Below are positions 1-64,000 of a stretch of DNA of 64,000 nucleotides, piece by piece. Each line of letters opens with the position of its first letter. Within the stretch, counting starts at the first letter, position 1. The notes beneath the pieces are model-generated. The model did not search any database. It had not been told where the DNA came from and worked only from the letters and a program-made list of their open reading frames with translations. The stretch is taken from positions 868,001-932,000 of the forward strand of contig NZ_RAPY01000001.1 in the NCBI RefSeq assembly GCF_003610355.1, written 5' to 3'. This DNA comes from Sphingobacterium detergens (GTDB taxonomy: Bacteria; Bacteroidota; Bacteroidia; Sphingobacteriales; Sphingobacteriaceae). The position numbers and the translations under genes were made by a program.

Positions 1-1
1 G

Positions 2-2638
2 GGTACAAATTCTTTCAGCGGCAACGAACCGCTCTATGTGATCGATGGAATCCCCATTGACGGTAATACCCGGGACAATTCAAGCGCGCTCTCGTCGATA
101 AATCCATCAGATATCGTATCGATGGAAATATTAAAGGATGCTTCTGCTGCTGCCATATATGGGACAAGGGCAGCAAACGGAGTCGTGCTGATCTCTACAA
201 AACGCGGTCAGGCGGGAAAAACCAAATTAGGTTATGAAGGGTATGTAGGATTCCAACAGCTTCCAACGATCTTGGATGTCCTTAACCTCCGCGAATATGC
301 AGTGTATCAGAATCTTCGCAGCAAAGTCATCGGCTTCGGCGATCGGGAGGAATTTAAGGATCCATCGCTGTTGGGTGAAGGCACAAACTGGCAGAAGGAA
401 ATTTTTAGAACTTCATTGATGCATAACCATCAATTGAACATCAGCGGTGGAACCGAACAAAATAGATTTGCGATCACGGGTGGATACCTTGATCAACAAG
501 GTATCGCACAAGGATCAGGTTTTGAACGCTATTCCTTACGGATGAACTTTGATTCAAAAATCAACAAGTGGCTGACCGTTGGCATTAATGCCTATACTGC
601 GAAAACAAAAAATACGAACACCATAGATAATGGGGGGATCATTTCGCTCGCCATTAGGCAGCTGCCAGAGGTGCCTGCCAAAAATCCTGACGGTTCGTGG
701 GGAACACAACAGGAAAATATGTATGGGACTTATTTCGCCAATCCATTGGAGGAAGCGCTTACCCGTGAAAACTATGCAAAAGGAGCACAAATTAGCGTCA
801 ATGCTTATGCGGATATTTCGCCCATCAAAGATCTTGTACTACGGATCGAAGGTAATGGGAACTATAATTATTCCAACGCTTATCAATTCACGCCCGCATA
901 TGATTACGGAAATTTCAAACAGCAATCCGCCGGAGCCAGGTTTGCCAGTAACGGTTCATTTACCAACCTGAAAACCTATCTGACTTACACTAAAACTTTC
1001 GCCGAAAAGCATAACCTCTCGATCATGGCTGGGCATGAGGCTCAGGAAAACAAATGGGAATCCCTATCTGGAAGCCGCAGCAATTATTTTTTAAATACGG
1101 TGCATGAGCTGGATGCTGGCGATTCTAAAACCGCCAAAAATGGGAGTTCCAGAAGTTCAGGTGGCATTGAATCTTATTTCGGTCGCTTCAATTATGGATT
1201 TGATGATAGGTATTTATTGACTGCTACATTCCGCAGGGATGGATCGGACAAATTCGGTACCAACAATCGCTGGGGGACCTTCCCTTCTCTTGCTGCTGCC
1301 TGGAAGATTAAAAATGAACCTTTCTTAAAAAATAACCCAGCGATAGACAACCTAAAGCTACGCTTGGGCTGGGGACTTGTTGGAAACCAAGCCGCAAGCT
1401 CCTATGCCTATGGCGTGAGCATGGCTTCGGCTGCATCCATATGGGGCACAGGCTTCTATCCTGCTAATTTTGCCAATCCGGACCTAAAATGGGAAAAAAC
1501 CAATGCCTACAATATCGGTTTGGATCTGAGCTTATTTAAAAATAGAATCGAACTTACAACGGAAGTCTATTTAAAGAAAATAGACAATCTTTTGATGCAG
1601 GCCGTATTGCCTGACTATATCAGTGGGCTAATTGCTGCACCTTGGGTAAATGCGGGCTCGATGACGAATAAGGGGGTTGAATTGACATTAAATACCATAA
1701 ATATCAATAAGAATGGCCTTTTCTGGAAATCCGGTTTGACCTTCTCGATGAATAGAAACCGTGTCACGCACCTATATACGGATGCAACCGCCATTCAGGG
1801 AAAAATAGGTGCAGAAACATTCACACTGACCAAAGTAGGTAATCCTGTCGGCCAATTCTATGGATATAATGTGATCGGCATGTTTCAGAATGAAAGTGAC
1901 TTTTACCTGAAAGACAATCAACATCATGCGGTGCTGGATCAGGAAGGCAATAAAGTTCCTATTGCTCTACCCAAAGATAAAAGCATAGGGGTCAACGGGA
2001 TTTGGGTGGGAGATTTTATTTTCGAGGACAAAAATAAAGATGGAAAAATAGATGAGCAGGACCGTGATTTTATCGGCAATCCGGATCCGAAGTTCATCCT
2101 TGGACTAAACAATTATTTTTCTTACAAAGGATTTGACCTAAATATCTTTCTGAACGCCGTATATGGCAACAAGATCTATAATCAACTGCGTAAAGATTTT
2201 ACAAACCCGATGAACAATTCGGGTATGCTCAAAAAAACGACAGAGATTGCCCTCATTGAAACGATTGATCCGAGCGGTTCCGACCAGGATATCTCCAATG
2301 TAAGGGTGTCCAATCCCAATGCGAGTATTCAACGTATTACTGTCAGTGACGCAAATGACAATAGCCGTATGAGTAATCGGTTTATTGAAGATGGTTCCTA
2401 TCTGCGTCTGAAAAATATTTCTCTTGGCTATACTTTCTCCCAAAATCTGCTGAAGCGATATCAAATTGAAAACCTTAGGTTATATGTCAATATTCAGAAT
2501 CTTTTTACCTGGACCAAGTATACGGGCTATGATCCGGAAATAGGTTCTTACAACCAAAATGTCTTACTAAGAGGAATAGATTATGCCCGATATCCCGCAC
2601 AGCGTATTTATACCTTGGGTTTAAACTTCATGTTTTAA
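2..2638 (+). CDS. SusC/RagA-family TonB-dependent outer-membrane transporter, 5' truncated by window edge
   Basis: The reading frame is open from base 2, so the gene starts upstream of the window; the first GTG at 38 is internal. The visible part (about 878 residues) begins in the plug domain with the hallmark [11 protein letters not shown], followed by [20 protein letters not shown] and [10 protein letters not shown], typical of SusC plugs. The rest is the 22-strand-type barrel, ending in the aromatic C-terminus LGLNFMF expected for BAM recognition. Family knowledge: SusC proteins import oligosaccharides across the outer membrane with a SusD lid, powered by TonB. The SusD gene follows 16 bases after the stop, so the two are co-transcribed. 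The missing N-terminal part should hold the signal peptide and the carboxypeptidase-D-like domain. The substrate is inferred from downstream enzymes. Confidence 0.97.
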
Positions 2639-2654
2639 TATTAACTACTGAATT

Positions 2655-4247
2655 ATGAAAAAGCTACTCTTAATAAGCTCATTGATAGCTATTGTTGCGC
2701 TACATTCCTGTAAAAAAAGTTTCCTCGACAGAGAACCGGAAGGAGCGTATGTAGATGCAACCTTTTATACCTCTCCTGAAGCATTGAAAGCAGCCACTGC
2801 ACCACTGTACAACCGGGCATGGTTTGACTATAACAAACGACCTGCCGTCGCTATTGGCAGTTTAAGAGCCAATGATGGCTATAATCCCTATATGAACCCT
2901 TCCTATACCCTATTCACCGTGACCTCGCTGGATGATGGACTTTCAGACTCCTGGAAGTCATTCTATGGCGTAATAACGATGTCAAACGCCATCATCGATG
3001 CCGTGAAGCATAAAGCCGTTAATGTAACTGAAGCGCAAAAAAACGTGGCTATTGGGGAAGCACGCCTTATGCGTGGTATCGCTTACTTTTATCTTCTCCG
3101 AACTTGGGGGCCAGTTATATTGATCGAGAATAATGACGCTGTAATCAAAGATCCTATGCAGCCAAGGCATCGGGAGGAAGATATTTTTCGATTTATTATA
3201 GACGATCTCAGCTTTGCTGCACAGCACCTTCCTATTCAGGCCGATAAGGGCCGTGCAACGAGCTGGGGTGCCAAGGGTATGCTCGCCAAGGTATATCTTT
3301 CCCGCGCTGGCTGGAAGACCAGCGGAACTCGAAACGAAGCTGACCTGGCTAAAGCAAGAGAATACGCAAAGGATGTCTGTGTAAATAGTGGTCTGGAACT
3401 CTATGCCAAATACGAAGATCTGTTCAAATACAAACATAACAACAATCCCGAATCACTTATTGCCATGCAATGGGTACCACTTGGCGACTGGGGTGTCTGT
3501 AACACACTTTTAGCTGACCTGGCATTCTCATCAGACGTGACCGGTGGTGTCAACGTTTGGGGCGGCGGACTGAACGGAACGATCGACATGCTCAAACAAT
3601 ACGAACGCGCTGATACACTCCGGAGAAATGCTACCTATTTTACCCAGCACTCCTTCTATCCCTATATTGCGATTGATAAAGGTGGATATTCGTATGGCAA
3701 TGCAGGAGCATCCATCAAAAAAGGCGTAATCGGTGGTCCTAACGATGATAATGACGGTTATGTGCAGTCAATGAGTTCACCGCTTAATACCTATATTTTG
3801 CGCTTGGCGGATGTATACCTGACCTATGCTGAGGCGAGTCTGGGTAATAATAGCACACTCAATGGCGGTGAAGCGTTAAATTGCTTTAACAAGGTAAGAG
3901 ATCGGGCCAAGATCGGACGAAAGACCTCAATTACACTCGACGATATCATCAAAGAACGCCGCGTGGAGTTTGCCATGGAGTATACCAACTGGTACGATAT
4001 GGTCAGCTGGTATTGCTACAAGCCTGAGAAAATGCTTAAATACTTTAATGATCAACAACGTGGCTGGTCCACGGCGGGTATCACAAAGGATGAAGATGGT
4101 AATCTTATTTTTGAAGATCCCACGGCACCGGCAGTGCCTGTCGTCGTGACCGCAAACAATATCTTCTTCCCCTATCCTGAGAATGATCTCATCCAAAATC
4201 CGAGGTTAAAAGAAGAGCCCCAGGCTTATCCATTTAATAATCAGTAA
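2655..4247 (+). CDS. SusD/RagB-family nutrient-binding outer-membrane lipoprotein
   Basis: The 530-residue protein starts with a lipoprotein signal peptide whose lipobox Cys is residue 19 (LHSC). Family hallmarks are present: EARLMRGIAYFYLLRTWG in the TPR-like N-terminal half, ILRLADVYLTYAEA near residue 380, and IKERRVEFAMEYTNWYDMV in the C-terminal third. SusD proteins are surface lipoproteins that cap the SusC barrel and bind glycan. The gene lies between the SusC gene and a third surface lipoprotein gene (6 bases to the next ATG), the standard order of a Bacteroidota PUL. Length is normal for the family. Confidence 0.97.
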   Translation: MKKLLLISSLIAIVALHSCKKSFLDREPEGAYVDATFYTSPEALKAATAPLYNRAWFDYNKRPAVAIGSLRANDGYNPYMNPSYTLFTVTSLDDGLSDSWKSFYGVITMSNAIIDAVKHKAVNVTEAQKNVAIGEARLMRGIAYFYLLRTWGPVILIENNDAVIKDPMQPRHREEDIFRFIIDDLSFAAQHLPIQADKGRATSWGAKGMLAKVYLSRAGWKTSGTRNEADLAKAREYAKDVCVNSGLELYAKYEDLFKYKHNNNPESLIAMQWVPLGDWGVCNTLLADLAFSSDVTGGVNVWGGGLNGTIDMLKQYERADTLRRNATYFTQHSFYPYIAIDKGGYSYGNAGASIKKGVIGGPNDDNDGYVQSMSSPLNTYILRLADVYLTYAEASLGNNSTLNGGEALNCFNKVRDRAKIGRKTSITLDDIIKERRVEFAMEYTNWYDMVSWYCYKPEKMLKYFNDQQRGWSTAGITKDEDGNLIFEDPTAPAVPVVVTANNIFFPYPENDLIQNPRLKEEPQAYPFNNQ

Positions 4248-4253
4248 AGAATT

Positions 4254-5708
4254 ATGAAAGCTTTAAATAAAACCATACGCTTTAGCTATCATTTGCTTAT
4301 CGCTGTCCTCCTCCTGCCGGTAATATCCTGTAATCGCAACAATGATATGACTGTGGCCCCCGAGATTACCCATGTACGTTTGACAGATCCGGAAAAAGCA
4401 GATAGCATTTTCACAGGTGCATTTCCGGGCACAATGGTTGCTGTTATCGGAAAAAATCTCGACGGCATCCAAAAAATTTACATCAATGACCAACATATCG
4501 CATTTAATGCAAACTATTGTACGTCGACAAGCGCTATTATTTCTATTCCGGCAGATCTTCTATTGACTGGCACCCATCCGGATCTTCCAAATGAGATTCG
4601 GATCGAAACAAACCATGGCGAAACAAGATTCAATTTTCATATCTATTCTCCCGCTCCACAAATCGCCCGTATTGAATTAAAATACCCAGCCAAGGCGGGT
4701 GAAAAACTCCGCATCTACGGTTCAAATTTTTACGAAGTAAAAAAAGTCGTGTTCGAAAGCAAGGCAGGCGGCAGTGTATCGGCTACGGAATATGAAATCG
4801 GCGGGGACTATGATAAAATCGAATTAAAGATTCCCGCAGGTATCCAAGATGGCCGGCTCGCGGTCTACTGCATGACTGATTCAGTTAGCATCGCTTTCAC
4901 AACGAATGTTTCGCCGCCAACGATTAAATCATGGAGCAGCGATATGCCTATCATTGGCGATCAGGCATTTATTACAGGCAACAACTTCATTGATGTAAGC
5001 AAACTAACGATCAATGGCGAATTTGATATTGCAGGCGAAGATTTAATCGTGGCCAAAAGCCAGGATACAATTTATTATCGACTACCAAAGGTCCCAACAA
5101 AATCCGGTACGATTACAATCCATGCGGCAGGAGGACAGTCCAATTCGACCCTACTATTTTATCCCGTCCAAAACCTCGTCCTGGATTGGGATAATATAGG
5201 TAGCTATGATTGGGGGGACAACAATATGGCTGTGACGGCAGACGGCTCCAAGCCACCTTTCTTCAGCACGGGAACAGCTTACCGCATTTTTGGATCACCT
5301 GGTGCATGGCAATATTGGTGGGGAAACTTATCCAATAAAGCTGTCTATCCTACCGTAAATGCAATACCCGCCAATACGCCTATCGGCAACCTTGTACTGC
5401 GCTTTGAATGCTTCGTAAATGAACCTCTTGCGACAGCAACATTTGATATGCAATTGAAAGGGAATTGGGATAAAATGCTGTCAGACTATGTGCCTCGTGA
5501 TAGAAACACCAATAAAACAAGCCTTGGTAAATGGATGACATGCGACATAGCCCTGAATAGGTTTACTTCTGTTGCGAACTATGGAAGCTTTGCTGCCATC
5601 GCTAGCTCCGAACTGGGCATTTTCACGAAAAATAAAGCGGACAATGCCAATGTCAAGGTGGATATCTACTTCGACAATTTTAGAATCATTGACAGCAGCA
5701 AAAACTAG
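4254..5708 (+). CDS. IPT/TIG-domain surface glycan-binding lipoprotein (SGBP-B-like)
   Basis: The 484-residue lipoprotein has its acylated Cys at residue 26 (PVISC). The N-terminal two thirds look like tandem Ig-like IPT/TIG modules: the pattern GTMVAVIGKNL, GEKLRIYGSNFYEVKKV and GDQAFITGNNF recurs at roughly 80-90 residue spacing. The C-terminal part is rich in Trp and Tyr (GAWQYWWGN, residues about 350-358) and resembles the xyloglucan-binding domain of SGBP-B proteins. Such proteins are encoded directly after susD and hold polysaccharide at the cell surface. The link to the xyloglucan-binding domain is a recollection of the family pattern, not a search result. It ends with TAG and is followed by a hairpin. 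Confidence 0.85.
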   Translation: MKALNKTIRFSYHLLIAVLLLPVISCNRNNDMTVAPEITHVRLTDPEKADSIFTGAFPGTMVAVIGKNLDGIQKIYINDQHIAFNANYCTSTSAIISIPADLLLTGTHPDLPNEIRIETNHGETRFNFHIYSPAPQIARIELKYPAKAGEKLRIYGSNFYEVKKVVFESKAGGSVSATEYEIGGDYDKIELKIPAGIQDGRLAVYCMTDSVSIAFTTNVSPPTIKSWSSDMPIIGDQAFITGNNFIDVSKLTINGEFDIAGEDLIVAKSQDTIYYRLPKVPTKSGTITIHAAGGQSNSTLLFYPVQNLVLDWDNIGSYDWGDNNMAVTADGSKPPFFSTGTAYRIFGSPGAWQYWWGNLSNKAVYPTVNAIPANTPIGNLVLRFECFVNEPLATATFDMQLKGNWDKMLSDYVPRDRNTNKTSLGKWMTCDIALNRFTSVANYGSFAAIASSELGIFTKNKADNANVKVDIYFDNFRIIDSSKN

Positions 5709-5933
5709 GTTTATTTAAAGGACAGCGAATTGCGATGCAATAAGGCCGGATAAGCGGATAATCAATTATTCCGGCCGTCAATAATACATGAATCATTATG
5801 ACAAACAAACACATATGAAAATTAAAAAGAGTATTCCCTTCATGAGTACAGGGATAATATGCAACATCAAATGGCGTTCCGAGCGGCGCCGAAAGCATTT
5901 TTCGACTGATTTGACTATAAAACAAAATAAACT
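5709..5933. other. Intergenic gap inside PUL 1 with hairpin
   Basis: This 225-base gap separates the surface-protein genes from the enzyme genes. It carries a GC-rich inverted repeat at 5744-5776 (GGCCGGATAA pairing with TTATTCCGGCC, one bulge) without a following T run, so it looks like an mRNA-stabilising or processing hairpin more than a full terminator. A 41-codon ORF from 5815 has no recognisable content. Confidence 0.5.
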
Positions 5934-7850
5934 ATGACTATAAAACAGATTCCGATTTTCTTCGTCTTTTTTTTGCAGGCATTCCTATTGAAAGCCGAAC
6001 TCAGTCTTCCTGCAATATTTGGTGACAACATGATTCTACAAAGGGACAGTCCCATAAAATTGTGGGGCTGGGCCGGAAAAAATGAAACGGTGCATGTCCA
6101 GTTTATGCAGCAGAAACTAAAGGCAAAAGCAGATAAAAATGGTCAATGGAGCCTCACTTTAGCCCCTACTGCTTATGGAGGACCGTATAATATGGAAATA
6201 AAAGGCCATAGCGAACAGGTCTCCCTAAAAAACATCCTGGTCGGTGAGGTTTGGCTTGCATCCGGACAATCCAATATGGAATGGACAGTAAAAAATTCCA
6301 ATAATGCTGCGAGCGAAATCAGCCAGGCCAATTATCCAAACATTCGGGCCTTCAACGTAGAGAAGAGTATCAGTGAAGTTCCCAAACAGGACCTAAAGGG
6401 AAAATGGGCGGTATGTTCCCCGACGACAGTTGACGATTTTTCAGCTGTTGGATACTTCTTTTCGCTCAAACTGTATCAGGAACTCGGCATACCTGTAGGC
6501 ATCATTAATGCTTCCTGGGGTGGTACTGGCATCGAAACATGGACGAGTGGAAATAGCTTCGACAAATTGCCGGCGCATTTCAACGCACCCTATCAACAGC
6601 AGTTTAATGGTGACTTACAGAACTTTTTGAAGGAAAACGAACTAAAGAAACAGGCCTATCAACAAACTTTAGCTAAAGATCCGGGAATAAGCTCAAAATG
6701 GTACGAAAATAATACTGACTTATCCGCGTGGGGAAAGATGAGAGTGCCTCAATTTTGGGAACCCTCATTAGGCGAGGTCGATGGCATTATTTGGTTCAAA
6801 CGTAGGATTTATCTGCCAAAGGGTACTTCTGGAAAAACAGGAACAGTTCATCTCGGAACTATTGACGACGACGACGTTTGCTGGATAAACGGTGTTAAAG
6901 TAGGTGAATCGACCGGACACATGAGCATACGAAACTATGATATCCCAAATTCAACATTAAAAGACGGCGAAAATATCATTACCGTAAAAATAACGGATAC
7001 AAATGGTGAAGGTGGCTTTTATGGTAATCCTGCGGATCTGTATATTGATTTGGAAGGGGAAAGATTTCCGTTGGATGGTGATTGGGATTATAAAGAGGCT
7101 GTCACAAATAAGCAGTTTGGCTTTAGAAATTTTTCCCCCAATATGTTTCATTCGCTACTTTTTAATGGCATGATCAATCCTCTTATTCCTTATACCATTC
7201 GAGGCGTCATCTGGTATCAGGGTGAACATAATGCCGGTCAAGCTTACGATTATCGCACCCTCTTCCCTAACCTCATCGCGGATTGGCGGTCACAATGGAA
7301 AACTGATTTCCCTTTCTATTGGGTGCAATTGGCCAATTATATGGCTAAAGAAAAATCACCCGAAGACAGCGACTGGGCAAAATTGAGAGATGCACAGACC
7401 CGGACACTCCGTCTTGCGCATACTGGTCAGGCGGTAATCACGGATATTGGTGAAGCGGACGATATCCACCCACGTAACAAACAGGAAGTGGGTCGACGAC
7501 TCGCTTTAATAGCACTGGCTAAAAATTATGGCAGAAAAAATCTTGTGTATTCTGGGCCAACGTTCAAATCGGTGGTCAAGGAGGGCAATAAACTGATTAT
7601 TTCTTTTGATGTTACTGGAAGCGAACTCGTGGTTAACAATAAATACGGTTACGTCGAAGGCTTTGCTCTTGCTGGAGCAGATAAAAAATTTGTTTGGGCC
7701 CAGGCTCATATTGATGGTAATCGAATTGTCGTTCAGGCAGATCAGCTCAGCAGCCCTGTATTTGTCCGCTACGCCTGGAGCAATAATCCCGATGTCAATT
7801 TATTCAATAAAGAAGGCCTGCCCGCTATACCTTTCAGCAATGAGGAATAA
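5934..7850 (+). CDS. Sialate O-acetylesterase-like (SASA/SGNH) carbohydrate acetyl esterase
   Basis: The 638-residue secreted protein has a signal peptide ending near residue 21. The esterase signature GQSN lies at residues 111-114, with Ser113 as likely nucleophile; NASWGGTGIETW follows as the oxyanion region, GVIWYQGEHNAG is a later conserved block, and DIHPRNKQEVGRRL supplies Asp510 and His512 of the triad. Residues about 265-385 (WFKRRIYLP, DDVCWINGVKVGES) form an inserted galactose-binding-like jelly roll, as usual for long members. Family members deacetylate sugars, including plant hemicelluloses. In this locus, removal of acetyl groups before glycosidase attack is the likely job; sialic acid is unlikely because no sialidase is present. 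Confidence 0.88.
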   Translation: MTIKQIPIFFVFFLQAFLLKAELSLPAIFGDNMILQRDSPIKLWGWAGKNETVHVQFMQQKLKAKADKNGQWSLTLAPTAYGGPYNMEIKGHSEQVSLKNILVGEVWLASGQSNMEWTVKNSNNAASEISQANYPNIRAFNVEKSISEVPKQDLKGKWAVCSPTTVDDFSAVGYFFSLKLYQELGIPVGIINASWGGTGIETWTSGNSFDKLPAHFNAPYQQQFNGDLQNFLKENELKKQAYQQTLAKDPGISSKWYENNTDLSAWGKMRVPQFWEPSLGEVDGIIWFKRRIYLPKGTSGKTGTVHLGTIDDDDVCWINGVKVGESTGHMSIRNYDIPNSTLKDGENIITVKITDTNGEGGFYGNPADLYIDLEGERFPLDGDWDYKEAVTNKQFGFRNFSPNMFHSLLFNGMINPLIPYTIRGVIWYQGEHNAGQAYDYRTLFPNLIADWRSQWKTDFPFYWVQLANYMAKEKSPEDSDWAKLRDAQTRTLRLAHTGQAVITDIGEADDIHPRNKQEVGRRLALIALAKNYGRKNLVYSGPTFKSVVKEGNKLIISFDVTGSELVVNNKYGYVEGFALAGADKKFVWAQAHIDGNRIVVQADQLSSPVFVRYAWSNNPDVNLFNKEGLPAIPFSNEE

Positions 7851-7901
7851 GCATACAGAGCCCAGATGACATGATCTTAAACAACACAAAAAAAATATTC
7901 A

Positions 7902-9113
7902 ATGAAAACACTATTAAGTTACATTTTTATGCTGCTGGTTCTTCCGGCATGCTCCAACAAGGAAATTAAGGCAAATACAGAGCTCAGCAAGCCTGAGACA
8001 AAAGAAGAACCAAAACCTACTTACAGTAAATTCTCCATCAGGGAAAATTTTAGTACCAACCAGTTAGTTGATGAAATGGGTTTGGGGATTAACCTCGGTA
8101 ATGCCCTGGACGCAACGGGTGACTGGATCAATCCAAGTAGTATTTCTAATTACGAGACGGCGTGGGGCAGCCCGCTCATTACAAAAGAAATGATCGAAGG
8201 TTATGCAAAAGCCGGTTACTCTTCTTTACGAATTCCGGTCACCTGGAGTAATATGATGAACAACGCTGAAAATTACAGAATCCATCCAGATCTCCTCAAT
8301 AGAGTCGAAGAGATCTTAAACTGGACACTCGATTGCGGCATGGTCGCCATTATAAACGTTCACCATGAAAATGAATGGGTCAAAAAAGTGCCGAAAGACA
8401 GCGAAGCTAAGAAAAAGTTCACTTCTATTTGGGAGCAGCTCTGTAACCGTTTTGAAAAATATGGAGATCATTTGCTATTCGAACCCATGAATGAAATTGG
8501 TTACGATGAAATATGGACTCCCTGGAAGGGCGGGCAAACCGAAAAAGCAAGAGCATTCGGTTACGTAAACGAGCTGAACCAGCTTTTTGTCGACATCGTC
8601 AGGAAATCGGGCGGCAACAATGCCAAGCGTCATCTTTTAGTAGAAATTTATAACACCGGTCTCGAACATGCTTTTGACCCCTTAACCAAGATTCCGGACG
8701 ATCCGGCTAAACATCTTGCATTGACCGTACACTATTATACGCCGCCTTTGTTTGCCATATTGGGTAATGGTGAAGATGCTGGATGGGGTGTCGGTGTGCC
8801 GTCTTGGGGCACTGCACAGGAATTTAAGGAGCTGAATGACAATATGGAGCTGTTAAAGAAGAATTGCGTTGACAAAGGGATACCCGTCGTCATTGGCGAA
8901 TACGCCTGTTCCTCAAAGAATAGAACACAGGAGGTGGTCAGGTTATTTAATGTCTCGGTCACCGAAGCGATTTATTCACGTGGTATGTGCCCCATGCTTT
9001 GGGATGTTCAGGGTGCTGGGCAATATGAGCGGACAACCAGTAAATTCAAAGATCCTGTCTTTTTAGAACAAATAATGGCAATACCTGCTAAATATCCACG
9101 CAATCAAAACTAG
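7902..9113 (+). CDS. GH5 endo-beta-glucanase lipoprotein (subfamily 4-like)
   Basis: The 403-residue protein has a lipoprotein signal with Cys17 (LPAC), then a low-complexity linker rich in Lys, Glu and Pro, which suits a surface-anchored enzyme. GH5 landmarks follow: GLGINLGNALDA, SLRIPVTWSN, IINVHHENEW, the acid/base Glu198 in FEPMNEIG and the nucleophile Glu333 in VVIGEYAC. The NLGN, RIPV and HYYTPP pattern recalls GH5_4, which includes endoglucanases and endo-xyloglucanases; the subfamily is inferred by eye. It is the only endo-acting enzyme in PUL 1, so it probably makes the oligosaccharides taken in by SusC/SusD. A mannanase is the main alternative. Confidence 0.9.
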   Translation: MKTLLSYIFMLLVLPACSNKEIKANTELSKPETKEEPKPTYSKFSIRENFSTNQLVDEMGLGINLGNALDATGDWINPSSISNYETAWGSPLITKEMIEGYAKAGYSSLRIPVTWSNMMNNAENYRIHPDLLNRVEEILNWTLDCGMVAIINVHHENEWVKKVPKDSEAKKKFTSIWEQLCNRFEKYGDHLLFEPMNEIGYDEIWTPWKGGQTEKARAFGYVNELNQLFVDIVRKSGGNNAKRHLLVEIYNTGLEHAFDPLTKIPDDPAKHLALTVHYYTPPLFAILGNGEDAGWGVGVPSWGTAQEFKELNDNMELLKKNCVDKGIPVVIGEYACSSKNRTQEVVRLFNVSVTEAIYSRGMCPMLWDVQGAGQYERTTSKFKDPVFLEQIMAIPAKYPRNQN

Positions 9114-9171
9114 CATTTACCCAAGGCATCCTCCGGAAGGCCGTGTAAAAGCAACTTTTGAATAAATGCAC

Positions 9172-9198
9172 CTAGAGACGTGCCATGTACGTCTCTAG
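9172..9198 (+). promoter_or_regulatory. Perfect 10-bp inverted repeat between GH5 and GH42 genes
   Basis: CTAGAGACGT at 9172-9181 pairs perfectly with ACGTCTCTAG at 9189-9198 around a 7-base loop. No T run follows, so it is more likely an intercistronic RNA hairpin (processing or stability) or a protein-binding site than a terminator. Confidence 0.55.
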
Positions 9199-9226
9199 CC
9201 CTTAACACAACCCGGTACCAAAAACC

Positions 9227-11287
9227 ATGAAACAAAAAAACTATATTCTGCTTTGCCTCCTATTTCTCGCGGTATGCTCACTTGAAGCACAATACAAGTT
9301 CGATAAACCGCTCTACGGGGCAGCCTATTACCACGAATATATGCCCAGTGAGCGTCTGGACGAAGATATCCGATTGATGAAAAATGCCGGGCTCAATGTC
9401 GTACGGCTGGGCGAATCTACCTGGGGATTATTTGAACCACAGGAAGGTGTCTTTGCATTTGAATGGATGGACCGCATCATCGACAAAATGCATCAGGCGG
9501 GTATCCGCATCATTCTGGGGACACCGACCTATTCCATTCCGGCCTGGCTTGCCCATATGCATCCCGAGGTTTTGGCCGAATATCAGCGGGGTACTAAAGC
9601 TTATTATGGCATCAGGCAAAATACTGACTTGAGCAACCCTACTTTTAAATATTATAGTGAACGGATCATCCGCAAGCTAATGGAACGGTACGCAAAACAT
9701 CCTGGAATCATTGGCTATCAGGTAGACAACGAAACAGAAGCACGCGGCATAAACAACCGGGATTATTTTATCGGCTTTCGTAACTACATCAAAGGCCGTT
9801 TTAACAACGACCTCGATTCACTTAACAAAGCCTGGGGAATGAACTACTGGGGTATGAATATTCGCACCTGGGAAGAATTCTATACCCGCGATGGTGTCAC
9901 CAATCCTTCCTATAAAAACGAATGGGAACGGTACAACCGCAAACAGGTAGCCGACTTTCTGAATTGGCAATGTAACATTGTCAATGAATATAGACGCCAG
10001 GACCAATTTATAACCCATTGCTTCATGCCTGATTTTCACAATGTAGATCAGGTAGAAAGCTTTCGCCAGATGCAATACCCCGCTATCAATATTTATCACG
10101 ACGTACAGGATAAACAAGACGGACAGCGTATAGCTTACTCGGGGGATTTTGTCCGGACGGTTGCCAAGAACAATTATATTGTCATGGAAACCAACGCACA
10201 AGGTATAGGCTGGGATGCACGCACACAATACCCGCCATACGACAGACAACTCCGGCAAAATGTATATGCCCATTATGCTTCTGGTGCCAATATGGTGGAA
10301 TACTGGCATTGGTCTACGCTGCATTATGGGCAGGAAACGTATTGGCGCGGTGTATTGGGGCACGATCTCCAACCAAATAGAATATACGATGAATTTAAAA
10401 CCACCGCACAGGAACTGGCAAGGATCGGGGATCGTCTTATTGACTTGAAGAAGAAAAATAAAACAGCAATCTTATATAGCCACGATTCCTACCACGCACT
10501 GAATTTTATGCCTTATACCTATAAAAACAATTATCCCATCGATATGGTTCATAAGGCACTCTACTTTCAGAACATTGAAGCTGATATTATTCCCTGTGAT
10601 AAAATTACTGATTTTAAAGGCTACGAAATGTTGGTTATTCCACCGCTTTATGTCGCCACGGATGAACTGCTACTGGCCATTGACAAGTTTGTAAAAGCGG
10701 GCGGCCATGTCGTCATGATGTACAAAAGTGGCTATTGTAACGAACATTCGGCCGTCAGGGCCACAGCTGCGCCGGGGCCATTAAGGAAGGCTTGCGGATT
10801 CCATTATCAAGAGTTCTCCACCATCGGAGACATGCGGCTCAAAGATAAGCCTTTTGAATTGGCGGATAAAAACCAAATTGGTGACTGGTATGAATTTTTG
10901 ATCCCTGAGACAGCCAAACCGCTGGCCTATGCTGAACATCCCTTCTTTGGCAAGTGGCCCGTAATCACAGAAAACAGCTATGGTAAAGGAAAACTGACTT
11001 ATATCGGGACCTATCCATCACAAGAACTACTCCATACGATCATCAAAAAAACTGCTATCGAAGCAAAAGTCATTACTGCCGACAATTACACTTTCCCAAT
11101 CATTCAGCGTTCGGGAAAGAATAAATGGGGTAAGACAATTTATTACATTTTTAATTACAGTACGGAAACAAAACGGATTACTTATACAGGTGACCCAGCG
11201 AAAGAACTTATTTCGAATAAGCTCACCCAGAAGGGCCAAGAGATTATATTGGAGCCCTGGGAAGTACTCATTATGGAACAAAACTAA
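9227..11287 (+). CDS. GH42 beta-galactosidase-like glycoside hydrolase
   Basis: The 686-residue protein begins with a signal peptide (cleavage near residue 22, SLEAQ). GH42 landmarks are clear: YGAAYYHEYMPSERLDEDI at the start of the TIM barrel, GLNVVRLGESTWGLFEPQEG, TPTYSIPAWLAHMHPEVL, the acid/base Glu169 in GYQVDNE and the likely nucleophile Glu321 in VMETNAQG. The C-terminal region (from about residue 400) matches the trimerisation Rossmann-like domain plus a small beta domain. Typical GH42 members hydrolyse terminal beta-galactosides. In the locus it probably trims galactosyl side chains in the periplasm. The neighbours on both sides are co-directional enzymes. Confidence 0.92.
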   Translation: MKQKNYILLCLLFLAVCSLEAQYKFDKPLYGAAYYHEYMPSERLDEDIRLMKNAGLNVVRLGESTWGLFEPQEGVFAFEWMDRIIDKMHQAGIRIILGTPTYSIPAWLAHMHPEVLAEYQRGTKAYYGIRQNTDLSNPTFKYYSERIIRKLMERYAKHPGIIGYQVDNETEARGINNRDYFIGFRNYIKGRFNNDLDSLNKAWGMNYWGMNIRTWEEFYTRDGVTNPSYKNEWERYNRKQVADFLNWQCNIVNEYRRQDQFITHCFMPDFHNVDQVESFRQMQYPAINIYHDVQDKQDGQRIAYSGDFVRTVAKNNYIVMETNAQGIGWDARTQYPPYDRQLRQNVYAHYASGANMVEYWHWSTLHYGQETYWRGVLGHDLQPNRIYDEFKTTAQELARIGDRLIDLKKKNKTAILYSHDSYHALNFMPYTYKNNYPIDMVHKALYFQNIEADIIPCDKITDFKGYEMLVIPPLYVATDELLLAIDKFVKAGGHVVMMYKSGYCNEHSAVRATAAPGPLRKACGFHYQEFSTIGDMRLKDKPFELADKNQIGDWYEFLIPETAKPLAYAEHPFFGKWPVITENSYGKGKLTYIGTYPSQELLHTIIKKTAIEAKVITADNYTFPIIQRSGKNKWGKTIYYIFNYSTETKRITYTGDPAKELISNKLTQKGQEIILEPWEVLIMEQN

Positions 11288-11322
11288 AAGATACGCTAAT
11301 TACCAAAAACATTGACCTTACT

Positions 11323-13272
11323 ATGAGAGCATTTATTGTCACCCTATTTTTCGCGATAACATCCAGCCTTTCGGCCCAGACTTATTCGTTGCTATCGCCG
11401 GATGGAAAAATTTGTTTGGACATCGACCTATCGAACGGACTCTCCTACGCTGTTTCCTACAAAGGTAGACAGGTAATAGATCCCTCACCCTTAGGCTTTG
11501 AATTGCAAGATGAGCCCCCCATGCATAAAGGGTTTATGCTTTTAGACACACCTCGGACCACATCGAAGCGTGATTCCTGGACTCCAGTAGTGAAGAACAA
11601 ACATGCCCATGTCGATTTGCAGTGGAATGAAACACATTTGGCCCTGATCGAAAAGGAAGGTGAGAAACGTCGCTTGGACCTCTTCTTTAGAGCTTATGAC
11701 AACGGAATCGCCTTTCGCTACCAACTATTCAGCGGCGCTAGAATAGGAAACAGAGTGATAAGTCGGGAGATGACCGGATTTTCAGTATCTAATCAGGCTC
11801 AAGCTTGGGCAGCACAATATAAACCGCGTTTTACATCCAGTCAGGAGAGCGAATTCGATAAAGTCCCTTTAACTGGAATCAGCGATCAGAGCTTAATCGG
11901 ACTTCCACTACTGATCGAAGTCGATAAAGCTACCTACCTGGCCATTACCGAAGCGAACATCGATAACTACCCTGGTTTCTATATCAGCCGGGCTGCTGGT
12001 AATACCACGGAACAGGTATTGCTCACGACGAAACTCTCCCCTTTACCGGGCGAAAAAGAAGATGGGGCCAAAGCTCGTTTCTCCGACAAAATCCAAACCC
12101 CTTGGCGCGTGGTCATGATTGGCGATAATCCGGGACGATTTATCGAATCCGAAATTGTCCAGTCGCTCAACCCTGCATGTGCGATCCAAGACCCCGCATG
12201 GATAAAACCGGGACTCTGCGCATGGGATCACTGGTGGAGCGGAGAAGTGAAAATGGAAACTGCTGTTATAAAAGAGTATATCGACTTTGCATCTGCGCAA
12301 GGATGGCCCTATATGTTAATTGACTGGCAATGGTACGGCCCCTTCAACCAAGCGCAAGCAGATATTACCAAACCGGCACCGCAAGTCAACATGCCTGAAA
12401 TACTTGACTATGCCCGCAAAAAAAATGTACGTCTTTGGCTTTGGTTATATAGTACCGACGCTAATCGCAATAACGCCTATGAGGAAGCTTTCTCACTGTA
12501 TGAGCGCTGGGGCATCGCCGGCGTAAAAATAGATTTTATGGACCGCGACGATCAGGAGATGGTAAACTGGTACCGTAAAGTAATTAAGAAGGCCGCTGAG
12601 CACAGGTTGATGGTTAACTTCCACGGGGCGTATAAACCTGACGGAATAGAACGGACCTACCCGAATATGATAACCCGCGAGGGAGTCCTGGGAGAAGAAT
12701 ATGCGAAATTTTCCGATCGTATCAAGCCTGCTCACAATGTCACTTTGCCGTTTACGCGTATGCTGGCAGGGCCAATGGACTATACTCCGGGAGGTTTTTT
12801 CAACGTAACTCCAGCGCAGTTTAAGAAACAGTCTCCAACCCTGATGATGAATACCCGCTGTCCTGAGCTCGCCAAATTTGTTATTTATGAAAGCCCTCTT
12901 ACGGTATTCTGCGACCACCCGAAGCATGTGTTGGGCCAACCCGGGAGTGATTTTCTAAAGATCGTTCCGACGGTGTGGGATGATACGCGCTTCATTGATG
13001 GTTATCCCGGGGAATATATTGTACTGGCCAAACGTTCGGGGAAAAACTGGTTTATCGGTGCCATGACCAATAGCATGTCCCGCACGATTACAATACCAAC
13101 AAGTTTTCTAGCCGCTGGAAAATATGTGCTGGACTACTGGCAGGATGCAAAAGAAGCGGAAAAAATCCCTGCAAAACTTGAGAAAAAAAGTAGGATAATC
13201 GAAGCTGGGAAGACAATAAAAATACCGATGGTCAGCGGTGGCGGCTATGTGGCAATCATTAGGCCGCAGTAA
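11323..13272 (+). CDS. GH97 glycoside hydrolase, retaining type (predicted alpha-galactosidase)
   Basis: The 649-residue protein has a signal peptide (to about residue 19, SLSAQ), an N-terminal beta-sandwich, a TIM barrel and a C-terminal beta domain, the usual GH97 order. The catalytic pattern is that of the retaining branch: Asp404 in VKIDFMDRDD occupies the nucleophile position described for the Bacteroides alpha-galactosidase BtGal97b, and the position that carries a Glu base in SusB is Gly here (VNFHGAYKPDG). The general acid is probably Glu459 in LGEEYAKF. Inferred role: removal of alpha-galactosyl groups. This contrasts with the second GH97 at 55932-58100, which has the inverting residue set. 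Confidence 0.9.
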   Translation: MRAFIVTLFFAITSSLSAQTYSLLSPDGKICLDIDLSNGLSYAVSYKGRQVIDPSPLGFELQDEPPMHKGFMLLDTPRTTSKRDSWTPVVKNKHAHVDLQWNETHLALIEKEGEKRRLDLFFRAYDNGIAFRYQLFSGARIGNRVISREMTGFSVSNQAQAWAAQYKPRFTSSQESEFDKVPLTGISDQSLIGLPLLIEVDKATYLAITEANIDNYPGFYISRAAGNTTEQVLLTTKLSPLPGEKEDGAKARFSDKIQTPWRVVMIGDNPGRFIESEIVQSLNPACAIQDPAWIKPGLCAWDHWWSGEVKMETAVIKEYIDFASAQGWPYMLIDWQWYGPFNQAQADITKPAPQVNMPEILDYARKKNVRLWLWLYSTDANRNNAYEEAFSLYERWGIAGVKIDFMDRDDQEMVNWYRKVIKKAAEHRLMVNFHGAYKPDGIERTYPNMITREGVLGEEYAKFSDRIKPAHNVTLPFTRMLAGPMDYTPGGFFNVTPAQFKKQSPTLMMNTRCPELAKFVIYESPLTVFCDHPKHVLGQPGSDFLKIVPTVWDDTRFIDGYPGEYIVLAKRSGKNWFIGAMTNSMSRTITIPTSFLAAGKYVLDYWQDAKEAEKIPAKLEKKSRIIEAGKTIKIPMVSGGGYVAIIRPQ

Positions 13273-13351
13273 AGTTTGGTTCCGAATCGATCTAAAAAAA
13301 ATATTATTCAAAGTAGCACACTATTTAACTAAAGAAACGATAAATCCTGTT

Positions 13352-14986
13352 ATGAACAAGAACATTTTTAAGACATTAGTACTCTTTACAATCCTTGGAG
13401 CTACATTAAATGCTCCAGCCCAACAAAAAAGACCGGTAGACTTGCCTGGTAAATTTCAGCCTAACTGGGAATCTTTGGCGCAGTACGAAGCGCCTGAATG
13501 GTTTCGCAATGCCAAATTCGGCATCTGGGCACACTGGGGCCCACAATGCCAACCTGAGCAGGGCGACTGGTATGCACGTGGTATGTATGATGAAGGCAGT
13601 GGACAATACAATGCACATGTAAAAACTTATGGACATCCTTCTGTAGCCGGATTTAAGGATATCATCCCTACCTGGAAGGCTGAAAAATGGGATCCCGAAA
13701 GGCTTGTTGCGCTCTACAAAAAGGTTGGTGCACAGTATTTTTTTGCAATGGGAAACCATCATGACAACTTCGATCTGTGGGATAGCAAGCATCAAAAATG
13801 GAATTCGGTCAATCTGGGACCCAAACGTGATATTCTCGCCGAATGGTCTAAAGCAGCGAAAAAAAACAAGCTTCCTTTCGGTGTGAGTATCCACGCCTCC
13901 CATGCATGGACATGGTATGAAACCGCCCAAAGAGCGGATCGGTCGGGAGCACTAAAGGGAGTACCTTATGATGGAAAGCTCAGCAAAGAACAGGGAAAAG
14001 GAAAATGGTGGGAAGGCTACGATCCCCAGGAGCTGTATCGGCAGAACCATGCCCTTAGCAAGGGAAGTGAAGACGTAAAGTCGTTGTGGTCACAGTGGGA
14101 CTGGAATAACGGTGCATCCAAGCCGACACCGGAGTATATTGATAATTTCTATCAACGGACAATAGACATGGTCGACAGCTATCAGCCGGACCTACTCTAT
14201 TTTGATGATACTACACTCCCCCTCTGGCCTATCAGCACAGTCGGGCTCGATATTGCAGCCCATTTTTATAACAGTAACGCGAAGAAAAATAAGGGAAAAG
14301 TCAACGCCGTTTTGTTTGGAAAAATCTTATCCGAGCAACAAAAAGAGTGTTTGGTGTGGGATGTTGAGCGCGGCGTTCCGGATCAAGTGCAAGAAAAAGC
14401 CTGGCAGACCTGCACTTGCCTGGGAAGCTGGCATTATAGCAAAGCTGATTATGAAAACAACAATTACAAGTCCGCAAAAAAAGTTGTCCATATGCTTATT
14501 GATATCGTCAGTAAAAACGGGAACCTCCTACTTAATGTCCCTATTAAGGGCGATGGTAGCATCGACGAAAAAGAAGAGAAAATTCTGCATGAAATAGGCG
14601 ATTGGATTCAGGTTAATAAGGAGGGAATTTTTGATACCCGTCCCTGGAAAACATATGGCGAGGGTCCAAGTACCGAAGAGCAGAAACCATTGAATGCCGC
14701 TGGATTCAACGAGGACAAAGAAAATAACTATACCGCTAGGGATATCCGGTTTGTGAAAAAAGGCGATGCGATCTATGCCCACGTCCTGGCATGGCCAACG
14801 GATGGAAAAATCATGATCAAATCTTTCGGAAAGAAGATTAACACCGTTGATCCAATAACGGTTAAAACAGTATCCCTATTGGGGCATCCGAAAAAACTGG
14901 TATTTAAACAAGATGACGAAGCACTCAGCGTTACCTTGCCTTCGGATAAGCCTAATCAAATTTCATTGGTACTGAAAATTAATTAA
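13352..14986 (+). CDS. GH29 alpha-L-fucosidase
   Basis: The open frame extends back to 13238 inside the GH97 gene, but the ATG at 13352 gives a proper signal peptide (MNKNIFKTLVLFTILG, cleavage near APAQ), so a 544-residue start is chosen. GH29 landmarks: WFRNAKFGIWAHWGPQ, YGHPSVAGFKDIIPTW, YFFAMGNHHDNFDLWDS, FGVSIHASHAWTWYE, and Asp285 in LLYFDDTTLPLW, the likely nucleophile. The C-terminal beta-sandwich (about residue 430 onward) includes NGNLLLNVPIKGDGSI and a late domain with KPWKTYGEGP-like content. GH29 enzymes release alpha-L-fucose with retention. Its presence argues for a fucosylated substrate. Confidence 0.94.
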   Translation: MNKNIFKTLVLFTILGATLNAPAQQKRPVDLPGKFQPNWESLAQYEAPEWFRNAKFGIWAHWGPQCQPEQGDWYARGMYDEGSGQYNAHVKTYGHPSVAGFKDIIPTWKAEKWDPERLVALYKKVGAQYFFAMGNHHDNFDLWDSKHQKWNSVNLGPKRDILAEWSKAAKKNKLPFGVSIHASHAWTWYETAQRADRSGALKGVPYDGKLSKEQGKGKWWEGYDPQELYRQNHALSKGSEDVKSLWSQWDWNNGASKPTPEYIDNFYQRTIDMVDSYQPDLLYFDDTTLPLWPISTVGLDIAAHFYNSNAKKNKGKVNAVLFGKILSEQQKECLVWDVERGVPDQVQEKAWQTCTCLGSWHYSKADYENNNYKSAKKVVHMLIDIVSKNGNLLLNVPIKGDGSIDEKEEKILHEIGDWIQVNKEGIFDTRPWKTYGEGPSTEEQKPLNAAGFNEDKENNYTARDIRFVKKGDAIYAHVLAWPTDGKIMIKSFGKKINTVDPITVKTVSLLGHPKKLVFKQDDEALSVTLPSDKPNQISLVLKIN

Positions 14987-15047
14987 ACCATTTTTTCTTC
15001 ATCAAGCTGTGCACTTATTTTTAAAATACCATTGATACAATTAGAAC

Positions 15048-16847
15048 ATGAAAACGCCTTGTACCATGAAAATTATTTTAGCAATATGCTCCTTATTTCC
15101 ATTACTGTTATTCGGACAATCAGCAATGATTCATATCGAGGGACGGCAAAGAACCAGTCTAAATGGCTTATGGGAGGTCATTATCGATCCTTTTGATGCG
15201 GGGTCTGGTGATTGGGCTGCATATTATCAAGATCGAAAAACTTTGGGCAACACGGATTTTGTGGAATCCTCCTTTGAAGGTGGGCATAAACTATATGTAC
15301 CGGGAGATTTCAATTCTCAACTTCCCGAGCTCAGCTATTATGAAAGCAGTATCTGGTACAAACGTCCCTTTAAGATCCAAACAAAACAGGATAACCGGTT
15401 TTTTATCCACTTTGCTGCCGTAAACTATAAGGCCGAAGTTTATCTGAACGGGGTCAAGATTGGTGAACATGAAGGTGGCTTCACACCTTTCCAGTTTGAA
15501 GTAACGGATCATGTCAAGATTGGCGAAAATAGCCTTATCGTGAAAGCAAATAATCAACGGATAAAAGATGGCATACCTGGTCTCGGTTTCGACTGGTTCA
15601 ATTATGGTGGAATCACACGGGATGTCGATCTCGTACAAACGCCAAAGACCTATATCAGGGATTATTTTATTCAGCTATCACAGCAGGATGAGAATATCAT
15701 CAATGGCTATGTATCCCTAGATGGCCCTAAAAAAGAACAAGCGATTGCAATACGCATTCCCGAATTGAACTTTATTTATAAAACAAGAACAGATAGCACC
15801 GGAAAAGCCACGCTTAGAATTCCGTTTCGTAAGAAAACCCTGTGGACACCTGCAGTTCCGAAATTATATGCCGTTCAGGTCGATTCCGAAACCGATCGTA
15901 TCGAAGAAGAAATTGGTTTTCGAACAATCAGAGTTGATGGGACAAATATTTTATTGAATGGCAAATCCATCTTTCTTAAAGGGGTTAATATTCATGAAGA
16001 AGTCCCACAACGCAGATCGCGGGCCTATAATGAAAGTGATTATAAAATGCTCTTGGATTGGGCGAAAGAGCTAGGTTGTAATTATGTGCGTCTAGTGCAT
16101 TATCCACATCATGAAAAAATGATAAGAATGGCTGAGCAAATGGGATTGATGGTCTGGGAAGAATTGCCCATTTACCAGGGGATTGATTTTGCAGATCCTG
16201 GAATGATGAAAAAAATGAATTTAATGCTTCGAGAGATGATTGCTCGTGATAAAAATCGGGCGGCAACGATTATCTGGAGTCTTTCGAACGAAACTTACTC
16301 CTCTCTGGCCAGGGACAGTTCGCTCACTGCACTTTATCACCTCACAAAGGCCTTGGATAATACCCGTCTTGTGACATCAGCGTTTAATAACATGCGTTTT
16401 GAAGGCAACAAGGCCTATATCGAAGATAAAATGAATCGTTTGATGGATGTTATAGCGATCAACCAATACATTGGATGGTACAAAGCATGGCCTGAGAATG
16501 ATAGCGAAGTCGAGTGGATATCCCGCTTCAATAAACCGCTTATTTTTTCGGAATTTGGTGGCGAGGCCGTCTTTGGCAACAATACCGATCCGAAGCGGGC
16601 AAGTAGCTGGAGTGAAGATTACCTTGTGGATATTTATAAACGTCAATTTAGCATGTTTAAAAACATTTCCTTCTTACGTGGGTTGACACCATGGCTCCTG
16701 GTCGACTTTCGTTCGCCTGGAAGGGCCCATCCTGTCTATCAAAAGGGTTGGAACAGAAAAGGATTATTATCTGAAAGAGGCCAAAAAAAGAAGGCCTGGT
16801 ACTTGGTTGCCGATTATTTCAAAAATTTGACTAGTCCTGAAAAATAA
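15048..16847 (+). CDS. GH2 family glycoside hydrolase (beta-galactosidase/beta-glucuronidase-like)
   Basis: The ORF encodes 599 residues; the second Met (15066) begins a cleaner signal peptide (MKIILAICSLFPLLLFGQ) and may be the true start. The N-terminal jelly-roll domain has YYESSIWYKRPF and VNYKAEVYLNGVKIGEHEGGFTPF. After an Ig-like domain, the TIM barrel shows LNGKSIFLKGVNIHEEVPQ, VRLVHYPHHEKMIRMAEQMG, the acid/base Glu415 in WSLSNETY and the nucleophile Glu502 in IFSEFGGEA. The short C-terminus is typical of the glucuronidase-like branch. GH2 specificity (beta-galactoside, beta-mannoside or beta-glucuronide) cannot be read safely from sequence. It is the last gene of PUL 1. Confidence 0.92.
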   Translation: MKTPCTMKIILAICSLFPLLLFGQSAMIHIEGRQRTSLNGLWEVIIDPFDAGSGDWAAYYQDRKTLGNTDFVESSFEGGHKLYVPGDFNSQLPELSYYESSIWYKRPFKIQTKQDNRFFIHFAAVNYKAEVYLNGVKIGEHEGGFTPFQFEVTDHVKIGENSLIVKANNQRIKDGIPGLGFDWFNYGGITRDVDLVQTPKTYIRDYFIQLSQQDENIINGYVSLDGPKKEQAIAIRIPELNFIYKTRTDSTGKATLRIPFRKKTLWTPAVPKLYAVQVDSETDRIEEEIGFRTIRVDGTNILLNGKSIFLKGVNIHEEVPQRRSRAYNESDYKMLLDWAKELGCNYVRLVHYPHHEKMIRMAEQMGLMVWEELPIYQGIDFADPGMMKKMNLMLREMIARDKNRAATIIWSLSNETYSSLARDSSLTALYHLTKALDNTRLVTSAFNNMRFEGNKAYIEDKMNRLMDVIAINQYIGWYKAWPENDSEVEWISRFNKPLIFSEFGGEAVFGNNTDPKRASSWSEDYLVDIYKRQFSMFKNISFLRGLTPWLLVDFRSPGRAHPVYQKGWNRKGLLSERGQKKKAWYLVADYFKNLTSPEK

Positions 16848-16882
16848 ATACAGATTTTTAGTGGCTAACGACACATAGATTA

Positions 16883-16918
16883 AACAGTAGTGACCGGTAG
16901 GTTGCTGCTGTTTTTTTT
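16883..16918 (+). terminator. Intrinsic terminator ending PUL 1
   Basis: AACAGTAG at 16883-16890 pairs with CTGCTGTT ending at 16912 (one wobble), followed directly by a run of T to 16918. It lies 36 bases after the GH2 stop codon and marks the operon end. Confidence 0.8.
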
Positions 16919-17184
16919 ACAAATTCTGAAGTTCATATTTGATTTCATGTACATCTGATTTTAGAGTTAGCATATGATCAGAACTATGTAGTCAGTTATT
17001 ATTATAGATATTGGATTGCATCGGCCACGATCTGTTTTATTAAATATAAACGATTGGTATCAGTCATAAACTCTTGTTTGGAGTATACCAGCGGTTCGTT
17101 CAGCGACGACATTTTCATAAGAATCAGCATTTTTTGTCATACTGCAACTGCCCCGATACTTGTTTAGGTAATATTGGTATTCTT
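16917..17184 (-). pseudogene. IS3-family transposase C-terminal remnant
   Basis: Read on the minus strand, the segment translates in broken frames to the C-terminal part of an IS3 (DDE) transposase. SMTKNADSYENVVAERTAGI corresponds to the conserved 'S(M/R)..NG.(P/C)Y(E/D)NA(V/I)AE' block before the last catalytic Glu. After frameshifts and two stops it continues IVADAIQY, YNNN, LHSSDHMLTLKS and DVHEIKYELQNL, the usual tail ending at TAA (16917-16919). It has no N-terminal half and no identifiable terminal repeats. It is fused upstream to a cysteine desulfurase remnant. Confidence 0.7.
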
Positions 17185-17443
17185 CTGTGCGCTCTAGTTA
17201 TTCAAAATCTATCAATCCATCAATATCAACAGGAAGGTATTAACGGCAATACTTTGGTTTCAAGATACCTACAGGTATCCAAACCGCTGGATGCTCTGTC
17301 TGTTCAGGTATAAGTTGTTTCCCTGCCCTCAATAATTCACGTAATCCCATATTGATAGCTTCAGTGGCAGCAGCTGTAAAGAAAATATCCTCATCACTGG
17401 TATCTATGAGATCAACGATCTGTCGCTTGTTCTTCTCTACCGC
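17185..17443 (-). pseudogene. Cysteine desulfurase (NifS/IscS-like) fragment
   Basis: On the minus strand the frame reads VEKNKRQIVDLIDTSDED, IFFTAAATEAINMGLREL, then LIPEQTEHPAV and, after a frameshift, YLPVDIDGLIDFE followed by a stop. This matches the region of NifS/IscS around 'IIFTSGATEANN', 'TEH.AV' and 'LPVD.DG.ID'. Only about 85 residues remain, without the PLP lysine or active Cys loop. It lies directly downstream of the HxlR gene stop and runs into the IS3 remnant, consistent with insertion followed by decay. Confidence 0.65.
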
Positions 17444-17785
17444 TCATTTTGCTTTAATTTTATCTCTATGCTTTAGACCAAATTTAATTAAAGCATTTGC
17501 AACTTCTTCCGTTTCTTTAGCATATGCGGTAAGCGCATAAGAAACTGTCACAGGTTTGGTGTTATTAACCGTTCTACTAATCAGTAAATTATCTTCTAAT
17601 TCCTGAAGTTCGTTGGATAGAACTTTTGGGGATATTCCCTGAGCCATTTCTTGCAGATCTTTAAACCGCATTGTGCCGTGTTTCTGCAAATTGTGCAGGA
17701 TACAAAATTTCCATTTACCACTGAGCAATTCAATGCCATCTTTTAATGCCAATATAGTTTCTTTATCAATATTTTTATTGCACAT
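17444..17785 (-). CDS. HxlR-family winged-helix transcriptional regulator
   Basis: The 113-residue protein has the HxlR layout: IELLSGKWKFCILHNLQ (helix 1 and the conserved GKW), RFKDLQEMAQGISPKVLSNE (recognition helix region) and a wing VTVSYALTAYAKETEEV. Cys2 near the N-terminus (MCNKNID) is similar to redox-sensing HxlR members such as HypR-type proteins, but this is only a possibility. It is transcribed away from a RibD/DHFR-like gene starting 90 bases upstream, a pairing common in Bacteroidota where the regulator controls the divergent reductase. Confidence 0.9.
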   Translation of the reverse strand: MCNKNIDKETILALKDGIELLSGKWKFCILHNLQKHGTMRFKDLQEMAQGISPKVLSNELQELEDNLLISRTVNNTKPVTVSYALTAYAKETEEVANALIKFGLKHRDKIKAK

Positions 17786-17839
17786 CAGATAGTTACTTTC
17801 CTAAAGGTAATGAATAGTAAATATATATTGAATATCCAA

Positions 17840-17847
17840 TAGTTTTG
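17840..17847 (+). promoter_or_regulatory. Candidate Bacteroidota -7 promoter element upstream of reductase gene
   Basis: TAGTTTTG matches the Bacteroidota -7 consensus TAnnTTTG and lies 28 bases before the chosen ATG (17875). No convincing -33 TTTG is seen at the usual spacing, so the call is tentative. Confidence 0.35.
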
Positions 17848-17874
17848 TGGTACAGAAATTTTAAAAAAATCGTT

Positions 17875-18384
17875 ATGAAAGTAACAGTAATCGCAAACAT
17901 TTCGGCTAATGGAAGAATTTTGATATCCGATAACCCGCATCATAAACTACCACTGGAAGCGATGGAATTTTACGTACAATTTGTAAGGCAGGTTGGAAAT
18001 GTAGTAATAGGATTGAAAACATTTGAAAATTTTCTAAATTTTCCAGATCAAGTAAAAGAACATTTTAATGGAATAGAAATCATCGTATTGGCCGATAAAT
18101 CTTATACGGCTGATGGCTACAAGACTGTAGCAAGTCCTGAAGAGGCAATTGCATATATGTCTGCAATGGGAGTGCGGGAAATAGCCATTGGAGGCGGAGC
18201 AGGTACTTTCAACGCCTTTTTGGACAAGAATTTGATTACAGATATTTATTTTAACGTCAGCCCTATAATCACTGGAGCAGGAGCAATTTTAGCAAACAAT
18301 GAGGAGTTAAGTTCAACGTTCAGGTACAAAGGACAGAAGCTTAAAAACGGTTTTCTTCAATTGCATCTAACTAAGGAATACTAA
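17875..18384 (+). CDS. RibD C-terminal / dihydrofolate-reductase-like protein
   Basis: The open frame begins at 17845, but the ATG at 17875 (MKVTVIANISANGRILIS) matches the start of this family, giving 169 residues. The N-terminal strand with 'ANISANG', the VVIGLKTFENF segment (like 'GR.T' of DHFR), GVREIAIGGGAGTFNAFLD (the nucleotide-binding GGG block) and ITDIYFNVSPIITGAG are characteristic of the RibD_C family. These small NAD(P)H-dependent reductases are often uncharacterised. It is divergent from the HxlR gene and probably regulated by it. Confidence 0.85.
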   Translation: MKVTVIANISANGRILISDNPHHKLPLEAMEFYVQFVRQVGNVVIGLKTFENFLNFPDQVKEHFNGIEIIVLADKSYTADGYKTVASPEEAIAYMSAMGVREIAIGGGAGTFNAFLDKNLITDIYFNVSPIITGAGAILANNEELSSTFRYKGQKLKNGFLQLHLTKEY

Positions 18385-18470
18385 AAAATGACAGACCAAA
18401 AATGTCTTTCAAAAATAGTTGAATTACGGAAACAAATCCGCTAAAATTATTTCTTTCCGATCTATATTTT

Positions 18471-19094
18471 TCAATTGGCGACTGTATCCACACGACGATA
18501 AGTATATGCATCATGGTTAAGGGCGCCGGCGAGCGGAAAGAGAATAAGAAAACCGGCTGCTGTCGACTCACTGGGCACGACTAAATCACCATGTTTATCC
18601 AGTGCAAAGCAAATAGTTTTGGTAAAGAATCTATTGACTAATACATAGATGTCAAGGTCGGTATTTCTGAAAGAAACAAAGTTTTGCGGTTCGGGCTTAA
18701 CTTTCCTCGTTCTTTCACGCACGACATTTCCTAAGGTATCAATTAGTTTGATATGGATTTTATTTTTTTTGGTGAGCTCCAATGAAGTTTTGTAAAGATA
18801 GTGCAGACTATCAGTTTTATAGTAATTTGGTTCGATATAGTTCCATAGGCAATATTCATTATAGGCTGCACTCTTCTCCTGACTGCTATGATTATGGCCT
18901 ATTATCCTCTGGGGATAATTATCAAAGATGTATGTCTCCTTCAATCGTACCATCGAAACGCTATGCGCCGCAGCAGTTTGTGCTAAATACTTAGAGGATA
19001 TGGAAGTACAAGAGATACACGAAAAAATAAATACCACCGAAAATAGTGCAATAGCTAGCGTGCGCATATTGTGATGTTTGTTGAATGCTTTCAT
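18471..19094 (-). CDS. Hypothetical lipoprotein
   Basis: The 207-residue frame could start at the first Met or at Met10 (19067), which gives a tight lipoprotein signal MRTLAIALFSVVFIFSC; two Cys residues (CISC) compete as the acylation site. The rest has no recognised domain. A middle segment IHIKLIDTLGNVVRERTRKV and a hydrophobic stretch GFLILFPLAGALNHDAYTY near the C-terminus stand out, the latter like a short membrane or lipoprotein tail motif. It stands alone and converges with the reductase gene. Function unknown. Confidence 0.7.
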   Translation of the reverse strand: MKAFNKHHNMRTLAIALFSVVFIFSCISCTSISSKYLAQTAAAHSVSMVRLKETYIFDNYPQRIIGHNHSSQEKSAAYNEYCLWNYIEPNYYKTDSLHYLYKTSLELTKKNKIHIKLIDTLGNVVRERTRKVKPEPQNFVSFRNTDLDIYVLVNRFFTKTICFALDKHGDLVVPSESTAAGFLILFPLAGALNHDAYTYRRVDTVAN

Positions 19095-19153
19095 AAGCTC
19101 TTATTTTGCGGAAATAAATTGTTGGATACTAAACTTTAAGTTGTTTCTAAATA

Positions 19154-19290
19154 TTAGGTAAGCCCCTCAATAAATTCTGAAAAGGTTCTATTTTTAAAAA
19201 TAGCTTCTTCATTTGACATTCCAATAAATGGTATTTCATAAATATCACATGTGCTTTTTTTAACTGCATAAGCTTTTGATCTAAAAATAA
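19154..19290 (-). pseudogene. C-terminal gene fragment, possibly SMI1/KNR4 (SUKH)-like
   Basis: Directly behind the 19281-19799 gene and overlapping its end in another frame, the minus strand encodes about 45 residues ending in a natural stop: KSTCDIYEIPFIGMSNEEA and FKNRTFSEFIEGLT. The 'F.EFI..L' ending is reminiscent of SUKH immunity-type proteins, but the match is weak. No start codon in context is seen, so it is treated as a leftover 3' end. Confidence 0.35.
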
Positions 19291-19799
19291 CCTTTATTAA
19301 ACTCACAAATTTTAATTGTGCTCAATATTTCATTTTGTAGAAAATGTTCAATGTTGTTCGCCTTTAAACGATCTTTTTTTGCAAGTTTAAATTTGACTGT
19401 ACCATAATTTAGTTTAGAAAACTCTATCCTTAATTTCTCAATTTCTAATTTATGCACTTGTTCTCCATCTGCTAAGAAATTATCCAAAAGCAATAATTTC
19501 TGACATAAAAAGTATACTTTATCGTCTTCCAAAATAACATCTCTCTTGAAGGAAGATAATAATGAATCTTTAATTTTATCCCACAAAGACTCTTCACCGA
19601 TAAAAATCAAATTATTCAATTTTTTAACATCTAGTCCCAAATTATCAACGAGATAAATTGCAACTTTTTGAGGAGAAATTTGGCTTCGATAAAAATCCCT
19701 CAGATTATCAAGAGGTTCCCACCTACTTCTATCTAAAGAAAGGTCAATTTGGTGCAAATAGGCATATAAAAATACTCCAAACGAATAGTTAATTTTCAT
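19281..19799 (-). CDS. Hypothetical protein
   Basis: The frame is open from 19844 but the Met at 19799 (MKINYSFGVFLYAYLHQIDL) is the more natural start, giving 172 residues. It is a soluble, charged protein with no signal peptide or membrane segment. It contains RWEPLDNLRDFYRSQISPQK and a Lys-rich C-terminal half. I do not recognise the family. The setting, among small immunity-like genes and gene fragments, suggests an accessory role, but nothing in the sequence proves it. Confidence 0.6.
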   Translation of the reverse strand: MKINYSFGVFLYAYLHQIDLSLDRSRWEPLDNLRDFYRSQISPQKVAIYLVDNLGLDVKKLNNLIFIGEESLWDKIKDSLLSSFKRDVILEDDKVYFLCQKLLLLDNFLADGEQVHKLEIEKLRIEFSKLNYGTVKFKLAKKDRLKANNIEHFLQNEILSTIKICEFNKGYF

Positions 19800-19844
19800 C
19801 TTTCTAATTCTGTTATGTTTAGGTGACAGATATAGTAAACTCAA

Positions 19845-20581
19845 CCTTTATTGGATACGCGGCAACAATATAATTATTTATCACTTTTCCTATAGCAAGG
19901 TTATTCATGCTGCATCGAGATACAAAATGAGTATGTAATTATCGCCAACGAGTTATATATTTTGCCTATTTAAAGACTGTTTTGTAAATATCCTAACTGG
20001 GGAAATTATAGATTCATTTGATTACACAAACATTAAAGAAAAAATAATCACAGATTTTCAAAAAGATGAAATCATTATTGATGACTTAAAATCGCTATCA
20101 TTGACAGCTAAAACGTTCCATCAGACACCTATATCATTATATTTCAAATAGAACTAAATCACTATGAATCATCTAGAAACTACATAATCTATGAAAGGGA
20201 TTTTTCGATCCGCTATACTGTAATAGCCACTACTTGATCTGACAGTTGGGTGTCTTCCGGTTGATACCCCACAACCTGGCGACTGAGCGATTACTCTCCC
20301 CACGGGCTTTTAATTGAATTATATTTATTTGAAAAAAAGTCCAATTATAAGTAACATAACTGAACTCCGTAGTTTTTATTTATACACTTAGTGGGACAGT
20401 CCCGACCGGTACACAATTCTATAACCTCCTCTCATTATAAACCGCGTTTGACATTTTGAAACTTTACCTCCGTCAATTTGCTGATTAATAAAAAAAACTT
20501 GTCTCAAATCGATAGAATTTCGTATCCTTCCACCTCAATGTTGATCAATTATTGTAAAAACAAAGTAATCATCGAACCATT
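19845..20581. other. Gene-poor stretch with a coding remnant
   Basis: From 19966 to 20151 the + strand is open and reads like the C-terminus of a protein (DCFVNILTGEIIDSFDY, then a Lys/Asp-rich tail), without a plausible start. It is preceded at 19937-19989 by a 53-base element that recurs at 29743-29795. From 20152 to 20581 no coding region, tRNA or repeat could be supported. Confidence 0.45.
19937..19989 (+). repeat. 53-bp leader-like repeat, copy A
   Basis: Shares 44 of 53 positions with 29743-29795, including the identical core GTTATATATTTTG and CTATTTAAA and the tail TTTTGTAAAT. In copy B the element sits 24-76 bases upstream of a start codon; in copy A it runs into a coding remnant. 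Confidence 0.6.
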
Positions 20582-20610
20582 AAAAAAAACAAATACCACT
20601 TTTTAGTGGT
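20582..20610 (-). terminator. Intrinsic terminator of the 20615-21481 gene
   Basis: Perfect 6-bp stem ACCACT/AGTGGT (20595-20600 with 20605-20610) followed on the minus strand by a T-rich run. It begins 5 bases after the stop codon of the minus-strand gene. Confidence 0.7.
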
Positions 20611-20614
20611 CGTT

Positions 20615-21481
20615 TTATTCATAATATTCGATCTTCCTTTTTATTAAAATTCCACCTTCAAATTCGTCTTTAGGATTTCTTTTAATAATCTGCTTTTGTT
20701 CAACCCAATTTTCATAATTATCATAAATATATGAATAGGTTGACGATTGTATGGTAGGGCTTTCTTCAGACCTGCTTTTTTCTTCTTCTATATCGCCATG
20801 TGAATTGTATTTATAATTTTTTGTTTCTTTAAAATAAGAAGAATTTAGCTCGATTGGTTTATTTGAATTGTCATATCTGATATCAACAACCCCTGATATA
20901 TTGCCATCAAAATTGTCAGTTTTTTCTTGAATCATATTTTTATTCCGATCATATATTTTAGTGACAATAGAAACCAACAAAAACTCTTTTTTTGTTTCGT
21001 CGTATTCATAACGTTTTACTGTTTCGTCATTTTCATTATAAAAATAATCCGTGTATGCGCTAAATTGATTCAGATTTAACCTATTGCCTTCGTACCGGTT
21101 TTCAATCTTCTTTGTCAATTGTTTTTGTTCATTATAAGAGAACAAAATCTCCCCATATTTATCCCCTGTAACTGTGCCAATTAGTTCTATTTTGCAGAGT
21201 TTTCCTTTTTCATAGATATATCTTTCATTTAAATTGTAATTATTTTTATTCTTGCTTTTGTCAAACTCTACGATATAGATATTTGAAACGGTACCATCTA
21301 AATTGTACTCTTTATATTGATCCAGTCCTTGCATGTCGATTCTGTTAATAGGCCGCCCCGCTATTCCATGGTAGGTTATTTCCTCTGTTTTTATCTGGGG
21401 TTTAGTTTTCTGTGTGTCTTGTCCAAAAGCAAAAACGCAAAGTAAGAACATTGACATAAATGCTGTTATTTTTTTTCTCAT
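20615..21481 (-). CDS. Secreted hypothetical protein with YD-repeat-like (RHS-type) pattern
   Basis: The frame opens at 21508, but Met at 21481 starts a good signal peptide (MRKKITAFMSMFLLCVFAFG), giving 288 residues. The mature part is built of repeated beta units with Tyr-Asp/Asn spacing: YKEYNLDGTVSNIY, LFSYNEQKQLTKKIENRY, DYFYNENDETVKRYEYD, YKYNSHGDIEEEK and YIYDNYENWVEQK. This resembles isolated YD/RHS-like repeat proteins of Bacteroidota. No toxin domain or catalytic site is visible. It stands alone with its own terminator. The function is unknown; a surface or periplasmic role is likely from the signal peptide. Confidence 0.75.
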   Translation of the reverse strand: MRKKITAFMSMFLLCVFAFGQDTQKTKPQIKTEEITYHGIAGRPINRIDMQGLDQYKEYNLDGTVSNIYIVEFDKSKNKNNYNLNERYIYEKGKLCKIELIGTVTGDKYGEILFSYNEQKQLTKKIENRYEGNRLNLNQFSAYTDYFYNENDETVKRYEYDETKKEFLLVSIVTKIYDRNKNMIQEKTDNFDGNISGVVDIRYDNSNKPIELNSSYFKETKNYKYNSHGDIEEEKSRSEESPTIQSSTYSYIYDNYENWVEQKQIIKRNPKDEFEGGILIKRKIEYYE

Positions 21482-21508
21482 ATCGTATTTTTTATGACCT
21501 ATCCCCAT

Positions 21509-22110
21509 ATATATATAGCCTCGCCAAATAGTACACCAAAGCTTAATTCACTATTTTTAAAATAGCGCGAGCTCGCTACCGAACTTCATTTACTTGACCC
21601 AACCTCACTTATGTAAATATACGACCGATCTTTTGGTATGAAAGGCTATTTTATAATTCGTAAAGCTGTATTTATTATCCGCTATCATTTTTCAATTATC
21701 GGGATAGAATTATGGTATAATACTTCTTAATGGGACAAGATTAATAACTAAACCTATTATGCAGAGCAACGATTTGTAGAGAAAAGATGAAACCGGCTGA
21801 AGTCTGTTGTGACATTGTCTTAAAAACGATAAATCTCTTTATACGGTGCAAAATAAGCCACATACAGAATAAAATCTATCAGTGAGTATCAGATATATTG
21901 CTGATCTTTAGCCTTTAAGAACATGCTTGTAGGTAAATGCAATCCGTTTATCATTTAAATTCCATTGGGCCATTTCGTAACATTTTAAACTCAATGACCG
22001 GCAATCAGGTTTGCCATGATAGATTCAGAAATTTGGAAAAATGGGGTACTTACATGTTGTTTATAATAACTTGAAGCAAAACTAAAGCTTGTTTAGAATG
22101 ATCTTTACTT
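21509..22110. other. Intergenic region without recognisable gene
   Basis: About 600 AT-rich bases separate two minus-strand transcription units. All frames are interrupted at short intervals and no tRNA fold, repeat or terminator could be supported. It may be decayed coding DNA. Confidence 0.4.
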
Positions 22111-23109
22111 TCATTTTATTTTGACCACAACTTTTCCTTTCGCTCTTCCATTTTCGACATATTCCAAAGCTTTGTTGGTTTCTTCAAACGGAAATACTTT
22201 GTCTATAATAGGCTTAATGATTCCAGACTCTATCAATTTTGTAATTTCATTGAGCTGATTTCCATCTGCCTTCATAAAAAGGAACGTGTAATCAACGCCC
22301 AATTTTTTCGCCTTTTTCTTAATCCCGAAACTCAGAAATCTTGTTACCATCTTCACCAGCCAATTCGCATGGATAGCTTCAGCAAACTCAGGTGTTGGTG
22401 GTCCGGAAATTGAAATGACCCTGCCTCCTGCTTTTAAAATATTTAATGATTTTTCAAGTGTTTTATTATCCTGGCTATTTAAAACGAGGTCATAATCTTT
22501 CAGTATTGCTTCAAAATCCTGTGTTTTATAATCAATTAAAACATCAGCGCCTATTTCTTTCAGGAAATCAAAACTTTTGGCACTTGCAGTTGTCGCAACA
22601 GTTGCGCCAAGATGTTTCGCCAACTGGATCGCAATGGTACCTACTCCTCCCGAACCTGCCTGAATAAATACCTTTTGTCCTTTTTTTAACCGACCAATTT
22701 CCACCAGAGCCTGCCACGCTGTGAGTGCGACCAAAGGAACCGATGCAGCTTCTTCCATCGAAAGATTCTTTGGTTTAAAGGCTAAATCTTCTTCCCTCAC
22801 CGTTATATATTCTGCAAATGTACCTATATGAAAGTCGGTCGGCCTAGCATAAACTTCATCTCCAACATTGTATTTTTTCACATTATTTCCCACTTCCTTT
22901 ACAATTCCAGCAAGATCGTGACCTAAAATAAGCGGCATTTTGTAGGGAAGAATAAGTTTGAATTCCCCTGTTTTTATTTTCGAATCTAACAGATTTAAGC
23001 CTGTTGCATAAATCTCCACCAAAACTTCATTGTTTTTAATTTTTGGTAAAGAAACATCTGTCAGCTGCAGACCTCCCTTTGTATATTTATTAATTAGAAA
23101 TGCTTTCAT
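22111..23109 (-). CDS. MDR-superfamily NADP-dependent oxidoreductase (quinone reductase-like)
   Basis: The 332-residue protein has the GroES-like N-terminal domain (LLDSKIKTGEFKLILPYKMP, LGHDLAGIVKEVG) and the Rossmann domain with QAGSGGVGTIAIQLAKHLGA near residues 149-168. The structural and catalytic zinc Cys clusters of classical alcohol dehydrogenases are absent, so it belongs with quinone oxidoreductase or enone reductase-type MDR proteins. It is the last gene of a minus-strand cluster behind a TetR regulator, an Old Yellow Enzyme and an SDR, only 2 bases after the SDR fragment stop. The cluster probably reduces reactive carbonyl, enone or quinone compounds. Confidence 0.9.
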   Translation of the reverse strand: MKAFLINKYTKGGLQLTDVSLPKIKNNEVLVEIYATGLNLLDSKIKTGEFKLILPYKMPLILGHDLAGIVKEVGNNVKKYNVGDEVYARPTDFHIGTFAEYITVREEDLAFKPKNLSMEEAASVPLVALTAWQALVEIGRLKKGQKVFIQAGSGGVGTIAIQLAKHLGATVATTASAKSFDFLKEIGADVLIDYKTQDFEAILKDYDLVLNSQDNKTLEKSLNILKAGGRVISISGPPTPEFAEAIHANWLVKMVTRFLSFGIKKKAKKLGVDYTFLFMKADGNQLNEITKLIESGIIKPIIDKVFPFEETNKALEYVENGRAKGKVVVKIK

Positions 23110-23111
23110 GA

Positions 23112-23378
23112 TTATTTCAATTTTATATACTCTTTTTTAGCATTGATTATATTATAGGCTGTCTTAGGCGCAATCCTATTAAGAAGGGAAATAACCTTTG
23201 TATCCCCCACTTTTATCGTTTCAACGTCTTTCTTCATACCTAAAATCAGCCCCTTGACCAGTTGTTGCGTACTTATCTTTTTATCCTGCCGATCGGCGAC
23301 CATATCGGTATCGACCAAAGGTGGAAGCAATTCAAAAACTTTCACCGAACTATGGATTGCCTTATTTTTCAAATTCAT
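23112..23378 (-). pseudogene. Truncated short-chain dehydrogenase (C-terminal part only)
   Basis: The 88 residues match only the C-terminal third of DltE-type SDR proteins: VKVFELLPPLVDTDMVADR corresponds to the 'V..Y.VyPPLVnTD' block of the neighbouring full-length SDR (23444-24172, VYEVYPPLVNTDFSAEIGG). The NAD-binding glycine motif and the Ser-Tyr-Lys site are missing. It retains an ATG and a normal stop and lies tightly between the SDR and MDR genes, so it may still be transcribed and translated, but it cannot be an active SDR. Confidence 0.75.
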
Positions 23379-23443
23379 AATGAAAAATTTAATAAGAACA
23401 GAACCAATCTTTTAATTTCTCAAAAGACTGATTCAGCTTGTAT

Positions 23444-24172
23444 TTATGCCTGAGCTAATTTTGCCATAGCTTCCCCAATTGCATTTGCGTAAACCTTTGT
23501 ATCACCAACAGGAATATCAAACAAATTGTTTTCCAGTCCAATAAACAGTTCTTCCGCCACTTCACTGGGTGCAATTCCTGCCGCCCCACCTATTTCAGCA
23601 GAAAAATCGGTGTTTACCAATGGAGGATAGACCTCATAGACCTGAAGTTTTTGCTGCTCTTCATAAGTTTTTCTCAGAGCTGTAGTATAGCTATGTAGTG
23701 CCGCTTTCGTTGCACCATAGGTTGGAAGAAATTTATGACTTCCATATACAGCAATAGACGAAACGTTGACCACCGCTGATTCTTCTTTTTCCAACAAATG
23801 TGGAATCATTAATTCTGTAAAGTGAATGATCGCAAAATAGTTCGTATTCATCTCGATCATTGCTTTTTCGTGTGCATTGGTCGTTTCACTGAGTAAATAT
23901 CCAAAAGCTGCTCCCGCATTATTAATGATGATATTTACATCATGATGATTTGTCTTCAAATCTTCTGCAATCCGTATTCTATCTGTTTCTACTGATAGAT
24001 CGCCCTGAATGGCAACGGCATCTTTCAACTCGGTCAACGCTCTCTGAAGACGGTCCTCATTACGTCCGTTTATAATAATTTTATTTCCTGCTTCATTTAA
24101 TTTTTTGGCAATTGCCAATCCTATTCCTGCGCTTCCGCCGCTAATGAATATAGTATTTCCTGTTGTTTTCAT
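23444..24172 (-). CDS. Short-chain dehydrogenase/reductase (DltE-like)
   Basis: The 242-residue protein has the SDR cofactor motif SGGSAGIGLAIA near residues 11-22, NNAG near residue 85, and the catalytic Ser-Tyr-Lys set in VNVSSIAVYGSHKFLPTYGATKAAL. The C-terminal YPPLVNTDFSAE block is typical of DltE-type members. It is co-directional with the downstream MDR gene and the upstream Old Yellow Enzyme gene in the TetR cluster. The substrate is unknown; carbonyl reduction is the general activity. Confidence 0.92.
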   Translation of the reverse strand: MKTTGNTIFISGGSAGIGLAIAKKLNEAGNKIIINGRNEDRLQRALTELKDAVAIQGDLSVETDRIRIAEDLKTNHHDVNIIINNAGAAFGYLLSETTNAHEKAMIEMNTNYFAIIHFTELMIPHLLEKEESAVVNVSSIAVYGSHKFLPTYGATKAALHSYTTALRKTYEEQQKLQVYEVYPPLVNTDFSAEIGGAAGIAPSEVAEELFIGLENNLFDIPVGDTKVYANAIGEAMAKLAQA

Positions 24173-24218
24173 TTTGACAAATTTCGTTTGATATTATTAT
24201 ATGTATATAACTGTGTTC

Positions 24219-25310
24219 TTATTTATTTAAAAATGGATAATCTGTATATCCCTTTTCACCGGGTGTGTAGAAGGTATCCTGATCCGGAGTATTTAGTATA
24301 GAATCTCTTTTATAGCGTTCTACAAGATCTGGGTTAGCAATAAATGGAACACCAAAGGACACTAAGTCGGCATCTCCCTCCTCAAGGACCTGTTCTGCTG
24401 TCTGTTTATTGAAAGCACGGTTAATGATAATAGTTCCTTTATAAATTTCACGAAAATGCTTTGCCACGTGCTGAATCGCATTTTTATTACCCGTTACATC
24501 GGTGAAAGGCTCTATTAAATGAATGTAGGCCAGATCATAATCATTTAACCGGCTGACAATGTAATTATACGTCGCAATGGTCTCATCATCCACGGCAATT
24601 CCCATTATTCCATTCAACGATGGATTGAGACGCACGCCAACATTTTTGATGTCAGCCACTTCTCTGATCGCATCTAATATTTCAAAAAGAATTCTTGCGC
24701 GATTTTCAGGAGAACCTCCGTATTCATCTGTTCTGTTATTGGCATTTTTGCTGAAAAACTGCTGCAAAAGATAGCCGTTTGCACCATGAAGCTCTATCCC
24801 GTCAAAACCAGCACGGAAAGCATTGATAGCTCCTTGTTTAAAATCGTTAACTGTCCTTTTGATATCTGCAATTGTCATCGGCTGAGGAGCAACGGTAGGT
24901 TTAAAGCCTTCTAAAGTAAATGCTTTCTGCCCAGGATTAAAATCGGATGGAGCCAGAGGTAACCTGCCTTCATGCAAATCGGGATGCGAATAAGCTCCTG
25001 TATGCCAGAGCTGGGCAAAGATCTTCCCTCCTTTATCGTGAACAGAATCAGTGACCAATTTCCAGCCTTCAACCTGGTTATCGGTATAGATTCCGGGAAC
25101 ATTGATAAATCCGATACCCTCCTCACTGATAAAAGTACCTTCGGTAATGATAAGTCCGGCTGTCGCACGCTGCGCGTAATATATCGCAGTCAGTTCGGTT
25201 GCAACATTACCCGCGTTGGCAGATCGGGCTCTGGTCATCGGAGCCATTACCATCCTGTTATTTAACCGTTTACCATTAAGCTCGTAGCTTTCAAACAACT
25301 TGTTGCTCAT
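24219..25310 (-). CDS. Old Yellow Enzyme-family alkene reductase (NemA-like)
   Basis: The 363-residue protein has the FMN-dependent TIM barrel signature: NRMVMAPMTRARS at the start, GGKIFAQLWHTGAYSHPDL, FDGIELHGANGYLLQQFFS (residues about 175-195) and NNRTDEYGGSPENRAR, followed by the GVRLNPS strand and the C-terminal IANPDLVERYK. These enzymes reduce activated C=C bonds in enones, N-ethylmaleimide or nitro esters using NADPH. It is the first gene after tetR, with a TetR-type operator candidate at 25337-25358 immediately before its start, so it is probably derepressed by electrophiles. Confidence 0.95.
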   Translation of the reverse strand: MSNKLFESYELNGKRLNNRMVMAPMTRARSANAGNVATELTAIYYAQRATAGLIITEGTFISEEGIGFINVPGIYTDNQVEGWKLVTDSVHDKGGKIFAQLWHTGAYSHPDLHEGRLPLAPSDFNPGQKAFTLEGFKPTVAPQPMTIADIKRTVNDFKQGAINAFRAGFDGIELHGANGYLLQQFFSKNANNRTDEYGGSPENRARILFEILDAIREVADIKNVGVRLNPSLNGIMGIAVDDETIATYNYIVSRLNDYDLAYIHLIEPFTDVTGNKNAIQHVAKHFREIYKGTIIINRAFNKQTAEQVLEEGDADLVSFGVPFIANPDLVERYKRDSILNTPDQDTFYTPGEKGYTDYPFLNK

Positions 25311-25336
25311 ATTTCAATTCTTTGGTTTAATATTTA

Positions 25337-25358
25337 AAATATACTTTTTAGTCTATTT
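25337..25358 (-). promoter_or_regulatory. TetR operator candidate (site 3) before the Old Yellow Enzyme gene
   Basis: A near-perfect palindrome (AAATATACT, TTTT, AGTCTATTT; one mismatch) lies between the tetR stop and the OYE start. It is the same motif as the two sites upstream of tetR. Its position within the promoter of the downstream genes suggests a second repression point. Confidence 0.6.
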
Positions 25359-25372
25359 TGTTTCAAAAAAAA

Positions 25373-25963
25373 TTACAGCAGATACTGCTCTAATTCTTTT
25401 TTAAGGTCCTTGATAAGTTCTAGCATCAATTTTCTCGATCCCATCGTCCTGCTCAGAACAATTCCACCTTCTATCGCTGAAAACATTTTAAAGGCAAAAA
25501 CTTCTGCATTTAGGTTTTCTGAAAATTCACCGTTAATTTTTCCTTCTTCCAGTACATTTGAAAGAGCGATCTGACCAGCATTCAGAACTGCTGCAACCTT
25601 CTTTTTTATCGAAGGAAAATTATCATCAGCCTCAACAGCGGTGTTAAAGATGGGACAGCCTCCGGAAATGTAGGTTTCAAGCGGATTCTTATAAAAATCG
25701 AGGTATAAAAAGATCTTTTCTTTTGCCGATTTACCTTTGGATACAACGGATGCCACTCTTTCGGTTATTTTTTTTAGGGAATAGTCTACAACCTGTTCCG
25801 AAAGATCCTCTTTTCCATTGAAATGTCCATAAAGACAGCCCTTGGTTAACTTGGTCGCTTCCAAAACATCGTCAACGCTCACACCCGAGATCCCTTTCTC
25901 ATTGTAAAGCGGGCTGGCGGTTTCAAGAATAAATTGTTTTGTTTTTTCTGCTTTTGTCAACAT
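25373..25963 (-). CDS. TetR/AcrR-family transcriptional repressor
   Basis: The 196-residue protein has the TetR N-terminal helix-turn-helix: ILETASPLYNEKGISGVSVD, VLEATKLTKGCLYGHFNGKE. The C-terminal ligand-binding part contains a conserved Cys in SGGCPIFNTAVEADD, as in the YxiN/NemR-like TetR_C group that senses electrophiles; this is only a pattern match. It is upstream of and co-directional with the reductase genes. Two palindromic operator candidates precede its start, consistent with autoregulation. Confidence 0.93.
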   Translation of the reverse strand: MLTKAEKTKQFILETASPLYNEKGISGVSVDDVLEATKLTKGCLYGHFNGKEDLSEQVVDYSLKKITERVASVVSKGKSAKEKIFLYLDFYKNPLETYISGGCPIFNTAVEADDNFPSIKKKVAAVLNAGQIALSNVLEEGKINGEFSENLNAEVFAFKMFSAIEGGIVLSRTMGSRKLMLELIKDLKKELEQYLL

Positions 25964-25984
25964 CTGTTTTATTATTTACGCTAC

Positions 25985-26006
25985 AAATATACCAAAAAGT
26001 ATATTT
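25985..26006. promoter_or_regulatory. TetR operator candidate (site 1)
   Basis: Palindrome AAATATACC, AAAA, AGTATATTT with one mismatch, 22 bases before the tetR ATG. Its centre is 34 bases from that of site 2, about three helical turns. Confidence 0.65.
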
Positions 26007-26018
26007 TAAAAACAAACA

Positions 26019-26040
26019 AAATATACTAAAAAGTATATTT
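26019..26040. promoter_or_regulatory. TetR operator candidate (site 2)
   Basis: Perfect palindrome AAATATACT, AAAA, AGTATATTT, the best version of the motif in the window. It lies upstream of tetR and between it and the decayed monooxygenase gene. Confidence 0.7.
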
Positions 26041-26201
26041 TTGACATTTTAAACATATTATGCCAATTCCGCCAAAAAGTATTTAACCTGTCTGACCTGG
26101 TTTGTTAGAAGAAACGATTTCCCGATGAATGACGGTTATATCTGTTTATTCAGTCAATTGTAGATGGATACACTGAACTCGTTCCGGCTAAGTGTTCATT
26201 G

Positions 26202-27416
26202 TTAGTAATCTGGTAGTATAATTTCTTTCGCTCTATTCTTCTTATTGTCTTTTTTATCTCCTGAAAAAACGCGCATCAACCATTTTACAGGTTTGCTTCC
26301 AACAATGGCTATCAATTGATTTAGGAGTGCAACTCCGACTCTCGACTCCGGATATACTATACGAGGAATACCCGGAGGCAGCTTTTGACACTCTTGAACG
26401 TAGGGTTTCATTATTTTTTCGTAGTTACGGAAAGCCTCTTCATAATTACCTGCTCTATAAAGCTCTCCAGCAAGGATATAGGCGCCTGCCACGGCAAGGT
26501 CTGTACCTTTTCCTGCAATTGGTGTAGCACACCAAGCGGCATCACCTGTAATGACAACCCTTCCCTTAGTCCATTTATCAGTCTTAACTTGACTGACCCT
26601 CTAAAAATAAAGATCTTCACTCTCTTTTATCTCATTAACTAATCGTTCAGATTCCCAGCCTGCACCTTGTATACGATCAATAAGCGCTCTTTTCTGATCT
26701 GCTTCACTTAGGTCTTTATACGCGTTCTCTTTTGCCAGAAAAGTTACCGAAGCCCTTGTCTTTCCATAATTATCAGGCCTCAACATAAATACAATGCCCT
26801 TTGGCGCATTATACCAACGTGCCCATCGACTGTCGGTATTATTTCGAAGGATAGTAAGATAAGCGGTATATAAACCTAGATAGTTAAAACGAGGACGACC
26901 GCCAAAGGCAAGATCACGCGTTGCAGAACCGATACCTTCAGCTATAACCACAATGTCAAAGATACCCTTCTTTCCACTTGCAAAATCCACCTTGACCTCA
27001 TTTTCACTTTCTATCAAATCAATGATGTGATCACCAAAAATATATTCTACACGCTTCGCGGTGAGATCGTACAGTATCTTAACCAGATCGCCACGTAGGA
27101 TCTCAAGTTCCTGAGTCATGCTCATTGAACTATCAGATGGAAATTCTGCTATTGTATGATTGTCGGAATTAACGAAACGTAGCCCAATCTCGGTGGTATT
27201 ATGTGCGCGGATCTCTTCTAAAATACCCATCTTAAGCGCAATTTCTTTTGCTGGTCCTTTCACGTCTATATTCTGTCCGCCCAGTCTCAAAGCTGCTGCA
27301 CGCTCTATCACGGTAACCTCGAAGCCGTACCTATCCAGCCAGTAAGCCAATGTAGGACCGGCGATGCTAGCACCCGAAACCAATATTTTTTTGTCTTTCA
27401 TAATTATAATTTTCAA
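26202..27416 (-). pseudogene. FAD-dependent monooxygenase interrupted by in-frame TAG
   Basis: Residues 1-271 (27416 to 26604) carry the FAD-binding motif GASIAGPTLAYWLDRYGFEV, an ERAAALRLGG segment and ILRGDLVKILYD typical of aromatic-ring/TetX-superfamily flavoprotein monooxygenases. A TAG at 26601-26603 stops the frame after ESEDLYF. The same frame then continues without further stops to 26202: RVSQVKTDKW, GRVVITGDAAWCATPIAGKG (the second FAD motif) and a C-terminal helix region. The intact protein would be 404 codons, normal for the family. The lesion is a single in-frame nonsense codon, so decay is recent or it is a sequencing error. Substrate unknown. Confidence 0.85.
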
Positions 27417-27536
27417 TCTTTTGATTAGACAAACAACCTAAAGATCAAAGTAGTTCAAAAATACACGCAAATTTTTCACACGGGTTCTATAAAAATCCGA
27501 AAAAGCAAGTAAAGCTTTTTTTGTATAAAAACACAC

Positions 27537-27558
27537 TATAAAGTCTCGGTACTTTATA
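27537..27558. promoter_or_regulatory. Inverted repeat upstream of the monooxygenase gene
   Basis: TATAAAGT and ACTTTATA form a perfect 8-bp inverted repeat around a 6-base spacer, about 120 bases before the monooxygenase start and 80 bases after the transporter stop codon. It lacks a T run and could be an operator or a weak hairpin. Confidence 0.35.
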
Positions 27559-27637
27559 CCGGCATATGAAAGACTGAACACAAAAAATGCTGTAATCGAA
27601 ACTGCAACAAGTACTGAAAGAATTTATAGTTAATGAA

Positions 27638-28333
27638 CTAAGCGATATTTACTCCAAAAAGATGACCTATTAATGCAGTCACACCCATTGCTATGGTACC
27701 CCAAAAACAGATCCTGCCCACAGCAACGCCTATATTTGAGCCCCCTGTTTTTGCAGAAATTGCCCCAAGAATCATTAAAAAAATAATCGTAAAACCATAT
27801 TGTAAATAGACCATCAGCTCAATTGGTGCAAATAATGATACCATAAATGGAAGCACGGCTCCGAGAGCAAAAGAGCCAAATGATGCTATTGCCGCCAACA
27901 GAGGCTTGGCTTGCGTTATTTCATTTATCCCCAATTCATCATGAGCATGAGCCCCTAATGCATCGTGCGCGGTGAGTTCTCGCGCAACTTGCTGTGCTGT
28001 CTCCGGACTTACTCCTCTCTTCCCATATACCTTCGCCAACTCCTGCAACTCTAGCTCTGGCATTTCTTCGAGCTCTTTTTGCTCACGCAATAGATCTGCT
28101 TTTTCAGTATCTTCCTGCGAGCTTACCGAAACGTATTCCCCCGCAGCCATAGACATTGCTCCTGCAATCAAACCTGCCAACGCAGCCAATACAATGGTAT
28201 TCCGATCAGGATTAGCGGCCGCAACTCCAATAACAATACTTGTAGTCGATAACAGTCCATCATTGGCGCCTAATACCGCAGCACGAAGCCAACCCACACG
28301 ATTAACATAATGCTTTTCTAATGGAAGGTGCAT
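27638..28333 (-). CDS. VIT1/CCC1-family iron/manganese transporter
   Basis: The 231-residue membrane protein has the family signature: GWLRAAVLGANDGLLSTTSI in the first membrane segment, IAGAMSMAAGEYVSVSSQED in the second, and an acidic cytoplasmic loop (EKADLLREQKELEEMPELEL) that binds metal in plant VIT1. Three further hydrophobic segments follow. These proteins move Fe2+ or Mn2+ out of the cytosol. It is a single gene on the minus strand with no visible Fur-type box. Confidence 0.93.
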   Translation of the reverse strand: MHLPLEKHYVNRVGWLRAAVLGANDGLLSTTSIVIGVAAANPDRNTIVLAALAGLIAGAMSMAAGEYVSVSSQEDTEKADLLREQKELEEMPELELQELAKVYGKRGVSPETAQQVARELTAHDALGAHAHDELGINEITQAKPLLAAIASFGSFALGAVLPFMVSLFAPIELMVYLQYGFTIIFLMILGAISAKTGGSNIGVAVGRICFWGTIAMGVTALIGHLFGVNIA

Positions 28334-28513
28334 AACTATATGTACGAGTAAAAGATAATTAAATGTACTAAATTATATGATTTTGTGGTAAAGTAATTTC
28401 CAGTCAATACAAAAGAACGTCATACTGTAGCTTCCATTGTAATGTTTTATAACTGTTGTCACAATATGAACAAGCAAAATTTTAGAAAACGTCGGTAAAT
28501 TTCAGTAAAAAGA

Positions 28514-29317
28514 TCAAGAGTAAGCAACCTTCTCCTTTCTAAATCGGATATAATATGTAACCACGTTTAGAAAGATAATAACAGCCGCGATAATAGCGGA
28601 TAAGAAAACAAGGTTATTGTTTTTTGTATTTGCGACTGCAATAGCCATTAAAGCCCAAACTGCTACCAGGCCGAATGTTGGCATATTGCGTCTCCAAATC
28701 ATAAACAAATGGATTAATAACGCTACTGTAAACATAGAAATCGTCCAAACCGTATCCGATAATCCAAATCCATCCCAACGAATCTTGGTTAAATAGGCAG
28801 CAACATTGGCAATTAACGCAACAGAAATCCATCCAGCGTAAATATGGAAAGGTACTTGTAGAAAGATACGGTCTACTATGGTAAAGTGGTTTATGGCATT
28901 TAATGTATTATGAATTATCTTTAACAGTGCTACAAATAGCAAAATCATCAATAAAATAGTGGTAAACGTATAGTCATAAAGCCAGGAGATCACCCATAGA
29001 CTATTTGCTAGACAGGAAATGAGGAACCACCAACCTACCTTTGAAATTATCTTGTCTTTTTCAATTGTTTGCTTGCTAAATGCCCCATAATAAACAACAA
29101 ACCCAAGAAGACCTAAATAAATAAGCGCCCAGATCGAAAATGCATAACCTGCTGGTGTAAATAGATTTTGGTATTTGGCGGATATCGTTGCCATTGTTTG
29201 TCCATTAAATATCCCTGTATTGGAGAGGTAATTAATGATGATAGTTACTAACAATGCGATCCCGTTAATCATTTGAAATATCTTTTTCATATTGCGCTGC
29301 GCTAAATTAAGTTTCAT
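28514..29317 (-). CDS. TspO/MBR-like tryptophan-rich sensory protein homologue
   Basis: The 267-residue polytopic membrane protein (about 7 hydrophobic segments) contains FTPAGYAFSIWALIYLGLLG, which is the 'P.gw.f...W..LY...' core of the TspO/MBR family, and VPFHIYAGWISVALIANVAA. It is longer than classical TspO (about 160 residues), like the extended bacterial form. Met10 (29290) is an alternative start. TspO proteins bind porphyrins; the role of the long form is not established. It stands alone on the minus strand. Confidence 0.75.
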   Translation of the reverse strand: MKLNLAQRNMKKIFQMINGIALLVTIIINYLSNTGIFNGQTMATISAKYQNLFTPAGYAFSIWALIYLGLLGFVVYYGAFSKQTIEKDKIISKVGWWFLISCLANSLWVISWLYDYTFTTILLMILLFVALLKIIHNTLNAINHFTIVDRIFLQVPFHIYAGWISVALIANVAAYLTKIRWDGFGLSDTVWTISMFTVALLIHLFMIWRRNMPTFGLVAVWALMAIAVANTKNNNLVFLSAIIAAVIIFLNVVTYYIRFRKEKVAYS

Positions 29318-29818
29318 AATTACAGAAATTCCTTTTGCTGTCTTGCGAGTAATTATTTAGAGTAAAATTATATCTAGAACTAAATTTAAAAAGACAAATT
29401 TATAGAATTTTTGACACGAGGCTATTTTATATTTTTAAAACTCAGGACAAAATTATAGTCTGATCTACGCTACTAAATCAATGTTTTTTGCTGTTGACAA
29501 AAATACTTATATAGCAAAAAAGCATTAGTTACTGATATAACGATCAATATGATATATAGTGGGGCTTTATCGACACAACAATCAGTTCTTTTAACTACGG
29601 CCTTCCCTACTCTTCTTCTCGACTGTGCGTACAGCCTAAAGTGTACCTGTTAATGTATCAAAAATAAAAATGTCAATTTCTTCTAACGGCTTCATCTGGA
29701 GTTTCAAATTCATCTCCTATCAAGGTCCAAAATAGGTATTAAAATTATCGTTACTGGGTTATATATTTTGTCTATTTAAATCCTCTTTTGTAAATTCAAT
29801 AGCTAGTAAAGCCATATC
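29318..29818. other. Intergenic region with a duplicated leader element
   Basis: No complete gene is visible. Short open stretches on the minus strand around 29676-29740 (for instance IGDEFETPDEAVRRN before a TGA) look like a protein tail. The 53-base element at 29743-29795 resembles 19937-19989 and lies just before the next gene, so it probably holds that gene's promoter. Confidence 0.4.
29743..29795 (+). repeat. 53-bp leader-like repeat, copy B (candidate promoter)
   Basis: Counterpart of 19937-19989. It ends 23 bases before the ATG at 29819. The AT-rich core could contain the -7 region of a Bacteroidota promoter, although no exact TAnnTTTG is present. Confidence 0.55.
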
Positions 29819-30538
29819 ATGAAATTAATTGTAAAAATATTCCAAATCGGTATTGTTATATTGCTTTTGTTGGGATATAAAAACTCGTCATGGGCGAAAG
29901 CTATCACAAAACTAGCAGCAGCAGATTCATTAATCGTATTGCATTTTCAGACAAAAGACTCGCTAGTTTACAGTCAGGACTATTTTGACAATATTCTAAG
30001 AATTCATCCTGAATTTGTATTTGAAGAGACACTTAATCCCACATTAAGCTATCAACTGCAACACGATATCGAGTTCAATAGTGAGGCTGGAAAGGACAAT
30101 TATTGTATGCTCTACTCCTATTTCTTAATGAATGTAAATGGCCAACAGAGATATGCAGCACAGCGCAAAATATTATTTCGCTTATTTTCTAAAGTGAATG
30201 AATTATTTGCTTTTATTGAACAAGGAGGCACATATTTTGGACATCAACAGAAAAGATTGCTTGCGGAAGTGGAATATGCGATCTACCTGATGCCCAAAGA
30301 TAAAAGCGAGCTTCGAAAAACATACGATATCAACAAACAAAAGCAGCTGTATATTTAGGGGCTTAGACAGCTCGTAGCTGATGAAGTAGCAAATAATGAG
30401 GGAATTGAACCTCAGCGGAAGTCAAGCCAAATCAAACGGCTTTACAAAATAGTAGATGACATAAATCTGTTAATAACAGATAATTTCCTATTGAGAAGAT
30501 TGCAGAATTTTCAAAGCAATTATTACGAATATTATTGA
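29819..30538 (+). CDS. Secreted hypothetical protein with an in-frame TAG near its C-terminus
   Basis: The first stop (TAG, 30356-30358) gives 179 residues with a signal peptide (IFQIGIVILLLLGYKNSSWA). The same frame then runs on without interruption for 59 more codons to TGA at 30536-30538, with protein-like content (LRQLVADEVANNEG, IKRLYKIVDDINLL, LLRRLQNFQSNYY). The simplest reading is a 239-residue ancestral protein shortened by a nonsense mutation. No domain is recognised. The N-terminal form ending at 30358 may still be made. Confidence 0.6.
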
Positions 30539-30582
30539 CGTTAAAAGGCATCAAATAAAATTACTGTTAGTGTATTAAAAGG

Positions 30583-31146
30583 CTACATACCGGGAGGAGT
30601 GCGATAAGTCATGATTTCCGTACCATTAGACTTTTTCACAATCTCCTTTGTATTTCTAAGTATTAATGTATGACTTCCAAGTTTGCTATATGATACAAAG
30701 TCTCCATCGGGAGTTTGTTTGCAGACAACAAACATATGCCAACCACCGTCTGCCGGAAGTGAGATAATCACTTTTCTCCCAGATCTCAATTCATTTTCTA
30801 TCGTTTGAAAAAGGCTGTCCATCGGAAAGGTTGCATCACGAGGCAAAACAAATTTTTGAGAAAAAATAATACCGTATAATTCTTTATTGTCAAAATCACG
30901 AAAAGAACCATCAGTTTTGTTCTGCCATTCATTTTGTAAGTCGTAAAAATTAAAATCCACCACTTTATAATACTTTAGTACCATTTCGACAGCAGATGGG
31001 ATGCAGGACATTTGAAAAAGTTGGTTGTGGTTATTTATGACAGTATCAAAAAACTCAAACTCATCCTTTTTTTGTGTTTGAGCCTCCGCGTGAGAAACAA
31101 AAGATGTGAATATTACCACAACTAAACTAAAGAGAACTTTTTTCAT
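30583..31146 (-). CDS. Secreted C39-like (papain-fold) cysteine peptidase
   Basis: The 187-residue protein has a signal peptide (MKKVLFSLVVVIFTSFVSHA). MSCIPSAVEMVLKYYKV (Cys near residue 47) matches the catalytic Cys helix of C39-type peptidases, and ADGGWHMFVVCKQTPDG supplies a His in the expected later position; DFNFYDLQNEW fits the following helix. C39-like proteases cleave leader peptides or act as free secreted enzymes. A tandem degenerate copy precedes it on the same strand, so the pair arose by local duplication. Substrate unknown. Confidence 0.75.
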   Translation of the reverse strand: MKKVLFSLVVVIFTSFVSHAEAQTQKKDEFEFFDTVINNHNQLFQMSCIPSAVEMVLKYYKVVDFNFYDLQNEWQNKTDGSFRDFDNKELYGIIFSQKFVLPRDATFPMDSLFQTIENELRSGRKVIISLPADGGWHMFVVCKQTPDGDFVSYSKLGSHTLILRNTKEIVKKSNGTEIMTYRTPPGM

Positions 31147-31192
31147 AATTTAAATTATTTTTGATTATCACACAAGACATGCTGACATCTCT

Positions 31193-31755
31193 CTACATAT
31201 GAGGCGGAATGCTGTACGTCATGATTTCTGTACCGTTAGACTTTTTTACAATTTCTTTTGTATTTCTAAGTATCGTTGTATGGCTACCTAATTTGCTGTA
31301 AGAAACAAATTCGCCATCCGGAGTCTTTTTATATACGAGAAATATGGACCAGCCTGTTTCCACCTGAAGTGCTATAATTACCTTTTTACCAGATTTCAAT
31401 TCATTTTCTATCGTTTGAAAAAGACTGTCCATTGGAAAACTTTCATCTCGTGGCAAATTAAATTTCTGATAAAAAGCAATTCCGTAAAATTCCTTTTTGT
31501 CAAAGTCACGGAAAGAACCGTCCGTTTTATTTTGCCACTTAATTTGTAAGTCATAGAAATTAAAATCTACCGCTTTGCAATACTTTAGCACCATTTCAAT
31601 GGCTGAAGGGATACCTGAAGCCGGAAAGATTTGATTGTGGTTATTTACAACAGTATCAAAAAAATCGTAATCGTTGTTATTTTTTTTTGTGCGTTCGCAT
31701 GAAAAATAACCGACGTGGTTATTAACAAGACTAAACTAAAGAGCATCTTTTTCAT
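31193..31755 (-). pseudogene. Degenerate tandem copy of the C39-like peptidase
   Basis: The first ATG (31753-31755) begins a signal peptide like that of the neighbour (MKKMLFSLVLLITTSVIFHA). At about codon 25 the frame is broken in a run of nine A (one A short of the number needed to join the rest), so the downstream part is open only from the internal Met at 31594 (133 residues). The alignable positions differ at both catalytic sites: the Cys helix reads ASGIPSAIEMV (Gly for Cys) and the His segment reads GWSIFLVYKKTPDG (Ser for His). The copy is thus frameshifted and catalytically dead. Confidence 0.8.
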
Positions 31756-32113
31756 AACTTAACTTATTTTTGATTAATTGGGCCTCTACGTAGTAGATAA
31801 AAACTTTATTGTTTCAGCATATCCCATCTTGTTCTTTTTTGGTTTATCTTGATCTTAATTGTTTATCAATGATTTTTACCTGCGTTTATTACCAAGACTG
31901 GTCCTTATTGGATCATCAACCTTTCGCAAAATGATGTACGGAAGCAACAAAATGGAACTACCGGTTTCTAAATCTTCATGGGTTATCTAATGTTTTTTTA
32001 AATATCGTTTACTGTTATAGAAAAATACATTAAAAACAAAAACTTTAGTAGCCTTTCTGTTTCAATATGTTGTCGATTTTTATCATTATTAATCGGTGTG
32101 TCGGATCTTAAAT

Positions 32114-32210
32114 CTACAAAGTAGCTATGGACTTAGAGGTATTATAGTCTATCTGCAAACCCTCCATTTTTTGTTTAGCATCCTCAAAGGAGAGGAACCA
32201 ATTTATTATT
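32114..32210 (-). pseudogene. Possible IS3-family transposase tail
   Basis: Minus-strand frame reads NWFLSFEDAKQKMEGLQIDY followed by N and a diverged tail to TAG (32114-32116). The 'WFLSLEDA...IE.W..DYN' pattern is typical of IS3-family transposase C-termini. The usual 'RPHSSL' after DYN is lost, and upstream frames are broken. Confidence 0.45.
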
Positions 32211-32489
32211 TAGGTATTTATTGCGAGAACCTCCTATAAACTATTTGAAATACGTATTACCCGTTGGCTATTCGCTATCACTAATAATCCCCTCCTAGGA
32301 CAATTTTAGCATTTAAAACTGTCCATGTTATCTGCAGTTATTTTAGCGGATTTTTGGAAATTTCATTATTAAACTTTACAAGCTCATTTAATTTCTGAAT
32401 AATTTCATTCATTACTGAACTAGAAAATAAGGTATTCTTACCATATACTTCATTTCTTATTTCAAAATTACCATTGAAGTTAACAACGG

Positions 32490-32569
32490 AATGTGGAACA
32501 TCTGATTTTATAGATTATAACGTTAAAATAACTCCAGCACAAGGCGGTCTTACACCACCTGATTTATAA
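32490..32569 (+). pseudogene. Short protein C-terminus remnant
   Basis: The + strand frame reads ECGTSDFIDYNVKITPAQGG then LTPPDL and TAA at 32567-32569. The Pro/Gly-rich ending looks like a real protein terminus, but no family is recognised and no start codon is present. It is followed at once by the large hairpin at 32576-32652. Confidence 0.3.
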
Positions 32570-32575
32570 CATATT

Positions 32576-32652
32576 AAAAGCCTAGACTAAGCCTATGCAT
32601 TGCCTCCGACTAGTGTTCAACTTTTTGGGGGCAATGCACAATCTAGGCTTTT
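32576..32652. terminator. Nested inverted repeat, likely bidirectional terminator or structured RNA
   Basis: AAAAGCCTAGA (32576-32586) pairs perfectly with TCTAGGCTTTT (32642-32652); inside, TGCATTGCCTCC (32596-32607) pairs with GGGGGCAATGCA (32627-32638) with one wobble. The A run on the left and T run on the right make it a terminator in both directions. It lies between two convergent protein-tail remnants, which supports that role. The two-tier stem is longer than needed for termination. Confidence 0.65.
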
Positions 32653-32665
32653 ACTATTGGATCAA

Positions 32666-32815
32666 CTACTCCCCTGTTCCCAAGATCTTAGGTAAATAGT
32701 CTAACGTTAGTGGATCTCTGTCTTTTAAATATTTTTCCACATTCTCCGGAATCCATTTTTCTTTAAAATTTGAATTATCAGGACAATAATTACGTGACCC
32801 TAGATTATATTTTTA
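32666..32815 (-). pseudogene. Protein C-terminus remnant converging on the hairpin
   Basis: The minus-strand frame from about 32815 reads NLGSRNYCPDNSNFKEKWIP then EKYLKDRDPLTLDYLPKIL and ends GTGE with TAG at 32666-32668. An in-frame stop precedes it, so only about 46 residues remain. No family recognised; it may be the end of a toxin or immunity gene. Confidence 0.35.
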
Positions 32816-32974
32816 AGGTACAATAAAGGAACAGCATTACTTAGAAAAGAAGCCTTCTACATCGAGAAAGCAACAATGCATACACCTTTTTAAACACCTT
32901 ACTTTTAGCTATTTTAACACTAGCTGAATTCTGTGGGCGATTGCTTACAAAAGGGCGATGAGGCAAATTGAAGT

Positions 32975-33889
32975 TTAATGGAGACTGATTGTTTTACAAT
33001 AGGCTTCCTCAAGAACTTTCAATCGCCCCCTTTTTATTGCAATTTTCGCAACAAGATTTAAAATAGGTTCTACAATTTTCATTGCTCCTGTCATCTTGGA
33101 ATTATTCAGATAAATAAACAAAGCAAGATCTGAAAACTTTTTTGGTATTCCGCTCCTGTTTGTAAGACCATCCTTTGCCAGTCCCAAAAGAATAAGTGAA
33201 GCCTGTTCAAATTCAATATTTCCAGGATCTATGGTTGTCCGCAACCGACACAGACCTTTAGACTTGTTGTTAAAAAGATGAGTCTCATTGGCTGCTATAA
33301 CTATTTGGTCTCCCGGCTTTAGTTGGTAACGTTTACCGTCCTTGCCCACTTCCAGTTCACCTTCTAAAATTTCAAACTTCTCCGAAAATAACGTATGATA
33401 ATGCCACGGCGTTTTTGCTCCAGGGAGTAGATCACACTCACTTACTGTAGGGCCACCGTTGACCGCAGATTGAACTAAATCGAAGGATATTTGATGATGA
33501 GAACTGCTTTTTTGTCTTTTTTGCATAAGAAGTACTGGACCTATTATAATGCAGATCGCTACGGCGATCAGATGAGCTATGCCATGCTGCCAATCGCTTC
33601 CATCTTTGATCATTACGATCATGAGATCACCCAGGGGTACTACAGTAGCTGCGAGCAGTGCTATGGCCAGCGCCTTTCTTTGTTTTGTCAATACTAAAAG
33701 CACGAGGAGAATACCCGAAAATAGATCTCGGATTCCTTTTATATAATGAAAAGAAAAATCATTGTTGGTATTCGTCACGATACCATAATCAAACTCGGCC
33801 CTCAATGGCGAAACCAAAAATCTCATACCGATAAACAATAGTCCCAAACCGGTTAAAAATGAGATAATGTAACAAATTCTAGTTGTCAT
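32975..33889 (-). CDS. DUF4267-like membrane domain fused to a cupin domain
   Basis: The 304-residue protein starts with about four membrane segments (residues 1-125, for instance GLGLLFIGMRFLVSPLRAEF and AIALLAATVVPLGDLMIVM), resembling DUF4267 proteins. From about residue 150 it has a cupin: PWHYHTLFSEKFEILEGELE with metal-binding His-x-His, then YQLKPGDQIVIAANETHLF with the last His. A C-terminal helical extension follows. The fusion suggests a membrane-tethered cupin; the substrate is unknown. A Crp/Fnr gene lies just upstream on the same strand and may control it. Confidence 0.75.
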   Translation of the reverse strand: MTTRICYIISFLTGLGLLFIGMRFLVSPLRAEFDYGIVTNTNNDFSFHYIKGIRDLFSGILLVLLVLTKQRKALAIALLAATVVPLGDLMIVMIKDGSDWQHGIAHLIAVAICIIIGPVLLMQKRQKSSSHHQISFDLVQSAVNGGPTVSECDLLPGAKTPWHYHTLFSEKFEILEGELEVGKDGKRYQLKPGDQIVIAANETHLFNNKSKGLCRLRTTIDPGNIEFEQASLILLGLAKDGLTNRSGIPKKFSDLALFIYLNNSKMTGAMKIVEPILNLVAKIAIKRGRLKVLEEAYCKTISLH

Positions 33890-33960
33890 AATTTTATCTT
33901 TTTGTTTGACAACAAAGTTATTTGTAGGGTCATTAGGTTTCGTGCACCTGGGTTAATAAA

Positions 33961-34539
33961 TTAGTCACGTTGTGTATTTCTCTTTCGTATACGGCTTAAT
34001 GACTGGGGCTTTACACCGACGTAAGAGGCAATATAATATTGAGGAATCCTTTGTACCAGTTCAGGATATTCTTTTATAAATTTTTCATAACGAATTTCAG
34101 GTGAATCCGTATAAAAAGAATTAAGGCCCCGAAGGGTTTGAACAAAAACCTGTTCTATGACCAATCTACCAAAACGCTCTCCATTCCTGATCTCAGCATA
34201 AAATAGTTGAAGATCATTATAGGAAATTACAAATAGCGTACAATCTTCCAAAGCTTGAATCGCCTGCCTTGAAGGCTTTTGCGGGATAAAGCTTTCATTG
34301 TTGCAGACAAAATCCATTTCTTTACCAAATCCGTATGTTTTCTCTTCCCCATCGTGGTTGATATAATATTGCACAACACCACTGATAATAAAACCTACCT
34401 GGCGACAAACTTCTCCTTCGGCCAAAAAGTATTCTCCTTTACCATATTTCTTTTCCCTAAAAAGTCGTGAAATAAGATCCTTATCTGATTGATCAATGGC
34501 TATGGTGCTTGCAATCGTTCCTAATAATAGGTCTATCAT
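33961..34539 (-). CDS. Crp/Fnr-family transcriptional regulator
   Basis: The 192-residue protein has a cyclic-nucleotide-binding-like beta roll (GKGEYFLAEGEVCRQVGFII, residues about 32-52) and a C-terminal helix-turn-helix IPQYYIASYVGVKPQSLSRI. The Arg-Ser contact motif for cAMP is not evident, as in most Bacteroidota members of this family. It lies 71 bases upstream of the cupin gene on the same strand, which is its likely target or operon partner. Confidence 0.9.
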   Translation of the reverse strand: MIDLLLGTIASTIAIDQSDKDLISRLFREKKYGKGEYFLAEGEVCRQVGFIISGVVQYYINHDGEEKTYGFGKEMDFVCNNESFIPQKPSRQAIQALEDCTLFVISYNDLQLFYAEIRNGERFGRLVIEQVFVQTLRGLNSFYTDSPEIRYEKFIKEYPELVQRIPQYYIASYVGVKPQSLSRIRKRNTQRD

Positions 34540-34696
34540 AACAATTTGGATTTGTAAGGAAACTCAAACGCTGTTCTCATCTTAAAAAATCAAAATACGA
34601 AAACATGCTTTAAACTGCAATCTTTTTTTCGTGAGTTACTGGCGGGAGATATGATCGATAAAACTTTATCAGTCAAATCAAGTTTAAATAATAGGG

Positions 34697-34727
34697 AAAG
34701 TCAGCAAATTTTAAATTTGCCGACTTT
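34697..34727. terminator. Bidirectional intrinsic terminator candidate
   Basis: AAAGTCAGCAAATT pairs with AATTTGCCGACTTT with one mismatch, flanked by A and T runs. It lies between the esterase stop (34809) and the Crp/Fnr start region, both on the minus strand, so it would end the esterase transcript. Confidence 0.65.
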
Positions 34728-34808
34728 TCATTTGAAAAGTTAGGAGCTAATTTCAAAAAGATCGACTACTTATAGAACTCCCTTTTTTCGCGTTCCGATG
34801 TCCAGCAT

Positions 34809-36053
34809 TTAGTTTCTCTGTCTTATTTTGCTATTTAATTCTTCAAGTTTCGTTTTTGCGGTATTATTAGTTGGAGAAAGTGTCAAGATTTTTTCATAAC
34901 ACTTTTTTGCTTTATTAATATATCCCCTGACGGTGTAGGCCTCGGCTAAGCTATCCCATACATTTATTGATTGCGGATAATTTTTCGTATTCAGCTCAAA
35001 AATAGAAATTGCTATATCAGGTAGTTCTCTATCATAAAGGGCAACATATCCAATAGTATTTACAAAACTTTGGTCCGGTTTAGTATCAAAGAAAAGTTCC
35101 TTTTTTATTTTCGCACTGTAATTTACCAATATATAGGGGTCTTTTGTTACTTCGTTTATATCAATATTAAATGGTTCGAAGAGATATCGAAGGCCATAAT
35201 ATGTGGCAGGAATTGTTACTGTTAAATGCTTTTCGTCTTCAAAATATCTAAAGTCTACCCTCAGATCTGGAGATTTGTTCTCTTTCAGTAATTTATAAAA
35301 TTGATTTCCCCACTGATAATGCCTCTTATCCTCCTGCATATTATTGGCCAATGCAATATATATTCTAGCTTTTAGGTCAACTCGATTCTCTAATACTTCT
35401 TTACTTCTTTTCCCAATATAATTATGATCCCAAAACCAAGAAGGGTCGATAAGTAAGTAATAACTAAACAGCTGTGGATTTTCTAATAGGCAATGTAACG
35501 CAAATAGTCCACCCAATGAGTGGCCGATAATCATGCTTTGCGGAACGGTTCTGAAAGATTTATTTATTTCCACCATTAGTTCATTCTCCATAAAACGCAT
35601 GAAATCATCAGCTTTTCCGCTACTTTTAAATGCAGAAATATCTTCTCTATCCAAATAATTCAATGAATTTGTAGGAGTGAAATTCTTCGTTCTATCCGTG
35701 TTTTCTATTGAAACAATAATAAGTTCTGGGATTTGTAACTTAAGATTTGCATCTGAATGCATCGATTGTGCAATCCCCGACACTTCCAAAAACTTACTCC
35801 TGTCCCCATCTAAAACATAAGCAACGATGTATTTTTTGTCGATATTGTTTTTATAGGAAGCCGGTAAATAAACAGAATAATTTCTGCTTTCATTAAGTAT
35901 TTTAGAGTTTATCGTATAGCGTTGTCCAAGCATTAAAAAATTGTCATGTGATTGCGCAAAAGAATTGCTAAGGCTAAAAATAAAAAAACAAATTATTGTG
36001 GTTATAGTTCGGCCCGTCAGTATAATGCTGGAAATCATCCGTATTGTTGCCAT
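34809..36053 (-). CDS. Secreted esterase (PF00756-type alpha/beta hydrolase) with C-terminal TPR-like repeats
   Basis: The 414-residue protein has a signal peptide (ending near SNSFAQ). The esterase domain shows YSVYLPASYKNNIDKKYIVA, the nucleophile elbow GHSLGGLFALH, DPSWFWDHNYIG, and a late His in FEDEKHLTVTIPATYY. The last 80 residues (INVWDSLAEAYTVRGYINKA, KKCYEKILTLSPTN) form one or two TPR units. Fusions of this esterase type with TPR tails are frequent in Bacteroidota and resemble siderophore esterases, though no siderophore genes are near. It is a single gene. Confidence 0.88.
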   Translation of the reverse strand: MATIRMISSIILTGRTITTIICFFIFSLSNSFAQSHDNFLMLGQRYTINSKILNESRNYSVYLPASYKNNIDKKYIVAYVLDGDRSKFLEVSGIAQSMHSDANLKLQIPELIIVSIENTDRTKNFTPTNSLNYLDREDISAFKSSGKADDFMRFMENELMVEINKSFRTVPQSMIIGHSLGGLFALHCLLENPQLFSYYLLIDPSWFWDHNYIGKRSKEVLENRVDLKARIYIALANNMQEDKRHYQWGNQFYKLLKENKSPDLRVDFRYFEDEKHLTVTIPATYYGLRYLFEPFNIDINEVTKDPYILVNYSAKIKKELFFDTKPDQSFVNTIGYVALYDRELPDIAISIFELNTKNYPQSINVWDSLAEAYTVRGYINKAKKCYEKILTLSPTNNTAKTKLEELNSKIRQRN

Positions 36054-36318
36054 TAAAAAGGATTAAATAGATCTTATAATTACAAGTAAGCTTTAAATTT
36101 ATGTAAAAATTTTAGAATTATGAATATGTTTCAGCACGCCGAAAATCTAACTACAAAAAATGAAGGGGAATTTATATTGTGTCTTATTTCAAAAATTGAC
36201 AACTGCATCATTGCAAAATAAAATTCAATTAGGGCCAGATAAAATAGGGCTTAGCCGGTGGACGATGGCGAGTTGTCTATTACTAAAGCTTATTTTTCAT
36301 AAAAACCACTGATAACAG

Positions 36319-36639
36319 CTATATTTTAGTTGTACTTTCCTTGCTAATATTGCTTAGCAGACAAGTAAATTCTTCGTCATAATACTTGAAAAATACATAC
36401 TGCCCTACACCGGTACATTCCTTTTCTACAACATATATTTTTTCTATATGGCTATTTAAAGCCTGATATTTCTGTGCAAGAACAGAAAGCAATTTTGATT
36501 CTAAAACTGTCAACTTATTCATAGCTATACTAAAGCTCATAGATTTTCTAAATAATACGGCATTATTTTTCAATTGCCTTAGGAGACTTATAATCATAAT
36601 ACTAGGCATAAACAATATGATTACAAGTAGATTTTTCAT
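36319..36639 (-). CDS. Small membrane-anchored hypothetical protein
   Basis: The frame opens at 36651, but Met at 36639 gives MKNLLVIILFMPSIMIISLL, a single N-terminal membrane segment, and 106 residues in all. The remainder is soluble with one Cys pair (KECTGVGQ, FTCLLS). No family recognised. It follows the DUF4240-like gene on the same strand. Confidence 0.5.
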   Translation of the reverse strand: MKNLLVIILFMPSIMIISLLRQLKNNAVLFRKSMSFSIAMNKLTVLESKLLSVLAQKYQALNSHIEKIYVVEKECTGVGQYVFFKYYDEEFTCLLSNISKESTTKI

Positions 36640-36736
36640 ACTGTACGCCATTAATTTCTATTTTAGCTAACGTTTTACATGCAGAATACCGTTCTTCTCC
36701 GCCACTATCAAATTTGTTGTTCTATACGTCGGAGTT

Positions 36737-37105
36737 TTAATAAATACCTGTCGACTCTCCATATTTTTCTCTACAAACTTCGTCGGCTACACCATAAAGA
36801 ATTTGATTTGTAAATTCGTTAACACTATAGGGTGTTTTTTCCGGATTTTTAATAACCGACACATATAAATCTAGGCCATTACTCACTATCCAATTCGCAA
36901 TATCTTCCACCCCATCTTCGGATTCTTCCATATAATCAGTATATGGTTTATCCTGCAATTCAATTGAAGCATCCACAAAATTCTCCTGAAATCTGATAAT
37001 TTCTTCTTTTTTAAAAGCACTAAGAATTTCTTTTAGCTTTTCTCTATTACAATCGGCCTTTTTTATTATCGACCAAAACCATTCCAATGTTTGAATATGA
37101 TGCAT
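36737..37105 (-). CDS. DUF4240-like hypothetical protein
   Basis: The 122-residue acidic protein begins HIQTLEWFWSIIKKADCNRE and contains YMEESEDGVEDIANWIVSNG, a pattern typical of DUF4240 proteins (FW..I at the start, then a helical bundle). Members are small cytosolic proteins of unknown function often found near polymorphic-toxin or immunity genes. It is flanked by other small unknown genes on the same strand. The family call is by pattern only. Confidence 0.6.
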   Translation of the reverse strand: MHHIQTLEWFWSIIKKADCNREKLKEILSAFKKEEIIRFQENFVDASIELQDKPYTDYMEESEDGVEDIANWIVSNGLDLYVSVIKNPEKTPYSVNEFTNQILYGVADEVCREKYGESTGIY

Positions 37106-37147
37106 ATCTTTTGTTCTTTAAAGTTTGATATTTGCCGGGTGTCGATC

Positions 37148-38143
37148 TTAATAAACTTGAAGCTCCTTGCTGTTTTTTTGGCGATACAGATATAGCTGAA
37201 TGTAAGTTGTAGTACCAACTTCTTCATCTTTTCGCTTAAAGCCTCCCCACAGTGCTGATTTCTCATTATTAATTTTCTCTAAACACACCAGTTGTCCGTT
37301 AGCATAGAAAGTCATTTTGTATTTTTCAATGGGTTTCAGATCAAAAAACTCTAAATCCTCATCTGTTCGGAATTGATATTCTTTGTCCCAGCTATTTTTT
37401 ACTTTTTCAGAAGAAAGATACATTTGCTGTGCGAGTCTTTTTTCTTTTTCATATACAGCATTCGCCAAATCGTCTTTCGTGCCTTTCATATATATACCTC
37501 TTATCTCATTGTATTTTGCAACAACTTGCTTTTCTAATGCCTGTAGCTGGTCTTTGTTCTTTGTAAAAAGAACTTCGGCATTATCTAAAATGTCTATTTT
37601 GTAGGGAACTTCAGCGTCAAAAGTAAAACTGTCTTCAAAAAAATTCTTTCCGTCAAATGTTGAAACTTCTTTACCTTCCACTATTTTTTGTGGAGTGGTG
37701 TAGGTAGTCACTTCTTCCTCATCACCCCAACTGCCATCTGTACCCATGAAGGATTTTTCGATTTTGATCTGAACCCCAGAGTTTCTCATCAATGATGGAT
37801 GCATTGACTTTGCATTTTGATTAAATCCTGGAGAGAGACGAATGGTGATTTTTTGCGGGCCTTTTTGTGTGATGTCCCAATTCAAAGGGAAGTACGAACC
37901 CGATAAACTCCCTCCTGAATTATCTCTGTATTTGATAACGGGAACATCGTTGATAAGAATTTCGAATGAGCAATTACTCGTTGATATATTTGCGCCATAA
38001 TGCGGTTCTTTATCGAAGTGCTTTATTTCGGTTCCAATAGCATAGATATCCTTTTCTGATTTTGTGCTTTTATTCTGTCCCTTACAGCTAACAGATAGAA
38101 GTGTAAGATTTATAAATAAAAATATTCTGCTAAATTTCATCAT
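37148..38143 (-). CDS. Hypothetical lipoprotein
   Basis: The 331-residue protein has a lipoprotein signal with Cys20 or nearby (LTLLSVSCKGQ). A beta-rich middle (CSFEILINDVPVIKYRDNSG, GPQKITIRLSPGFN) and a helical stretch (EKQVVAKYNEIRGIYMKGTK) follow. No enzyme motif is seen. It is upstream of the DUF4240-like gene on the same strand and may share its transcript. Function unknown. Confidence 0.75.
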   Translation of the reverse strand: MMKFSRIFLFINLTLLSVSCKGQNKSTKSEKDIYAIGTEIKHFDKEPHYGANISTSNCSFEILINDVPVIKYRDNSGGSLSGSYFPLNWDITQKGPQKITIRLSPGFNQNAKSMHPSLMRNSGVQIKIEKSFMGTDGSWGDEEEVTTYTTPQKIVEGKEVSTFDGKNFFEDSFTFDAEVPYKIDILDNAEVLFTKNKDQLQALEKQVVAKYNEIRGIYMKGTKDDLANAVYEKEKRLAQQMYLSSEKVKNSWDKEYQFRTDEDLEFFDLKPIEKYKMTFYANGQLVCLEKINNEKSALWGGFKRKDEEVGTTTYIQLYLYRQKNSKELQVY

Positions 38144-38415
38144 ACTTGGTTATTTTTTTTGACAGCGAAAATCAGTAGGCCAATTATCGTAATTGGACTG
38201 TGCTTCTTTGCGATATACACATCATTTTGATTATACCATTTGTTTTTCATGGGTAGATTTTTGAATAAATTTAAAGATTTAATGCTTAGGTGTTCCCTAA
38301 AATTACAATTCGCCTGATGTGCTTTATTATTCGTTGCCGTCGGCCCGTTTTTTGGGAAGAGGTCAGTTTTGACTACTGACATTAAGTTGTCACAAACCAG
38401 ATTTAAATTTGCTTC

Positions 38416-39408
38416 ATGACAATTTTATTAAACAATAAAAACATGAGCGACATATCATCCGGTAAAGCATCCGATCAGATCGAATTTCCAGAGCCTACGC
38501 TGATTTCAGTTAATAATGTTGTATTAGAGGTATTTGAAGCAGGAAGGCAAAATTCGGGGAAACCGATTATTCTCTGTCACGGTTTTCCGGAACACGCATT
38601 TTCCTGGCGTTATCAGATTCCGGTTCTGGTCGCTGCAGGTTATCACGTCATTGTCCCAAATCAACGTGGTTATGGTAACTCATCTTGCCCCACCGAAATA
38701 ACGGAATATGATATAAAGCACTTGACGGCTGACCTTGTCGCGCTACTTGATCATTACGGATACAGGGATGCCACCTTTGTGGGGCATGACTGGGGTGCTA
38801 ATGTGGTGTGGAATCTGGCACTACTGTATCCTGAACGGGTAAATAAAATAATAAACTTGGCGCTGCCTTACCAGGAACGCGGAGAACAGCCATGGATTGA
38901 ATTTATGGAAACCTTATTTGGAGAAGACTTCTATTTTGTTCATTTCAATAAGCAGATCGGAATTGCGGATGCTATCATGAATGAAAACATACACCGGTTC
39001 TTACATAACATATTCCGCAAAGATATCCCTCCCGCCCCACCTGCTCCCGGCATGCTAATGATTAATCTCGCAAGAGCAGTAGAACCAATTGGGAAGCCTC
39101 TGATGGAAGACAGCGAACTGTCTGTATTTGTTTCGGCCTTTGAATTATCTGGGTTTACCGGAGCCATAAATTGGTACAGAAACCTTGATCGAAACTGGCA
39201 CCTTATGGCGAACATAAAGCCGATCATTCATCAGCCGACGCTGATGATATATGGAGAACAGGATACGATTCCAAAGTCTGAAAATCTTAAAAATATCGTT
39301 CCCAATCTGGATATTGTCAGTCTGGATTGTGGTCACTGGATTCAACAGGAAAAACCGGAGAAAACAAACCGCTCAGTTTTAAAATGGTTAGCCCAACAAA
39401 ATGCATAA
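38416..39408 (+). CDS. Alpha/beta hydrolase, epoxide-hydrolase-like
   Basis: The 330-residue protein (Met10 at 38443 is an alternative start) has HGFPEHAFSWRYQIPVL (the HGxP oxyanion motif), the nucleophile elbow GHDWGANVVW with Asp as nucleophile, and GEQDTIPK plus DCGHWIQQEKP supplying the acid and the His. An Asp nucleophile with HGFPE is characteristic of epoxide hydrolases and haloalkane dehalogenases. Its stop overlaps the start of the next gene by 8 bases, so the two are translationally coupled. Confidence 0.92.
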   Translation: MTILLNNKNMSDISSGKASDQIEFPEPTLISVNNVVLEVFEAGRQNSGKPIILCHGFPEHAFSWRYQIPVLVAAGYHVIVPNQRGYGNSSCPTEITEYDIKHLTADLVALLDHYGYRDATFVGHDWGANVVWNLALLYPERVNKIINLALPYQERGEQPWIEFMETLFGEDFYFVHFNKQIGIADAIMNENIHRFLHNIFRKDIPPAPPAPGMLMINLARAVEPIGKPLMEDSELSVFVSAFELSGFTGAINWYRNLDRNWHLMANIKPIIHQPTLMIYGEQDTIPKSENLKNIVPNLDIVSLDCGHWIQQEKPEKTNRSVLKWLAQQNA

Positions 39409-39982
39409 TAAGGATATAGATACCTATTGTCCGCAAAGCCAAACAGATTGGAGACAATGGTTGGATGAAAACCATCTGTCCAGACAATCTGTTTGGCTTG
39501 TCTTTTATACAAAAAAGTCGAATATTCCCTCATTAAGTTGGAGTGAGGCCGTTGACGAAGCGCTTTGCTTCGGCTGGATTGACAGCACAAGAAAGACGAT
39601 TGACGATTCTTCTTACATGCAATTTTTTACCAAACGTAAGCCGAAAAGCAACTGGTCAAAAATCAACAAAGAAAAAGTTAAGCAACTCAGTGAAAGTCGG
39701 CGAATGACAAAGGCGGGTTTAGCATGCGTGGAAGTTGCAAAACAAAATGGATCATGGACAATTTTAGATGAAGTTGAAGATCTGATCATTCCAAATGACT
39801 TAGAAATTGCTTTCGAAAAACATACTGGCTCGAGAGATTATTTTCTAAGTCTGAGCAAATCAACAAGAAAAATAATATTGGGCTGGATTATCCTCGTCAG
39901 AAAACCGGAAACCAGACAAAAGCGCATAGCTGAGGTTGTAGAAAGTGCAGCACTAAACCTTAAACCAAGACATTTGCGATAG
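39401..39982 (+). CDS. YdeI/OmpD-associated family protein
   Basis: The 193-residue protein has the family pattern: WRQWLDENHLSRQSVWLVFY, SWSEAVDEALCFGWIDSTRK and FTKRKPKSNWSKINKEKVKQ. Many members carry a C-terminal segment like WIILVRKPETRQKRIAEVVE seen here. Its function is unknown; in other bacteria it is linked to stress or peptide resistance. It overlaps the epoxide-hydrolase-like gene. The last 139 bases of the gene and its stop are present again at 43733-43871 with five mismatches. Confidence 0.9.
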   Translation: MHNKDIDTYCPQSQTDWRQWLDENHLSRQSVWLVFYTKKSNIPSLSWSEAVDEALCFGWIDSTRKTIDDSSYMQFFTKRKPKSNWSKINKEKVKQLSESRRMTKAGLACVEVAKQNGSWTILDEVEDLIIPNDLEIAFEKHTGSRDYFLSLSKSTRKIILGWIILVRKPETRQKRIAEVVESAALNLKPRHLR

Positions 39983-40288
39983 AAAGACACGTAATCCTTT
40001 TAGAGTCTTAAAAGATTAAATACCGGGGTGATTGGGCTATTTCGGAGTAATGACTATTCCTAGTTCCAGTTTCATAATAATAGTTACCAAAGTAGTTTGG
40101 TTATATCAACTATTTAGATTTGCCTAAGCATCATTAATCGCATAATTATAGAGTAATTTTGCCAGTTCTTCATTAGAATTAACTCTAAAAGCTTCATCTA
40201 ACGCTGATATTTTATGTTAAATTTAAACAAATCTTAAAACACGTAGCAAAGAATTAAAGATAACAAAAACAGATAACTTATATTTATT
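39983..40288. other. Intergenic region with a possible protein tail on the minus strand
   Basis: Between the YdeI-like gene and the next small gene only a 30-codon minus-strand tail is suggestive: SALDEAFRVNSNEELAKLLY then NYAINDA ending at TAG (40124-40126). No start is visible. The remainder shows nothing supported. Confidence 0.3.
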
Positions 40289-40711
40289 ATGAAAAAGAAA
40301 AAGACTTCCCGCATTGTTCAGTTGAGAGATAAACTAAATGATTACGGTATATTTGCTAGTGAGCAGTTTGCAAAAATGGGATTTCTTCGCGTAAAAGTTA
40401 CAGCTTACATAAGCAACGACGTTCCTGGATTTGTCCGATGTGAATTCACTGATATAGATGGTAATCTGCATATTATTGAAGAGAAAGTTCCAGTTCTATC
40501 TGACCAAGATTGGAACGAAAATACAACCTATCCTCTTTGGTCGTTGATCCCCGGGGAAATATTAGACCGGCGCATAGAGATTTTCACGACCAAGACCAGG
40601 AAAGAGAAAAAAAGAACGATCATTAAAATCTCGCTTGAAAAACCGTGGGGTATTTATGACAGCAATGATGAGACTGTTTTTGAGGTGTTTGATTTGGATG
40701 TTGTGGAGTGA
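40289..40711 (+). CDS. Hypothetical protein
   Basis: The 140-residue basic-start protein (MKKKKTSRIVQLRDKLNDYG) is soluble and beta-rich: VKVTAYISNDVPGFVRCEFT, then a Lys/Arg segment and GIYDSNDETVFEVFDLDVVE. No family is recognised. It lies 35 bases upstream of a DUF7660-like gene on the same strand and is probably co-transcribed with it and the GNAT gene. Small size and company suggest an immunity-type protein, but this is inference. Confidence 0.65.
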   Translation: MKKKKTSRIVQLRDKLNDYGIFASEQFAKMGFLRVKVTAYISNDVPGFVRCEFTDIDGNLHIIEEKVPVLSDQDWNENTTYPLWSLIPGEILDRRIEIFTTKTRKEKKRTIIKISLEKPWGIYDSNDETVFEVFDLDVVE

Positions 40712-40746
40712 TACAGAAAATTTATGTACGGTAATGTAAAAAACAT

Positions 40747-41004
40747 ATGGTTAATCAATTATACGAATTGAAAGTCACAGACAGACAAAGCTTCATTAAA
40801 TTTCTTGATCTTCTGCATCAGGATTTGCTCCAACAGCCTGAAACTTGGAAAAACAAAACCTTACCCGATTTTCTGGAAGCTTTGGCCGCATATACAGAAG
40901 ATATCCAAGGGTATTATGATAATACAGATGCAAATGTAGATGCTGAAAAAGCTGCGTGGTCAACATTTGCTGATATTTTCAAGGGCGCTAAAGTTTATGA
41001 GTAA
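40747..41004 (+). CDS. DUF7660-like small protein
   Basis: The 85-residue acidic protein has the pattern DRQSFIKFLDLLHQDLLQQP, WKNKTLPDFLEALAAYTEDI and WSTFADIFKGAKVYE, which is characteristic of a small family (DUF7660) common in bacteria with polymorphic toxin loci. No enzyme motif is present. It sits between two other small genes on the same strand. Confidence 0.75.
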   Translation: MVNQLYELKVTDRQSFIKFLDLLHQDLLQQPETWKNKTLPDFLEALAAYTEDIQGYYDNTDANVDAEKAAWSTFADIFKGAKVYE

Positions 41005-41043
41005 TAATAGGCATTTATACTAACGAAAACTACGGAATAATAT

Positions 41044-41451
41044 ATGAACATAAAGCTTAGTATTAATAGAGATTTGAATGCAAACGACATTCTGCAACTA
41101 TACCAAGCTAATAAATGGAGTGCAGCCGAAAAACCAGAACTACTGATAAAAGCCCTCTTAAATTCGCATTCTTTAGTTACTGCATGGGATGGTACAACAT
41201 TAGTAGGCCTAGGGAATGCCATTTCCGATGGATACCTCGTGGTTTATTATCCGCATTTACTAGTACTACCCTCCTATCAAGGCAAGGGGATTGGCCGTTG
41301 GATTATGGATAAAATGCAAGAGATTTATAAGGATTTTCATATGCAGATGCTCACCGCCGATGGAAAGGCTATCGACTTTTATAAAAAGAACGGCTTTGAA
41401 CGAGCAGGTCAAACGGAACCAATGTGGATCTATTCCGGTGGTGACCATTAA
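41044..41451 (+). CDS. GNAT-family N-acetyltransferase
   Basis: The 135-residue protein has the acetyl-CoA site LVLPSYQGKGIGRWIMDKM (motif A, Q-x-x-G-x-G) at residues about 76-95 and the final YKKNGFERAGQTEPMW strand. This is the short single-domain GNAT type. Substrate unknown. It is the third gene of a small same-strand cluster. Confidence 0.93.
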   Translation: MNIKLSINRDLNANDILQLYQANKWSAAEKPELLIKALLNSHSLVTAWDGTTLVGLGNAISDGYLVVYYPHLLVLPSYQGKGIGRWIMDKMQEIYKDFHMQMLTADGKAIDFYKKNGFERAGQTEPMWIYSGGDH

Positions 41452-41499
41452 AATTGAGGAAATAACAAAGTTCGAGCAAATATTATCAGCAATAATGGA

Positions 41500-42171
41500 A
41501 TGACGCATACATTACAAATATCAAATAGTAATTCCTTGTTAGATTCTAATTCACAAATTGAGAGGAATTGGTTTTATTATCTATTTATGGGCAAAATACC
41601 TGAATATAACAGATTAAAAAAACTTAAACGTATTGATTATTGGTGGATAGAAATTGACGATTTAAATAATTCAATGGGAAGGAAGATTCCCTTTGATGCT
41701 TTTAAATATCCAATAAGGGGATTGGGTGATGTAAAATTGAATTTAAACTCCATTCAACCCATAAAGGACATAGATAGAGCGTTGTTTAATGATATGTGGA
41801 GTATACATGACAAACGCAATTTCAACAAACTTGAACAAATGATTTCCAAATACTTAAAAAAATGGAAATGCACTGACAAATTTGATCCCCCTGAGTTTCC
41901 TTCAATAATAATTGATTTAAAATATCCCAAAGATATAATTGAGTTAGAAACGATTGAAGAATTAGTAAACCAAGTTGATTATATTGGGTATGAATGGACT
42001 GAATCGGAACGATTGATTGATTCGAAAGGAAACATGTATAGTACTGAATACCTAAATTTTGGACATCCGGTTGGAGTTGTGGTACCAAACAAAATTGATG
42101 GAAGTATAACGAACGAAGAATTAATCCATTTAATAGGGAATAACAAACTTAACTTTAAAATTATAGATTAA
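41500..42171 (+). CDS. Hypothetical protein
   Basis: The 223-residue soluble protein contains RNWFYYLFMGKIPEYNRLKK, a Trp-rich motif YWWIEIDDLNN and FPSIIIDLKYPKDIIELETI. No signal peptide or membrane segment. I do not recognise it. It starts 48 bases after the GNAT stop and may be co-transcribed. AT content is higher than in the PUL genes, as in the neighbouring accessory genes. Confidence 0.7.
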   Translation: MTHTLQISNSNSLLDSNSQIERNWFYYLFMGKIPEYNRLKKLKRIDYWWIEIDDLNNSMGRKIPFDAFKYPIRGLGDVKLNLNSIQPIKDIDRALFNDMWSIHDKRNFNKLEQMISKYLKKWKCTDKFDPPEFPSIIIDLKYPKDIIELETIEELVNQVDYIGYEWTESERLIDSKGNMYSTEYLNFGHPVGVVVPNKIDGSITNEELIHLIGNNKLNFKIID

Positions 42172-42291
42172 ATTATTCTCAACAACAAAGGGAGCTCTTG
42201 CCCAACGATGATCTTCAAAAAATGGAACTCAAATTGTGATTTATTAATATAAAAAGACTATTGCTGATGCATACCGCTTAATCTTTAAACT

Positions 42292-42651
42292 ATGAACTGG
42301 TTGTACATTTTTAAACATTGGGGAAGCACTTTATTACTTGGTGCAGTTCTTTTTATTCTCTCGGAGGGATTAGGCGCTGAAGAGGCAATTGTTTTTGCGC
42401 TCATGCTATCGGCCGCAAGTTTAGTCTTCTCTTTACCCACCCTATTGGTTTATATTTTAGTTTTCTACTGGCTTAAAAAAAAGAATAGAATGGACAGAAA
42501 ATGGGTAAGATTAATTTTGGTTTCCACTACGATTCTGGGCATTGGAATAACTCTTTTTTGGGTTAACTTCATTGGAATTATGCAGCCATTAATCTGCTAT
42601 TCAATTGCTGCAATTGTTTCCAGTTACTTTTTTGATATAGAAAAAGGATGA
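42292..42651 (+). CDS. Small integral membrane protein
   Basis: The 119-residue protein has four hydrophobic segments: TLLLGAVLFILSEGL, SLVFSLPTLLVYILVFYWL, LILVSTTILGIGITLFW and PLICYSIAAIVSSYFF. No motif links it to a known transporter. It converges with the Rpn-family gene, whose stop codon lies 17 bases away. Confidence 0.65.
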   Translation: MNWLYIFKHWGSTLLLGAVLFILSEGLGAEEAIVFALMLSAASLVFSLPTLLVYILVFYWLKKKNRMDRKWVRLILVSTTILGIGITLFWVNFIGIMQPLICYSIAAIVSSYFFDIEKG

Positions 42652-42667
42652 TTTCCCATAAAGAACC

Positions 42668-43639
42668 TTAGAGTTTTTCGATCTCTTCGACAGAAAGTCC
42701 TGTACCCTTAGCAATATCAGCTGTAGGTAGCCCCATTTCCTTAAATGCTTTAGCAGTCTCAACTGCTTTTCTACGCCCCCCTTCCGCTAAACCTTCCGCT
42801 AAACCCTTAGCTTTACCTTCTGCTAGACCTTTAGCTTTACCTTCCGCCAAACCTTTAGCATGACCTAAAGCTTCTCCGGATTTTTTGGCCGAATTAAATA
42901 CGCTCTCAGCATCACGCTTATGTTTTAAACTTGCTTCGTATGACATGAGTTCCTCCTCCGTTAATTTACCTATCTCCCCTATCTCAAAGATAAGACCAAA
43001 TATTCTTTTATCCAAAAATGATGGCAATCTATCCATGGTACTCAAATGTTTAAGTAAGTACAACCACTGATCCATAACTGTCTTTAGCTCCTCTGGCTGT
43101 TTATTAAACAATGGAAGCGAAATCATCTTATATCCCAATTTATCATAGAATATTTCTTTGGTCAATTTGTCACACAGCGCCACATCATAGAAATAAGGCC
43201 GCTCTGTGACACGGGATATACCAGAACTTCCATTTCTATCCATGTCAAACTCCAAAATACCAATAAAGTAAACCTGCGGTAGGTAATAATCACTACCCTT
43301 CTTACCTCGCGCTAATTGTTTATTGATGAGACGTGAGGTATAATACACCGCACGGTCCTTAAAAAATTCTTGAAAGAGCTGCTGCATCTCAATGATGAAA
43401 ACCTCACCATCGCTGCCGATACAATGTAAATCAAATACAACACGACGCATTTCCTCATAATCGCCATCTTGTTCTACAGGCTTATATCTTAGATCCGAAA
43501 TTATCTTCTCTCCATGAAATAGACTATTGAGAAACTCAATTAGTAAGATTTTGTTGTCCTCTCTACCAAAGTAAAATTTCCAACCGAAATCGGTACGTGG
43601 ATCTACATACCTACCCAAATGTTTTTTTGATCTAGCCAT
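42668..43639 (-). CDS. Rpn/PDDEXK_2-family PD-(D/E)XK nuclease (transposase-like)
   Basis: The frame is open to 43813 but Met at 43639 (MARSKKHLGRYVDPRTDFGW) is the family start; the upstream extension is read from a duplicated gene fragment. The 323-residue protein has DPRTDFGWKFYFGREDNKIL, LIEFLNSLFHGEKIISDLRY and the nuclease core FDLHCIGSDGEVFIIEMQQL (Asp, then E-x-Q as the (D/E)XK variant). The C-terminal tail has Lys-Gly-Leu-Ala-Glu-Gly repeats and ends with a short helix-turn-helix-like segment. Family members in E. coli (RpnA) promote RecA-independent recombination; they behave as mobile-like genes. Confidence 0.92.
   Translation of the reverse strand: MARSKKHLGRYVDPRTDFGWKFYFGREDNKILLIEFLNSLFHGEKIISDLRYKPVEQDGDYEEMRRVVFDLHCIGSDGEVFIIEMQQLFQEFFKDRAVYYTSRLINKQLARGKKGSDYYLPQVYFIGILEFDMDRNGSSGISRVTERPYFYDVALCDKLTKEIFYDKLGYKMISLPLFNKQPEELKTVMDQWLYLLKHLSTMDRLPSFLDKRIFGLIFEIGEIGKLTEEELMSYEASLKHKRDAESVFNSAKKSGEALGHAKGLAEGKAKGLAEGKAKGLAEGLAEGGRRKAVETAKAFKEMGLPTADIAKGTGLSVEEIEKL
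42791..42862 (-). repeat. 24-bp in-frame tandem repeat in the Rpn gene tail
   Basis: Three consecutive 24-base units (42791-42814, 42815-42838, 42839-42862) encode KGLAEGKA or close variants, with a partial unit before 42791. Changes in copy number would keep the frame. Such linker repeats are usual in this family. Confidence 0.8.
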
Positions 43640-43732
43640 AATATTTATTAATTGGTTATCAGGCAAATATACAATAACAAACTGAAAAATACTAAAATAA
43701 TTAGTATAAATATAGACAAGAAAGTATTTTGT

Positions 43733-43871
43733 AAGTCTGAGCAAATCAACAAGAAAAATAATATTGGGCTGGATTATCCTGGTCAGAAAACGGGAAACCG
43801 GACAAAAGCGCATAGCGGAGGTTGTAGAAAGTGCAGCATTAAACCTTAAACCAAGACATTTGCGATAGAAA
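43733..43871 (+). pseudogene. Duplicated 3' end of the YdeI-like gene
   Basis: 139 bases match 39847-39985 with five mismatches, covering the last 45 codons (SKSTRKIILGWIILVRK and on), the stop and three bases beyond. It has no start codon and lies immediately upstream of the Rpn-family gene on the opposite strand. Weaker similarity extends some 18 bases further upstream. Confidence 0.9.
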
Positions 43872-43881
43872 AAGGATTAAA

Positions 43882-43912
43882 TAGATTTTAAATACACCTT
43901 ATTTTTCTTTAA
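43882..43912 (-). repeat. 31-bp copy of an Rpn-gene 3' end
   Basis: Differs at one position from 47389-47419, which is the stop-codon region of the Rpn-family fragment at 47406-47657 (last residues VKEK). Here no Rpn coding sequence remains around it, so it appears to be the footprint of a lost Rpn-type gene next to the duplicated YdeI 3' end. Confidence 0.7.
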
Positions 43913-43944
43913 ATGCAATTCTTAAAGATTGAGGGAGTGTACAT

Positions 43945-45036
43945 CTAATATTCAGAGCCGAAAAGTTTCTGCCACCACATCCGCGCAGCTCTCGGCAAGC
44001 TGCTGTTATGTGCAGTAATTTTTTCCTCTTTCATTATTTCTGTCACGTCCTTAATTAAGTCATCCACCATTGGAGAAAAGTTTCTGTACTTTTTATGTTG
44101 ACCTTTTATAATATGATATGAATTCTTAGCTATCTCATCTGATGAGCTGTTTGTTCTAATAATTATTCTGCAAAGTTGTTCAATACAATCTCTTACAATA
44201 TTGCTGTTATCTGTTCCTTTTATTATACCCTCAAGGATTTCAAGAGCTTTATTATTTTCACCAGTCTCAACATATAACTCTGCCAATTGGTGATTGTAGA
44301 TGTCGGTTAGAAAATCTTTATCATTTTTTTTGAGTGTCAATTTATAAGCTTCAATCTCTGAAACCTTGTCCTCTGCATATTTGGCGTATGTCCTATATAA
44401 ACCTAGTTCTTCATAAGTCCAAGCTCTTTCTTGATTGATCCATTCAGGTAATTTCGTCAAAAATAGTTCTCTTTCATTTGTCGAATAGAGAAAATACAGT
44501 TCGTCTTGAATTGGTAATTTGTAACTCCTGAAATAGGACTTTTTCATTTCCTTCCAATCGTCAATGTCTGCCTGAGAATAAATACAACTTTCTTCCGCTT
44601 CTCCAATATACTTTAGCAGTTCAGTTTTCTTTGGGTTGTCCGCTGTTTTTAAATATTGGTAGGTTTCTTTAATTCCTGCCGAAACCAAATATTCTCCATC
44701 AAATCCAATTCCGCTGTCAAAATCAATATTTTTAGCTTCAAAAAACAACCAAACGATTTCAGGTGAATTGAAACGTGTCAGAATGAAGGCACAGAAATAT
44801 AAATTATCAACATCACCGTCTTTCCCATATTTTCGCCATTCCTTTTCTTCTGCAAAAAGATATTTTACAATTTCATAGTCCGTCTGTTTAAAATCATTGT
44901 AAATTGCAATATTTAGTCTTAATCGGTCAAAGTGTTTTGAATTTACGGCGTCTTTGTCAAAGCGATAATTGTCCAGGAGTTTTGGATTCTGTCGGACTAA
45001 GTCGAGTTCAGTTTTATATTTTTCTACTACTGTCAC
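43945..45036 (-). CDS. Hypothetical protein with helical repeats
   Basis: The 363-residue soluble protein is mostly helical: a middle part (ERELFLTKLPEWINQERAWT, YRTYAKYAEDKVSEIEAYKL) and a TPR-like pair (DIYNHQLAELYVETGENNKA, LEILEGIIKGTDNS). It has no signal peptide. The N-terminal third, including YEIVKYLFAEEKEWRKYG and CAFILTRFNSPEIVWLFFEA, resembles uncharacterised proteins of toxin-immunity neighbourhoods, but no family is named with confidence. Single gene on the minus strand. Confidence 0.7.
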   Translation of the reverse strand: MTVVEKYKTELDLVRQNPKLLDNYRFDKDAVNSKHFDRLRLNIAIYNDFKQTDYEIVKYLFAEEKEWRKYGKDGDVDNLYFCAFILTRFNSPEIVWLFFEAKNIDFDSGIGFDGEYLVSAGIKETYQYLKTADNPKKTELLKYIGEAEESCIYSQADIDDWKEMKKSYFRSYKLPIQDELYFLYSTNERELFLTKLPEWINQERAWTYEELGLYRTYAKYAEDKVSEIEAYKLTLKKNDKDFLTDIYNHQLAELYVETGENNKALEILEGIIKGTDNSNIVRDCIEQLCRIIIRTNSSSDEIAKNSYHIIKGQHKKYRNFSPMVDDLIKDVTEIMKEEKITAHNSSLPRAARMWWQKLFGSEY

Positions 45037-45203
45037 GCTGTCTTGGTATTATTGTGCATCAATCTCAAATATACGCAATTCACTAAATTAGAGAATAGAT
45101 TCTATGGAAAATGCTAAAAAAGAGCGCTAAATTTATACAGCAATCCAAATACTTTTTTTTATATATTAGATGCAAAGCGATACTTTTAGGGTGATAAAAC
45201 TGA
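45037..45203. other. Intergenic segment
   Basis: Nothing supported between the helical-repeat gene start and the first coding remnant at 45204. Confidence 0.4.
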
Positions 45204-45311
45204 GCTGACTTTTATACTATCGACCCAGACGGGGCAGGATCTACGGGTCGATTATATTGGGAAAGTTGGATAGCAATGGGCCGGGCGAACTTTGAAGAAT
45301 TCGGATATTAA
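45204..45311 (+). pseudogene. Protein C-terminus remnant upstream of the HAD fragment
   Basis: The + strand frame reads ADFYTIDPDGAGSTGRLYWE then SWIAMGRANFEEFGY and TAA (45309-45311). It is preceded by an in-frame stop. The final part is similar at the DNA level to 61459 onward, just upstream of the intact HAD gene, so the same two-gene junction occurred twice. Confidence 0.45.
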
Positions 45312-45345
45312 AGTCTGAATCCAACAAATGAAGTTGTAGAATAAT

Positions 45346-45444
45346 ATGACGGAAACTCTTTTAGGTTTGGATTTGGTCGAGACATTACTGTACGCTACAA
45401 AAAATAAGCTGATACAGCAGCAAGACTTTGTTGTAGGTCGGTAA
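45346..45444 (+). pseudogene. Decayed copy of the HAD/FCP1-like phosphatase gene
   Basis: The first 32 codons correspond to the start of the intact gene at 61527: MTETLLGLDLVETLLYATKN against MKETLLVLDLDETLLYATKD. The second catalytic Asp (residue 11) is Val here. The frame then stops, and 45452-45472 resembles the end of the intact gene (62061-62081), so about 430 bases are missing from the middle. Confidence 0.85.
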
Positions 45445-45498
45445 TTAAGAGATGTCCATATAAATCATCTTTAATATTCATCTAATTAAATCTTCACT

Positions 45499-46149
45499 GT
45501 GCAAACAACCAAGCAAGAATATAGACAGTTTTTAAAAGATCACTTCAATAAGTTAAAGCTTAGAGCTCCTTTATTTTACAGCTGTGATTTTGGGCTTCGA
45601 TTTGACTTACAAATTGGTGAAACCAATACAGAAAAATACTTTCACAACGTTAACAGGCGTGCAACGACAATTTTTCAAAGTGCCTTTGACAGTTCAGACA
45701 ATGTGTTTCTAGTTTTAATAGACTATAAATACAAACGCAGAAAAATTCGATGTTCGAACTTTATCTTTAAACAAATTCAGGATTTCCATGCAGCTGAAAT
45801 AAGTTTTTCGAAAGAATTAAGGCTTTACGATCCCCGCGATAAATTTGATATTCGAAATCTTGCCATTATTAAACTGAAGTCTGGTAGAGTAAATCATAAA
45901 ACCATATTAATGGCAATTGCAAATCAAGACTTTCCTTCAAGATTCCCAAGGTTAGCGTATAATCATATAATTTCGAACAAAGAGATTTACTTTATAAACA
46001 TCAATAAAAAACTTATTTTTAATATGTACGATGACAGAGGTCTTGATCTTGTCGCTACTGATATTGAAACACTAAGACCAATTTACGAAAACCACAAAGA
46101 CTGGATTCTTGACCATGACAGGGCGCAAATAGAAAAGCTCTTCACATAA
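45499..46149 (+). CDS. DUF3885-family protein
   Basis: The 216-residue protein starts at GTG 45499. It shows the family pattern: RAPLFYSCDFGLRFDLQIGE, YFHNVNRRATTIFQSAFDSS, NVFLVLIDYKYKRRKIR and the C-terminal YDDRGLDLVATDIETLRPIY then WILDHDR. DUF3885 proteins are small cytosolic proteins of unknown function, often near toxin or immunity genes. Length and content are normal. It follows the HAD remnant on the same strand. Confidence 0.85.
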   Translation: MQTTKQEYRQFLKDHFNKLKLRAPLFYSCDFGLRFDLQIGETNTEKYFHNVNRRATTIFQSAFDSSDNVFLVLIDYKYKRRKIRCSNFIFKQIQDFHAAEISFSKELRLYDPRDKFDIRNLAIIKLKSGRVNHKTILMAIANQDFPSRFPRLAYNHIISNKEIYFININKKLIFNMYDDRGLDLVATDIETLRPIYENHKDWILDHDRAQIEKLFT

Positions 46150-46543
46150 AATCAGATCACAGTTTTGTTCGTGTAAATTGGTGCGAAAGAAAAATTGACC
46201 GATATATTGCTACATTGTTTTTTGAGTATTGTCAACTTTATCATCACAGTTGGCACTACTGTATCTATTCTTTCCCCAATGGGATTGTATGCAATGTATG
46301 TTGGTTCGGCGCTAGCCGCAATACTATTTACACTTATTACATTTAATTTTCAGCAGTCTTTATAATATTTTGAGCTCGTCATCTTGGTTCATTTACCAAT
46401 TCGGCTAAAGCGGCTGTCCTCATGCATCTATTAATCCATTTCGACAGCCGTTGGGGGTTGTTTGTGGGATACTCAATATCCTAAGCAAAATTTTTTACAT
46501 ATGACTGAATGGATACTATTATGTGCTACCCTTCTTCGCTCTG
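46150..46543. other. Intergenic region with membrane-protein tail and hairpin
   Basis: On the + strand 46177-46365 encodes a hydrophobic protein tail (LSIVNFIITVGTTVSILSPM, MYVGSALAAILFTLITFNF) ending at TAA, with an in-frame stop just upstream, so it is the end of a lost polytopic membrane protein. An 8-bp inverted repeat (CGGCTGTC at 46411-46418 with GACAGCCG at 46443-46450) follows and may be its terminator. Confidence 0.45.
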
Positions 46544-47209
46544 TCATTTTTTTCTAAAGAATTTTATTTGTTCAAGTCTCAGGTTGGCTTGCTCCTCCGT
46601 GTATTCCGCTTTCGGCAATTGCTCAATTGATTTATAATTACCAAAACGCATTACTTTAATATTTGGACCTGTCGAAAGTAAATTAAATTCATTACAGTTG
46701 CTACATTGAATAATATTCCAACTATAGTCCGGAATACCTTCTTCTTTTTTTATAATGAATGTCTCCAGTTTTGAACCACATTGAGTACAGTCTTGAGATA
46801 AAATTTCAACTATATTGTCTTGTCTTTTGAAAAATGAAGTCAATTTGAATAGTGTATTAAGCACTTTCCCATAAAGCCATCCATTTAAGTTGTCTTTAAA
46901 GTCAACTGAAACAATTTTTGAAAGTGTGTCGAAATAATCGCAGATAAATTCACGCTCTTCTGTATCATAATCTGAACGATCGATGCTGCCCAACGATTTT
47001 TTTAAAATGCTTTTGAGTTGTCTTGGTTTATAATCGGAATTTACAGCTTCAATTAAATTATTAGCACAATCGTTGAATAAACTTTGAAGCCTGTTGCAGA
47101 TTTCACTATCAGATGGGTTTAGTCCCCGTTCTTCCCAAGCAGAAATAGAAAACTTGTCCCGCAGTATAAAGGTATTTAATTTATTTAATGTTGTCTGTTT
47201 GTTTTTCAT
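46544..47209 (-). CDS. Hypothetical protein with a zinc-ribbon
   Basis: The frame opens at 47233; Met at 47209 (MKNKQTTLNKLNTFILRDKF) is the better start, giving 221 residues. Residues about 141-180 contain CTQCGSKLE and CSNCNEFN, two CxxC pairs about 28 residues apart, a zinc-ribbon. The N-terminal half is helical and charged. Family unknown. It stands alone on the minus strand between gene fragments. Confidence 0.7.
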   Translation of the reverse strand: MKNKQTTLNKLNTFILRDKFSISAWEERGLNPSDSEICNRLQSLFNDCANNLIEAVNSDYKPRQLKSILKKSLGSIDRSDYDTEEREFICDYFDTLSKIVSVDFKDNLNGWLYGKVLNTLFKLTSFFKRQDNIVEILSQDCTQCGSKLETFIIKKEEGIPDYSWNIIQCSNCNEFNLLSTGPNIKVMRFGNYKSIEQLPKAEYTEEQANLRLEQIKFFRKK

Positions 47210-47350
47210 TAAAATTGTCCGTTTGGTATTCAATCTTTCGGCCTGTTAGGATTGCACTTGGCTAATATTTTTCCATGAAACCAAATTACATAAAAAAGTG
47301 GACAGTTTCTGCTGCACGCTTATACCTGCAGGTTATTACATAAGAAAGAA

Positions 47351-47381
47351 AAGGCCGCTTGGATACTGTCCAAGCGGCCTT
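47351..47381 (-). terminator. Intrinsic terminator of the Rpn fragment
   Basis: Perfect 13-bp stem AAGGCCGCTTGGA/TCCAAGCGGCCTT around a 5-base loop; on the minus strand it is followed by a T-rich run. It lies 25 bases after the stop of the Rpn fragment at 47406. Confidence 0.85.
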
Positions 47382-47405
47382 GAAATCCTAGATTTTAAAT
47401 ATACC

Positions 47406-47625
47406 TTATTTTTCTTTAACTATATCTGCCTCAATTCGTTTTACAAAATCAACAGTGACGTTCGCCAGTTCTGCAATATCCGAAATCGAAAACTTATTCA
47501 AAGACAAGAGGTTTTTTATTACTTCCGTTTTACCCTTAGCTTCTCCCTCTGCTCTTCCTTCGGCAATTGCTTTTTCGTGCGCTCGTTTCAATTGTTCTTC
47601 CTGACTATGGTTATGCTTACCATAC
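47406..47625 (-). pseudogene. C-terminal fragment of an Rpn/PDDEXK_2-family gene
   Basis: The frame reads HSQEEQLKRAHEKAIAEGRA, EGEAKGKTEVIKNLL then FSISDIAELANVTVDFVKRI, matching the Glu-Gly-Lys linker and terminal helix-turn-helix of the intact Rpn gene at 42668-43639. The nuclease domain is missing. Upstream of about 47625 the sequence changes to a different gene fragment on the opposite strand. It keeps its terminator. Confidence 0.8.
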
Positions 47626-47767
47626 CCAGGAGGGGCGACAAATGGAACGTGACGCAATGAAAGATGCTATTCTGGAAAAGTATGGTCTGCCCCTACTTCG
47701 TTTTTCGATCACGGGTAGCGATGAGCGGGAAAGGTTGGTGAGGAAATTGGATACGCTTAGCGGATAG
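47620..47767 (+). pseudogene. DUF2726-type protein C-terminal fragment
   Basis: The + strand frame reads MERDAMKDAILEKYGLPLLR then FSITGSDERERLVRKLDTLS before TAG (47765-47767). 'KD.I.EKYGLPLLRF.T.G..E..R' is the ending of DUF2726 nuclease-like proteins. Only about 45 residues remain; the break with the Rpn fragment at about 47620-47625 is abrupt. Confidence 0.65.
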
Positions 47768-47929
47768 ATTTATATTGTTAGATCTTGTTTAACGAAAAAG
47801 TTGTTTACAATAAATACTACATCCTTATTGTTATGTATGCTACGAAAAACGCCATTGGACAAACTCGAGTTATTTATCTATATTTGGCTTACTCAATTTA
47901 TTTAACGTGAATAGCCTTAACTAATTTAA

Positions 47930-49606
47930 ATGCGAAAACCTGTATTTATATATCTGATTTTATTTTTTATAGCTACAATTTCCAAAGCTAACACGATTGT
48001 TTTAACAGACTCTCTAATTCTCAATCTGACCCATCTCATTAAAAATAAAGATACTTTTGTTGAACAAAAAGAGCTTTATCTTTCCCAAATAAAAAAAAAG
48101 CTGGACAATAGCGCCGACAACCTAAATCTAAAATTTGAATTACAAAAACAGCTGAGTAGCTCATACGCATCTTATAAATCTGATTCCGCTATTTATTACG
48201 CTAAGAAAAATTTGGATCTGGCAAATAGACTCCAGCATCCAAATTGGATCCTAGAAACGGAATTAGACCTTTCTTTACACTATCTGGTCGCAGGTATGTA
48301 TATTGATTCTAAAGATATTTTGGATAGAATACCAGTCCAAAAATTAAACAATCACCTAAAAGTAAAATATCTGGATGCTCAAAAAAACTTGTTCAAGTTT
48401 TATGCCTACCATAATTATAACCAAAAAAATTATTTAGCAATTAGCCATACCTATCGTGATTCGTTATTAACAATGCTGGATAAAGCGTCGAATCACTACA
48501 AAATGGTATATGCGGAAAAGCTGATCGATCTGGACAAGATAAAAGAGGCTAAAGTAATCTTGAATTCAATATACGAAACGATAAAGGAGGATAGCCATGA
48601 AAAAGCAATGCTTGCCTTTGCAATTTCAGAAATATACAGAAAGGAAGGCAATGTAGGCAAACAGGGCGAATTTCTGATTATATCCGCAGGTTGCGATATT
48701 AAAAATGCGATAAAGGAAAATACTTCCATGCAGGCGTTAGCATTTTTATTGCACCAAAAAGGTTACATCGATGAATCTTATATATGCATAAAATCATCGC
48801 TTGAGGACGCAATCTTCTGCAATGCTAAATTTAGGACCTATGAAGTTTCTCAGATTTTCCCGATTATTGATGCCTCCTACCAGGAACATCAAAAACAAAA
48901 AAAGGAGCAATTGTTTACGTTTTTAATTGTTGCTTCCGTCCTTTCCATATTATTGATACTAGCGATAATATATGTGTACAAACAGATGAGAAAAGTAAGT
49001 CGGTTCAGGCTCGAATTATTCAAAGCAAATCAGGATCTCAATAAGTTAAATGACGAATTGCAAACTAAAAATCAAGAATATAAAATCGTAAACCAAAAAC
49101 TGTCCAAAACGAACAATTTGTTGTATGAATCCAATCAGATCAAAGAGGTATACATCGGACATTTTCTTGATATCTGTTCTATGTACATCACGAAATTGGA
49201 GAAATTTCAGACCTTAATAAAGAAAATGATCATGGGAGACAAAATTTCGGAGCTCCTTAACTTGGTCAAATCTAACGAGAGAATAGACAAAGAGAAAAAG
49301 GAACTGTTTAATACCTTTGATCATATTTTTCTTCATCTCTTTCCCAGTTTTGTAGACGATTTCAACGCGCTGCTTACCGAAGATGGAAAGATCATGCTTA
49401 AAACGAATGAGCTTTTGAATACCGAATTGCGCATCTTTGCCTTAATCCGCCTGGGTGTAAATGATTCATCTAAAATTGCTGGATTTCTACATTGTTCCCT
49501 AAACACAATTTATACTTATCGTGCAAAAATTAAAAGCAAAGCGATCATAGATAAGGATGAATTTGATAAAAACATCATGCAGATCGGAACGATTAAAAGT
49601 ATTTAG
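47930..49606 (+). CDS. SusR-like membrane-anchored transcriptional regulator (DUF6377 type)
   Basis: The 558-residue protein has a signal peptide (IFFIATISKANT), a periplasmic all-helical TPR-like region (residues about 25-320), one membrane segment (LFTFLIVASVLSILLILAII, about 327-346), a coiled coil (FKANQDLNKLNDELQTKNQE) and a C-terminal cytoplasmic LuxR/GerE-like helix-turn-helix (NDSSKIAGFLHCSLNTIYTY, about 508-527). This is the layout of SusR, which senses maltose oligosaccharides and activates the sus operon in Bacteroides. It is immediately upstream of a SusC-SusD-SusE-GH97 set, which is its probable target. Confidence 0.87.
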   Translation: MRKPVFIYLILFFIATISKANTIVLTDSLILNLTHLIKNKDTFVEQKELYLSQIKKKLDNSADNLNLKFELQKQLSSSYASYKSDSAIYYAKKNLDLANRLQHPNWILETELDLSLHYLVAGMYIDSKDILDRIPVQKLNNHLKVKYLDAQKNLFKFYAYHNYNQKNYLAISHTYRDSLLTMLDKASNHYKMVYAEKLIDLDKIKEAKVILNSIYETIKEDSHEKAMLAFAISEIYRKEGNVGKQGEFLIISAGCDIKNAIKENTSMQALAFLLHQKGYIDESYICIKSSLEDAIFCNAKFRTYEVSQIFPIIDASYQEHQKQKKEQLFTFLIVASVLSILLILAIIYVYKQMRKVSRFRLELFKANQDLNKLNDELQTKNQEYKIVNQKLSKTNNLLYESNQIKEVYIGHFLDICSMYITKLEKFQTLIKKMIMGDKISELLNLVKSNERIDKEKKELFNTFDHIFLHLFPSFVDDFNALLTEDGKIMLKTNELLNTELRIFALIRLGVNDSSKIAGFLHCSLNTIYTYRAKIKSKAIIDKDEFDKNIMQIGTIKSI

Positions 49607-49941
49607 CAATAAGACTCCCGATAAATTTAAATACCCCATCTATACAGCTTCTATTCGCTGTATTAGCTATCGTCCTGCGCGCTAAACTGAGGTTATCTGC
49701 TACGCGAAAGGCTATTTCCCGACCTAATTTACGGCCATCATATCTATATTTTTCTTTAGGAGAATACAGGTTTACTTATTAATAATCAAACACTTAAATA
49801 TTTATCAGACTTATATTTTGCGTTTGTGATCTTTTTCCTAGGATTTGGTTTCTCTAGATTTGGAACTATAACCAATGGCTGTTTTGGAAACTACCTAAGC
49901 AGCAAAAAAGGGATAATTTAAAAATTTTAAACAACCAATTT
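49607..49941. other. Regulatory region between the regulator and SusC genes
   Basis: No gene. It contains a 7-bp inverted repeat (ATACAGC/GCTGTAT, 49642-49663) behind the regulator stop and an AT-rich zone with a TAnnTTTG-type -7 element at 49855-49862. The target site of the SusR-like activator is expected here but cannot be recognised by eye. Confidence 0.45.
49855..49862 (+). promoter_or_regulatory. Candidate -7 promoter element for the PUL 2 operon
   Basis: TAGATTTG fits TAnnTTTG and lies 79 bases before the SusC ATG. TTTG at 49823-49826 is a possible -33 element, but the spacing is longer than usual. Confidence 0.3.
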
Positions 49942-52941
49942 ATGAGGGTAATCTATTTAAGACAGTGCTCGTCTTTAAAGTATCTATTCACTGTGTTTAT
50001 GTGGATACTGATAATGACATCGGCACAAGCTCAAGAAAAAAACATTCAAGGGAAAATTCTTGATGTGACAGGTAAACCAATAGCGGGTGTTTCTATTTCC
50101 GTATCCGGAAAACCAAAAGCTACTAAAACAGATGCCGAAGGAAGATTTTCACTATCCGCAGTAAATGTCGGGGATAAATTACAGATAAGTTTTCTAGGCT
50201 ATAAAAAATTAGAAAAGAATATTGATAACAGCACGGTCTATAATCTAACGCTTGAAACAAATGAAGAAAGGTTAGCTGACGTTGTAGTGGTTGGCTACGG
50301 AACCCTAGATAAAAAAGAAGTAACCAGCGCCATTACGCATCTAAGCGGTAAGGATCTCAACGTATTTGGTGGAAATGGCGTACTCAATTCACTTGCGGGC
50401 AAGGTAGCTGGGCTCAGTGTAGTAAACACTGGCCAGTCTGATCCGAACTCCTCTCCCAGCCTGCAACTACGTGGTGTGTCTTCCCGCAATGCTGGACTTG
50501 GACCGCTTTATGTAGTTAATGGTGTTCCCGGAGGTAATGTTGACAATTTAAATCAAAACGATATTGAATCCATCGATATACTCAAAGGCGGTGCAGCTTC
50601 GGCTATCTATGGAACACGCGGAAGCAATGGTGTGATTATTATCACAACAAAAAAAGGCACTTCAGACCCTTACGCTTTTTATGATGGATATGCGAGTTTT
50701 GACGTACCGAATAACCGTATCCAGGTGCTCAGTGCCGAAGATTTCTTAAAACATAACCGGGGAACGGATTTTGGAGGGAATACGGATTGGTTTAAAGAAG
50801 TATCGCGCAAATTTGCCTTTAATCAAAAAAACACGCTTCAGCTAGCTGGTGGAAACAGACAAACCAATTATATCGTCTCCTTCGACCTGCGTAATGCTCA
50901 TGGATTGGACTTACGTTCGGACAAGAAAGAATACGGGGCGCGGTTGAATCTGTCCCATACCTCCGCCAATAACCTGTATACTGCTACTGTAACCATTGCG
51001 CCTAGATCCCTTAAAGCAAATAATGCCAGTTATAATGCATTCAATCAAAGTCTGACACTAAATCCAACATTGCCGCTGATGGATGCAAAAAATCCAAATG
51101 CATTCAATTATATCAATACCGGTTTTTCTGGTGCTTATAATCCTGTTGAAGAGCTTCGCACGGTATTGGACGGAACAGAGGGAAAGTACCTGGACTGGAA
51201 TGCGGCTTTTAAACTTAACATTTTGGAAAACCTGTCTACACAGGTAACACTGGCACAACAGTCTTCTGATTTTTTTGATTTCAATTTTACACCGTCCTAC
51301 AATACGGGCGCGATCAATGGAAATAGTGGTAGAAATTCTGCGGGAAGAAATTATAAAAAAAGTGACCAGTATGTATTTGAATGGACGGGAAACTATAAAC
51401 AAAGCTTCGGAAGACATCATATCAACGTATTAGGCGGATATGCCTATAATTATTTTCTCTATTCAGGAATGAATGCAGGTAACCAAAATTTCCCATCTGA
51501 TGTACTGACGTATAATAATCTGGGCTCAGGTCAATATGACGTCCCTATTCCTACCAATCCTCAGCCTGGTGATTACACGTTCAGATCTGTTGGTTCATAC
51601 AAAAATGATGCGAAACTGATTGCTTTTTTTGGAAGGGTAAATTATGATTTAGCAAATAAATATTATGCATCGGCGAGTTTGCGCTATGAAGGTTCTTCTA
51701 AATTTGGAAGGCTGAACAAATGGGGTTATTTCCCCGCGCTCTCCCTAGGCTGGCGGATTATGGAGGAGGATTTCTTTCCGAAAGCGTCTTGGATCAATGA
51801 CCTGAAACTTCGGGCAGATTACGGTGAGACCGGGAATCAGGACTTTGGCAGTTACCTTTCGTTGGATACGTATCAAGGCTATGGATATTTTGCATTTAAC
51901 GGGGCATCTTACCAGGTTTGGGGTCCCAGTCAGAATACAAACTATGACCTTCGTTGGGAAAAAGCACAGAACTTAAATTTCGGCGTTGATTTTGATCTTT
52001 TCAACCGAAAAATAAGTGGAAGTATCAATTATTATGTACGTACCAATAAAGATCTATTGGGCTCTTATAATGTTCCGGTTCCACCATTCGTGTTAACAAC
52101 AACCTTTGCCAATGTAGGGACCATGAAAAACTCGGGCCTGGAGGTGCAATTAAATGCGAAAATCCTCAGCCAGAAAGATTTTTCATATTCAGTGAGTTTC
52201 GCTGGGGCATCAAATAGCAATAAATTCGCTTCCTTTTCAAATGATATTTATCAGGGGCAAAACTTTCAATTCATGTCCTATATGCCTTCGCCGGGCTCGC
52301 CCGGACCAGCTCAACGTCTGGAAGAAGGACGAAGAATTGGCAGTTTCTATATGTACGAATCTGCCGGTATCGACGCCACTGGACGTTTGATGGTGTATGA
52401 TAAGGAAAACAATATTATACCCGGGAATACGGCTAAGGAAGAAGATAAACGTTTTGTAGGCAATGGATTACCATTGTTTACCGCCAGTTTAGGGCAGAAC
52501 TTTACTTATAAAAACTTCGATCTTTCGGTATTTTTACGAGGTTCATTTAAATACGACCTCTTTAACACGACCGCTTTTTATCTGGGAACCCCTGTTACGC
52601 AATCTGGTGCTAATGTGCTCAAATCGGCTTATGGAAAGGGCAAATATGCTGCGTTGACCAATGCAGAGACCTATTCTACGCTTTCGGATTACTTCTTGGA
52701 GAAAGGTGATTTTGTAAAAATCGACAACATTACGATCGGTTATAATATCAAACCTCCTGTCAAGCAAATCAGTTCGATCCGGGTGTATGCCGTAGCACGC
52801 AATCTATATACGTTCACCAAGTTTACAACAGGTGATCCTGAAGCAATATCCGTTAATGGACTGACACCCGGTATCAATACATCCTTGTCTTACTATCCAT
52901 CGACAGCACAATTCCTAGCGGGTTTGCAGGTTAAATTCTAA
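49942..52941 (+). CDS. SusC-family TonB-dependent transporter (PUL 2)
   Basis: The complete 999-residue protein has a signal peptide (WILIMTSAQAQ), a carboxypeptidase-D regulatory-like domain (IQGKILDVTGKPIAGVSISV), the TonB-box-like VVVGYGTLDKKEVTSAI, a plug (LYVVNGVPGGN, SIDILKGGAASAIYGTRGSN, GVIIITTKKG) and the barrel, ending LAGLQVKF. The SusD gene follows 20 bases later. It is the outer-membrane importer of the second PUL, probably for maltodextrins given the SusR-like regulator and GH97. Confidence 0.97.
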   Translation: MRVIYLRQCSSLKYLFTVFMWILIMTSAQAQEKNIQGKILDVTGKPIAGVSISVSGKPKATKTDAEGRFSLSAVNVGDKLQISFLGYKKLEKNIDNSTVYNLTLETNEERLADVVVVGYGTLDKKEVTSAITHLSGKDLNVFGGNGVLNSLAGKVAGLSVVNTGQSDPNSSPSLQLRGVSSRNAGLGPLYVVNGVPGGNVDNLNQNDIESIDILKGGAASAIYGTRGSNGVIIITTKKGTSDPYAFYDGYASFDVPNNRIQVLSAEDFLKHNRGTDFGGNTDWFKEVSRKFAFNQKNTLQLAGGNRQTNYIVSFDLRNAHGLDLRSDKKEYGARLNLSHTSANNLYTATVTIAPRSLKANNASYNAFNQSLTLNPTLPLMDAKNPNAFNYINTGFSGAYNPVEELRTVLDGTEGKYLDWNAAFKLNILENLSTQVTLAQQSSDFFDFNFTPSYNTGAINGNSGRNSAGRNYKKSDQYVFEWTGNYKQSFGRHHINVLGGYAYNYFLYSGMNAGNQNFPSDVLTYNNLGSGQYDVPIPTNPQPGDYTFRSVGSYKNDAKLIAFFGRVNYDLANKYYASASLRYEGSSKFGRLNKWGYFPALSLGWRIMEEDFFPKASWINDLKLRADYGETGNQDFGSYLSLDTYQGYGYFAFNGASYQVWGPSQNTNYDLRWEKAQNLNFGVDFDLFNRKISGSINYYVRTNKDLLGSYNVPVPPFVLTTTFANVGTMKNSGLEVQLNAKILSQKDFSYSVSFAGASNSNKFASFSNDIYQGQNFQFMSYMPSPGSPGPAQRLEEGRRIGSFYMYESAGIDATGRLMVYDKENNIIPGNTAKEEDKRFVGNGLPLFTASLGQNFTYKNFDLSVFLRGSFKYDLFNTTAFYLGTPVTQSGANVLKSAYGKGKYAALTNAETYSTLSDYFLEKGDFVKIDNITIGYNIKPPVKQISSIRVYAVARNLYTFTKFTTGDPEAISVNGLTPGINTSLSYYPSTAQFLAGLQVKF

Positions 52942-52961
52942 CGATTAAACACAACAAAGAG

Positions 52962-54671
52962 ATGAAATTTTCATTACGTTATATAATTCCCCTTTCTATA
53001 AGCACCCTAATATTGGGAAGTGCAAGCTGTACCAAGCTTGACGAAACCTTATATGATAAAATTACTTCTGACAATTTCTTACAGAAAAGAGAAGATGTGA
53101 TCCGTGATTTTCTGAGACCGTTTGAACATGCCTTTTGGTCGATTCAGGGTGGTGGTCTATTTTACGCACAGGAACTTCCTGCCGATCAATTGATGACTCC
53201 CAATAGAGACGGCGACTGGTTTGATGGTGGCAAATACCAACGGGCGCATTACCACAGCTGGACAGTTCAGGATGACTATACCAGCGATATGTGGAAAGCA
53301 CTTTTTCAGGGCATCAGTTTAGCGACAAACTCGCTTGAGGATATCGAAAAGGTGAATATTCAAAAAGTTCAGATCACTGAAGCGGAAAAGGCCGACTTTG
53401 TGGCTGAGCTGAAGACGCTCCGGGCCTGGTTCAACCTACGGGCTTTTGATTTATACCGGAATATTCCGCTGGTAACAAAAGTAAAGGGTGAAACGGCAAC
53501 TCCGCCGCAAGCGACGCCTGCTGAAACGTTCGCCTTTATTGAAAAGGAGCTGAAAGATGCGATTCCCGGATTGCCGCTCCGTCAGGATCTCGGCACAACG
53601 GGTATTGGTAGATGGACAAAAGGTGGTGCCGCGGCCTTATTGGCCAGACTTTATCTGAATGCTGAAGTTTATACGGGGCAAAGCAAATATGCCGAATGTG
53701 CAGCGGTATGTCAGGATATCATCGACGGAAAATATGGCAATTACCAACTGGAAACGATATGGTCAAAACCTTTTGATTACGATAACGCAAATTCTAGTGA
53801 AATGATCTATGGATTCCCTGCAACTTTGGCCCGCACACACTGGCATTATACTTCGGATATGTATTGGTGGATGGCACCACATCAGGCTCAAAATTTCTTC
53901 GGATTTACCGATTTCGGAAATATGAATACGCGCTATGCCCTTCAGCCAGGACGGGATGTGGATAGTGTCGAGTATAATTTTGCGCTCGGTAAGCCCTTTA
54001 TCAAATTTCAGCGCTATCCAGATGATCTCCGGTTAAAGAAATATAAAAATCTTGGCAATAGCAAAAGAGAAGGTATGTTTTTGTTCGGTTACCTCCCCTA
54101 TTACAGCGACCCGACAAAATTGGTCAAAAGCAACAGAGGATATACCATCTTTGCCCGTGATCAGGTGGGATGGTTTAAGGATACTCCTCCGGGAACAAAG
54201 ATCGCAGATAAGGAATCCAATATGAACCATGCCGATGACAACTCTGGCTTATGGGTTGCGAAATATCCGATATATCCTTCCAAGGATCCGAATGCCATTT
54301 CTTCGGCATTTGCGGAGATTAGACTTGCTGAAATTTATTATTCACTGGCTGAATGTAAATATAGAGCCGGAGATAAAGGATCCGCGGCAAAATTGTTGAA
54401 TGCAGTGCGTAAGCGTAACTATCCAACTGGCTCAAACAGCCTGTACCTGGAGTCGGGACAGCAATTGACCGATCAGGAAATGATCGATGAATGGGGGCGT
54501 GAGTTCCTGGTCGAAGGACGACGCCGAACCGATTTAATTCGTTGGGGTAAATTCAATTCTGGAAAATGGTGGGATAAAGAACCTGACAATAGTGATCATA
54601 CCAAAATTTATCCTATTGGTCAGAGTGTGTTCACCCTAACGCCATCATTGCAACAGAATCCCGGATACTAA
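52962..54671 (+). CDS. SusD-family nutrient-binding lipoprotein (PUL 2)
   Basis: The 569-residue lipoprotein has its Cys at residue 23 (LGSASC). SusD hallmarks: ELKTLRAWFNLRAFDLYRNI (residues about 148-167), ARLYLNAEVYTG, IRLAEIYYSLAECKYRAGD and GREFLVEGRRRTDLIRWGKF in the C-terminal third. It pairs with the upstream SusC as the lid. Trp-rich segments (SDMYWWMAPHQAQNFFGF) could form the glycan platform. Length is typical. Confidence 0.97.
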   Translation: MKFSLRYIIPLSISTLILGSASCTKLDETLYDKITSDNFLQKREDVIRDFLRPFEHAFWSIQGGGLFYAQELPADQLMTPNRDGDWFDGGKYQRAHYHSWTVQDDYTSDMWKALFQGISLATNSLEDIEKVNIQKVQITEAEKADFVAELKTLRAWFNLRAFDLYRNIPLVTKVKGETATPPQATPAETFAFIEKELKDAIPGLPLRQDLGTTGIGRWTKGGAAALLARLYLNAEVYTGQSKYAECAAVCQDIIDGKYGNYQLETIWSKPFDYDNANSSEMIYGFPATLARTHWHYTSDMYWWMAPHQAQNFFGFTDFGNMNTRYALQPGRDVDSVEYNFALGKPFIKFQRYPDDLRLKKYKNLGNSKREGMFLFGYLPYYSDPTKLVKSNRGYTIFARDQVGWFKDTPPGTKIADKESNMNHADDNSGLWVAKYPIYPSKDPNAISSAFAEIRLAEIYYSLAECKYRAGDKGSAAKLLNAVRKRNYPTGSNSLYLESGQQLTDQEMIDEWGREFLVEGRRRTDLIRWGKFNSGKWWDKEPDNSDHTKIYPIGQSVFTLTPSLQQNPGY

Positions 54672-54696
54672 TCAGTTTTAGTCAGTATAAAACCAT

Positions 54697-55845
54697 TTGA
54701 AAATGATGAAATTTAATTGGAATATAAGATTTTCGGCTTCAAAGCAACTTGGAAATATCCTGCTGTGGAGCGTATGTTTAATCATGGTGCAGTCCTGTTC
54801 GAAAGAACTGGATGCTCCTACCCCGATGCCATTCGAAATTACTGCTATTACAGCATCTGCTGATAAGGTGGTCATTAATCCGAGTAAGCCGTCTGAGGAT
54901 GCTCTTACGGTATCATGGCCGGCATTTTCAAACGCAATGATCTCTTATAAAATAATCCTGGCTAACGGCGAGCAAAAGGATAGTGTAGCAGTTGCCTCTG
55001 GAGCAATAAGCAAACGGTTTACACAAGGTGAATTGAACGCTATACTCGTTGAGAAATTGAAGATGACTGCCAATGTTGAATCCAAACTGGATATCACTGT
55101 GCTCGGACTAATTCCGTCAAAAACGCTGTCAACAACATCTAAAACAATCAGTATACAGGTTGTTCCTGGTCCGGTCGGTGCGGCGTATGCATCCCTATGG
55201 GTGGTGGGTGATGCTACGCCAAATGGCTGGAATATCGACAACCCAAATGCGATGAAGAAGGATCCGACCAATGCCTTTCAGTTTAAGTTTAATGAAGTAC
55301 TGAATGCGGGTGACTTTAAAATCCCTGTAGCGACAGGAAATTGGGGAACAGATTTCTTTATGCCTTTAACAAACCATCCAAAGCTTTCCGAAACTGCTGT
55401 TCAGCTGGTCCCGGGAGGAAACCCGGATTATAAATGGAACATTGCAAGTGCTGGCGCTTACAAGATTCTGCTTAATATCAGTGCAAGCCCTTTTATCACG
55501 ATCAAACCTTTTACCCCGTACAAGCAGATATGGCTCGTGGGGGATGCTGTGCCTTCCGGTTGGACAATAGATAATCCAACACCGATGGTGCCTACAGCCG
55601 GAAACCCTTATGAGTTTACTTACACAGGCGCATTAAAAGTGGGCGAATTTAAGATACCAACCGCAACAGGAAGCTGGGACGGAGATTTCTTTATGCCACC
55701 AACCAATGGCGAGGGAACGACAGGAAAAGATGCAATAATTATCGCTGAGGGTAAAGTCGACAACAAATGGAAAATTACCGAAGCTGGAACGTATAAAATT
55801 ACCTTCAATCAGCTTTACGAAACAATTTCAATTGTCAAAAACTAA
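54697..55845 (+). CDS. SusE/SusF-like outer-membrane starch-binding lipoprotein
   Basis: The 382-residue protein (Met3 or Met4 are alternative starts) has a lipoprotein Cys near residue 34 (IMVQSC). The N-terminal part is a SusE-type Ig domain (DALTVSWPAFSNAMISYKII). Two tandem modules of about 105 residues follow, each starting with a Trp-rich motif: SLWVVGDATPNGWNIDNPNA and QIWLVGDAVPSGWTIDNPTP, each with a later GxFKIP and FFMPPTN-type strand. These are SusE/SusF carbohydrate-binding modules that bind starch at the surface. It follows SusD in the standard order. Confidence 0.9.
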   Translation: MKMMKFNWNIRFSASKQLGNILLWSVCLIMVQSCSKELDAPTPMPFEITAITASADKVVINPSKPSEDALTVSWPAFSNAMISYKIILANGEQKDSVAVASGAISKRFTQGELNAILVEKLKMTANVESKLDITVLGLIPSKTLSTTSKTISIQVVPGPVGAAYASLWVVGDATPNGWNIDNPNAMKKDPTNAFQFKFNEVLNAGDFKIPVATGNWGTDFFMPLTNHPKLSETAVQLVPGGNPDYKWNIASAGAYKILLNISASPFITIKPFTPYKQIWLVGDAVPSGWTIDNPTPMVPTAGNPYEFTYTGALKVGEFKIPTATGSWDGDFFMPPTNGEGTTGKDAIIIAEGKVDNKWKITEAGTYKITFNQLYETISIVKN

Positions 55846-55913
55846 GCCGGATGAGACGGTTTTGCGATTTACGAAGTAATCCAAAAGCGCATTACAATAC
55901 TGAATTTTAATAG

Positions 55914-58100
<2,187 letters not shown>

Positions 58101-58121
58101 AATTTAATTTTAGCAACAATG

Positions 58122-58172
58122 ATATAGTTTCTGTTTTTGGAATAAATTTCTGAATACAGAAACTATATTTTT
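58122..58172 (+). terminator. Intrinsic terminator ending PUL 2
   Basis: Perfect 12-bp stem ATATAGTTTCTG (58122-58133) with CAGAAACTATAT (58157-58168), then a T run. It lies 22 bases after the GH97 stop. Confidence 0.85.
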
Positions 58173-58525
58173 TGAACATCTATTAAGAAAAAGCTAAACT
58201 TTATCGTCCCAATCATTACTATGGGGATTCAATTGTGCGAAATGAAAGTCACCAATAGGTAATATAACATTGTAAGATCGGGATGGATGAAATTTGTTCA
58301 GGGAATATGGGTTTTAATTTCAAAATAGAACATGATGGGCTACTGACAGAAAAAAATACATTCACATGATCCGACTTTCTGAAATAAAATGGAATCGTTC
58401 ACTTTAAGAGTCTGGATATCAGAACAGCCAAAACTTGGGAAGCAATGGGTTTCTGAGTTATTAACCTATATTACGAAAAGTACCCTTAACAAAGGAAAAA
58501 CTGTTTTAGTTATACTAATATGACC
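58173..58525. other. Intergenic region after PUL 2
   Basis: No complete gene. A short open stretch around 58410-58460 (for instance LDIRTAKTWEAMGF before TGA) may be another protein tail. Otherwise nothing is supported. Confidence 0.35.
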
Positions 58526-58981
58526 TTAACTTTTTTCGATATGACGATCAATTACGACATCAAGTATTGACGAGAATAACACGCCAAAACCTAGTGAAAA
58601 AACTAAATATTTGAAATTTTCGTACCAAGGAATCCACCATATGTTGCTAAAAGTCCCAACTAATAGGATTGCAACCGCCACTATACATGATAATAACATC
58701 ATTTTTCTAAAGAAACTTACTGAGGATTTTCTATCTAAATAATCTTTTATAAGTTGAAAGGGTAAAAAAATTATAATAATTGCAAATAAATACTCATAAA
58801 TAAAGGTCTCAAGATAGACATGTTTAAGAAATACTCCCAGAGAATCGATTTGAAAATCGTAGTATTTGTATTTATTATAAAATACAGCGTCAAATACCAC
58901 TGGTATCCATCCTATCTTAAAAAATATCGGAGCGAGCATAGCTACCAACAAATTTCCTGCAATTTTGCGTGATAAATTCAT
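58526..58981 (-). CDS. Small polytopic membrane protein
   Basis: The 151-residue protein has about four hydrophobic segments: NLLVAMLAPIFFKIGWIPVV, YEYLFAIIIIFLPFQL, MMLLSCIVAVAILLVGTF and YLVFSLGFGVLFSSILDVVI. No family or motif is recognised. It is divergent from the coding remnant and DUF2711-like gene that follow. Confidence 0.65.
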   Translation of the reverse strand: MNLSRKIAGNLLVAMLAPIFFKIGWIPVVFDAVFYNKYKYYDFQIDSLGVFLKHVYLETFIYEYLFAIIIIFLPFQLIKDYLDRKSSVSFFRKMMLLSCIVAVAILLVGTFSNIWWIPWYENFKYLVFSLGFGVLFSSILDVVIDRHIEKS

Positions 58982-59114
58982 ATTATTTTATTTACAATCA
59001 GTACTTAAGGAACTTGATGAAGCTTTTCCGTCTGCAACAGCTAAAGGAGGCAAGATCTGGCTCTTCTCCGATTTTAAAATCTCTACGAAATTACATATAT
59101 TGGATTTGAAATAA
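58980..59114 (+). pseudogene. Protein C-terminus remnant, copy 1 (ending TKLHILDLK)
   Basis: The + strand frame reads LQSVLKELDEAFPSATAKGG then KIWLFSDFKISTKLHILDLK and TAA (59112-59114). It has no start codon and overlaps the start of the neighbouring minus-strand gene. The last 29 bases before the stop match 62120-62148 with two mismatches, where a similar ending occurs. Confidence 0.5.
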
Positions 59115-59141
59115 TGACTATTTTTACTTAACCGATATCTT

Positions 59142-59930
59142 ATGGGCGACATATTTGACGAGCAAATGTTATACCCTCACCAGGGGGCAATAAAAGAGCA
59201 TTTCAAAGATCATTATGAAACCGTATTCATCGCATTGCTCCCCTTCTTTCAACTTGACAGAGAGGAAACGGACAAAACTAGTTTAAAAAAAGCCAAGTTA
59301 CTATCGCATGAAGAAGCGCTGAAGGAAATTGATTTATTAAAAAAACTTCCCCAAGCGAAGAGAGATATCTATAGTTACAACAATGACCGATACCCTCCCG
59401 ATGAAGATATTTTTCGGGAAGGAAAAGCAATATGCTGGAACAGTATCGTGAATAGCTCAGCCCTTGCGGGTTATGCGGAACTCAATACCGCCCTAAGAAC
59501 TTCAATAGGTGCATTAAACCGAAATTTTACTAGACCGGACCTCATGGAAAAGCTTAACAATTATACGGATAACGAAAGTATCTACCATCCAACTGAAGGT
59601 GCCTTTGGCATGCTTTCAAAGATGGCCATCTACAAAACTTTCAAACTCCTGGGAAAGAACCAGATCCTGATAACGGACGAGTTTTATGAAAATACCACAA
59701 CTGTGGATCTTGATCGATTAACGGAATATGAATTCTGTGATGAGATTGGCGGTAAAGATTATTACCTGTACTCCGCTGATAAGGCAGTTCTATTTACCAT
59801 TGAGTGGGATAGCTTCTTCTTTTTAATTGCAACTGATCAGAATAAAATGGACCAGCTTATCGCAAGCAATTTGTTTGAAGGTTTTCTCTGTAATGACAAT
59901 ACAGATCATTATTGGGAATACAGCACTTAG
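59142..59930 (+). CDS. DUF2711-like protein
   Basis: The 262-residue soluble protein begins GDIFDEQMLYPHQGAIKEHF and contains KAICWNSIVNSSALAGYAEL, TRPDLMEKLNNYTDNESIYH and PTEGAFGMLSKMAIYKTFKL, a pattern that I associate with DUF2711. The C-terminal half is beta-rich and ends FLCNDNTDHYWEYST. Members are of unknown function. It is followed in the same direction by a DUF4304 gene. The family call is by pattern. Confidence 0.65.
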   Translation: MGDIFDEQMLYPHQGAIKEHFKDHYETVFIALLPFFQLDREETDKTSLKKAKLLSHEEALKEIDLLKKLPQAKRDIYSYNNDRYPPDEDIFREGKAICWNSIVNSSALAGYAELNTALRTSIGALNRNFTRPDLMEKLNNYTDNESIYHPTEGAFGMLSKMAIYKTFKLLGKNQILITDEFYENTTTVDLDRLTEYEFCDEIGGKDYYLYSADKAVLFTIEWDSFFFLIATDQNKMDQLIASNLFEGFLCNDNTDHYWEYST

Positions 59931-59989
59931 GTATAAAATAAAGTTATAGCCTGAAACAAATTCAGTATAATATAGTCCAACAGTCATAT

Positions 59990-60601
59990 ATGAAAACAGA
60001 AACCCAAGAAAAATTTGACAGAATCATAAAGGAAAGCTTTATTGAAATCTTAAAACCGCTTGGTTTTAAAAAGAAGGCTAACAACTTTTATCTGCCGCTT
60101 GAGAAAATCGGTCACATCATAAATATTCAAAAAAGTAGATATAGCACCAAAGACGATATCCGTTTCACCATAAACGTTGGAATATTTTCACCCGAGTATT
60201 GGTTAGCGTGCTTTAACTATCATAACAAAGATGTACCGGCATATCCCACCGAACCTGAGTGTATGATAAGAGAAAGAATTAGCTGCATGAGAGGCCTACC
60301 CGATATTTGGTATAATATAACAACGACGACAGATATTGAAGAACTAATTGCCGAAATGAAATACAATATTTCAAGTTTCATTTTACCATTCTTTGAAAAA
60401 TTAAACACAGTACAAAAGCTTATCAACGAACTGGAAGCTTCTGAAACCTTACTGCACACCGCCGCTAAAATGACGTTTTTCGCAGAGCTAAAGCTCCTGG
60501 ATAAAGCCAGAGCTGAATACAGAAAATTATCAAACGAAAGATATAATCCGCAACAAATGGCAAGCCTCAAAGAATATGCAGAAAAGCAGGGTTTAATTTA
60601 A
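59990..60601 (+). CDS. DUF4304-family protein
   Basis: The 203-residue protein has the DUF4304 pattern at its N-terminus: FIEILKPLGFKKKANNFYLP, IGHIINIQKSRYS and RFTINVGIFSPEYWLACFNY. The C-terminal half is helical (AAKMTFFAELKLLDKARAEY). These small proteins are of unknown function and frequent in immunity-type gene arrays. It lies between the DUF2711-like gene and another unknown gene, same strand. Confidence 0.87.
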   Translation: MKTETQEKFDRIIKESFIEILKPLGFKKKANNFYLPLEKIGHIINIQKSRYSTKDDIRFTINVGIFSPEYWLACFNYHNKDVPAYPTEPECMIRERISCMRGLPDIWYNITTTTDIEELIAEMKYNISSFILPFFEKLNTVQKLINELEASETLLHTAAKMTFFAELKLLDKARAEYRKLSNERYNPQQMASLKEYAEKQGLI

Positions 60602-60645
60602 TAAAATGGCTTTTTTTAATTGAAATTTAATATAGTGAACAGGAC

Positions 60646-61266
60646 GTGATGAAATTATTGGACTTTTTCAGGATATTTAAACGAAAGACTTTTTCAAAAG
60701 CTGAGGCTGAGAGAAATACGTACTTACCCTTCTATTGGGACGACGATTATTGTCAAATTGAAATTGTCCCCGCTGAAAATAGTGAGTCTATTGTAGAGAG
60801 GATGACAGAAATAAAAATTCCTGCGGATCAATCAAGAGAAGGTCTGGGGTTTACTGAAATATTCGAAGTCGGGCAGATGTCTATAACGACTTTTTCAGAA
60901 GAAATCCGAACAGACGCGCTGAGTCAACTATTAACAGATTATAAATTTGAAAAAGCAAAAAGCATTAACTATGTAGGCGATAAAATAGCTAACTGCGAAA
61001 CAGTATCCTCTAAAGCTTTTGGTTTCCCAAACTTCACTATATTTATTGAAACAGAAGAAGAATTTGTAAAACATATTTGGCTTGCGATTAATGCACCAGA
61101 TTCTCGAGCGGAAATTTCACGAGAACAATTCAAATTGATTAAAGGTGTACTATATAGCTTAGGAGAAGAATACGAAATGGTTTTAGCGGATTGGAATAGC
61201 TTGCAATTAATCGATTTAAGAGACAGAAATCAGATTGACAAATACCTTAATAGTTACTGGAAATAG
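60646..61266 (+). CDS. Hypothetical protein
   Basis: The 206-residue protein starts MKLLDFFRIFKRKTFSKAEA (Met2) and is soluble. It contains YLPFYWDDDYCQIEIVPAEN, ITTFSEEIRTDALSQLLTDY and FTIFIETEEEFVKHIWLAIN. The pattern suggests an alpha/beta immunity-type fold, but I cannot name it. It starts 44 bases after the DUF4304 stop and is probably in the same transcript. Confidence 0.7.
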   Translation: MMKLLDFFRIFKRKTFSKAEAERNTYLPFYWDDDYCQIEIVPAENSESIVERMTEIKIPADQSREGLGFTEIFEVGQMSITTFSEEIRTDALSQLLTDYKFEKAKSINYVGDKIANCETVSSKAFGFPNFTIFIETEEEFVKHIWLAINAPDSRAEISREQFKLIKGVLYSLGEEYEMVLADWNSLQLIDLRDRNQIDKYLNSYWK

Positions 61267-61526
61267 TACGTAAGGTATTTTGCATAGCGAAGAATTAGAT
61301 CATATAGGGATCTCCGTTGAAGAAAATATGATATTTTCCAACCTACAATAAAAAAGATGAAACTTATGAACTATTATACTAAAAGATGCAAAATAGTCTC
61401 CTGTCTTTCAAGTTTTTTCGATTATCATGAACGACTTCGGGATTGTTGAACAGAAATTGGCCGGGTCAACTTTGAAAAATTTGTATAATAATGTTCAGAA
61501 TACAACAAATGAATATGTAGAAAATA

Positions 61527-62072
61527 ATGAAGGAAACTCTCTTAGTATTGGATTTGGACGAGACATTGTTGTACGCCACAAAAGATAAGTTGATACAGCA
61601 GGAAGACTTTGTTGTAGGGCAATATTATGTATATGTCCGTCCAAATTTAGCCTATTTTTTATCAGAGATGGCTGGAGATTTTAAACTGGCCGTTTGGAGC
61701 TCTGCAGATGATACTTATGTAAATGAGCTCGTTGATAAAATAAAACCAGCCGCTGTCGATTTTGAGTTTATCTGGGGACGATCTCGCACAACAAAAAAAC
61801 GGATGAGTGTGACTGATGAATACTATTACGTAAAAAGGTTATCCAAGGTAAAACGCAAAGGCTTTGTATTGGAAAGAACGCTTATAATAGATGACACCGC
61901 TGAAAAATCAATATTGAATTATGGCAATGCAATCCAAATAGCTGAATTTACAGGGAACGATAACGATAATGAATTACTCCTATTGGCTTGCTATTTAAAG
62001 AAATTTAAAAATGTTGAAAATGTCCGAAAAATCGACAAAAGATATTGGAGGACTCAAGATATGTCCAGATAG
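61527..62072 (+). CDS. HAD-superfamily FCP1/NIF-like phosphatase
   Basis: The 181-residue protein has the HAD nucleophile motif VLDLDETLLYATKDK with Asp9 and Asp11, YVYVRPNLAYFLSEMAGDFK and LAVWSSADDTYVNELVDKI (motif II Ser), a Lys in RTTKKRMSV, and RTLIIDDTAEKSILNYGNA with the terminal Asp pair. This is the NLI-interacting-factor (FCP1-like) branch, protein-Ser phosphatases in eukaryotes; bacterial roles are unknown. A decayed copy with its upstream flank is at 45279-45472. Confidence 0.88.
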   Translation: MKETLLVLDLDETLLYATKDKLIQQEDFVVGQYYVYVRPNLAYFLSEMAGDFKLAVWSSADDTYVNELVDKIKPAAVDFEFIWGRSRTTKKRMSVTDEYYYVKRLSKVKRKGFVLERTLIIDDTAEKSILNYGNAIQIAEFTGNDNDNELLLLACYLKKFKNVENVRKIDKRYWRTQDMSR

Positions 62073-62089
62073 ATCATCTTTGTCATTAT

Positions 62090-62149
62090 GAATTGCTCAT
62101 CTTCAATTTTCAGTTCTTTACAAAATTATATATATTGGATTTGAAATAG
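62090..62149 (+). pseudogene. Protein C-terminus remnant, copy 2 (ending TKLYILDLK)
   Basis: Minimal tail ELLIFNFQFFTKLYILDLK with TAG at 62147-62149, the counterpart of 58980-59114. Twenty-seven of the last 29 bases before the stop are identical. The copy sits in the promoter region of the SMP-30 gene. Confidence 0.5.
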
Positions 62150-62221
62150 AGACTATTCATACTTGAATACCATTCCTTGATTTTTTTTGGAAAAACGATA
62201 ATTTAGTTAATTACTTTTACT

Positions 62222-63130
62222 ATGCTACACTTAATTAATTCCAGCAGGTACTATCCGGCATTCTTGCTCATATTACTATTCTCATTAATAGGCTTAGAGG
62301 TAAGGGCGCAATTGTTTGATCAGGACAGCCTGAAATTAATATCTCGGCAGTTTGCGTTTACAGAAGGGCCTGCAGTGGACAAGGACGGGAATATCTATTT
62401 TACTGACCAGCCCAATAACAAAATCTGGAAATACAATACGGAAGGTCGTCTTTCTCTTTTTAAAGATTCAGCCGGCCGTGCCAATGGACTGTACTTTAAC
62501 CATCGCGGTCAGCTACTTGCCTGCGCAGATGAAAAAAACGAAATTTGGTCAATAAGCAATGATGGCAAAGTTACTGTCCTGCTGTCAGATCTAGATGGAA
62601 AGAAACTGAATGGGCCAAATGATCTTTGGGCAGATAAGAAAGGTGGTATTTACTTTACAGACCCTTACTACCAGCGTGACTATTGGGTCAGAAAAAAACC
62701 GGAGATAGAAGGGCAGAAAGTTTACTACCTCCCTCCGGGAAAAGGTAAAAAACCAATTGTAGTGGCTGATGACGTAGCTAAGCCTAACGGCATTGTAGGA
62801 TCGCCCGATGGAAAATACCTATATGTAGCGGATAGGGTGCGAAATAAAACTTACAGGTATACCATTGAATCTAACGGTAAGCTCAGGGGACAGAAGGCGG
62901 TCATCGACCAAGGCTCTGATGGGATGACATTGGACAATCGAGGAAATGTTTACCTTACCGGGAAAGGTGTTTCTATCTATAGTCCGATAGGCGTATTGAT
63001 AGGACATATTGAGGTAAAAGAACCATGGACATCGAATGTCTGTTTTGGTGGCAAAGATCGAACTGATCTATTTATCACAGCTTCAACAGCAATTTATTAC
63101 CTCCCAATGCGTGCAAAGGGAGTAGAATAA
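62222..63130 (+). CDS. SMP-30/gluconolactonase-family protein
   Basis: The 302-residue protein has a signal peptide (LILLFSLIGLEVRAQ). The six-bladed propeller shows AFTEGPAVDKDGNIYFTDQP with the metal-binding Glu, GRANGLYFNHRGQLLACADE, LDGKKLNGPNDLWADKKGG with the Asn-Asp pair, VAKPNGIVGSPDGKYLYVAD and IDQGSDGMTLDNRGNVYLTG. Family members are Ca2+-dependent sugar lactonases. It is a single gene with a leader that contains a fragment repeat. It could act on aldonolactones in the periplasm. Confidence 0.93.
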   Translation: MLHLINSSRYYPAFLLILLFSLIGLEVRAQLFDQDSLKLISRQFAFTEGPAVDKDGNIYFTDQPNNKIWKYNTEGRLSLFKDSAGRANGLYFNHRGQLLACADEKNEIWSISNDGKVTVLLSDLDGKKLNGPNDLWADKKGGIYFTDPYYQRDYWVRKKPEIEGQKVYYLPPGKGKKPIVVADDVAKPNGIVGSPDGKYLYVADRVRNKTYRYTIESNGKLRGQKAVIDQGSDGMTLDNRGNVYLTGKGVSIYSPIGVLIGHIEVKEPWTSNVCFGGKDRTDLFITASTAIYYLPMRAKGVE

Positions 63131-63615
63131 ATTGTCTGTCTTCACGTAGTTGGCGTAAACAGCAGTTTAGTAAGCTCTACTGATTATATGGACAGTTTCG
63201 CATTTGGATACATCCCAAGAGAGACGATTATCCCGGGCGATTTTATTTTTTTCGTCAAAATATTGTTCGAGTCTTATAGTGTTCCGCCTGTTCGCCTGTG
63301 TTGAAATTTTATTCAAAAATTAAGATCATGTTTCTCCTTTAAAAACTCCTTTCCTAAAATTTCAAACATGTTAAATCATCTTTATAGGCTTTTTTATACA
63401 GTTCAATAATCTTTGCTAATAAAGAAGCTCGTTCTTCATCGGAAATTTTCTTCCCGTTGTCCCACTGCCTGATACTGTCGGGATCAATTACCGAAAACCT
63501 TGCTGATATATCACAAATCAAGGCGCTGCCGTTTGTTTATGGCAACCAATATGATTAACAATTGATTAATTCTCCTAATATATTGACAACTATTAAATTA
63601 TCACAAAAACATGCT
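63131..63615. other. Intergenic region with a protein tail
   Basis: No complete gene. On the minus strand 63354-63530 reads like a protein end: LICDISARFSVIDPDSIRQW then DNGKKISDEERASLLAKIIE and KAYKDDLTCLKF with TAG at 63354-63356. It resembles a helix-turn-helix or mobile-element protein tail; no start is seen. Confidence 0.4.
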
Positions 63616-64000
63616 CTACGCTCGCCTAATTAGCTTGTAAATTTCAAACCAGAGTACAGATACAGCAGCAACAGCGAGTGCTGTAGTCAATTCAGATCCG
63701 CTAAGGGCCGTCACCTCAAAGAAAGAAGCAACTGGTCTACAATATAATATGATAAATAGCAAGATAAGCACAGCACAAGAGATTCCTACCAATAAAAAAT
63801 TACGGTTCTTAAAGCTTTCGACTATGCTATAATAGAAAGAACGGTTAGCATAGCTCAATAAAATATTCGCGAAGATCAAGGTACAGAATACCATGGCCCT
63901 TGTCTTTTCTTCACTCCCACCATGCTGGGCAGTCAACTGATAGCTAAACAAGACTCCGAGTGTGATCGCTATTCCCTGAATGATGCTTATCCCCAGTTCG
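63616..64000 (-). CDS. P-type cation-transporting ATPase, C-terminal part (cut by window edge)
   Basis: The minus-strand frame is open to the window end and covers the last about 127 residues. It contains ISIIQGIAITLGVLFSYQLT, GGSEEKTRAMVFCTLIFANI and LLSYANRSFYYSI, then two more membrane segments, the layout of the Cation_ATPase_C domain of PMR1/SERCA-type P-type ATPases. The catalytic Asp and nucleotide domain lie outside the window. Ion specificity cannot be judged. Confidence 0.85.
   Translation of the reverse strand, partial: ELGISIIQGIAITLGVLFSYQLTAQHGGSEEKTRAMVFCTLIFANILLSYANRSFYYSIVESFKNRNFLLVGISCAVLILLFIILYCRPVASFFEVTALSGSELTTALAVAAVSVLWFEIYKLIRRA

Follow-up and report, generated by a model that had tools for sequence, protein, structure and literature searches.

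How did the 3′ end of a ydeI-like gene come to lie directly upstream of a gene for an Rpn-family nuclease in Sphingobacterium detergens, and was the nuclease responsible for placing it there, as the original prediction suggested it might be? All coordinates below refer to the window, i.e. the whole stretch of 64,000 nt that was analyzed. Direct repeat comparison confirmed that positions 39847–39985 recur at 43733–43871 (139 nt) with five mismatches and with the ydeI stop codon included; the homology reaches 14 nt further to the left (39833/43719), which amounts to 153 nt with eight differences. When the genome (G000; 12 contigs, 6,733,110 bases) was searched, the two copies were returned with E-values of 4e-75 and 3e-64, and no third copy was found, the remaining 17 of the 19 matches listed having E-values of 0.257 or worse. 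Thus, the repeat is far beyond chance; chance similarity was ruled out (E 3e-64), and so was a multi-copy element, with only these two copies found in the genome. The features of the locus are the following:

38416–39408, plus strand: alpha/beta hydrolase gene (PF00561; Pfam), the partner of ydeI, in a block collinear with genome G108 at 94%
39401–39982, plus strand: intact ydeI-like gene (PF13376, OmdA; Pfam), 193 aa
39833–39985, plus strand: source copy of the repeat, the ydeI 3′ end with stop codon (repeat search, alignment)
40289–42651, plus strand: the five small genes that separate the two copies (140 aa, DUF7660, GNAT, 223 aa, 119 aa; ORFs, Pfam)
about 41016–41454, plus strand: GNAT unit, which recurs as a gene-sized block
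42655–43735, minus strand: approximate Rpn block, i.e. the gene with ~70–105 nt upstream and 3–20 nt downstream (recurrence in relatives)
42668–43639, minus strand: Rpn-family nuclease gene, 323 aa (PF12784, TIGR01784; D-x13-ExQ motif)
42668–42946, minus strand: possible internal RpnS-like frame from Met232, 92 aa (sequence, after the model in PMC10327210)
43719–43871, plus strand: truncated ydeI 3′ fragment with 8/153 (5/139) differences and two amino acid changes (alignment)
43720–43732, no strand: new junction of ydeI with the region upstream of Rpn, with ~2–3 nt of shared sequence (by eye)
43882–43912, minus strand: 31 nt left over from the 3′ end of another Rpn-type gene, ~14 nt of them coding and 17 nt past the gene (repeat search)
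43944–45100, minus strand: 363-aa gene, a gene-sized block reordered in relatives (coordinates in relatives)
47406–47657, minus strand: the other Rpn-type gene, reduced to its C-terminal 83 aa and thus similar to a solo RpnS (TIGR01784)

Upon alignment with the intact copy and with G022, G021, G026, G008, and G010, four of the five differences were unique to the fragment, and the C at position 39958, common to the fragment and the intact copy, was absent in all five relatives. Thus, the fragment is the sister of the intact copy. Fragment and intact copy are as far apart (5/139) as are the intact copy and G022 (5/139), and at position 39931 the fragment groups with G022 and G008, apart from the intact copy, by which account it may also have entered from another strain. 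The predicted nature of the fragment as a recombination scar is supported. The sequences show the two copies, their sister relationship, the truncation, and the joint, as well as the changing surroundings of Rpn and other genes of the island.

Of the two copies, the intact one seems to hold the older position because ∼2.4 kb of the window containing its start (37122–39562) are collinear with G108 at 94%, and because the GNAT and 223-aa genes lie downstream there, too. In G108, the match to ydeI ends at the equivalent of 39562; the next ~20 nt resemble the 3′ part of ydeI (by eye), and this is followed by other DNA, after which the GNAT-223aa pair of the window reappears. Neither an Rpn gene nor a ydeI 3′ fragment was detected in the 19-kb locus of G108, where ydeI thus appears to be internally deleted inside an otherwise collinear block (L219 7523–7710). 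Full-length ydeI relatives are present in G022 (96% amino acid identity) and G008 (85%), and further relatives in G026 (93%, with a different 5′ end) and G021 (95%, with an in-frame TGA). Similarity of the G085 and G086 genes ends after residue 82, with an Rpn relative ~4.4 kb away; because the two genomes have one common break, they were counted as one case. An ancestral ydeI-Rpn pair was ruled out, as an Rpn match within 1.5 kb of ydeI was present in only one of 29 loci, that of G008. There, at the end of a contig, the start of an Rpn gene lies divergently beside hydrolase and ydeI, and a single deletion in such a layout would produce a joint like that of the window. G008 is not the exact precursor, though, because its Rpn gene keeps only ~25 nt of the conserved upstream region.

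The DNA following the fragment is unlike that following ydeI in G022, G021, G026, G008, and G010; instead, it is the remnant of another Rpn-type gene, which the original prediction had missed: 43882–43912 matches 47389–47419 at 30 of 31 nt. The 83-aa remnant matches TIGR01784 positions 223–273 with 25.7 bits, i.e. below the curated cut-off of 52.1. Since the presence of a second Rpn-type remnant beside the fragment indicates a further deletion, the locus was, judging from its present sequence, probably cut more than once. Alternatively, the locus may have been created in one step, by single-crossover integration of a circular DNA on which Rpn and the five genes were accompanied by a 3′ end of ydeI. 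The product would be a full ydeI, then the cargo with Rpn, then the ydeI 3′ end, precisely as in the window. Some integrative elements duplicate their target gene's 3′ end and so leave the full gene at one end and the 3′ copy at the other, and the window resembles them in this respect. However, no integrase or replication gene was recognized among the five intervening ORFs by Pfam search, the repeat has no constant length, and the fragment runs into the remnant of another gene. Moreover, because G108 also has the GNAT-223aa pair downstream of hydrolase-ydeI, some of the cargo was probably there already; G108 thus comes close to a relative that has the cargo in place without the fragment. We consider such an integration the least probable origin of the fragment.

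The nuclease gene itself is a clear member of its family (PF12784, 190.4 bits against a cut-off of 27.4; TIGR01784, 69.8 bits against the curated cut-off of 52.1), and sequence search identified its closest relatives in S. multivorum, S. athyrii, S. puteale, S. prati, and further Sphingobacterium. Its active-site-like motif D-x13-ExQ (D in FDLHC, ExQ in IIEMQ; read from the sequence) is presumably equivalent to the catalytic residues of PD-(D/E)XK nucleases. The C-terminal part contains KGLAEGKA-type repeats, the number of which differs between relatives, and the internal Met232 is preceded by the ribosome-binding-like GGAGGAGGAACTC (read from the sequence). In G008 (contig 36; L096 8658–10024), part of an Rpn gene is duplicated in tandem within the gene itself (residues 1–196, then 62–323). 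The fragment begins 80–94 nt upstream of the Rpn ATG and is separated from the gene by a conserved upstream region, which contains TATATTTG, taken here to be promoter-like, and also the CTAATTATTTTAG motif. Because this region sits between fragment and gene, a regulatory role of the fragment is unlikely. The open frame of Rpn extends to 43813 (42668–43813), into antisense ydeI, and residues 1–29 or 1–32 of this longer frame match antisense ydeI in L043–L046; a gene caller may therefore start Rpn too early, and automatic annotation may give a 381-aa Rpn with a false N-terminus.

Close Rpn relatives (84–97% amino acid identity) mostly occupy different neighborhoods in different species. Nucleotide similarity ends ~70–105 nt before the start and 3–20 nt past the stop codon in most pairs, except for L089 and L090 (over 700 nt shared upstream), L085 and L087 (238 nt upstream), and L084, L086, and L089 (about 106–121 nt downstream). 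The GNAT and 363-aa genes are likewise recurrent blocks, which several genomes place in the Rpn region in changed order (from coordinates). Such sharp edges in many contexts would be expected if the Rpn block, alone or with cargo, had been inserted as a mobile element that left a long ydeI target duplication of variable length. Two further observations are in line with this: G062 carries two Rpn copies that are 98% alike over 892 nt, ~3 kb apart and with unrelated flanks, and the block of L103 is bordered at either edge by a direct repeat of ~200 nt (79% identity). On the other hand, neither terminal inverted repeats nor a short target duplication of constant length were seen when the ends of 13–15 block copies were inspected by eye, and the edges vary (as in G008, whose block ends ~25 nt upstream), for which reasons Rpn as a transposon was rejected. 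The conserved stretch with TATATTTG and CTAATTATTTTAG suggests that selection on gene plus promoter can explain the block edges, the G062 pair may be due to local copying or gene conversion, and an Rpn-type remnant, instead of the sequence following ydeI in relatives, lies beyond the fragment. PMC10327210 also reports no sign of autonomous rpn transposition. Insertion of a mobile block is thus quite improbable.

Hypervariable islands of the defense or immunity type consist of small genes of unknown function, truncated paralogues, and gene-sized blocks that are reordered between species, and the island in the window resembles them in these features; it may be a polymorphic-toxin or defense locus, although comparison of ten window proteins with PADLOC gave one weak match only. 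In an integron gene cassette array, every cassette would have a conserved recombination site; between 30 and 55 kb of the window, four direct-repeat families of at least 30 nt were found, with two copies each. At 30583–31776, two adjacent related genes, which point the same way and are 78% identical over 300 nt, constitute another duplication with decay in the same island, the second gene being shortened (133 versus 187 aa) and the upstream region duplicated as well.

We consider it likely that the fragment is what remains of a second, now dead copy of ydeI after duplication and deletion in this hypervariable island, i.e. an ordinary pseudogene scar in a fast-changing region. A ydeI-containing segment would first have been duplicated within the lineage, or have entered from a very close strain; a later deletion, with one end just beyond the Rpn promoter region on its upstream side and the other within the final quarter of the second ydeI, would then have removed everything between, joining Rpn (minus strand) to the ydeI 3′ end (plus strand) with almost no homology at the joint. 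Illegitimate end-joining could have made this joint; Ku matches were obtained in 22 of the 24 genus genomes searched, including that of S. detergens, so that end-joining without homology is available to the organism. Both the order of these events and the joining pathway are what we infer from the present arrangement. Rpn would probably be a bystander at the edge of the break, kept by selection on the gene and its promoter. Duplication plus deletion needs at least two events, none of the genomes compared (one per species) had the intermediate, in which Rpn would be accompanied by two complete copies of ydeI, and the enrichment of Rpn genes in spanning repeats, described below, counts against it.

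According to the original prediction, the nuclease may have caused the scar; in that case, it would cut near its own gene, and error-prone repair would duplicate or capture neighboring DNA, here the 3′ end of ydeI. In PMC5350276, E. coli RpnA is described as an endonuclease of low activity and little specificity, overexpression of which increases RecA-independent recombination, and Ku is present. If the nuclease does act in this way, other Rpn genes should be flanked by repeats as well. A spanning repeat was defined as a direct repeat of 45–400 nt with at least 75% identity, the copies of which lie on opposite sides of a gene within 6 kb, one of them reaching into the gene's 300-nt flank. The 64 Rpn loci (the window, L050–L052, and L083–L142) were picked, mostly best first, from matches in 40 of 60 genomes; they were chosen before the full repeat test, the 22 Rpn genes of the nearest loci having been viewed before the other 40 loci were fetched. 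After removal of the near-duplicates L112 and L134, and with only Rpn matches of more than 600 nt retained, 62 genes remained. As controls, 20 island loci around the GNAT or the 363-aa gene and 40 random 19-kb loci at round coordinates were used. Because the loci are phylogenetically non-independent, all p-values given here are too small.

Of the 62 Rpn genes, 17 had a spanning repeat. Among the controls, such repeats were present at 3 of 56 ORFs of the island loci (p = 0.0014), at 5 of the 133 ORFs other than Rpn in the Rpn loci (p = 4e-6), and at none of the 146 ORFs taken from the 40 random loci. The window had prompted the test, and without it the count was 16 of 61. With the count extended to ORFs up to 1.5 kb from the ends of the loci and to repeats of up to 720 nt, spanning repeats were found at 6 of 170 island ORFs and none of 388 random ORFs. 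Local repeats of any kind were detected in 36 of the 64 Rpn loci and in 11 of the 20 around the GNAT or 363-aa gene; among the 40 random loci there were five with such repeats, of 70–77% identity. Islands are thus rich in repeats, and Rpn genes more so. However, when the 100-nt tail of Rpn was excluded, the count dropped to 9 of 62, compared with 2 of 56 island ORFs (p = 0.057) and 4 of 133 other ORFs of the Rpn loci (p = 0.005); much of the enrichment is accounted for by the Rpn genes' own tails and terminators. Leaving out 13 genes of array loci, which were listed by eye after the repeats were known, upstream-flank repeats were no more common at Rpn genes (7/49) than at other ORFs of the Rpn loci (16/133; p = 0.8). 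For the focal GNAT and 363-aa genes, the proportion was 1 of 21, compared with 17 of 62 for Rpn (p = 0.033) or, without the array loci, 10 of 49 (p = 0.15).

The content of the repeats also argues against capture. The 3′ end of an intact neighbor was inside only 2 of the 22 repeats spanning Rpn genes, the window providing one of the two, compared with 24 of 123 other repeats of the Rpn loci and 10 of 27 of the island loci, in a classification that ignores ORFs of less than 90 aa and thus counts short remnants as intergenic. Parallels to the window do exist: beside the first Rpn copy of G062 (its Rpn match, under 600 nt, lies outside the 62 counted genes), the 3′ end of a 193-aa gene is repeated (136 nt, 83%), in G027 a middle piece of a gene (69 nt, 84%), and in G034 a piece of 85 nt (88%), here on the 3′ side of Rpn. 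Of the expectation that captured 3′ ends of neighbors flank other Rpn genes, the enrichment in repeats held, whereas the capture of intact neighbors' ends did not. Rpn genes without flanking duplication are the majority (45 of 62 had no spanning repeat), local repeats also occurred in 9 of 17 island loci without detected Rpn, and in G108 and G085/G086 the break in ydeI has no Rpn gene next to it. These observations largely correspond to the two findings that the original prediction had named as refuting it, and the rarity of captured ends and the effect of the tail weaken a causal reading. A contribution of the nuclease to the scar is possible, but Rpn as cause is less likely than Rpn as bystander, and we consider the causal account unlikely. 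A more general notion appears slightly more doubtful still, namely that the islands of Sphingobacterium owe their hypervariability to Rpn nucleases, whose cuts close to the rpn genes, followed by joining of the Ku type, would cause short duplications, deletions, and the shuffling of single genes; if it were true, fragments like that of the window would be footprints of Rpn acting on its own neighborhood.

According to PMC10327210, gain and loss of rpn affect one gene at a time and leave neither inverted repeats nor duplicated target sites, the ends of the rpn region vary, evidence for autonomous transposition is lacking, arrays come from tandem direct duplications, and the separately made C-terminal domain serves as antitoxin; small C-terminal remnants have been published for other rpn genes as well. 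With its KGLAEGKA-type repeats, internal Met232 behind GGAGGAGGAACTC, solo C-terminal remnant, and local duplications, the window would fit this picture, and its Rpn, above the TIGR01784 cut-off and with D-x13-ExQ and a variable C-terminal part, resembles the toxin of an RpnLS toxin–antitoxin pair. A difference is that the E. coli Rpn proteins belong to PF04754, whereas the window Rpn belongs to PF12784 and is known here from its sequence. No earlier report was found in a literature search on Sphingobacterium and recombination-promoting nuclease. The Discussion of PMC10327210 suggests that RpnL itself may start recombination events around its own gene. In contrast to the published work on rpn, repeats around single Rpn genes were counted here against controls, and this comparison bears on that suggestion; the weak signal left after removal of tails and terminators shows what a real test must control, and a survey with suitable controls would be worthwhile to follow up the excess of spanning repeats at Rpn genes.

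Several other repeats were observed in these loci. In G015 (L084 8608–8736), 129 nt that are 96% identical to window positions 36009–36137, the start region of another island gene, lie close upstream of Rpn. A repeat of ~670 nt upstream of Rpn in several loci was set aside: of five sequences inspected, four (L107, L117, L120, and L122; L119 differs) contain a small gene of secreted type within it, the L107 copy, the one tested, being PF12893; this gene recurs in the four loci, often directly upstream of Rpn. Finally, the terminator segment that follows the Rpn genes of one clade (L120, L121, L122, L123, L128, and L131) recurs many times among the fetched loci, with 26–30 matches in 8–9 loci per query, 1–2 of them in random control loci, as if some of the copies had been left by lost Rpn genes.
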